NCBI GenBank assembly: GCA_035489715.1
Contig: DATHAP010000191.1
Span: forward strand, 1 to 35,570
Direction: 5' to 3'
DNA: 35,570 bases
DNA from: Actinomycetes bacterium
GTDB lineage: Bacteria > Actinomycetota > Actinomycetes > JACCUZ01
Position numbers and translations under genes: made by a program. The notes under the pieces are model-generated. The model saw only the letters and a list, made by a program, of their open reading frames with translations, searched no databases and had not been told where the DNA came from. Shown one piece after another: positions 1 to 35,570 of the stretch; position 1 is the first letter of the stretch, and every line of letters begins with the position of its first letter.

Positions 1-367
1 CCAGATCGGGCAGCTCCCCGGCACTGGTTTCACGTGAAACAGGCCGAGTGTCCCGTCGAATCGGAGCATGGAGCACACGGGCCGCCCCGGCGGCAGCGAG
101 ACCTGCGCTGGAAGGCGGGTCCACGCCTGGATTGGGCGTAGCGCCCGCGCCGATCCGTGACGGTGCGGCCGCCACCTCCTCGGTGAGGTCGAGTGCGGCG
201 GGCCCCGGCTCGACGGGCTGGCTCGGTGCGCGGCTGGCTTCCTGCGCCCCCGAGTTCGCGGGCTCCGGCCAGCCGAGGCCGGCCGCGACGCCTCCAGCCG
301 GGTCATCCGGTGCCCCTGCTCCAGGCCAGCCGAGCCCGTCCCGGACTGGCGTGGTGGTCGAGCTCAT
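1..367 (-). CDS. parA: Chromosome-partitioning ATPase ParA (Soj), N-terminal part only
   Basis: The leftward frame is open from 367 through base 1, so the gene continues outside the window and only about 122 residues are visible. The ATG at 367-365 is chosen because AGGAGG lies 10 bases upstream. The visible part is a Pro/Ala/Gly-rich, probably disordered extension beginning MSSTTTPVRDGLGWPG. It then reads PVSRETSAGELPDL, the kind of sequence that precedes the ATPase core in actinobacterial ParA proteins. No Walker motif is reached. ParA proteins bind DNA with ATP and, with ParB bound at parS, segregate replication origins. The identification rests on position after rsmG, the embedded parS and the VSRET segment. 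parB is expected just beyond the edge (inference). Confidence 0.82.
   Translation of the reverse strand, partial: MSSTTTPVRDGLGWPGAGAPDDPAGGVAAGLGWPEPANSGAQEASRAPSQPVEPGPAALDLTEEVAAAPSRIGAGATPNPGVDPPSSAGLAAAGAARVLHAPIRRDTRPVSRETSAGELPDL
27..40. promoter_or_regulatory. parS centromere-like site 1 (ParB binding)
   Basis: GTTTCACGTGAAAC is a perfect 14-bp palindrome identical to the actinobacterial parS consensus. It lies inside the parA coding sequence and is read there as V-S-R-E-T. ParB nucleates here to load onto origin-proximal DNA. Confidence 0.95.
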
Positions 368-517
368 CGAGCGGGTTCCTCCTGCAGGTCGCGGGCGCGA
401 AGAGCAGCCAGCTCGGCGAACCGGCTGGCCGGATGGTGCTGGGGAAGGACCGAGCCCGAGATCCGACGGGCTGGTGCGGGCCGACCCTACGGCGCCGGCA
501 GGCCGACACGCCAGCGA

Positions 518-526
518 TCGTCCACA
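518..526 (+). promoter_or_regulatory. Possible DnaA-box variant in the rsmG-parA gap
   Basis: TCGTCCACA matches the relaxed actinobacterial DnaA box with one change from TTGTCCACA. It sits in the 273-bp gap 368-640 between rsmG and parA, where I see no gene. A single 9-mer can occur by chance. Confidence 0.25.
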
Positions 527-640
527 GAAGGCGGCCGGCCCACGTGGCGCGGTGCTGAGACAGCCGGCGTACGGGGGCCGATCCGTCGGGCGGCGCCGCG
601 GGGCGACCTGGACCGGCTGGTAGCTGCCGGCAGCAGCGAC

Positions 641-1276
641 TCAGCCTCCGCGGACCATTCGGACCACCCGCACCGGGTCGAGGCCGAGATCGGCGCCGAC
701 CTCCTCGAGGCGCCACGAAGTGACTCCGAGGGCGGGCAGGCTGGCCTCGGCAGCAGCCAGCTCGTCCCCGCCACGGTCTCCCTTCAGCGCCAGCACCGTC
801 CCTCCGGGCGCGGTCAGTGGCAGGCACCAGCCGAGCAGCCTCGGCAGCGGAGCGACCGCCCGCGACACCACCGCATCTGCCCGCTCGTCCCCGACCACCT
901 CCTCGGCCCGGGCCCGCCGTACACGCACGTTGGTCAGCCTCAGCTCGACCACCACCTCCTGCAGGAAGGTGGCCCGGCGCAGCAGAGGCTCCAACAGGAC
1001 GACGGACAGGTCGGGACGGGCCAGGGCGAGCGGCACACCGGGAAGCCCCGCACCGCTTCCGACGTCCAGGACCGACCCGGTGCGCGGCAGCAACGGCGTC
1101 ATCGCTGCCGAGTTCAGGACGTGCCGGTCCCAGATCCGGTCCTGCTCGCGAGGCCCGACCAGGCCGCGTTCGATGCCAGTGGTGGCCAGCAGGTCTGCGT
1201 AGCGGTGCAGCCGACCGACTCGGTCCCCGAACAGCGCGGCAACTGCCGTTTCACGTGAAACCGGAGCCGCACTCAC
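641..1276 (-). CDS. rsmG: 16S rRNA (guanine527-N7)-methyltransferase RsmG (GidB)
   Basis: This 211-residue protein is predicted to methylate G527 of 16S rRNA with S-adenosylmethionine; loss in other bacteria gives low-level streptomycin resistance. The SAM-binding segment VLDVGSGAGLPGVPLA lies at residues 69-84. It is followed by an acidic strand end (VVLLEP) and the conserved V-S-R-A-V-A-P motif. Length is usual for the family. The GTG start at 1276-1274 gives MSAAPVSRETAVAALFG, a typical actinobacterial RsmG beginning in which VSRET is encoded by a parS site. The gene lies between jag and parA, the standard order, and is probably co-transcribed with the leftward rpmH-jag group. Confidence 0.97.
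   Translation of the reverse strand: MSAAPVSRETAVAALFGDRVGRLHRYADLLATTGIERGLVGPREQDRIWDRHVLNSAAMTPLLPRTGSVLDVGSGAGLPGVPLALARPDLSVVLLEPLLRRATFLQEVVVELRLTNVRVRRARAEEVVGDERADAVVSRAVAPLPRLLGWCLPLTAPGGTVLALKGDRGGDELAAAEASLPALGVTSWRLEEVGADLGLDPVRVVRMVRGG
1248..1261. promoter_or_regulatory. parS centromere-like site 2 (ParB binding)
   Basis: A second perfect GTTTCACGTGAAAC palindrome lies within the first ten codons of rsmG, read as V-S-R-E-T. It is 1,221 bp from site 1 and about 3.1 kb from the dnaA start. Confidence 0.95.
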
Positions 1277-1298
1277 GACCGGCTCGCCGACCGCGTGG

Positions 1299-1871
1299 TC
1301 AGCGCGGAAGCACGACGACGAACCGCCGCGGCTCCTCGCCCTCGCTCTCGCTGCGCAGACCGGCCTCCGCCACGGCGTCGTGCACGATCTTGCGCTCGAA
1401 GGGGCTCATCGGCTCCAGCCGCACCGGCTCGCCGGTGCCCCGGACCTCCTCGGCGGTGGTCCGGCCGAGCTCGCTCAGGACCGCGCGGCGGCCGGCGCGG
1501 TAACCACCGATGTCCAGCATCAGCCGGCTGCGGCTCCCGGTGGCGGTCAGCACCGCGAGCCGGGTCAGCTCCTGGATCGCCTCGAGGACGACGCCGTCCC
1601 GGCCGACCAGGTCGTCGAGGTCGCCGCCCACGATGGAGACCAGCGCGCGGTCGCGCTCGACGTCCATGTCGATGTCGCCGTCGAGGTCGGCGATGTCCAG
1701 CAGCTCCTCCAGGTAGTCCGCGGCGATCTCGCCCTCGCGCTCGAGGTCGACCGCCGTGCGGGTGGCTGAGCGGCTGCTGGTCGCGGCCTCAGCGCCGGGC
1801 TCGCTCACGTCGCTGAACTCGCTCGACTCGCTCGACCCGTTCAACCCGTTCAACCCGTTCAACTCGTTCAC
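1299..1871 (-). CDS. jag: Jag/KhpB-type KH-R3H RNA-binding protein
   Basis: The product (190 residues) is a single-stranded nucleic-acid-binding protein of the Jag/KhpB/EloR family, which in other bacteria binds RNA and influences cell elongation. After a low-complexity N-terminus comes a KH-like region with the G-R-D-G loop at 90-93, then an R3H domain near the end with the R-x3-H signature in FERKIVHDAV (about 159-168). The GTG start at 1871 is chosen because AAGGA lies about nine bases upstream and VNELNG begins there. The start region consists of Leu-Asn-Gly repeats from a 9-bp tandem repeat. The gene follows yidC, its usual partner, and precedes rsmG. Confidence 0.93.
   Translation of the reverse strand: MNELNGLNGLNGSSESSEFSDVSEPGAEAATSSRSATRTAVDLEREGEIAADYLEELLDIADLDGDIDMDVERDRALVSIVGGDLDDLVGRDGVVLEAIQELTRLAVLTATGSRSRLMLDIGGYRAGRRAVLSELGRTTAEEVRGTGEPVRLEPMSPFERKIVHDAVAEAGLRSESEGEEPRRFVVVLPR
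1838..1864. repeat. 9-bp tandem repeat (three copies) in the jag 5' end
   Basis: Three consecutive copies of CGTTCAACC, the last with one change, are followed by a fourth partial copy. On the coding strand they give the L-N-G/N-E-L repeats at the start of Jag. Copy number could vary without breaking the frame. Confidence 0.85.
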
Positions 1872-1972
1872 CTGGACCGTTCCTTCTCTATCGCCCGCTG
1901 GGGGCCGGCTGTGGGGTTGTCGGGCATCGCGGGCCGGGCAGTCGCTCGGGGCGGCGCTCCAGGGCCCGGGCG

Positions 1973-3007
1973 CTACCTCTTCTTCTTCGCCTTCCTGGGC
2001 TGTTGTCGCTGCCTGGACGAGGACTTGCCGCCCGGCCCACCCTCGGGCGTCGGACCGGTCCCGTTGGGGGAGGCGTCGGCCGACGCGCCCTCGGCCGGCG
2101 AGCCGGTGGCCGGCGAACCGGTGGCCGGCGAATTGGGGATCGCGGCTGCACCCGAGCCGGCCGCCGCCGCAGGATGCTTGGCGGCCTTGGCCGCCCTGCG
2201 CTTCTCCAGTGCCTCGAACGCCGGCGACCCGGGGGAAGGGTTGCGGCGGATCACGTAGAACTGTTGGCCCATCGACCACAGGTTGGTGGTCAGCCAGTAG
2301 AGCAGCACGCCGATCGGGAAGTTGACCCCGCTGACGGCGAACACCAGCGGGAAGACGTAGAGCAGGATCTTCTGCTGCTGCGCGAACGGGTTGTTCATCG
2401 CGTCGGCCGGCATGTTCTTGCTCATGAGCTGCTTCTGCGTCAGGAACGTCGTCGCCGACATCAGCACGATCATGACGGCGCAGACGATCTGCACGTGGAG
2501 GCTGTCGGCGCCCAGGAACTTGTCGGAAAGGGGAGCGCCGAAGATGGTGGCCTCGGAGGCCTGCTTGGCCAGGCTGGTCGTCAGGTAGGCCTTGCCGTCG
2601 GGCGGGTCCTGCCCGATGCCGTTGAGCACGTGGAAAAGTGCGAAGAAGATGGGCGCCTGCAGCAGGATCGGCAGGCAGCTCGCGAGCGGGTTGGTGCCGT
2701 TGTCGCGGTAGAGCTTCATCATCTCTTGCTGCTGCTTCTGCCGACTCTCCGGGTCGGTCTTGCCCTTGTACTTGGCCTGGATCTTCTTGATCTCCGGCGA
2801 CAGGATCTGTAGTCCGCGCTGGGCGTTGATCTGCTTGACGAACAGCGGGATCAGCAGGATGCGGATGACCACCACCAGGCCGACGATCGCCCCGCCCCAG
2901 GCCACCCCGCTGGTCGGGTCGACGCCGAGCCACTCGAAGAAGCTGTGGAACGCCACCATGATTGCGGTGACGACCGCGTAGAGCGGCTCGAGCAGGTGGG
3001 CAGTCAC
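1973..3007 (-). CDS. yidC: Membrane protein insertase YidC/Oxa1
   Basis: YidC inserts and folds membrane proteins, alone or with SecYEG. The 344-residue protein has hydrophobic segments near 8-24 and 37-58, with the groove arginine R49 in [11 protein letters not shown]. The long cytoplasmic hairpin [14 protein letters not shown] and the signature around [20 protein letters not shown] follow, then C-terminal membrane helices around [12 protein letters not shown]. The tail is Ala/Ser/Pro-rich with SPATG repeats and ends in a Lys/Arg cluster (KAKKKR), which in relatives helps ribosome contact. The GTG start at 3007 overlaps the end of yidD by four bases, implying translational coupling. Confidence 0.97.
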
Positions 3008-3312
3008 AGTCCGGCTCCCTGCGGGGTGGCGGTGCCCGGGTCGGTGCCGCGGTCAGCGGACGGCCGTTCCGGACGGGTGGTCGGGGGCACGGGATCGAGC
3101 CCACCGGGGTTCCAGGGGTGGCAGCGAAGCAACCGACGGGCGGCCATCCAGGTTCCCCGGAGCGGGCCGTGCACCCGCAGCGCCTCGACGGCGTACGTCG
3201 AGCAGGACGGGTAGAACCGGCACCGCGGCCCGAGCAGGGGGGACACCAGCAGCTGGTAGGCCCGGATCGGCAGGACGAGCACCGCCACCGCGAGCCGGCG
3301 CACGCCGCTCAT
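3004..3312 (-). CDS. yidD: Membrane protein insertion efficiency factor YidD
   Basis: This small protein (102 residues) belongs to a family thought to assist YidC-dependent membrane protein insertion. The signature is clear: an amphipathic N-terminal helix ([15 protein letters not shown]), then [16 protein letters not shown] with the two conserved cysteines, then [18 protein letters not shown] proline-rich tail follows. The ATG at 3312 overlaps the end of rnpA (ATGA), and the stop overlaps the yidC start. The rnpA-yidD-yidC chain is therefore translationally linked. Confidence 0.97.
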
Positions 3313-3698
3313 GCCGGCGCCGCCGGCTCTGCCCGGTCCAGGGCCCGGTCCAGGGCGGTGCGCAGGGCGACACCAAGCTGGTCGTACGTCGCAACGGCGC
3401 TGCCGGGGAGCGCGCGGACGACGACCCGGGAGCCAGGAGGAATCCGGTCCAGCTGGTCGGCGACCAGGTGCCGAAGCCGGCGCCGCACCCGGTTGCGGAC
3501 GACCGCGGCACCCACGGCTCGGGAGACGACGAAGCCCACCCGGGGCGCCGCAGTCGGCGCCGACGAGAGGGCGGGTGTGGTGCGATCCGGGGTGGCCGCG
3601 TGGACGACGAGCAGCCCGGTGCCCCGGACACCTCGGGTGGAGCGCACGGTCGCGACGAAGTCGGCGCGTCGACGCAGCCGGGACCCGGCCGGTAGCAC
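3309..3698 (-). CDS. rnpA: Ribonuclease P protein component
   Basis: RnpA is the protein subunit of RNase P and helps the catalytic RNA remove 5' leaders from pre-tRNAs. The 129-residue product starts [13 protein letters not shown], the usual N-terminus. It carries the RNR-type basic helix [15 protein letters not shown] that binds the leader and the RNA subunit. The GTG start at 3698 lies three bases after the rpmH stop, the classic rpmH-rnpA pairing. The insert of about 15 residues after VVHAATPD is common in actinobacteria. Confidence 0.96.
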
Positions 3699-3701
3699 CG
3701 C

Positions 3702-3839
3702 TCAGGCCGAGAGGCGGGTGCGACCCTTGGAACGCCGGGCCGCAAGGATGGCCCGGCCGGCGCGCGTGCGCATCCGCAGGCGGAAGCCGTGGGTCTTGGC
3801 CCGGCGGCGGTTGTTCGGCTGGAACGTGCGCTTGCTCAC
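3702..3839 (-). CDS. rpmH: 50S ribosomal protein L34
   Basis: This 45-residue, very basic protein begins [20 protein letters not shown] and ends [11 protein letters not shown], matching bacterial L34 throughout. The GTG start at 3839 has AGGAG about eight bases upstream. Longer in-frame starts reach into the origin gap and are not needed. It is first in the leftward operon rpmH-rnpA-yidD-yidC-jag and is preceded by a good promoter candidate at 3947-3976. Confidence 0.98.
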
Positions 3840-3946
3840 TCGTGGGCTCCTGGACCTCAGGCGGGTGGACGGCTGGTGGGCGTGGACGAGGCGCAGACCG
3901 CCCGGTGCCCGGAGGGACGCAGCAGCAGTCGTCGACGCGACGGACA

Positions 3947-3976
3947 ACGGTACGGTCGGCGGTCGCCGCTGGTCAA
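3947..3976 (-). promoter_or_regulatory. Candidate promoter of the rpmH operon
   Basis: On the minus strand TTGACC (3976-3971) is followed after 18 bp by TACCGT (3952-3947), a good housekeeping-sigma match. It lies about 108 bases before the rpmH start codon. Confidence 0.55.
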
Positions 3977-4077
3977 ACCGGCGGCGGGACAGGCACACGT
4001 AACCGCTCATCGGACCACGGCAGCGGCGCCTCGGCGACGCGGCACGCCGGTCGCCCGGCAAAATCTCCGGCACGGGT

Positions 4078-4086
4078 TGTGGACAA
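4078..4086 (-). promoter_or_regulatory. DnaA box (perfect TTGTCCACA on the minus strand)
   Basis: TGTGGACAA on the plus strand is the exact complement of the actinobacterial DnaA box. It lies just upstream of the candidate dnaA -35 element, a position suited to autoregulation or origin binding. Confidence 0.75.
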
Positions 4087-4090
4087 CCGC

Positions 4091-4120
4091 TTGCTGGCCG
4101 TCCCGCCGGGTTGTTAGCGT
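4091..4120 (+). promoter_or_regulatory. Candidate dnaA promoter
   Basis: TTGCTG (4091-4096), an 18-bp spacer and TAGCGT (4115-4120) form a plausible promoter reading toward dnaA. The leader would be about 270 bases, with two DnaA-box variants inside it. Confidence 0.4.
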
Positions 4121-4256
4121 CACACCGGTCGTCGGCCCTTCCCCTGTGGTCCGCACAGCCGTCGGCGGGCGCCGTCCCGACGGGTGCGGCGGAGCCTGCC
4201 GAGTGCGACGGTCGCACCAGACCGGGACATCTCCGGGCAAGCAGATGTACACAGGC

Positions 4257-4277
4257 TGTGGACGAGCATGTGGACGC
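4257..4277 (-). promoter_or_regulatory. Pair of DnaA-box variants upstream of dnaA
   Basis: TGTGGACGA (4257-4265) and TGTGGACGC (4269-4277) are two same-strand 9-mers starting 12 bp apart, about one helical turn. On the minus strand they read TCGTCCACA and GCGTCCACA, relaxed actinobacterial DnaA boxes. Confidence 0.55.
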
Positions 4278-4399
4278 GTACCCGGACGGAGTGTCAGCAG
4301 CTCCGTCCCGACCGTGCGGAGGCCGTGCGCGCCACCGCCCGGACCGGCGCGCAGCACGTCCGGGCCCGAGCGCCGGGTCCGACAGGAGAGGGTGACCGG

Positions 4400-5914
4400 G
4401 TGACCGACGACATCGCCACCGAGGTGGCCGACCGCACGCTCGACCCGGCGCTGGACAGCGCGTGGACCCGAGCGCGGGCGGCGCTGGAGGAGTCGGTCAG
4501 CCCGCAGCACCGGGCCTTCATCGGGCTCAGCCGGCTGGACGGCGTGGTGGGCGACACGGCACTGCTGTCGGTGCCGCACCAGTTCGCCAAGGACGTCATC
4601 GAGCAGCGGCTGCGGGAGACGATCACCGGGGCGCTGGCCGACGAGATCGGCCGCGACGTGCGGATCGCCGTGGTGGTCGACCCGAGCCTGGACGCCGTCG
4701 ACCCGGAGCCCGGAGCCGGTTCGGTGGCCTCGCCCGGTCCCGACGGGTCCATCCCCCAGGTGGGGGACGGCCACCACACCGTCCTGACCCACGACCACGC
4801 CGACGAGCACACCCCAGGGCACGTCACCGAGCCGGCCGGCACGGGTCGCGAGCCCGGCGGGCGCCGGGAGTCCGAGCCCACGCGGCTCAACCCGCGCTAC
4901 CTCTTCGAGACGTTCGTCATCGGCTCGAGCAACCGGTTCGCCCACGCGGCCGCCGTCGCCGTCGCCGAGGCACCGGCCAAGGCGTACAACCCGCTGTTCA
5001 TCTACGGGGACTCCGGCCTCGGCAAGACCCACCTGCTGCACGCCATCGGCCACTACGGGATGAGCCTCTACCACGGCGTCCGGGTGCGCTACGTGAGCTC
5101 CGAGGAGTTCACCAACGACTTCATCAACTCGATCCGCGACGGCCGCGCCGAGGGCTTCCGCCGGCGCTACCGCGACGTCGACATCCTGCTCGTGGACGAC
5201 ATCCAGTTCCTCGAGAACAAGGAGCAGACGCAGGAGGAGTTCTTCCACACCTTCAACACGCTGCACAACGCCAACAAGCAGATCGTCATCTCCTCCGACC
5301 GGCCGCCCCAGCAGCTGGTCACCTTGGAGGACCGCCTGCGCAACCGCTTCCACTGGGGCCTGATCACCGACGTCCAGCCGCCCGAGCTGGAGACCCGCAT
5401 CGCGATCCTGCGCAAGAAAGCGGCCCAGGAGAAGCTCAACGCCCCGCCCGAGGTGCTGGAGTTCATCGCCAGCAAGATCTCCACCAACATCCGCGAGCTC
5501 GAGGGCGCCCTCATCCGGGTCACCGCGTTCGCGAGCCTCAACCGCCAGGGTGTCGACCTGGCGCTGGCCGAGATCGTGCTGAAGGACCTCATCCCGGACA
5601 ACACCCAGCCCGAGATCACCGCCGCGACGATCATGGCCCAGACCGCGGCCTACTTCGGCCAGTCGATGGAGGAGCTCTGCGGGTCCTCGCGCTCGCGGGT
5701 CCTGGTCAACGCCCGCCAGATCGCGATGTACCTCTGCCGCGAGCTGACCGACCTGTCGCTGCCCAAGATCGGGCAGCAGTTCGGCGGCCGCGACCACACG
5801 ACCGTCATGCACGCGGACAAGAAGATCCGCCAGCTGATGGCCGAGCGGCGCAGCGTCTACAACCAGGTCACCGAGCTGACCAACCGGATCAAGTCCCAGG
5901 CGCGGGCCAGTTGA
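4400..5914 (+). CDS. dnaA: Chromosomal replication initiator DnaA
   Basis: DnaA binds DnaA boxes at oriC, forms an ATP-dependent filament and opens the duplex. In the 504-residue product, domain I covers about 15-95. A Gly/Pro/His-rich linker (domain II) reaches about 160. The AAA+ core starts at [20 protein letters not shown], with Walker [10 protein letters not shown] (203-211) and Walker [11 protein letters not shown] (261-270). Domain IV has the DNA-recognition signature [10 protein letters not shown] (462-471). The GTG start at 4400 is chosen because VTDDIATE gives a normal N-terminus and GGAGAGG lies upstream; the frame extends further but without family similarity. Long antisense frames here are compositional. 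Confidence 0.98.
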
Positions 5915-6275
5915 GCCCCGCGCGACCCCCGACGCGCGCGGGTGACCTTTCACACCATGGGGACAAGCCTGTGGAAAGCCGGGGTTCCAGGCGGGGACAC
6001 GGTGTGGACACCGGTGGACGACCGCGGCCGTGCACAGGCCGCCCCGCTGTGTCCGCAGGGGTTCCCACCGGCTGTCCCCACCCCGGTCTAGCCTCTGACC
6101 TGCAAGGACGCCGGCCGTCCCCAGGATCCACCACCCCTGAGGAGACCATGACACCTAGCCATGGAGTTGGATCGGCACAACACATGAGGGGGCGCGTGGA
6201 CTGGGGACGACCGGTCCGGACGTGCGTCCCCGTCCCTGCCGGGGCGCGCGGGGAGACCGAAGGAGGCGGTGTCGG
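5915..6275. other. dnaA-dnaN intergenic region, candidate oriC
   Basis: This 361-bp gap is the usual oriC position in Streptomyces and Mycobacterium. DnaA-box-like 9-mers on the plus strand are TGGGGACAA (5958-5966), TGTGGAAAG (5970-5978), TGTGGACAC (6003-6011) and GGTGGACGA (6013-6021). All are variants, none perfect. A -10-like TAGCCT occurs at 6089-6094 with no good -35. The 3' part contains a short frame coupled to dnaN. No strongly AT-rich stretch is visible. Confidence 0.6.
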
Positions 6276-6279
6276 GTGA
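6148..6279 (+). CDS. Possible 43-residue leader reading frame coupled to dnaN
   Basis: An ATG at 6148, preceded by GAGGAG, opens a 43-codon frame beginning MTPSHGVGSAQHMRG. Its TGA (6277-6279) overlaps the dnaN GTG (6276-6278) as GTGA. That junction is the same as several real gene pairs in this window (recF/DUF721, gyrA/DUF3566, DUF881/sortase). The sequence resembles no family I know, is Gly/Arg-rich and may not encode a stable protein. The SD spacing is short (three to five bases). It could be a leader peptide affecting dnaN translation, or chance. Confidence 0.3.
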   Translation: MTPSHGVGSAQHMRGRVDWGRPVRTCVPVPAGARGETEGGGVG

Positions 6280-7406
6280 AGTTCCGGGTGGAGCGCGACG
6301 TGCTCGCGGAGGCGGTGGCCTGGGCCGCACGCAGCCTGCCGGCCCGTCCCCCGGTGCCCGTCCTGGCCGGGCTCATGCTGGACGCCTCGGGCGGCCGGCT
6401 GATGCTGTCGAGCTTCGACTACGAGGTCTCGGCCCGGGTCGAGATCGCCGCTGACGTGGCCGAGCCGGGTGTGGCCCTGGTCAGCGGCCGGCTGCTCGCC
6501 GACATCTCCCGCAGCCTGCCGGCCAAGCCCGTCGAGGTGACGACCGACGCCGCCAAGGTGGTCGTGACCTGCGGCTCGTCCCGCTTCACGCTGCTGACCC
6601 TGCCGGTCGAGGACTACCCGGCGCTGCCCGAGATGCCTGGCGCGTCCGGCTCGCTGCACGGTGACCTGTTCGCGGCCGCGGTGGCGCAGGTGTCGGTCGC
6701 CGCCGGCCGCGACGACACGCTGCCGGTCCTCACCGGCGTCCGGGTCGAGATCGAGGGCGAGCGCATCACGATGGCGGCCACCGACCGCTACCGCCTCGCC
6801 GTGCGCGAGCTGTCGTGGACACCGGAGCAGTCCGGGCTGTCCGCGATCGCGCTGGTGCCGGCCCGCACCCTCTCAGACACCGCGAAGGCGCTGGCAGCCG
6901 CCGACAAGGTCACGCTCGCCCTGGCCGGCGCGACCGGCGGCGACGGGCTGGTCGGCTTCGAGGGCGGCGGCCGGCGCACCACGTCCCGCCTGCTCGACGG
7001 CGAGTTCCCCAAGTACAAGTCGCTGCTGCCCAGCGAGTCGGCCAGCGTGGCGACCGTCGACACCGCGAGCCTGGTCGAGTCGGTGCGTCGGGTCGCGCTG
7101 GTCGCAGAGCGCAACACCCCGATCCGGCTGTCGTTCGGCGCCGGTGAGCTGACTCTCGAGGCCGGCACCGGCGACGAGGCCCAGGCGTCGGAGTCGCTGG
7201 GCGCGGCTCTCGACGGCGACGACATCTCGATCGCGTTCAACCCGGCCTACCTGCTCGACGGCCTGGGCGCCGTCGACGCCGCGCACGTCGAGCTGCGGTT
7301 CACCGCGTCGACCCGGCCGGCGGTGCTCGCCGGCAAGGACTCGGCAGACAGCACGGCCGGCGACGACTACCGCTACCTGCTGATGCCGGTGCGGCTGTCC
7401 GGCTGA
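6276..7406 (+). CDS. dnaN: DNA polymerase III beta subunit (sliding clamp)
   Basis: DnaN forms the ring-shaped homodimer that tethers DNA polymerase III and other clamp-binding proteins to DNA. The 376-residue length fits a three-domain clamp. It starts MKFRVERDVLAEAVAWAARSLPARPPVPVLAGL, the usual N-terminal helix and first strands. Also recognisable are SGRLLADISRSLP, RYRLAVRELSW and the C-terminal YRYLLMPVRL, where the terminal strand contributes to the partner-binding pocket. The GTG start at 6276 follows AAGGAGG at about nine bases. It lies between dnaA and recF, separated from recF by gnd as in many actinobacteria. Confidence 0.98.
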   Translation: MKFRVERDVLAEAVAWAARSLPARPPVPVLAGLMLDASGGRLMLSSFDYEVSARVEIAADVAEPGVALVSGRLLADISRSLPAKPVEVTTDAAKVVVTCGSSRFTLLTLPVEDYPALPEMPGASGSLHGDLFAAAVAQVSVAAGRDDTLPVLTGVRVEIEGERITMAATDRYRLAVRELSWTPEQSGLSAIALVPARTLSDTAKALAAADKVTLALAGATGGDGLVGFEGGGRRTTSRLLDGEFPKYKSLLPSESASVATVDTASLVESVRRVALVAERNTPIRLSFGAGELTLEAGTGDEAQASESLGAALDGDDISIAFNPAYLLDGLGAVDAAHVELRFTASTRPAVLAGKDSADSTAGDDYRYLLMPVRLSG

Positions 7407-7478
7407 GCAGGGCACGGTCCGTAGGCACGCGGAGTCCACGGGGAGTCACAGCGTCGCAGCAGGGAAGGGGCCGCCACC

Positions 7479-8381
7479 ATGGAGATCGGACTCGTCGGGC
7501 TGGGCCGCATGGGCGGCAACATGCGGGAGCGGCTGCGCCGCTCCGGACACACGGTGGTCGGCTACGACCGCAACGCCGACCTGAGCGACTCCTCGTCGCT
7601 CGAGGACATGGTGGGTCGTCTGCCCTCGCCTCGGGTGGTGTGGGTGATGGTCCCGGCGGGGGAGATCACCCGGACGACCATCGAGGAGCTCGGCGGCCTG
7701 CTGTCCGAGGGTGACGTGGTCGTCGACGGCGGCAACTCGCGGTGGACCGACGACAAGGACCACGCGGCGATGCTCGGCCGGGACGGCATCGGCTTCGTCG
7801 ACGCCGGGGTGTCCGGCGGGGTGTGGGGCCTCGACAACGGCTACGCGCTGATGGTCGGCGGGTCCGACGCCGACGTCGCGACGGTCCAGCCGGCTTTCGA
7901 CGCCCTCAAGCCCGAGGGGGAGTCAGGCTTCGTGCACGCCGGTCCGGTGGGGGCCGGCCACTTCGCCAAGATGGTGCACAACGGCATCGAGTACGGCCTG
8001 ATGCAGGCCTACGCCGAGGGCTACGAGCTGCTCGAGGCCGCCCACGTCGTCGAGGACGTGCCCGGCGTGATCCGGTCCTGGACCCAGGGCACCGTGATCC
8101 GCTCGTGGCTGCTCGACCTGCTCGTGCTCGCCCTCGACGAGGACCCCGTGCTCGCCGACATCCGGGGCTACGTCGAGGACTCCGGCGAGGGACGCTGGAC
8201 GATCGAGGAGGCCATCAACCACGCGGTGCCCGCCCCCGTCATGTCGGCGGCGCTGTTCGCCCGGTTCGGCTCCCGCCAGGACGACTCCCCGGCGATGAAG
8301 GCGGTGGCCGCCCTGCGCAACCAGTTCGGCGGCCACGCCGTGACCAAGGTGGCCAAGCAGGAGGTCGAGAAGCCGGCCTGA
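7479..8381 (+). CDS. gnd: 6-phosphogluconate dehydrogenase, decarboxylating (short form)
   Basis: The enzyme oxidises 6-phosphogluconate to ribulose 5-phosphate and CO2 in the pentose phosphate pathway. At 300 residues it is the short GndA/YqeC type, lacking the extended C-terminus of the 470-residue enzymes. The nucleotide-binding motif is GLVGLGRMGGNM (4-15), with D30 in GYDRN at the end of the second strand. The substrate loop VDAGVSGGVWG (107-117) and the active-site segment HFAKMVHNGIEYG carry K164 and N168. The ATG at 7479 follows GGGAAGGGG. Location between dnaN and recF is common in actinobacteria; a replication role is not implied. Confidence 0.96.
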   Translation: MEIGLVGLGRMGGNMRERLRRSGHTVVGYDRNADLSDSSSLEDMVGRLPSPRVVWVMVPAGEITRTTIEELGGLLSEGDVVVDGGNSRWTDDKDHAAMLGRDGIGFVDAGVSGGVWGLDNGYALMVGGSDADVATVQPAFDALKPEGESGFVHAGPVGAGHFAKMVHNGIEYGLMQAYAEGYELLEAAHVVEDVPGVIRSWTQGTVIRSWLLDLLVLALDEDPVLADIRGYVEDSGEGRWTIEEAINHAVPAPVMSAALFARFGSRQDDSPAMKAVAALRNQFGGHAVTKVAKQEVEKPA

Positions 8382-8402
8382 CCGCCGCCCTCGGTCCACC
8401 TC

Positions 8403-9572
8403 TTGCACCTCAGCCACCTGTCCCTGCACGACTTCCGGTCCTACACCGAGGTCGAGCTCCCGCTCGGCCCCGGCGTGACCGCGTTCGTCGGCCCCAACGG
8501 CCAGGGCAAGACCAACCTCGTCGAGGCGGTCGGCTACCTGGCGACCCTTGGCTCGCACCGGGTCGCTCAGGACGCCCCGCTGGTGCGGCTCGGTGCCGAG
8601 CGCGCGGTGGTGCGCGGCCAGGTGGTGCGCGGCGACCGCGCGCTGCTGGTCGAGCTGGAGATCGTTCCCGGCCGGGCCAACCGCGCGCGGGTCAACCGCT
8701 CGCCGGTCACGCGGCCCCGGGAGGTGCTCGGCATCCTGCGCAGCGTGCTGTTCGCCCCCGAGGACCTGGCGCTGGTCAAGGGCGACCCCGCAGAGCGCCG
8801 GCGCTTCCTCGACGAGCTGCTGGTGCTGCAGGCACCCCGCTACGCGGCCGTGCGCGCCGACTACGACCGGGTGCTCCGCCAGCGCAACGCCCTCCTGAAG
8901 TCCGCCTCGGCAGCCCGGCGCGGCCGCCCGGGCGACGTCGACCTCTCGACGCTCGAGGTGTGGGACGCCCACCTCGCGACCGCCGGCGCCGAGCTGCTGG
9001 CCGGCCGCCTCGCGCTGGTCGAGGGGCTGCAGCCCCTCGTCGGCGCGGCCTACGCGGCGGTCGCCGACGACACCACCGGCCGCCCGGGCGTCACGACCGC
9101 GGGACCGGCGACGATCGCCTACCGCAGCAGCGTCGAGGGTGACGGCCCATCGACCGGTGACCGCGGCGCCCTCGCGGAGTGGTTGCTGGCCGCGCTCACG
9201 GACGTACGTCGTCAGGAGCTCGACCGCGGCGTCTCCCTGGTCGGTCCGCACCGCGACGAGCTGGTCCTGACGCTGGGGCCGCTGCCGGCCAAGGGCTACG
9301 CCAGCCATGGCGAGTCCTGGTCGTTCGCGCTGGCGCTGCGGCTGGCGGCGTACGACCTGCTGCGGGGCGAGGCCGGGGACGGGGGCGAGCCGGTGCTGGT
9401 GCTCGACGACGTCTTCGCCGAGCTCGACGACCACCGCCGGGAGCGGCTGGCCGCGCTGGTGGCCGGTGCCGAGCAGGTCCTGGTGACCGCCGCCGTGCCG
9501 GCCGACGTGCCGGCGGCCCTGGCCGGCGACCGCGTCGACGTGCTCGGCGCCGAGGTCCGGCGGGTGGCGTGA
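8403..9572 (+). CDS. recF: DNA replication and repair protein RecF
   Basis: RecF is an SMC-like ATPase that with RecO and RecR loads RecA at single-strand gaps. The 389-residue product has Walker [10 protein letters not shown] (30-38), an arginine-rich middle region ([13 protein letters not shown]), the ABC-type signature region around [15 protein letters not shown] and Walker [17 protein letters not shown]. The start is TTG at 8403: the family N-terminus (M-x-L-x-x-L-x-L-x-D-F-R-S-Y) begins exactly there and no better ATG/GTG is available. I see no strong ribosome-binding site, so translation may be weak. It overlaps the next gene by four bases. Confidence 0.96.
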
Positions 9573-10192
9573 GCGATCACCTCGGCAGCCCCGACGAGCC
9601 CGACGAGCCCGACGACCCCGGCGACCCCGGCGACCCCGGCACCCGGGCCGAGGCGCCCCGGGGGCTGGCCGTCGCCCGGCAGGCGCTGGCCGCGGCCCGG
9701 GCCGAGGCCCGCCGCCGCGGCTTCGCGCCCGGCCGGGCGCCGGCCCCGGAGCGCCGCAGCGGTGACGAGGCGGACCGGGCGCGCTCCCGGTGGCGGCGGC
9801 CGGTCACCGAGGAGCGCAGCGGTGCCCATCCCGATGACCGGGACCCCCAGCTGCTCGGCCCGACCCTGGACCGCCTGGTCGCGGAGCGCGGCTGGCAGAC
9901 CGACGCGGCCGTCGGCGGCGTGATGGGCCGCTGGGCGCAGATCGTCGGGCCGGAACTCGCAGCGCACGCGGAGCCGGTGTCCTGGCAGGACGGCGAGCTG
10001 GTGGTGCAGGCCGACTCCACGGCGTGGGCCACCCAGATCCGGCTGCTCGCGCCGGCCCTGCTGGCCCGGCTGGCCGGTGAGCTGGGCTCGGGTGCGGTCA
10101 CCTCGGTGATCGTGCGCGGGCCGTCGGCGCCCTCCTGGAAGCGGGGCCTGCGCAGCGTGCGGGGCCGGGGACCTCGCGACACCTACGGATAG
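9569..10192 (+). CDS. DUF721 (DciA-like) protein downstream of recF
   Basis: This 207-residue protein starts at a GTG overlapping the recF stop (GTGA), showing translational coupling. Residues 8-25 are acidic/proline repeats (P-D-E-P, P-G-D-P) from 9-bp DNA repeats. An Arg/Ala-rich helix follows at 31-55. The DUF721 domain covers about 95-185, including [22 protein letters not shown] and [19 protein letters not shown]721 includes DciA, a loader or operator of the replicative helicase in bacteria lacking DnaC/DnaI. The recF-DUF721-gyrB arrangement is standard in actinobacteria. Whether this copy handles DnaB is inferred from family and location. Confidence 0.92.
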
Positions 10193-10220
10193 TTCCGGAC
10201 AGCTCCGGACAGCTCCGGAC
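10191..10220. repeat. 10-bp tandem repeat after the DUF721 gene
   Basis: Three head-to-tail copies of AGCTCCGGAC, the first with T for C, begin at the DUF721 stop codon. A fourth degenerate unit follows. The period is close to one helical turn. Each unit contains the TCCGGA palindrome. Confidence 0.85.
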
Positions 10221-10349
10221 AGCCGGCCGGACGGCCTCTCGGGGCCATGCCGGCCCCCGGCCGCGTGGGGGGATCCATCCCCACCCGCGTTCGCCCGCCA
10301 CGACCGTCCCCAGACGCCCCTGACGGCCATTTCTGCGGCCACGGACAGG

Positions 10350-10355
10350 TAGGAT
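10350..10355 (+). promoter_or_regulatory. Candidate -10 element for gyrB
   Basis: TAGGAT is the best -10 match in the 266-bp gap before gyrB (10193-10458), about 100 bases upstream of the start codon. No convincing -35 lies at the right distance. The gap also contains GGGGAT/ATCCCC arms around 10270-10283 and GC-rich inverted repeats that could end upstream transcripts. Confidence 0.35.
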
Positions 10356-10458
10356 GGAGGCAGTACGCACGCTCGGTGCCGTCCTCGGCCGTCAGCCGCC
10401 CCCTGCGGGCTCCGCCCTCGTCGAGCCGGTCCCCGCGCGCCCCGACGAAAGGTGACCC

Positions 10459-12540
10459 GTGACCCAGCCGGCCCAGCCGCCCGAGCCCACTGGATCCTCC
10501 CCCGCCGTCCCTCCCGTCCCCGGCCCACCCGTGTCGCCCGAGCTGGCCGACCTGGACGGTGCGGGCGTCTACGACGCCAGCAACATCCAGGTCCTCGAGG
10601 GCCTGGAGGCGGTCCGCAAGCGCCCGGGCATGTACATCGGCTCCACCGGCGAGCGCGGCCTGCACCATCTGGTCACCGAGGTGGTCGACAACTCGGTCGA
10701 CGAGGCGCTCGCCGGGCACGCCGACCGGATCGAGGTGACGCTGCTCGCCGACGGCGGGGTCCGGGTCGAGGACAACGGCCGGGGCATCCCGGTCGACGAG
10801 GTGGCCAGCGAGGGCAAGCCGGCGGTCGAGGTGGTGCTCACCGTGCTGCACGCCGGCGGCAAGTTCGGCGGGGGCGGCTACAAGGTGTCCGGTGGTCTGC
10901 ACGGCGTCGGTGTCTCCGTCGTCAACGCGCTGTCGTCGCGGCTGGACGTCGAGATCTACCGCGACGGCCACGTCTGGACGCAGTCCTACTCGGTCGGCGT
11001 GCCGGACGCGCCGCTCGCCAAGGGCCCGGCCACCGACCGCGCCGGGACCACGATCACCTTCTGGGCGTCGCCGGAGGTCTTCGAGACGACGGAGTACAGC
11101 TTCGAGAAGCTCTCCAACCGGCTGCGCGAGATGGCCTTCCTCAACAAGGGGCTCACCATCGCCCTGCGCGACGAGCGGCCGGCGAAGGCCGAGGAGAAGG
11201 AGCACGACGAGGTCGAGGAGACCACCCTCACCGAGGTCGTCTACTCCTACGACGGCGGTCTGGTCGACTACGTCGAGTTCCTCGGGGCGCACAAGGACCC
11301 GGTGCACCGCACCGTGGTGGCCTTCGAGGCCGAGTCGGAGTACATCGACGGCGGCCTGTCGCTCGACGTGGCGATGCAGTGGAACACCGGCTTCACCGAG
11401 TCCGTGCACACCTTCGCGAACACCATCAACACCCACGAGGGCGGCACCCACGAGGAGGGCTTCCGGGCGGCGCTGACCACGCTGGTCAACCGATTCGCGC
11501 GGGACTGGGGGATCCTGAGGGAGAAGGACGCCAACCTCACCGGCGACGACGTCCGCGAGGGTCTGACCGCGATCGTCAGCGTCAAGCTGGCCGAGCCGCA
11601 GTTCGAGGGCCAGACCAAGACCAAGCTCGGCAACACCGAGGCGAAGTCCTTCGTGCAGAAGATCGTCAACGACAAGCTCGGCGAGTGGTTCGAGAAGAAC
11701 CCCGGCGAGGGCAAGGACATCGCGCGCAAGGCGCAGGGTGCTGCGGTCGCCCGGCTCGCCGCCCGCAAGGCTCGGGACGCGGCGCGCAGCCGCAAGGGTC
11801 TGCTCGGCGGCGGCTCGCTGCCCGGCAAGCTCGCCGACTGCCAGTCGACCAACCCCGAGGAGTGCGAGCTCTTCATCGTCGAGGGCGACTCCGCCGGCGG
11901 CCCGGCCAAGCAGGGCCGTGACCAGCGCACCCAGGCGATCCTCCCGATCCGCGGCAAGATCCTCAACGTCGAGCGCGCCCGGCTGGACCGCGTCCTGGGC
12001 AACCAGGAGGTGCAGGCCATCATCTCCGCGCTGGGCACCGGCATCCAGGGCGACGAGTTCGACCTGGCACGGCTGCGCTACCACAAGGTGGTGCTGATGG
12101 CCGACGCCGACGTCGACGGCCAGCACATCCGCACCCTGTTGCTCACCCTGCTGTTCCGCTTCATGCCCGAGGTGGTCGAGCAGGGCCACGTCTTCCTCGC
12201 CCAGCCACCGCTCTACAAGCTGAAGTGGGCGCGGCCGGCCGAGCCGGAGTACGCCTACTCCGACCGCGAGCGCGACGCGCTGATCGACGCTGGTCAGGCC
12301 GCGGGCAAGAAGCTGCTCAAGGACGACGGCGTGCAGCGCTACAAGGGCCTCGGCGAGATGAACAACGACGAGCTCTGGGACACCACGATGGACCCGGAGA
12401 AGCGGATCCTGCTGCAGGTCACGCTCGAGAACGCCGCCCTGGCCGACGTGCTGTTCACCGAGCTGATGGGCGAGGACGTCGACAGCCGTCGCAAGTTCAT
12501 CCAGCGCAACGCGAAGGACGTCCGGTTCCTCGACATCTGA
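10459..12540 (+). CDS. gyrB: DNA gyrase subunit B
   Basis: GyrB is the ATPase half of DNA gyrase, which introduces negative supercoils. The 693-residue protein begins with a proline-rich extension of about 35 residues. GHKL ATPase motifs follow: [24 protein letters not shown] and [15 protein letters not shown]. The TOPRIM domain has E475-G-D-S-A-G-G and the metal-binding D549-A-D-V-D-G. The C-terminus [17 protein letters not shown]...[17 protein letters not shown] is complete. GTG at 10459 follows GAAAGG. No intein is present here, unlike GyrA. A strong hairpin lies at its stop codon before gyrA. Confidence 0.98.
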
Positions 12541-12566
12541 GCTTGCCCCGGCCTGCCGGGGCGAGC
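12541..12566. terminator. Strong hairpin between gyrB and gyrA
   Basis: Immediately after the gyrB stop, 12541-12552 pairs with 12555-12566: 12 pairs including one G-T, core GCCCCGGC/GCCGGGGC. The central CT implies a real loop of four bases. There is no T-run. It may be an attenuator, a processing or stability element, or a GC-rich terminator. Confidence 0.55.
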
Positions 12567-12605
12567 GCCTGACGACGTACGACTGCCATCTAGGAGACCC
12601 CTTCC

Positions 12606-16453
<3,848 letters not shown>

Positions 16454-16457
<4 letters not shown>

Positions 16458-16951
16458 GCTCGCCCAACGCTCCGAGCGAGGCGTGGCGCAGCGCCGGCGG
16501 TCAGCCGACGGCCACCATGCCTCCGGTCCGCGACGCCGCGCCCGCCACGACCACGTCCCGCCCGGCCGGTCGGCCGCGGGCCCGGAAGGCCCGGCTGGTC
16601 CTGGCCCGGGTCGACCCGTGGTCGGTCATGAAGCTCTCCTTCCTGCTCGCCGTGGCCCTCGCGGTGGTGGCCGTCGTGGCGGTCTTCGTCGTGTGGTCGG
16701 TGCTGGACACCATGGGGGTCTTCGACTCCGTCGGCGGCACCGTCGAGAGCATCACCCGCTCCAGCGACAACGCCCAGGGCGTCGACATCCTCGACTACGT
16801 CGGCCTGAGCAGGGTGCTCTCCCTGACCCTGGTGCTGGCGGTCGTCAACGTCGTGCTGATGACCGCCCTCTGCACCCTGGCGGCCTTCCTCTACAACATG
16901 GCGGCGAGCCTGGTCGGCGGGCTGCACGTGACCTTCACCGAGGACGTCTGA
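16454..16951 (+). CDS. DUF3566 transmembrane protein downstream of gyrA
   Basis: This 165-residue membrane protein starts at a GTG overlapping the gyrA stop (GTGA). A Pro/Ala/Thr-rich cytoplasmic head (1-45) leads to the DUF3566 domain. Its first helix is about 60-84 ([20 protein letters not shown]) and its second about 121-147 ([20 protein letters not shown]), ending [13 protein letters not shown]. It corresponds in position to Rv0007 of M. tuberculosis. Function is unknown; the fixed place between gyrA and tRNA-Ile is the main clue. Confidence 0.93.
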
Positions 16952-16975
16952 GCCCGGTCGCAGGGCGCGGATCGG

Positions 16976-17006
16976 TTGGGTCGCCCCGCACGCGGTGGGG
17001 TAGTCT
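16976..17006 (+). promoter_or_regulatory. Candidate promoter of tRNA-Ile
   Basis: TTGGGT (16976-16981) and TAGTCT (17001-17006) are separated by 19 bp. The expected start point is five to six bases before the mature tRNA. Confidence 0.5.
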
Positions 17007-17018
17007 TTCGCGGCGCGC

Positions 17019-17092
17019 GGGCCTATAGCTCAGTTGGTTAGAGCGCTGCCCTGATAAGGCAGAGGTCAGTGGTTCAAGTCCACTTAGGCCCA
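17019..17092 (+). tRNA. ileT: tRNA-Ile (anticodon GAT)
   Basis: This 74-nt cloverleaf has acceptor arms GGGCCTA/TAGGCCC, D-arm AGCTCAGTTGGTTAGAGC, anticodon loop CTGATAA with GAT, and TΨC loop GTTCAAGTC. CCA is not encoded after the discriminator A. It pairs with tRNA-Ala downstream, as in the mycobacterial ileT-alaT locus. Confidence 0.98.
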
Positions 17093-17149
17093 CTCCCCCG
17101 CCCCTGGTCCCGACCGGGTGGGCGGGCCACCCGAGGTCAGGGGATCCGG

Positions 17150-17272
17150 ATGTCCAAGAAGCTGCTCGTGGCCGTCATCGCGGCCGTCGGAGGCGTCGTC
17201 GCCTATCGCAAGATCCAGGCCGACCGCGAGGCCGAGCAGGACCTCTGGGCCGAGGTCACGGACCGCCCCTGA
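17150..17272 (+). CDS. DLW-39 family small membrane protein
   Basis: A 40-residue protein begins MSKKLLVAVIAAVGGVVAYR, a short basic start plus one hydrophobic helix. It ends with a charged helix containing DLWAEVTD, the D-L-W signature of the family. The ATG at 17150 follows an AGGGG stretch; longer in-frame starts run back into tRNA-Ile and are rejected. It lies between the two tRNA genes. Function is not known; one end is expected to be membrane-anchored. Confidence 0.88.
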   Translation: MSKKLLVAVIAAVGGVVAYRKIQADREAEQDLWAEVTDRP

Positions 17273-17297
17273 GCCCGGGCGCCGGGTCGACCGACCA

Positions 17298-17370
17298 GGG
17301 GACGTAGCTCAACTGGCAGAGCACCGCCTTTGCAAGGCGGGGGTTAGGGGTTCAAGTCCCCTCGTCTCCA
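17298..17370 (+). tRNA. alaT: tRNA-Ala (anticodon TGC)
   Basis: This 73-nt cloverleaf has acceptor GGGGACG/CGTCTCC (one G-T pair), D-arm AGCTCAACTGGCAGAGC, anticodon stem CCGCC/GGCGG with loop TTTGCAA, and TΨC loop GTTCAAGTC. CCA is not encoded. No separate promoter is obvious, so it may be read with tRNA-Ile. Confidence 0.98.
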
Positions 17371-17476
17371 CCCTCTGACCACGTCGCGCCCAGCGGCGGC
17401 GTAACGATCCACCTCTGCTGACGATGAACGGTCGGGCCGGTCTGCCGTGCGGCAGCCCCCGCCCCTGGGAGTCGTG

Positions 17477-17929
17477 ATGTCGCCGGGTCTGTTCCAGTCG
17501 CTCGCTGCCCGCGGTCGCACCACGACCCTGCTGGTGGCCGCGGCGCTCCTGGGCGGGATCGGCGGGGCCTGGGCGGTCGCCGGGGCGCCGGGCCTGGACG
17601 GGGTCAGCGAGGTGCGCACGGTGGCCGACGGGTCCGAGACCCCGGACAGCACGCAGGCCACCGGGCGGCCCACCGACGCGGGTCGACCCTCCGACGCCGG
17701 CAAGCCGGAGAAGACCGGCGAGGCGGACAAGGCCGACCGGCCGGACAAGACCGGCAAGCCGGAGACGGCGAAGACCGGTGCCGACGGGGCGCAGGGCTTG
17801 CACGGCCGGTGCGTGTCGGCGGTGGCCCGCAGCGACGCGACCGGCGGCGAGAACGACAACCACGGCGGCGCCGTGTCGGCTGCAGCCCGGGACTGCCCCC
17901 GGCCCAGCCCGGCGACGACCGACGACTGA
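17477..17929 (+). CDS. Hypothetical membrane-tethered protein with Lys/Pro-rich linker
   Basis: I do not recognise a named family. From ATG 17477 (GGGAG five bases upstream) it has 150 residues: a short basic start, one hydrophobic helix at about 16-36 (TTLLVAAALLGGIGGAWAVAG), then a Gly/Asp/Lys/Pro-rich, probably extended linker (55-103) with KTGKPE-type repeats. A C-terminal segment has two cysteines (C112, C140) around DNHGGAVSAAARD. The layout suggests an exported, membrane-anchored protein with a small extracytoplasmic part. GTG at 17474 or 17447 are alternative starts. It converges with the next gene, 21 bp apart. Antisense frames here look compositional. Confidence 0.65.
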   Translation: MSPGLFQSLAARGRTTTLLVAAALLGGIGGAWAVAGAPGLDGVSEVRTVADGSETPDSTQATGRPTDAGRPSDAGKPEKTGEADKADRPDKTGKPETAKTGADGAQGLHGRCVSAVARSDATGGENDNHGGAVSAAARDCPRPSPATTDD

Positions 17930-17950
17930 GCGGCCGACCGTTGCTGGCCG

Positions 17951-18568
17951 TCAGCTCTTCTTGGTGGCGCCCTTGCTGGCGGCGTCCGATACCTTCTTGG
18001 CGTTGCCCGGGGTGACCGGCTCGATCACCGGCTCGGTCGCCGCCGGCGAGCCGTCCTCCACCGCCGTCGCCTCGTCGACCGCGTCGGCGAGGGCCTCGTC
18101 CGGGCCGGCACCGCCCGGGTCGTCGGTCGCCGGCCGCACCGGCGAGACGGTGCTCATGGACGTCGTGCCGCTGTCCGACGTCCACGGCGAGACCGGGTCA
18201 TCGCTCTGCTGCTGGGACGCCCAGGCCTTCCAGCCGGCATAGGCCGCACCCAGGACGGTGGCCAGCAGGAACAACTTGCGGAGGCGGTGCTTCTTGGGCT
18301 TCGGGGCCTCGACCTCACCCTTCAGGGCGGCCAGGGCGGCACTCCCCCGGGAGGCGGCCTCGGTGCGCACCGGTTCCGACGCGGCCAGCGCCGCGGTGAC
18401 CGCGCCGGCCACCACCGGCAGCACGTCGGTCTTGACCTTGTCGACCCCGCTCTCGACCTTGGGGGCGGCCCAGTCCCTCGCGGTCTCGACCTTGGGGGCG
18501 GCCCAGTCCTTGGTCGCGACGGCGACGGGGCGGCTCTTGCTCTTGCGCAGGGTGAGGGTGCGGGACAC
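17951..18568 (-). CDS. Single-pass membrane protein in the cwsA position (DUF5324-like)
   Basis: The 205-residue product has an Ala/Lys-rich N-terminal half with a duplicated DWAAPKVE unit (21-28 and 32-39). A basic stretch KPKKHRLRK (90-98) precedes one membrane helix at about 99-115, followed by WKAW and an acidic, Pro/Ser-rich tail ending in lysines. The GTG start at 18568 has GGGAGG seven bases upstream. It lies between tRNA-Ala and the cyclophilin gene on the opposite strand, where M. tuberculosis has cwsA (a CrgA/Wag31 partner) and Streptomyces a DUF5324 gene. Overall architecture agrees; homology to CwsA is inferred from position only. Confidence 0.8.
18451..18509. repeat. 26-bp exact direct repeat, 33-bp period
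   Basis: The same 26 bases occur at 18451-18476 and 18484-18509. They encode the duplicated DWAAPKVE unit of the leftward membrane protein. DNA-level identity indicates a recent tandem duplication or selection for the repeat. Confidence 0.85.
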
Positions 18569-18752
18569 GGAGAACCTCCCGGTCGGATGCGATCGGCGTA
18601 GTGCGGTCCTGCCCAGCATCCTCCTGCCGAAACCGGAGGCCTCCCGCGGGTGGCGCCCGTGCCCGACCGTGCGAGGATGGCCATTCCCCCACACGTCGGC
18701 GTGGTGCCTGGCAGTGCCCTGTCACCCCCGCCCGAGGACGAGAAGAGGCACC

Positions 18753-19283
18753 GTGGCCGAGGAGCTCTACGCCACCCTGAAGACCAACCACGGCGACATC
18801 GAGGTGAAGCTCTTCCCCAACCACGCGCCCAAGACCGTCGCCAACTTCACCGAGCTGGCCGAGGGCAAGCGCGAGTGGGTCGACCCCCGCACCGGTCAGA
18901 AGAGCAGCGACCGCCTCTACGACGGGACGGTCTTCCACCGGGTCATCTCCGGCTTCATGATCCAGGGCGGCGACCCCCTCGGGACGGGCACCGGCGGCCC
19001 CGGCTACCGCTTCGCCGACGAGTTCCACCCCGAGCTGCAGTTCGACCGGCCCTACCTGCTCGCGATGGCCAACGCGGGCCCGGGCACCAACGGCTCGCAG
19101 TTCTTCATCACGGTCGGCCCCACGCCGCACCTCAACCGGCGCCACACGATCTTCGGCGAGGTGGCCGACGGCAGCAGCCGGCAGGTGGTCGACGCGATCG
19201 CCGGCACCTCCACCGGCGGGATGGACCGGCCGGTCGAGGACGTCGTGATCGACACCATCGAGGTCGAGCGGCGCGACGCCTGA
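18753..19283 (+). CDS. ppiA: Peptidyl-prolyl cis-trans isomerase, cyclophilin type
   Basis: Cyclophilins speed proline isomerisation during folding. This 176-residue single-domain protein has no signal peptide, so it is cytoplasmic. Active-site segments are [15 protein letters not shown] (catalytic Arg in FHR), [18 protein letters not shown], and [12 protein letters not shown]. The GTG start at 18753 gives [21 protein letters not shown], the normal beginning, with AGAGG upstream; the frame extends back antisense to the neighbour and is rejected. It corresponds to ppiA (Rv0009) in the mycobacterial origin region. Confidence 0.96.
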
Positions 19284-19287
19284 CCCG

Positions 19288-20178
19288 GTGACCGCGCAAC
19301 CCCCGGAGGGCTCGGCGCCCGGCACGTCGTCGGCCGAGCCCGCCACCTGCTACCGCCACCCGGACCGCGAGGCCTACGTCCGCTGCGTCCGGTGCGAGCG
19401 GCGGATCTGCCCGGACTGCATGGTCCCGGCGTCGGTCGGCTTCCAGTGCCCGGAGTGCGTCAAGTCGGGCAACAAGGAGGTCCGGACCGCCCGCACCCTC
19501 TTCGGCGGCCGGGTCACCGACGACCCCGGCTGGGTGAGCAAGGTGCTCATCGCCGTCAACGTCGTCGCGTACGTCCTCCAGCAGGTCTCCGACGACTTCA
19601 CCCGGCGGTTCTACGACATCGGCGCGGTGCCACCTCCCCCGTTCGGCGACCCGGTGATCGGGGTTGCGGCCGGCGAGTACTACCGGCTGCTCACCTCCGC
19701 CTTCCTGCACGGCGGCATCGTGCACTTGCTGCTGAACATGTACGCGCTCTACCTCTTCGGCCCCCAGCTCGAGGCCGCCCTCGGCCGGCTGCGGTTCATC
19801 GTGCTGTACGTCGTCTCCGCTCTCGGGGGCAGCGCGCTGTCCTACGCCTTCGCCTCCCCGGTCCAGCCGTCGCTGGGGGCGTCGGGCGCTGTCTTCGGGC
19901 TCCTCGGGGCCTACCTGGTCATCAACCGGCGGCTCGGCCGCAGCAACACGCCGGTCCTCATGCTGCTGGCGATCAACCTGGCCTACGGCTTCCTGGTCCC
20001 CAACATCGACTGGCGCGCGCACCTCGGCGGCCTGGTCACGGGCGGCCTCGTCGCCGCGTCGATCGCCTACGCGCCGACCCGGCGGCGCAACCTGGTGCAG
20101 GCCGCCGGGATCGCGCTCATCGTGCTGGTGATGGTCGGCATCGTCGTGTGGCGGACCGCGGACCTGCAAGGAGGCTAG
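19288..20178 (+). CDS. Rhomboid family intramembrane serine protease with N-terminal zinc finger
   Basis: The 296-residue protein starts with a B-box-like zinc-binding region (about 20-58): C21-x2-H24, then C33-x2-C36, C41-x2-C44 and C54-x2-C57. Six or seven membrane helices follow. Rhomboid residues are present: HLLLNMYALYLFG (146-158), the catalytic serine S199 in GASGAVFG and the catalytic histidine H245 in HLGGLVTG. Such enzymes cleave transmembrane substrates within the bilayer; the substrate is unknown. GTG at 19288 lies four bases after the cyclophilin stop, so the two are probably co-transcribed, as in Streptomyces. Confidence 0.95.
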   Translation: MTAQPPEGSAPGTSSAEPATCYRHPDREAYVRCVRCERRICPDCMVPASVGFQCPECVKSGNKEVRTARTLFGGRVTDDPGWVSKVLIAVNVVAYVLQQVSDDFTRRFYDIGAVPPPPFGDPVIGVAAGEYYRLLTSAFLHGGIVHLLLNMYALYLFGPQLEAALGRLRFIVLYVVSALGGSALSYAFASPVQPSLGASGAVFGLLGAYLVINRRLGRSNTPVLMLLAINLAYGFLVPNIDWRAHLGGLVTGGLVAASIAYAPTRRRNLVQAAGIALIVLVMVGIVVWRTADLQGG

Positions 20179-20181
20179 GGA

Positions 20182-21327
20182 GTGGGACCGGCTCGGGACG
20201 CGGTGGTCGTCGACGCGGTGCGCACCCCGGTGGGACGTCGCGGCGGCGGGCTGGCCGGCGTCCACCCGGTGGACCTGTCCGCGCACGTCCTGGAGGCACT
20301 CGCCGCCCGCACCGGTCTTGACCCGGCCGTCGTCGACGACGTCGTGTGGGGCTGCGTCTCCCAGACCGGTGAACAGGCCGTCAACGTCGCCCGCAACGCG
20401 GTCCTCGCAGCGGGATGGCCCGAGGACGTGGTCGGGATGACTGTCGACCGGCAGTGCGGGTCCTCGCAGCAGGCGGTGCACGTGGCGGCCGCGGGCGTGG
20501 TGGCCGGGCACTACGACGTCGCGGTCGCCGGCGGGGTCGAGTCGATGAGCCGGGTGCCCATGCTGTGCACCATCACCCAGGGGCCCGGCCTGCCCTTCGG
20601 CCCCCGGATGAGCGCCCGCTACGACGACGGGCTGGTCCCGCAGGGCGTGAGCGCCGAGATCGTGGCCGAGCGCTGGGCGCTGTCCCGCACCGACGTCGAT
20701 CAGATCGCCGTACGCAGCCACGCCCGGGCGGCCGAGGCCACCGACAGCGGCTCGGTCGAGCCGGAGCTGGCCCCGGTCGCCGGTGTGGCGGTCGACGAGG
20801 GCATCCGCCGCGGCACCGACCTCGAGACCCTGGCCGGGCTGCGCACGGTGTTCCGCGAGGACGGCGTGGTCACGGCCGGCAACTCGTCGCAGATCTCCGA
20901 CGGTGCCGCCGCGCTGCTGGTGACGACAAGCGAGGTGGCGGCCCGGCACGGCTGGCGTCCGCTGGCCCGGGTGCACGCCGTGTCCCGAGCAGGCGTCGAC
21001 CCGGTCACCATGCTGACGGCTCCGATCGCGGCGACGGCGCGGGTGCTGCAGCGGGCCGGGCTCGGCCTGGACGAGATCGACGTGTTCGAGGTGAACGAGG
21101 CGTTCGGGTCGGTCGTCGGGGCCTGGCTGGCGGAGACCGGGGCCGACCCGGCGCGGGTCAACCCGCGCGGAGGAGCCATCGCCCTGGGCCACCCGCTCGG
21201 CGGCTCCGGCGCCCGGCTGATGACGACGCTCCTGCACCACCTGGCTGCCACCGGCGGGCGGTGGGGGCTGCAGACGATGTGCGAGGGCGGCGGGATGGCC
21301 GACGCCACGGTCCTGGAGCGGCTCTAG
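20182..21327 (+). CDS. Acetyl-CoA acetyltransferase (thiolase)
   Basis: Thiolases exchange acyl groups between CoA thioesters, either ending beta-oxidation cycles or forming acetoacetyl-CoA. This 381-residue protein has the full active site: nucleophile C92 in DRQCGSSQQAV, H337 in GGAIALGHPLGGSGAR, and C367 in the terminal CEGGGMADATVLERL. The CEGGGMA ending is typical of degradative thiolases. GTG at 20182 follows AGGAGG inside the end of the rhomboid gene, so it may be co-expressed. It is not part of the conserved mycobacterial origin gene order and looks like a lineage-specific addition; its pathway cannot be told from context. Confidence 0.93.
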   Translation: MGPARDAVVVDAVRTPVGRRGGGLAGVHPVDLSAHVLEALAARTGLDPAVVDDVVWGCVSQTGEQAVNVARNAVLAAGWPEDVVGMTVDRQCGSSQQAVHVAAAGVVAGHYDVAVAGGVESMSRVPMLCTITQGPGLPFGPRMSARYDDGLVPQGVSAEIVAERWALSRTDVDQIAVRSHARAAEATDSGSVEPELAPVAGVAVDEGIRRGTDLETLAGLRTVFREDGVVTAGNSSQISDGAAALLVTTSEVAARHGWRPLARVHAVSRAGVDPVTMLTAPIAATARVLQRAGLGLDEIDVFEVNEAFGSVVGAWLAETGADPARVNPRGGAIALGHPLGGSGARLMTTLLHHLAATGGRWGLQTMCEGGGMADATVLERL

Positions 21328-21332
21328 GCGGG

Positions 21333-21364
21333 TTGTCCACATTGGGGACAACGGGTGTGGACGG
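21333..21364. promoter_or_regulatory. Cluster of three DnaA-box-like sites outside the origin
   Basis: TTGTCCACA (21333-21341, perfect, plus strand), TGGGGACAA (21343-21351, minus-strand TTGTCCCCA) and TGTGGACGG (21356-21364, minus-strand CCGTCCACA) are packed into 32 bp. The site is between the convergent thiolase and crgA genes, so it is not a promoter region. It could titrate DnaA or be an auxiliary initiation element. Confidence 0.6.
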
Positions 21365-21432
21365 ATTACACCGGTGTGTTTCGGCTGGTCAGCCCGTGTT
21401 CGCCGGGCGGACGGGTGCCGGTGGCCGCCCGT

Positions 21433-21684
21433 TCACTTCCAGCGGGTCGACAGGATGAAGCCGACGACGATGAGACCGAAGCCGATCGCCATGTTCCACA
21501 GGCCGATGCTGCCGATCGGGTAGTCGGTCTGGGTGACGTAGTACACGACCACCCAGAGCAGGCCGACCACGAAGCAGGTGACCATGAGGGGGGCGAGCCA
21601 GCGCGGGCTGCCGATGCGTACCGCGTCGGAGCGCTCGTTGGGCGGGGTGAACGCGAAGCGGCGGCGGCTGCGGGACTTGGGCAC
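21433..21684 (-). CDS. crgA: Cell division protein CrgA
   Basis: CrgA is a small actinobacterial membrane protein that interacts with FtsZ, FtsI and other divisome parts and influences septum formation. The 83-residue product begins MPKSRSRRRFAFTPPNERSD, has two membrane helices (about 30-50 and 61-79) and ends ILSTRWK, all typical. GTG at 21684 has GAGAGG upstream; the longer frame lacks family similarity. It reads leftward, convergent with the thiolase and divergent from the DUF881 gene, as in M. tuberculosis (Rv0011c/Rv0012). Confidence 0.96.
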   Translation of the reverse strand: MPKSRSRRRFAFTPPNERSDAVRIGSPRWLAPLMVTCFVVGLLWVVVYYVTQTDYPIGSIGLWNMAIGFGLIVVGFILSTRWK

Positions 21685-21857
21685 CGGACCTCTCTCTTCC
21701 TTGCTCGGCGGCGGCAGGGCGCCGACTGTGTCGACCAGCGCGGCCATCGCCCGGACGGCACCAACGGCGGCGCTCGTTCGTCGGTTAGCGTACGGGCGCG
21801 GGCCTCGAGGAGGTCAGCGTAGCGGCGGGACGGCCCCGCCCGGGGCGGGAGGTGAGC

Positions 21858-22580
21858 GTGTCCGTCGTGTGGCGCGTCGCTGCTCCCGTCGCGTTCGCCA
21901 CCGCCGGCATCCTGTTCGCGACCAGCGCGGGCGTCTCGCAGGGTGCCGACCTGCGCGGCGGGTCGCGCAGCGACCTGGCCGACCTGATCCGGGCCGAGCA
22001 GAGCCGCGCGGACGACACCTCGGAGCGGGTGGACCGGCTGCGCCAGGAGGTCCGGGTCGCCACCGAGCAGGCGGGCACGACCGACCGCCGGGTCGCCGCC
22101 GTGGCGCGCCGCTCGCGGGCCCTCGAGCTGGTGGCCGGCACCAGGGCGGTCCGCGGGCCAGGCCTGCGGGTCACGCTGGACGACGCGCCCCGGTCCGGTG
22201 ACCGGGTCCTGCCCGAGGACACCAGCCCGGACGACCTGGTGGTCCACCAGCAGGACCTCCAGGCGGTCGTCAACGCGCTGTGGGCGGGTGGCGCCGAGGC
22301 GCTGCAGATCATGGACCAGCGGGTGGTCAGCACCAGCGCGGTCCGGTGCGTGGGCGCCACGCTGATCCTCCAAGGCCGGCTCTACTCTCCGCCCTACCAC
22401 GTCACGGCCATCGGCGACCCCCAGCGGCTGTCCGAGGCCCTGGACACCTCTCCGGGAGTGCAGCTGTACCTCTACTACGCCGACACGTACGGCCTCGACT
22501 ACGGGACCGAGGAGCTGGACGACGTACGACTGCCGGGCTATGACGGATCGCTCGACCTCCTGCACGCAGGACCGGGGTGA
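21858..22580 (+). CDS. DUF881 family membrane-anchored protein
   Basis: A 240-residue protein with one N-terminal membrane helix (about 8-24), then a coiled-coil region rich in Arg/Glu (40-85), then the DUF881 domain. The domain includes VRGPGLRVTLDDAP, VVHQQDLQAVVNALWAGGAEALQIMDQRVVS and VLIL-like strands. DUF881 proteins sit beside sortase or division genes in Gram-positives; their function is unknown. GTG at 21858 is preferred because GGGAGG lies five bases upstream; GTG at 21852 overlaps that motif and would add two residues. It overlaps the sortase gene by four bases. Confidence 0.93.
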   Translation: MSVVWRVAAPVAFATAGILFATSAGVSQGADLRGGSRSDLADLIRAEQSRADDTSERVDRLRQEVRVATEQAGTTDRRVAAVARRSRALELVAGTRAVRGPGLRVTLDDAPRSGDRVLPEDTSPDDLVVHQQDLQAVVNALWAGGAEALQIMDQRVVSTSAVRCVGATLILQGRLYSPPYHVTAIGDPQRLSEALDTSPGVQLYLYYADTYGLDYGTEELDDVRLPGYDGSLDLLHAGPG

Positions 22581-23254
22581 GCGCCGTCCGCACCGCGACG
22601 CGCGGCGTCGGTGAGCTGTTCGTCACCGCCGGCCTGGTGCTGCTGCTCTTCGTCACCTACCAGCTGGTGTGGACCAACTTCGAGGCCAACCGCGCGCAGG
22701 ACGGGGTCAGCGACCAGATCCGCGACGACTGGCAGCGCCCCGCGGCGAGCGGCCGGACCGGTGCCGTGGGGCGGGTCACCGACTTCGGCGAGGGCTTCGC
22801 GTTCATGCACATCCCCCGGCTCGGCAGGAGGTACTCGGTGCCGGTGGTGGAGGGCGTGTCGCTCGACGACCTGGCGAAGGGCGTCGGGCACTACCCCAAG
22901 ACCGTGCTCCCGGGTGAGGTGGGCAACTTCGCCGTCGCCGGCCACCGGGCCACCCACGGGGAGCCGTTCGCCTACCTGGACGAGGTGCGCAAGGGCGACG
23001 CCGTCGTGGTCGAGACCCAGGAGGACTGGTACGTCTACGTGATCGACCGCACCAAGATCGTGCAGCCCACCGACACGTGGGTCATCGAGCCGGTCCCGGG
23101 CCGGCCGGACGCCGTCCCCACCGAACGACTGATCACGCTCACCACGTGCAACCCGCGCTGGGCGTCGACCGAGCGGCTGATCGTCTGGGGGCACCTGGAC
23201 AGCCGCCGGTCCAAGGCTGCGGGACAGCCCGCCGAGCTGCGGGCGGACGCCTGA
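22577..23254 (+). CDS. Class E sortase
   Basis: Sortases cleave a sorting motif (LAxTG-like for class E) and join surface proteins to peptidoglycan. The 225-residue protein has an N-terminal membrane helix (about 12-30) and the sortase barrel. The full triad is visible: H123 in AVAGHRATHG, C191 in LTTCNPRW and R200 in STERLIVWG. The GTG start overlaps the DUF881 stop (GTGA), and its TGA overlaps the next ATG (TGATG). No substrate with an obvious sorting signal is encoded in this window. Confidence 0.95.
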   Translation: MSAVRTATRGVGELFVTAGLVLLLFVTYQLVWTNFEANRAQDGVSDQIRDDWQRPAASGRTGAVGRVTDFGEGFAFMHIPRLGRRYSVPVVEGVSLDDLAKGVGHYPKTVLPGEVGNFAVAGHRATHGEPFAYLDEVRKGDAVVVETQEDWYVYVIDRTKIVQPTDTWVIEPVPGRPDAVPTERLITLTTCNPRWASTERLIVWGHLDSRRSKAAGQPAELRADA

Positions 23255-23412
23255 TGTACGCGTGGATCTGGCGTCACCTGCCCGGCTCGCTGCCGTTCCG
23301 GATCGTGCTCGCCGCGGCGATCGTCGTCGCCGTCGTGCTGCTGCTCTTCACCCGGGTCTTCCCCTGGGCCGAGCAGTCGCTGCCGTTCCTCAAGGTCACG
23401 GTCGATGAGTGA
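23254..23412 (+). CDS. Small single-pass membrane protein (52 residues)
   Basis: The ATG at 23254 overlaps the sortase stop by one base. The product begins MYAWIWRHLPGSLPFRIVL, has one long hydrophobic helix (about 15-34), then VFPWAEQSLPFLKVTVDE. Similar short proteins with W-I-W-R and F-P-W motifs occur between sortase and pabA/trpG in other actinobacteria. Function is unknown. It overlaps the pabA/trpG start by eight bases, so the cluster DUF881-sortase-this gene-pabA is tightly coupled. Confidence 0.85.
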   Translation: MYAWIWRHLPGSLPFRIVLAAAIVVAVVLLLFTRVFPWAEQSLPFLKVTVDE

Positions 23413-24070
23413 GGGCCCGAGCATGACGTCCCCGACCCCTGCTAGCAGCCTGCGGATCCTCGTCGTCGACAACTACGACAGCTTCGTCTTCAACCTCGTG
23501 CAGTACCTCGCCCAGCTGGGTGCCGACTGCACGGTGCTGCGCAACGACGAGGTGGGGCCGGACGAGGCGCTGGGCTACGACGGTGTCCTGCTCAGCCCCG
23601 GCCCCGGCACGCCGGAACGCGCCGGCGCCTGCATCGACATCGTCCGGGGGTGCGCCGGAACGGTCCCGGTGCTCGGCGTCTGCCTGGGGCACCAGGCGAT
23701 CGCGGCTGCCTACGGCGCCATCGTCGAGCAGGCTCCGGAGCTGCTGCACGGCAAGACCAGCGCGGTGCTGCACGAGGGGGCGGGCGTGCTCGCCGGGCTG
23801 CCCAGCCCCTTCACCGCGACCCGCTACCACTCGCTGTCCGTCCGACCGGACTCGCTCCCGCCCGAGCTCGAGGTCACCGGCCGCACCGAGGGCGGTGTCG
23901 TGATGGCGCTGCGCCACCGCGACCTGGCCCTCGAGGGCGTGCAGTTCCACCCCGAGTCGGTCCTGACCGAGGGCGGCCACCGGCTGCTCGCGTCCTGGCT
24001 GGTCGCGTGCGGTGACCCGGCGGCGGCGGCGCGGGCCGAGGGCCTGGCGCCGGTGGTCCGCAGCGCCTAG
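23405..24070 (+). CDS. pabA: Glutamine amidotransferase, anthranilate/aminodeoxychorismate synthase component II
   Basis: This class I amidotransferase subunit releases ammonia from glutamine for anthranilate (TrpG) or 4-amino-4-deoxychorismate (PabA) synthesis. The 221-residue protein has ILVVDNYDSFVFNLVQYL, the oxyanion segment LSPGPGTPE, nucleophile C93 in GVCLGHQAI, and H182/E184 in VQFHPES. Sequence cannot separate TrpG from PabA; M. tuberculosis calls this locus trpG. The first ATG (23405) overlaps the preceding gene; ATG at 23423 with GAGGG upstream is the alternative and would drop six residues. Its TAG stop shares CTAG with the pknB stop. Confidence 0.93.
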   Translation: MSEGPSMTSPTPASSLRILVVDNYDSFVFNLVQYLAQLGADCTVLRNDEVGPDEALGYDGVLLSPGPGTPERAGACIDIVRGCAGTVPVLGVCLGHQAIAAAYGAIVEQAPELLHGKTSAVLHEGAGVLAGLPSPFTATRYHSLSVRPDSLPPELEVTGRTEGGVVMALRHRDLALEGVQFHPESVLTEGGHRLLASWLVACGDPAAAARAEGLAPVVRSA

Positions 24071-25809
24071 GGCACCACCGAGGTCGACGGCGAGCTGGTG
24101 TCCGTCGGTGTCGGCGTCGGCGTCGGTGTGGGTGTCTCGGTGGGCGTCGGGGGCGCCTCGGCGACGGTGTAGGTCACCGTGGACCCGAGCCGGCGGGCCT
24201 CGCCGGCTCCGGGCGACTGGGAGACCACGGTGCCCGGGGCCGCCTGGTCGGTCTCCTCGGTGCGCTCCGACGGCTGGAACCCGGCGTCCTCGATCTCGGC
24301 CGCCGCCTGGTCCCCGGAGAGGCCGGTGACGTCAGGCACCCGGTTCTGGCCGCTCGCGTAGCGGATGTCGACCGTGCTGCCCTCGGGGACGGTCTCGCCC
24401 TCACCCGGCTCCACCCGCCGCACCGTCCCCTGCGGGTCCTTCGACGGGACCGGGGTGGTGTCGCCGACCTTCAGGCCGGCCTCGCGCAGCGCTTGCGACG
24501 CCTCGTCGAGGCTGAGCCCGACGATCTGCGGCACGCTGGTCTCGGCGACGCCGGCCGAGACGGTCACGTCGACGGTGTCGCCCTCCTCGACCTCGGTGGC
24601 CGACTCGGGTGTCTGGTCGATGATGTTGCCCTCGGGGACCTGCTCGTCCTCCTCCTCGGTGACCTCGCCCAGCTCGAGGTTGACCGCCTGCAGCTCGTTG
24701 CGCGCCTGCTGCGCGGTCAGCCCGGTGACGTCCGGCACCCGCACGGTCTCCCCGCCGCCCCCGGAGAAGATCTCGCGGCCGAACAGCGCGGCGAGCACGA
24801 AGACGGCGATGACGGCCAGGGCCAGCAGCGCGTAGCCGAACGCCCGGCCGCCCTTGCGGTCGTCCGGCGGCGTCGCCGCCGGGTAGGTGGCGGTGCCCGG
24901 CAGGACGTCGGTGCGGCCCATCGCCTGGGTGGCGTCCGCGGGGACGACCGGCGCGGCCACGGTCCGGCCGGCCTGGGCGGCCGCGATGTCGCGGCGCATC
25001 TCGTCGGCGGTCTGGTAGCGGCGCTCCCGGTCCTTGGTGAGGGCCTTGAGGACGATCGCGTCGGCGTTGCGCGGCAGGTCCGGATCCACGCTCGACGGCG
25101 GCGCCGGCTCCTCGCGCACGTGCTGGTAGGCGACGGAGACCGGGGAGTCGCCGACGAACGGCGGGCGCCCGGTCAGCAGCTCGTAGAGCAGGCAGCCGGT
25201 GGAGTAGATGTCGCTGCGTGCGTCGACCTGCTCGCCGCGCGCCTGCTCCGGGGAGAGGTACTGCGCCGTGCCGATCACCGCGGAGGTCTGGGTCATCGTG
25301 GCGCCGCTGTCGGCCACGGCGCGGGCGATGCCGAAGTCCATGACCTTCACGTCGCCGGAGCGGGTGAGCATGACGTTGGCCGGCTTGATGTCACGGTGCA
25401 CGATGCCCTGCTGGTGGCTGTAGGCCAGCGCGGCCAGGACCGCGTCGGTGATCTCCATCGCTCGCTCGGGGACCAGCCGGTTGCCGGAGGACAGCAGCTC
25501 GCGCAGCGTCGACCCCTCGACGTACTCCATGACGATGTAGGGCACCGGGTTGCCGGCGAACTCGTCCTCGCCGGTGTCGTAGACGGCGACGATCGCGGGG
25601 TGGTTGAGGGAGGCCGCGGAGTGGGCCTCGCGGCGGAACCGGGCCTGGAACGACGGGTCGCGGGCCAGGTCGGGGCGCAGCATCTTGACGGCGACGGTGC
25701 GGCCCAGCCGGCTGTCACGGCCCAGGTGGACCTCGGCCATGCCTCCGCGTCCCAGCAGCTCCCCGATCTCGTATCGACCGCCCAGCTGCGCCGGCACTGC
25801 GGTGCTCAC
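24067..25809 (-). CDS. pknB: PASTA-domain Ser/Thr protein kinase PknB
   Basis: PknB senses peptidoglycan fragments and phosphorylates growth and division proteins. The 580-residue product has an N-terminal kinase domain: glycine loop GRGGMAEV, K42, HRD with D140, DFG 158-160, and the activation loop TMTQT (171-175), which includes the threonines autophosphorylated in M. tuberculosis PknB. A membrane helix spans about 323-344. Three PASTA repeats begin at VRVPDVTGL, VPQIVGLSL and RVPDVTGLS; M. tuberculosis PknB has four. A Thr-Pro repeat tail follows. The GTG at 25809 overlaps the pknA stop (GTGA). It is last in the fhaA-pknB operon and meets pabA tail-to-tail. Confidence 0.97.
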   Translation of the reverse strand: MSTAVPAQLGGRYEIGELLGRGGMAEVHLGRDSRLGRTVAVKMLRPDLARDPSFQARFRREAHSAASLNHPAIVAVYDTGEDEFAGNPVPYIVMEYVEGSTLRELLSSGNRLVPERAMEITDAVLAALAYSHQQGIVHRDIKPANVMLTRSGDVKVMDFGIARAVADSGATMTQTSAVIGTAQYLSPEQARGEQVDARSDIYSTGCLLYELLTGRPPFVGDSPVSVAYQHVREEPAPPSSVDPDLPRNADAIVLKALTKDRERRYQTADEMRRDIAAAQAGRTVAAPVVPADATQAMGRTDVLPGTATYPAATPPDDRKGGRAFGYALLALAVIAVFVLAALFGREIFSGGGGETVRVPDVTGLTAQQARNELQAVNLELGEVTEEEDEQVPEGNIIDQTPESATEVEEGDTVDVTVSAGVAETSVPQIVGLSLDEASQALREAGLKVGDTTPVPSKDPQGTVRRVEPGEGETVPEGSTVDIRYASGQNRVPDVTGLSGDQAAAEIEDAGFQPSERTEETDQAAPGTVVSQSPGAGEARRLGSTVTYTVAEAPPTPTETPTPTPTPTPTDTSSPSTSVVP

Positions 25810-27293
25810 GCGTCGCCCTTCCTCTTGTCGTTGCCCTTGCCCTTGTCCCCGCCGTTGTCCCCGCCCTTGCCCTTCCCCTTGGTGCCGTCGCCGTTGTCGT
25901 CGTCGGCACCGGGTCCCTGGTCGGGCGTGGCGGCCACCACGTCGAGCGTGACCAGGCTCCCGGCCTCCACCGTCCCGGTGGGTGCGACCCCCTGCACCGT
26001 ACCGACCGGACCGCCTCCAGCCGTGCGTTGGACGTCGACGGTGAGACCGAGTCCTTCGAGCTCGGTGCGCACGTCGGCGACCGAGCGTCCCAGGTAGTCC
26101 TGCTCCGCCACATCGACCGTGGTGGGCGCGGTGGCCTCGGCGGACGTCGGCCGGTCGGCTGCCGAGACCGCCCCGTCGGGGTCGCTGCCGCACGACCGGA
26201 CCAGCAGGAGCACCGCGACGGCCGCGGCCGCGAGCACCAGGGCCGGCACCAGCCAGCGCGGCCGACCGGACGGGTCGGGCAGGCGGAAGCCCGGGTCGGT
26301 GTCGGGGTCGCGCTGGCCGCCGCCAGGAGCGCCCGGGCCACCCCGGGCGGTCCCCGCCGGCGGCGTGTCCGAGCCGGTCGCCACGTGCTCCGGCGTGAGC
26401 ACCCGGGTCACGCCGGTCAGGTCCTCCGCGGGGTCCGCTGCGGCCGGTCCGGTACTCATCGCGCGCAGCGCCAGCGCCTCCGTGCCCAGCCGGCCGGCCG
26501 GTGCCGGCCGGTGCTGCGGGTCCTTGGCCAGCATCCGCATCACCAGGTCGCGGACCGGTGCCGGGACCGTGTCCGGCAGGGCCGGCGGCTCCTTGCTCAC
26601 CTGGGCCAGCGCCACGCTGACCGGGGTGTCGCCGGCGAACGGGCGCCGCCCGGTGAGGCACTCGTAGGCCACGATGCCGAGGGAGTAGACGTCGCTGGCG
26701 GGGGTGACCGAATGACCGCTCGCCTGCTCGGGCGAGATGTAGTAGGCGGTCCCCATGATCGCGCCGGTCTGGGTCAGCGGGACCGAGTTGGCCGCCCGCG
26801 CGATACCGAAGTCGGTGATCTTCACCTCGCCGCCGGGCATGACCAGGATGTTGCCCGGCTTGACGTCGCGGTGGATCACGCCGGCGTCGTGCGCTGCCTG
26901 CAGCCCGAGCGCGGCCTGCCCGACGAGGTGCATGGTGCGGCCCGGGTCGAGCCGGCCCTCCCGGCTGATCAGCGAGGACAGCGGCTCGCCCGGCACGTGC
27001 TCCATCACCAAGAAGGGACTGCCCGGCTCGCCCGGCTGCCCGGCGTCGCCCTCGCCGAAGTCGTAGACGGCGGCGATGTTGGGGTGCGAGAGGTTGGCCG
27101 TGTGCCGGGCCTCGGCCTGGAACCGCGCCAGGAACACCGGGTCGTCTGCGTAGGCGCGGCGGAGGACCTTGACCGCCACCTCGCGGCCGAGCACGTCGTC
27201 CCGGCCGCGCCACACCTCCCCCATGCCGCCGCCGGCGATCCGGTCGACGAGCCGGTAGCGGCCGCCCAGGACGTGGTCCGCCGCGAGGGTCAC
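25806..27293 (-). CDS. pknA: Ser/Thr protein kinase PknA with an extracellular PASTA-like domain
   Basis: The 495-residue protein has a complete kinase domain: GGGMGEV, K42, HRD with D143, DFG 161-163 and activation-loop residues PLTQTGAIMGT. A Pro/Gly-rich juxtamembrane region and a membrane helix (about 347-365) follow. Unlike M. tuberculosis PknA, which lacks PASTA domains, the outside part contains one PASTA-like unit: YLGRSVADVRTELEGLGLTV, then GTVEAGSLVTLDVVAA. A Lys/Gly/Asp tail ends KRKGDA. The GTG overlaps the pbpA stop. It probably works with PknB on division and cell-shape proteins; the extra domain suggests it can sense wall material itself (inference). Confidence 0.95.
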   Translation of the reverse strand: MTLAADHVLGGRYRLVDRIAGGGMGEVWRGRDDVLGREVAVKVLRRAYADDPVFLARFQAEARHTANLSHPNIAAVYDFGEGDAGQPGEPGSPFLVMEHVPGEPLSSLISREGRLDPGRTMHLVGQAALGLQAAHDAGVIHRDVKPGNILVMPGGEVKITDFGIARAANSVPLTQTGAIMGTAYYISPEQASGHSVTPASDVYSLGIVAYECLTGRRPFAGDTPVSVALAQVSKEPPALPDTVPAPVRDLVMRMLAKDPQHRPAPAGRLGTEALALRAMSTGPAAADPAEDLTGVTRVLTPEHVATGSDTPPAGTARGGPGAPGGGQRDPDTDPGFRLPDPSGRPRWLVPALVLAAAAVAVLLLVRSCGSDPDGAVSAADRPTSAEATAPTTVDVAEQDYLGRSVADVRTELEGLGLTVDVQRTAGGGPVGTVQGVAPTGTVEAGSLVTLDVVAATPDQGPGADDDNGDGTKGKGKGGDNGGDKGKGNDKRKGDA

Positions 27294-28738
27294 CGCTGCA
27301 GCACCGCCTCCATGACGGCCCGGGCGATCGGCGCGGCGAGCTGGTTGCCGCTCACCTCCGCGGCGCCGCCGCCGTCCTCGAGCACCACCGCGACGGCCAC
27401 CTGAGCCTCGGTGTCGGACGGCGCGAACGACACGAACCAGGCGTGCGGCTTGCGGCCCTCCCCCTGCTGCGCGGTGCCGGTCTTGCCGGCCACCTTGACG
27501 CCCGGGATCTGCGCGTTGGTGCCGGTGCCTGCGTCGACGACCTGGGTCATCATCTCGGCCAGCTCGGCCGCGGTCTGCGGGCTGATCGCCGTGTCCACCT
27601 CGCGGGGGCGCGCGCTGTCGATGACCGACAGGTCCGGGGCCTGCACCTCCTGCACGAGGTACGGCGCCATGAGCACCCCGCGGTTGGCCACCGCGGCCGC
27701 CACCATCGCCATCTGCAGCGGGGTGGCCCGCACGTCGAACTGGCCGATGGCGGACTGCGCGGTCTGCGGCAGGTCGGGGTCCTCCGGGAAGTAGCTCGCG
27801 ACGCTGCGCATCGGCACCTCGAACGCCTGGTTGAACCCGAACTTCTCGGCCTGCGCGCGGAGCGCGTCGTCGCCGAGCTCGAGTCCGATCTTGCCGAAGG
27901 CCGCGTTGCAGGACCGCATCAGCGCCTCGGTCAGCGTGGGGTCGCCGCCGAAGCAGGGCAGGCCGTCGAAGTTCGGCAGCGGCGCGTCGGTCTGCGGCAG
28001 GTCGAGCGCGGCGCCGCCGTAGACCGGCGAGTCCGGGTTGTAGCGCCCGCTCTCGAGTGCGGCGGCCGAGGTCACGATCTTGAACGTCGAGCCCGGCGGG
28101 TAGGTCTGGCGCAGCGCGCGGTCGAGCATCGGTCGCGACGCCTTGCGGTCCAGCCGCTCGTAGTTGAGGCGCACCTCGGCGGGCGAGTGCGACGCGAGGA
28201 GGTTCGGGTCGTACGACGGGCTGGTCGCCAGCGCGAGGATCGCCCCGGTCGTGGGGTCGATCGCGACGACGGCCCCCCGGCGGCCGGCCAGGCCGTCGAA
28301 CGCTGCCCTCTGGGCCTGCGGGTCCAGGGTGAGGGCGACGCTGCCGCCCTTGGGCGACGCCCCCGTCAGCAGGTCGATGACCCGTCGGACGAACAGCGCG
28401 TCGTCGGTGCCGGCCAGGATCGAGTTGGCCTCCCGCTCGATGCCGCTGGACCCGTAGACCAGCGAGTAGAAGCCGGTCGCCGGTGCATAGAGCTCGCCGT
28501 CGGAGTACCGCCGGAGGTACTTGAGCCGGTCGTCGGTCTCCTCGCTGAAGGCGACCGGCTTGCCCGCGACCAGGATCGGGCCGCGCTCCCGGGAGTACTC
28601 CTCGGCGATCAGCCGCGGGTTGTTGCTGTCGTTGTGCAGGTCCTCGGCGCGGACCACCTGCAGGTAGTTGACGTTGAGCAGCAGCAGCCCGAACAGCAGC
28701 ATGACGGCGACGGACAGCCGGCGCAGCGGTGCGTTCAT
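27290..28738 (-). CDS. pbpA: Class B penicillin-binding protein PbpA (transpeptidase)
   Basis: The enzyme cross-links peptidoglycan and pairs with the adjacent SEDS glycosyltransferase. The 482-residue protein has an N-terminal membrane helix (about 8-23) and a dimerisation region. Its transpeptidase domain has S217-T-F-K220, S276-C-N278 and K419-T-G421 followed by TAQ. The C-terminus is short, as in mycobacterial PbpA. The ATG at 28738 overlaps the rodA stop (ATGA), and the stop overlaps pknA. In M. tuberculosis PbpA is regulated by PknB phosphorylation; the same is plausible here. Confidence 0.97.
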   Translation of the reverse strand: MNAPLRRLSVAVMLLFGLLLLNVNYLQVVRAEDLHNDSNNPRLIAEEYSRERGPILVAGKPVAFSEETDDRLKYLRRYSDGELYAPATGFYSLVYGSSGIEREANSILAGTDDALFVRRVIDLLTGASPKGGSVALTLDPQAQRAAFDGLAGRRGAVVAIDPTTGAILALATSPSYDPNLLASHSPAEVRLNYERLDRKASRPMLDRALRQTYPPGSTFKIVTSAAALESGRYNPDSPVYGGAALDLPQTDAPLPNFDGLPCFGGDPTLTEALMRSCNAAFGKIGLELGDDALRAQAEKFGFNQAFEVPMRSVASYFPEDPDLPQTAQSAIGQFDVRATPLQMAMVAAAVANRGVLMAPYLVQEVQAPDLSVIDSARPREVDTAISPQTAAELAEMMTQVVDAGTGTNAQIPGVKVAGKTGTAQQGEGRKPHAWFVSFAPSDTEAQVAVAVVLEDGGGAAEVSGNQLAAPIARAVMEAVLQR

Positions 28739-30141
28739 CGCGGGCTCACCCGCACTACCTGGGTCTTCGCGTCCTGCAGGGAGACCGCGGGCGGCGGCGC
28801 CGGACGCCGCGCGGCGTCGCTGATCCGCAGGAGCAGCGCGACGATCGCCCAGTTGGCGACGAGGGACGAGCCGCCGTAGGACAGGAACGGCATCGTCAGG
28901 CCGGTCAGCGGGATCAGCCGGGTCACACCACCGACGACGACGAACACCTGCAGCGCGATCGAGAAGGCGAGGCCGGCTGCGAGCAGCTTGCCGAACGAGT
29001 CCCGGACCGCGATCGAGGTGCGCAGGCCGCGCTGCACGACGATCGCGTAGAGGACGAGCACCGCCATCAGCCCGGCCAGCCCGAGCTCCTCCCCGATGGC
29101 GGCGACGATGAAGTCCGTCTGCGCGTAGGGCACGATCTCCGGCCGGCCCTGGCCGAGTCCCTTGCCGAGCAGGCCGCCGGTCCCCATGCCGAACAGCCCC
29201 TGCACCAGCTGGTAGCTGTCGTCGTTGACGTTGCGCGGCGCGAACGCGTTGAGCCAGATGTCGACGCGCTCCCGGACGTGACCGAACAGCGTCCAGGCGA
29301 GGAAGGACCCGCTGAGGAAGAGTGCGACGCCGATGAGCAGCCAGGACAGCCGCTCGGTGGCGACGTACAGCATGGCGATGAACACCCCGAAGAAGAGCAG
29401 CGACGTGCCCAGGTCACGCTCGAAGACCAGCACGCCGAGGCTGGCCGCCCACGCCACCAGGACCGGCCCGAGGTCGCGGGCCCGGGGCAGGTCGATGCCG
29501 GCCACCCGGCGCCCCGCCAGCGCCAGGACGTCGCGCTTGACGACCAGGTAGCCGGCGAAGAACACCAGCAGCACGATCTTGGCGAGCTCGCCGGGCTGGA
29601 ACGAGAAGCCCAGCAGCCGGATCCAGATCCGGGCGCCGTTGATCGTGGTGCCGATCAGCGGCAGCAGCGGCAGGAGCAGCAGCCCGAGACCGATGACCAT
29701 CGCGGTGTAGGTGAACCGCTGGAGCACCCGGTGGTCGCGCACGAGCAGCAGGACGGCCACGAAGAGCGCGACACCTACCGCGGTCCAGGTCAGCTGGGCG
29801 GGTGCCGCGGCGGAGGGGACGTCGGTGCCGAGGGACTCCGCCCGGTCGGCGTAGGCGAGGTCCAGGCGGTGGATGACCGCCAGCCCCAGCCCGTTGATGG
29901 CCGTGACGGCCGGGAGGAGCACCGGGTCGGCGTACGGCGCGAAGCGGCGCAGCACGATGTGCGCCGCGCCGAACAGCAGCGCCAGCCCCGCGCCGTAGCC
30001 GAGCATCCCTGCCGGCAGCTGGCCGTCGTGCGCGAGCCCCACCGAGGCGTAGGCGGCCATCGAGAGCGCCAGCGAGAACACCAGCAGGACGAGCTCGGTG
30101 CCCCGGCCGGTGGGCCGGCCGGCGGCGCGCTCGGGGCTCAC
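28735..30141 (-). CDS. rodA: SEDS family peptidoglycan glycosyltransferase RodA/FtsW
   Basis: SEDS proteins polymerise lipid II into glycan strands together with a class B PBP. The 468-residue protein is highly hydrophobic with about 12 membrane segments. Recognisable parts are INGARIWIRLLGFSFQPGELAKI, GVLVFERDLGTSLLFFGVF with the catalytic-region Glu-Arg-Asp, and the C-terminal LIPLTGLTMPFLSYGGSSLVANW. The GTG at 30141 overlaps the pstP stop. Location next to pbpA fits the RodA partner of PbpA; FtsW is usually in the dcw cluster elsewhere. Confidence 0.97.
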   Translation of the reverse strand: MSPERAAGRPTGRGTELVLLVFSLALSMAAYASVGLAHDGQLPAGMLGYGAGLALLFGAAHIVLRRFAPYADPVLLPAVTAINGLGLAVIHRLDLAYADRAESLGTDVPSAAAPAQLTWTAVGVALFVAVLLLVRDHRVLQRFTYTAMVIGLGLLLLPLLPLIGTTINGARIWIRLLGFSFQPGELAKIVLLVFFAGYLVVKRDVLALAGRRVAGIDLPRARDLGPVLVAWAASLGVLVFERDLGTSLLFFGVFIAMLYVATERLSWLLIGVALFLSGSFLAWTLFGHVRERVDIWLNAFAPRNVNDDSYQLVQGLFGMGTGGLLGKGLGQGRPEIVPYAQTDFIVAAIGEELGLAGLMAVLVLYAIVVQRGLRTSIAVRDSFGKLLAAGLAFSIALQVFVVVGGVTRLIPLTGLTMPFLSYGGSSLVANWAIVALLLRISDAARRPAPPPAVSLQDAKTQVVRVSPR

Positions 30142-31514
30142 GAGCCCTCCCCGCAGTCGGCGGCCGAGGCGCCGCCGTCCGTGCTGCCGGTCGGGCTGGG
30201 TGTCGGGCTGGCGCTGGGTTCCGGGCTGGCGCTCGGGCTCGCCCCGTCAGCGCCGGCGGTCGCGGTGGCGCTCGGGCTGGCGGACGGGCTGGGCGAGGCC
30301 GCCGCGGCGGCCTGCTCGCGGCAGAGCTCCGCCTGCTCGCGCAGCGTGGCGACGATGCGGCGGGCGTCGGTGAGCCCCGAGGTGGGGATGTCGGCCAGGA
30401 CCCGCTGCTGCTGGTAGGGCGGCAGGTCGCCCAGCGCGATGTCCTCGTCGCTGTACAGCTCGGAGGTGGCGATCGGGCCGACGTCCTGGGTGAGGCCGCG
30501 GAAGATCGCGACGCTGCTGCCCTCGGCACCGACGTAGTACTGCGTCTGCGACCAGCGGTAGGCGCCGTAGCCGCCGACGCCGGCGAGGAGGAGCAGCACC
30601 AGCAGGGCGAGGAGCAGCCGACCGGTGCGCCGTCGTCGCGGCTCCGGCCCGGTGTCCTCGTCGCCCGGCCCGCCCTCCGGCGGCGGCCTGAGCGCGGCTG
30701 CCTTGCCGGCGGGGGTGTCGCCGGGGCCGCGCTGCGCGACTCCCTCGGCAGCCGCGCCCACGGTGACCGGGACCGCGGACGGTGGCTTGGTCTCGACCTC
30801 GACCACGTCGGCCACGATCGCCGTGATGTTGTCGGGGCCGCCGCCCTTGAGGGCGAGGTCGACCAGCCGCTCGACGACCACGTCGGTGTCGGCCTCGTCG
30901 AGCATCGTGTCCCGCAGGGTGTCCTCGCTGACGACGCCGGACAGGCCGTCGCTGCACAGCAGGTAGCGGTCGCCCGCCTTGGTCTCGCGGACCGACAGGT
31001 CGAGCTCGATGTCCTCACGCCCGTCGAGCGAGTTGGTGATGAGGTTGCGCTGCGGGTGGTGGTCCGCCTCCTCGGCCGTGATCCGGCCCTCGTCCACGAG
31101 CGTCTGCACGAACGTGTGGTCGTGCGTCAGCTGCTGCAGCGTCTCACCGCGTAGCAGGTAGGCCCGCGAGTCGCCGACGTGCACCAGGCCGAGTCGCGAC
31201 CCGGCGCGCAGGAGGGCCGTGAGGGTCGTGCCCATGCCCTTGAGGTCGGGGTCGCCGTGCACCATGTCGCGGAGGTGGCGGTTGGCGTTGGTGACCGCGC
31301 CCGAGAGGCGCTCGAGCAGGTCACCGCCGGGCGAGTCCTCGTCGAGGGCGGCCATCGACGCGACGGCGACCGAGCTGGCCACCTCGCCCGCCGCGTGGCC
31401 ACCGACGCCGTCGGCGATGACGAGCAGCCGGGGCCCGGCATAGCCGGAGTCCTCGTTGATCGCCCTGATCAGGCCGGTGTCCGACCGAGCGGCGTAGCGG
31501 AGTGCGAGCGCCAT
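30138..31514 (-). CDS. pstP: PP2C-type Ser/Thr phosphatase PstP
   Basis: PstP dephosphorylates PknA, PknB and their targets. The 458-residue protein has a cytoplasmic PPM/PP2C domain (about 1-235). Metal-binding segments are SDTGLIRAINEDS, VIADGVGGHAAGE (D35), GMGTTLTAL, HVGDSRAYLLR, LCSDGLSG and GGGPDNITAIV. A Pro/Gly/Arg-rich linker, a membrane helix (about 302-320) and an extracellular domain with SQTQYYVGAEGSSVAIFRGL follow. The low-complexity Ser/Pro/Ala tail ends near a cysteine. The ATG at 31514 lies just after fhaB. This is the only phosphatase in the operon and balances the two kinases. Confidence 0.97.
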   Translation of the reverse strand: MALALRYAARSDTGLIRAINEDSGYAGPRLLVIADGVGGHAAGEVASSVAVASMAALDEDSPGGDLLERLSGAVTNANRHLRDMVHGDPDLKGMGTTLTALLRAGSRLGLVHVGDSRAYLLRGETLQQLTHDHTFVQTLVDEGRITAEEADHHPQRNLITNSLDGREDIELDLSVRETKAGDRYLLCSDGLSGVVSEDTLRDTMLDEADTDVVVERLVDLALKGGGPDNITAIVADVVEVETKPPSAVPVTVGAAAEGVAQRGPGDTPAGKAAALRPPPEGGPGDEDTGPEPRRRRTGRLLLALLVLLLLAGVGGYGAYRWSQTQYYVGAEGSSVAIFRGLTQDVGPIATSELYSDEDIALGDLPPYQQQRVLADIPTSGLTDARRIVATLREQAELCREQAAAAASPSPSASPSATATAGADGASPSASPEPSASPTPSPTGSTDGGASAADCGEGS

Positions 31515-31520
31515 CCGCGG

Positions 31521-32012
31521 CTACTTCCTCAGCTCGACGACGGTCTTGCCGATGCGGACCGGCACGCCGATCTTCACAGGCGTGGGCGTGGTCACCTTGG
31601 TCCGGTCGATGTAGGTGCCGTTCGTCGAGCCCATGTCCTCGACGACCCACTGGCCGTCGCGGGGGTAGAAGCGGGCGTGCCGCCCGGACACGTAGTCGTC
31701 GTCCAGGACGATCGTCGACTCGTGCGAGCGGCCGAGCGTGACCGGCTGGTCCCCGAGGCGCACGGTGGTGCCGGACAGGGCGCCCTGGGTGACGACGAGG
31801 GAGCTGGGCTGCCCGCGCCGTCCCTTCGAGGGCTTCGGCTGCTTCTCGCGGCGGTCAGGGGCGGGGGCCGGCGCGGCCCTCCGGGCCGCCGGCCGGGTCG
31901 CGGTGCGGCGGCCGAACAGGTCGGACCGCATGACGCTCACCGCCGTGAGGACGAACATCCACAGCACGGCGAGGAAGCCGAGCCGGATGATCGTCAGCGT
32001 CAGCTCGGACAT
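31521..32012 (-). CDS. fhaB: FHA-domain membrane protein FhaB (FipA)
   Basis: This 163-residue protein has an N-terminal membrane helix (about 9-27, LGFLAVLWMFVLTAVSV), a basic Ala/Pro/Lys linker, and a C-terminal FHA domain (about 88-163). FHA signatures are LGRSHESTIVLDD, SGRHARFYPRDG and MGSTNGTYIDRTKV. FHA domains bind phosphothreonine; in mycobacteria FhaB/FipA links kinase signals to FtsZ and FtsQ. The family begins MSELTLT, so ATG at 32012 is chosen. GTG at 32021, in a GTGA overlap with the fhaA stop, would add three residues and is equally possible. Neither has a strong ribosome-binding site. Confidence 0.93.
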   Translation of the reverse strand: MSELTLTIIRLGFLAVLWMFVLTAVSVMRSDLFGRRTATRPAARRAAPAPAPDRREKQPKPSKGRRGQPSSLVVTQGALSGTTVRLGDQPVTLGRSHESTIVLDDDYVSGRHARFYPRDGQWVVEDMGSTNGTYIDRTKVTTPTPVKIGVPVRIGKTVVELRK

Positions 32013-32017
32013 CTCGC

Positions 32018-32725
32018 TCACGAGCGACCCCGAGCGGGCTGCTCGTGGAAGACCACGGTCGTGGAGCCGAGAACGATCCGGGTGCCCTCGCGCAGCCGGG
32101 CCTCGCTGACCCGCTCGCCGTCGACGACCACCCCGTTCGTCGACCCGAGGTCCACGACCGTCACGTCTCCGCCTGAGCGGCGCAGCTCGGCATGGGTGCG
32201 GGAGATGCCGGGGTCGTCGATGCGCAGGTCGGCCTCGGCGCCGCGGCCGATGGTGGTGGAGGGCCGGGCCAGGGCGTACGTCGTCGAGCCCACCTCGACC
32301 CATGGCGTGGCCGCACCGGCGTGGCTGACCGTGTCCTGCGTCCGCCCGGTGGCCCCGGCCACGGCGGCGCTGCGGACGTGGAACCGACCGGTGTCGAGCT
32401 CGTCGTCGAGCTCGAACTCCACCGAGACCGGGCCGATGAACGCGTAGCGCTGCTCCTCGGCGTGCTCACGGACCATGTCGGCCAGCTCGGAGCCGAGCGC
32501 CTCGCGGTAGACCTCGAGCCGGGCGTGGTCGTGCTCGCCGAGCCCGACGGTGAACACGTTGGGGACCATGGTGCGGCCACGGGCGACGATGGCGGCCCGG
32601 TCGTCCAGCTCACGCTGGAGGGCGCTGGCGATCTCGACCGGCTGCACCTCGGCCTTGAAGGCGCGCGCGAAGGGCCGGTTCACCAGCTCCTCGACGCGTC
32701 GCTCGAACCGTTGCAGCACGCCCAT
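32018..32725 (-). CDS. fhaA: FHA-domain protein FhaA with N-terminal DUF3662
   Basis: The 235-residue protein begins MGVLQRFERRVEELVNRPFARAF, the DUF3662 domain (about 1-115). After a short linker comes an FHA domain (about 150-232) with IGRGAEADLRIDD, ISRTHAELRR and LGSTNGVVVDGERV. In mycobacteria FhaA binds phosphorylated partners including the MurJ pseudokinase domain and affects peptidoglycan synthesis. The linker is much shorter than in M. tuberculosis FhaA. ATG at 32725 has GGAGGTGA ten bases upstream, the strongest ribosome-binding site of this operon, as expected for its first gene. Confidence 0.96.
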   Translation of the reverse strand: MGVLQRFERRVEELVNRPFARAFKAEVQPVEIASALQRELDDRAAIVARGRTMVPNVFTVGLGEHDHARLEVYREALGSELADMVREHAEEQRYAFIGPVSVEFELDDELDTGRFHVRSAAVAGATGRTQDTVSHAGAATPWVEVGSTTYALARPSTTIGRGAEADLRIDDPGISRTHAELRRSGGDVTVVDLGSTNGVVVDGERVSEARLREGTRIVLGSTTVVFHEQPARGRS

Positions 32726-32945
32726 CGGGGCCGGTCACCTCCATCCGTCTCGCACCGGCGAGTCACCGGTCAGTGGGGCGCCGCCAGCCGGCGGCGGGCT
32801 CCGAGGCCGGCGCGGACGCCGCGGACGCCGCGGCGCCCGGCCACGCGATGGTAGCCGGGCCGGTCGTGCCCCCTCGTTCCCCTCAGTCTGCGCCGGTACG
32901 CATCGCAGCGAGCACGGCGGGGCCGGTGCTAGGCTCTTCGGGCTC

Positions 32946-33032
32946 GCGCGAGTGGCGGAATAGGCAGACGCGCACGGTTCAGGTCCGTGTGCCCGAAAGG
33001 GTGTGGGGGTTCAACTCCCCCCTCGCGCACCA
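32946..33032 (+). tRNA. leuT: tRNA-Leu (anticodon CAG), CCA encoded
   Basis: This class II tRNA has acceptor GCGCGAG/CTCGCGC, anticodon stem CACGG/CCGTG with loop TTCAGGT (CAG), a long variable arm (TGCCCGAAAGGGTG region) and TΨC loop GTTCAACTC. The 3' CCA is present in the DNA (33030-33032), unlike the Ile and Ala tRNAs here. A -10-like TAGGCT lies at 32930-32935. Position after fhaA matches mycobacterial leuT. Confidence 0.98.
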
Positions 33033-33095
33033 CAGGCAGGCTGGCGGCCGGGGTCGCGTGACCTCGTGCCCTCGTGACCTCGTGCGGTTCTCGTC

Positions 33096-33722
33096 TCAGA
33101 AGGCCTTGGCCAGCTGGCGGGTCTCCTGCCGGGCCACTTCACGCATGGCGTCGGCGTCCGCGGTGGCGATGTTGGGCCGGAAGAACACCTCGGACACGTC
33201 CCGGACGCCTACCCACTCGAGCCAGTCGCGCAGGAACGGCGCCTGGAAGTCCGACCCGAAGGCCGGGCCACGGCCGGGACCGTAGATGGCCGCGGTGTAG
33301 AGGACGGCGGCCCTGCGGCCAGGGAGCAGGCCGGTGTAGCCCTCGACCGGGTCGAACGAGAAGACCATGCCGGGCTGGCTGACGACGTCGATCAGCTGCT
33401 TGAGCTTGTAGGGCACCGACGCGTTCCACATCGGGACGCTGAACAGGTACTGGTCGGCCGCGGCGAAGCGCTCGAAGGCGGCGGTGACCTCGCGCCAGGC
33501 GCCCACGGACGGGCCCTCGAGGTCGATGCCGGCGAACGTGTTCATCTTGCCCTCGGCCGCCGCGGCGCCGAACTCGGGCACCGAGCCGTCCCAGATGTCC
33601 CACTCCGCGATGGTGACGTCGGGGTGCTCGTCGGCGTACGTCCGCAGGAAGAGGTCGGCGAGCGCGCGGGACTCCGACGCGGCGCCGCGGGGGGATCCGG
33701 CGATGTGCAGCAGAGTGGTCAT
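33096..33722 (-). CDS. FMN-dependent NADH azoreductase / quinone oxidoreductase (AzoR type)
   Basis: This is a 208-residue flavodoxin-fold enzyme predicted to reduce quinones and azo compounds with NADH and bound FMN. It has LLHIAGSPRG (phosphate-binding loop, 4-13), SVPMWNASVPYKLKQLIDVVSQPGMVFSF (the FMN-contacting MWNxxVPxxLK region) and GRRAAVLYTAAIYGPG. ATG at 33722 is chosen because GAGGAG lies seven bases upstream; upstream codons would include the promoter. It is divergent from a MarR regulator, with a promoter and a palindrome between them, so substrate-induced derepression is likely (inference). Confidence 0.93.
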   Translation of the reverse strand: MTTLLHIAGSPRGAASESRALADLFLRTYADEHPDVTIAEWDIWDGSVPEFGAAAAEGKMNTFAGIDLEGPSVGAWREVTAAFERFAAADQYLFSVPMWNASVPYKLKQLIDVVSQPGMVFSFDPVEGYTGLLPGRRAAVLYTAAIYGPGRGPAFGSDFQAPFLRDWLEWVGVRDVSEVFFRPNIATADADAMREVARQETRQLAKAF

Positions 33723-33753
33723 CGGGTGCTCCTCGGTTCCGGGCAATGGAAAA

Positions 33754-33767
33754 TGCGTGCGCACGCA
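33754..33767. promoter_or_regulatory. Palindromic operator 1, probable MarR binding site
   Basis: TGCGTGCGCACGCA is a perfect 14-bp palindrome just downstream of the azoreductase -10 element. It covers the predicted start point, so a bound regulator should block transcription. Confidence 0.65.
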
Positions 33768-33768
33768 C

Positions 33769-33798
33769 ATAATAGCCGACGCGCTGGAGTCGCGTCAA
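33769..33798 (-). promoter_or_regulatory. Strong promoter of the azoreductase gene
   Basis: On the minus strand TTGACG (33798-33793), an 18-bp spacer and TATTAT (33774-33769) give the best sigma-70-type match in the window. TATTAT is conspicuous in such GC-rich DNA. The start point should fall near 33762, inside operator 1. Confidence 0.75.
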
Positions 33799-33799
33799 G

Positions 33800-33817
33800 G
33801 TGCGTGCCGACGCACGC
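33800..33817. promoter_or_regulatory. Inverted repeat operator 2 in the marR leader
   Basis: GTGCGT-GCCG-ACGCAC (33800-33815), alternatively GCGTGC-CGAC-GCACGC (33802-33817), repeats the TGCGTG half-site of operator 1. It lies about 20 bases before the marR start, suggesting autoregulation. Confidence 0.5.
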
Positions 33818-33837
33818 TGTTTGGTACGGTGCCGGTG

Positions 33838-34278
33838 GTGCCTCACGAGCCGGAGGGGATCGCCGCCTGGGCGGCGCTGCTGCGGGCGCACGCCGCCGTG
33901 GTGCCGAAGCTGGAGCGCCGGCTGACCGAGGCGGGCCTGCCGCTCCCGTGGTACGACGTCCTGCTCGTGCTGAACGCAGCGCCGGAGCGACGGCTGCGCA
34001 TGACCGAGCTGGGCAGCCGGGCGGTGCTCAGCCGCGAGCGGGTCTCACGCGTGGTCACCGAGCTGGAGCGGGCCGGTCTGGTGCGCCGCGAGCCCAACCC
34101 GGAGGACGGCCGGTCGTCGTTCGCCACCGTGACGCCCGAGGGGCGCAGCCGGCTGCGCGCGGTCGCGCCGGTCTACCTCTCAGGCGTCCAGGAGCACTTC
34201 CTCGGCCACCTGGGCGCGCCCGAGCTGCGGACGCTGGCGGAGGCCCTCGGCCGGGTCGTCAGGGCCGAGGAGGGCTAG
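33838..34278 (+). CDS. MarR family transcriptional regulator
   Basis: The protein (146 residues) has the MarR winged-helix layout: dimer helix WAALLRAHAAVVPKLERRL, then WYDVLLVLNAAPERRLRMTELGSRAVLSRERVSRVVTELERAGLVRREPNPEDGRSSFATVTPEG. The recognition helix is around SRERVSRVVTELE and the wing DGRSSFATVT. C-terminal helices complete the dimer interface. Three in-frame GTG codons (33829, 33835, 33838) could start it; none has a good ribosome-binding site. TACGGT at 33825-33830 could be a -10 giving a leaderless message starting near 33838. It is divergent from the azoreductase, its likely target. Its end overlaps the next leftward gene by 20 bases. Confidence 0.93.
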   Translation: MPHEPEGIAAWAALLRAHAAVVPKLERRLTEAGLPLPWYDVLLVLNAAPERRLRMTELGSRAVLSRERVSRVVTELERAGLVRREPNPEDGRSSFATVTPEGRSRLRAVAPVYLSGVQEHFLGHLGAPELRTLAEALGRVVRAEEG

Positions 34279-34516
34279 CGGGGGCAGCCGCCAGGCCGCC
34301 GACCAGAGCGTGGACGAGCAGCGGCACCTCGGCTCGGCGCAGCCGGAAGGTGGACACGCAGCTGGTCTCGTGCCAGAGGCTCAGCACCACCACGTCCGCC
34401 TCGTCGTGCCAGGTCACCCGCATCCAGCGGCCGCCACCTCGGGCGTCCGCGAGGATCTCGCCGCTCGCGGGCAGCGCGAGGAGGTCGTCCGCGGGCGTGC
34501 CGGCCGGCTCGGTCAC
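34259..34516 (-). CDS. Conserved-looking small protein of unknown function (85 residues)
   Basis: The leftward frame from GTG 34516 gives VTEPAGTPADDLLALPASGE, then WMRVTWHDEADVVVLSLWHE and CVSTFRLRRAEVPLLVHALV, ending in a Pro/Ala tail. The alternating hydrophobic strands, charged W-H-D-E-A-D turn and final amphipathic helix look like a small folded beta-beta-alpha protein rather than an antisense artefact. I do not recognise a named family. No strong ribosome-binding site is seen. It overlaps the end of marR by 20 bases tail-to-tail and lies 155 bp downstream of the CAP gene, beyond a hairpin. Confidence 0.7.
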   Translation of the reverse strand: MTEPAGTPADDLLALPASGEILADARGGGRWMRVTWHDEADVVVLSLWHETSCVSTFRLRRAEVPLLVHALVGGLAAAPASPPRP

Positions 34517-34601
34517 GGGTTCAGTCTGCTGCCTCGGCCTGCGGGGTGGAAGCCCCCGAACCGGTGGCGCCGCAGCGGGACGCCCCGGTCGTGCCCATGG
34601 A

Positions 34602-34643
34602 ACGGCGCCGGTCGCGGGCCCCTCCTCCCTCGACCGGCGCCGT
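34602..34643. terminator. Long hairpin downstream of the CAP gene
   Basis: ACGGCGCCGGTCG (34602-34614) and CGACCGGCGCCGT (34631-34643) form a perfect 13-bp inverted repeat with a 16-base loop. It lies about 30 bases after the leftward CAP gene stop and is the likely terminator, without a T-run. Confidence 0.7.
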
Positions 34644-34671
34644 CGCCAGCGCCTCGCCTCCCGGCGAGAAG

Positions 34672-35391
34672 TCAGAACAGCCGTGCCCAGGTGTGCCGGC
34701 CGACGTTGCCGCGACCCTGCCAGCCCAGCGACCGCTGGAAGCGGGAGACGGCGGACCTGGTGTAGCTGCCGTAGTAGCCGGTGGCGGTCACGCCCAGACG
34801 GGCCTGCACCTTCTTCACCGAGGAACCGGTGCTGCCGTAGGTCAGCTTGCCGGAGAAGCCCACGCTGACCGAGCTGGTCGTGACCCGCATCGGGCGGCGG
34901 AAGACCTCGGCGACCCAGACCCGGCCGTCGCGGACGACGGCGCCGACGCCCACCTCGGTGTAGTCGCGGTCGAGGACGTTGGCGCGGTGCGCCGGGGAGT
35001 TCATGAAGGCGACGTGCACGGTGAGCGCGTCGGGGCCGTAGCCGACGTTCTCGCCGACGTAGCGCCAGTTGTTGACGTCCGAGGTCAGCTGGGGGTTGTG
35101 GTAGAGCTTGTTCTGGCTGGCCATGGTGGCCGCCCACTGCCGGGCGACGGACACCAGGTGGCTGCGGGTGGCCAGCTTGGGGATCCCCTTCGCGGCACGA
35201 GCGGCGTTCATCTTCGTGGTGAAGACGTCCTCCACGCTGGTGGCATTGGCCGACCCTGCGGTGAGCGCGGCCAGCCCGACGAACGCGGTCAGGACGAGCG
35301 CCACGGAGACGATGGCAGCGGCGAAGCGGTTGCGACCCGACGGTGCGGCCGACTCGTCAGGGGTGGCCACGCGGGGGAGGGAGTTGTCCAC
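34672..35391 (-). CDS. Secreted CAP-domain protein with C-terminal peptidoglycan-binding domain
   Basis: The 239-residue protein has a signal sequence (hydrophobic core about 24-45; likely cleavage after A-N-A-50). A CAP/SCP domain covers about 53-165, with VSVARQWAATMASQNKLYHN, YVGENVGYG, FMNSPAHRANVLDRDYTEVGVG and WVAEVF. A PG_binding_1-type domain (about 182-239) has LTYGSTGSSVKKVQARLGV, TGYYGSYTRSAVSRFQRSLG and HTWARLF. CAP proteins are extracellular with varied, often unknown activity; the second domain should hold it on the wall. The GTG start at 35391 yields MDNSLPRVA. It is divergent from the Fpg/Nei gene. Confidence 0.93.
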   Translation of the reverse strand: MDNSLPRVATPDESAAPSGRNRFAAAIVSVALVLTAFVGLAALTAGSANATSVEDVFTTKMNAARAAKGIPKLATRSHLVSVARQWAATMASQNKLYHNPQLTSDVNNWRYVGENVGYGPDALTVHVAFMNSPAHRANVLDRDYTEVGVGAVVRDGRVWVAEVFRRPMRVTTSSVSVGFSGKLTYGSTGSSVKKVQARLGVTATGYYGSYTRSAVSRFQRSLGWQGRGNVGRHTWARLF

Positions 35392-35488
35392 GGTCCGGCG
35401 TCCTCGGTTCTGTGGGGGCGGGCTGGGCCCGTCCCGGGGCGGTTCTGCGTGCCCTTAAGTCGTCGGCCCCGCAGGGGAAGTGCTGGAC

Positions 35489-35520
35489 TCTGCCGATCGG
35501 GTGACATCCCGTGCGGCAGA
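35489..35520. promoter_or_regulatory. Imperfect inverted repeat in the divergent CAP / glycosylase promoter region
   Basis: TCTGCCG (35489-35495) and CGGCAGA (35514-35520) pair, with inner GGG/CCC (35499-35501, 35508-35510). The 137-bp gap 35392-35528 otherwise shows only GC-rich tracts and no clear -10/-35 pair. It could be an operator or an mRNA hairpin. Confidence 0.35.
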
Positions 35521-35528
35521 CTTGACAG

Positions 35529-35570
35529 GTGCCCGAGCTGCCGGAGGTGCAGGCGCTGGTCGGCTTCCTG
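35529..35570 (+). CDS. Fpg/Nei-family DNA glycosylase, first 14 codons only
   Basis: From GTG 35529 the frame reads MPELPEVQALVGFL and runs off the window edge. The P-E-L-P-E-V start is the hallmark of formamidopyrimidine-DNA glycosylase/endonuclease VIII enzymes, where Pro2 is the Schiff-base nucleophile and Glu3 and Glu6 are catalytic. These remove oxidised bases from DNA and cut the backbone. Whether it is MutM, Nei or an actinobacterial paralogue cannot be told. Only a weak ribosome-binding site is seen. Confidence 0.88.
   Translation, partial: MPELPEVQALVGFL

Follow-up and report, generated by a model that had tools for sequence, protein, structure and literature searches.

The locus considered here raises the question of why a cluster of DnaA boxes should reside within a short gap between two convergent genes, well removed from dnaA itself. 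The window, i.e. the entire 35,570-nucleotide stretch of actinomycete DNA that was analyzed, encodes dnaA at 4400-5914 (a gene identity assigned by the first-pass annotation together with sequence inspection), and the cluster is located ~15.4 kb from the dnaA end in a 105-bp gap separating a thiolase gene from crgA (Table 1). The first-pass annotation had described one perfect and two variant boxes at 21333-21364, had situated them in a convergent gap ~15 kb from dnaA, and had considered them denser than anything in either gap flanking dnaA. The box positions, the gene coordinates, and a strict consensus search, which places the sites of the flanking gaps at 4078 and 4257 and at 5958 and 6003, all bear this out. 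Its view of the element was sound for the DnaA half, but had overlooked an abutting McdR-type inverted repeat, which shares a single base with box 3 (the last base of that box). It is this composite of boxes and palindrome, located 51-100 bp from the crgA stop codon, that we believe to be the key feature of the locus.

Table 1. Features of the composite element and its neighboring genes (window coordinates)
Feature	Position	Strand	Remarks
Thiolase gene	20182..21327	+	Variable far-side neighbor, convergent with crgA
Composite-element model match	21320..21378	+	Single match in its own genome, E 4.2e-11
DnaA box 1	21333..21341	+	TTGTCCACA, perfect
DnaA box 2	21343..21351	-	TTGTCCCCA, 1 mismatch; faces box 1 across 1 bp
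DnaA box 3	21356..21364	-	CCGTCCACA, 2 mismatches
McdR/ResR-type operator (putative)	21364..21381	.	GATTACACCGGTGTGTTT; 2 mismatches to AATnACAnnnnTGTnATT
crgA	21433..21747	-	PF06781, E 2.6e-27; conserved neighbor, element 3' of crgA

A genome-wide scan for such 9-mers had been proposed as a check of the cluster, and it revealed the perfect box TTGTCCACA to be rare, with 12 copies in the whole 3.53 Mb draft genome. The degenerate pattern TTRTCCMCA occurs 16 times, compared with 5 occurrences of a reversed-pattern control. Within the window, 10 sites with ≤1 mismatch were found versus 2.9 expected, a number reached by none of 100 shuffles. For 16 sites scattered over the genome, a simple calculation gives ~0.001 expected pairs within 20 bp; the genome contains exactly two tight pairs, one in the crgA gap and the other on contig C126 (8667/8683). 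The C126 pair, which spans 8667-8691 (G000:C126; L396:1668-1692), is arranged as TGTGGACAA-N7-TTGTCCACA and is followed, ~130 bp downstream, by a gene for a TetR-like regulator.

The genomic context of the element is readily apparent from its relatives. crgA is present in 294 of the 297 genomes of the class, and we examined 110 crgA 3' flanks from ~45 families, all placed in the same orientation with the crgA stop codon as reference (two genomes were counted twice). In these flanks, the DnaA boxes lead straight into the inverted repeat AATnACAnnnnTGTnATT, which is found with ≤2 mismatches in 77 of the 110, versus none of 103 control stretches. The facing box pair formed by boxes 1 and 2 likewise recurs, as 32/110 flanks contain it with a 1-bp spacer and ≤3 mismatches, versus 1/104 controls taken 500-800 bp further out. 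The position of box 3 is maintained as TGTGGA/TGGGGA immediately ahead of the palindrome (alignment A1), while the ACA and TGT cores of the palindrome carry ~1.6-1.9 bits per position. The palindrome in the window retains this core (ACA-N4-TGT) with its fixed 4-bp spacer and matches the McdR motif at 10 of 12 fixed positions, its two mismatches being at outer positions and seen across its whole family. The composite element is a feature of the crgA 3' side in most families of the class, including the named mycobacterial loci (M. leprae among them), where boxes and palindrome are usually found 71 bp from the crgA stop codon.

The opposite side of the element is far less stable. Depending upon the family, the far-side gene is rhomboid-like, thiolase, zinc-ribbon-like, MATE-like, or Rv0010c-like, and a crude ORF call yields 38 convergent and 31 co-directional arrangements. 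Thus, of the thiolase-crgA gap whose conservation was in question, the crgA-side site is retained while the far-side gene changes. Since the far-side gene differs among families, it is unlikely that the element serves one neighboring promoter, in agreement with the earlier suggestion that promoter control is improbable where both genes end. A transcriptional role could also be envisioned, with crgA, the gene on the far side, or an antisense transcript as the joint target of DnaA and McdR. McdR does act as a repressor at other promoters (PMC9040748) and the mycobacterial site is positioned upstream of Rv0010c, but both window genes terminate at the element, a search of the element for a promoter-like match found none, and the expression of Rv0010c and Rv0011c is unaltered in dnaA mutants (PMC7738170). 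Together with the variable far-side gene and its variable direction, these observations render a transcriptional element quite improbable. A bidirectional terminator between convergent genes is a far weaker candidate still and we regard it as very improbable: the strand folds somewhat better than its shuffles (z -2.1) and there is one terminator-like match at 21354-21372, but it lacks a T run, the conservation resides in the sequence rather than in its pairing and matches two protein-site motifs, and the element is also kept between co-directional genes.

The association with crgA was also recovered by a search that was blind to the position of crgA. A sequence-only model was built from 35 training elements, with mycobacteria absent from the training set and the window's own family (f1) as well as two others (f4 and f35) left out, and it was then run on 197 whole genomes. 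A match at E ≤ 0.01 was present in 166 of these. Among the 79 genomes for which both the top match and crgA were listed, 74 had the top match ≤450 bp from crgA, as did 48 of 53 held-out genomes; the remaining five top matches were 1.6-10.4 kb from crgA. In the small genomes of family f25 (G031, G061, G133, and G169), the best match falls 9-10 kb away from crgA. Families f16, f18 (Streptomyces-size genomes), f36, and a few others either lack the composite element or retain it in degraded form. Three f18 loci (L020, L071, and L074) have a degenerate CGTCACACCGGCGTCAAC ~90-120 bp from crgA beside scattered DnaA boxes. The model additionally matches genomes in other classes of the phylum, of which nine loci were read, with gene names assigned by reading the sequences rather than by family search. 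In L406 and L408, a crgA-like gene adjoins the element, while L407 and L413 also encode a crgA-like gene, with a CsoR-like gene in between. In two further loci (L411:1345-1404 and L414:1285-1346), the match lies upstream of a dnaE-like gene. One could still cite the second tight pair in the genome as a sign that the cluster arose by chance, but the blind held-out result and the synteny in other classes refute this through conservation, and we assign it a negligible likelihood.

The likely binder of the palindrome is McdR, the product of Rv1830, also called ResR. The motif AATnACAnnnnTGTnATT was derived from the crgA flanks of relatives before the published McdR motif was found. McdR is a MerR family protein that represses whiB2 and binds AATnACAnnnnTGTnATT, as demonstrated by EMSA with mutated sites; its published sites are the promoters of whiB2, MSMEG_0833, and MSMEG_5468, and crgA is not among the targets named in the main text of that study (PMC9040748). 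Exact copies of the palindrome occur in 86 of 197 genomes, versus none for a reversed control pattern, and their locations independently returned whiB2, napA, and sepX, all of which are published McdR targets. The palindrome is found upstream of whiB2 in 30/30 genomes from ~28 families, including Streptomyces-size genomes, and upstream of sepX/glpR in f4 genomes. As judged from these sequences, the McdR-whiB2 link looks class-wide and would extend beyond mycobacteria. In the whiB2 upstream regions (L338-L367), the palindrome is often an overlapping double copy, GTGTAATTCCACnnGTGTCATT. It also precedes DUF3263/napA in 51/97 loci (L209, L221-L290), including the only exact copy in the window's own genome (L209:1501-1518; G000:C87:1544-1561). 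Upstream of napA, it is often situated just ahead of a TACGATG-like -10. Family f13 loci L214-L218 contain exact palindromes beside a small conserved ORF (~60-90 aa) having no Pfam match. A McdR ortholog, adjoining a bifunctional-nuclease gene, is encoded by 27 of the 28 genomes tested, with a near-invariant DNA-binding region, and the one from the window's own genome (L373) exhibits 77% identity to mycobacterial McdR.

Several other proteins were considered as ligands of the palindrome and set aside. Autoregulation by DUF3263/NapA had been one candidate, but its upstream copies are now explained as a McdR target, and the co-occurrence of DUF3263 with the palindrome is uninformative because DUF3263 is near-universal. 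WhiA/WhiB were discarded on account of the asymmetric GACAC, MtrA because its site consists of direct repeats, and BldD based upon spacer length, the spacer of BldD sites being one base shorter. HigA2 was dropped due to its ortholog range: although it does bind the copy from M. tuberculosis in vitro (at 8 uM), we know of no class-wide HigA2 ortholog.

In M. tuberculosis, the McdR-type palindrome presumably occupies ~13625-13642 of a 155-bp gap, 71 bp from the crgA stop codon. To judge by these coordinates, the recurrent clinical M. tuberculosis changes in the region very probably hit the McdR-type operator. IDAP-seq, with confirmation by EMSA, places the Rv0010c-Rv0011c(crgA) intergenic region among five regions of high DnaA affinity in M. 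tuberculosis, and homologs of the same regions in M. smegmatis are bound by DnaA in ChIP-seq (PMC7738170). By analogy with this orthologous site, binding of DnaA to the window cluster, previously just postulated, now appears probable. An independent study (PMC11205783) describes a palindrome with the pattern ATCAC(N)nGTGAT in the 5' region of Rv0010c, where DnaA binds, and point changes within the mycobacterial palindrome resemble dnaA mutants with respect to both cell length and drug response (PMC7738170).

Our preferred reading, to which we assign a probability of roughly 60%, takes the window element as the local representative of an actinobacterial cis-element, with the mycobacterial crgA DnaA site as its ortholog, and has it act as a McdR-gated sink or control site for DnaA. 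A box cluster this close to oriC would bind DnaA and would be duplicated soon after initiation, and would consequently leave less DnaA available to oriC, either by holding the protein or by shifting it to another nucleotide state. Once on the adjoining palindrome, McdR would alter the DnaA occupancy of the boxes, in its simplest form by exclusion, and a regulator of whiB2 and division genes could thereby also tune initiation. From the motif match and the ortholog encoded in the same genome, we infer that McdR would bind the window copy; we likewise infer the DnaA sink function and the direction of its effect upon DnaA. Both the rise in ori-proximal copy number upon McdR overexpression in M. 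smegmatis and the dnaA-like effects of the mycobacterial palindrome changes fit a role for McdR in relieving DnaA sequestration. McdR control of DnaA occupancy might therefore explain this otherwise unexplained rise, although the ori/ter effect of McdR could also be indirect. The datA-like or titrating role raised by the first-pass annotation may likewise apply.

Two other DnaA-based functions deserve mention. The boxes might instead support a DARS-like reactivation, recycling DnaA-ADP to DnaA-ATP, with McdR either promoting or blocking the reaction. This possibility draws upon the same DNA evidence, and damage to the palindrome resembles dnaA mutants, which is said to fit reduced DnaA activity (PMC7738170). 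We nonetheless consider it unlikely, as known DARS sites act with IHF/Fis (PMC5742627 and related reviews), and nucleotide exchange found no support in this analysis. The suggestion of an auxiliary origin element can be abandoned almost entirely. DnaA boxes near oriC are what might be expected of an additional replication origin, but the 105-bp gap holds three boxes only, an AT-rich unwinding stretch is not evident by eye, and nothing found in this analysis supports an origin, all of which makes it extremely improbable.

If the proposed sink or control function is correct, the element might provide a link between chromosome replication and cell division. More broadly, but at somewhat less than even odds, it could represent a phylum-wide DnaA control locus having a datA/DARS-like role, in which McdR/ResR gates DnaA and couples division to initiation. 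Were this the case, the recurrent clinical mutations of Rv0010c-Rv0011c would mainly damage the McdR/ResR operator, and the dnaA and Rv1830 findings would fall into a single pathway. This also suggests a reason for the association of dnaA, the crgA site, and Rv1830 alike with drug response in clinical M. tuberculosis. The binding of DnaA to the mycobacterial site and the motif recognized by McdR had been described separately, whereas our search of the open-access literature found no report joining the two and none describing conservation of the element beyond mycobacteria. A mycobacterial site that previously had neither a mechanism nor a counterpart in other species becomes part of a non-coding element that is deeply conserved in the vicinity of the actinobacterial origin, with McdR as its likely second protein.

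When compared to known systems, the element exhibits both obvious parallels and clear distinctions. DnaA-box clusters outside of oriC exist in Streptomyces (D78, H24, and H69) and in Bacillus, and those of Bacillus as well as D78 act negatively on initiation; to our knowledge, none of these clusters has a McdR-type operator. datA, DARS1, and DARS2 of E. coli are likewise non-coding DnaA-box clusters outside of oriC, and the window element may resemble them in having a second protein bound to the DNA. Their partner, however, is IHF (and Fis), whereas here it would be a MerR-family division regulator. The window site resembles the McdR operator in motif and spacing, at 10 of 12 fixed positions, yet the published McdR sites are promoters (PMC9040748), while this one abuts DnaA boxes where both genes end. 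By position and sequence, the window copy is the ortholog of the Rv0010c-Rv0011c(crgA) site: it lies on the same side of crgA, with facing boxes beside the same palindrome, and differs in its far-side gene, a convergent thiolase rather than Rv0010c. The original study interpreted the palindrome as DnaA boxes, named no second protein, and observed counterparts in mycobacteria only (PMC7738170), whereas here the palindrome is read as a McdR-type operator and the element is kept well beyond the mycobacteria.
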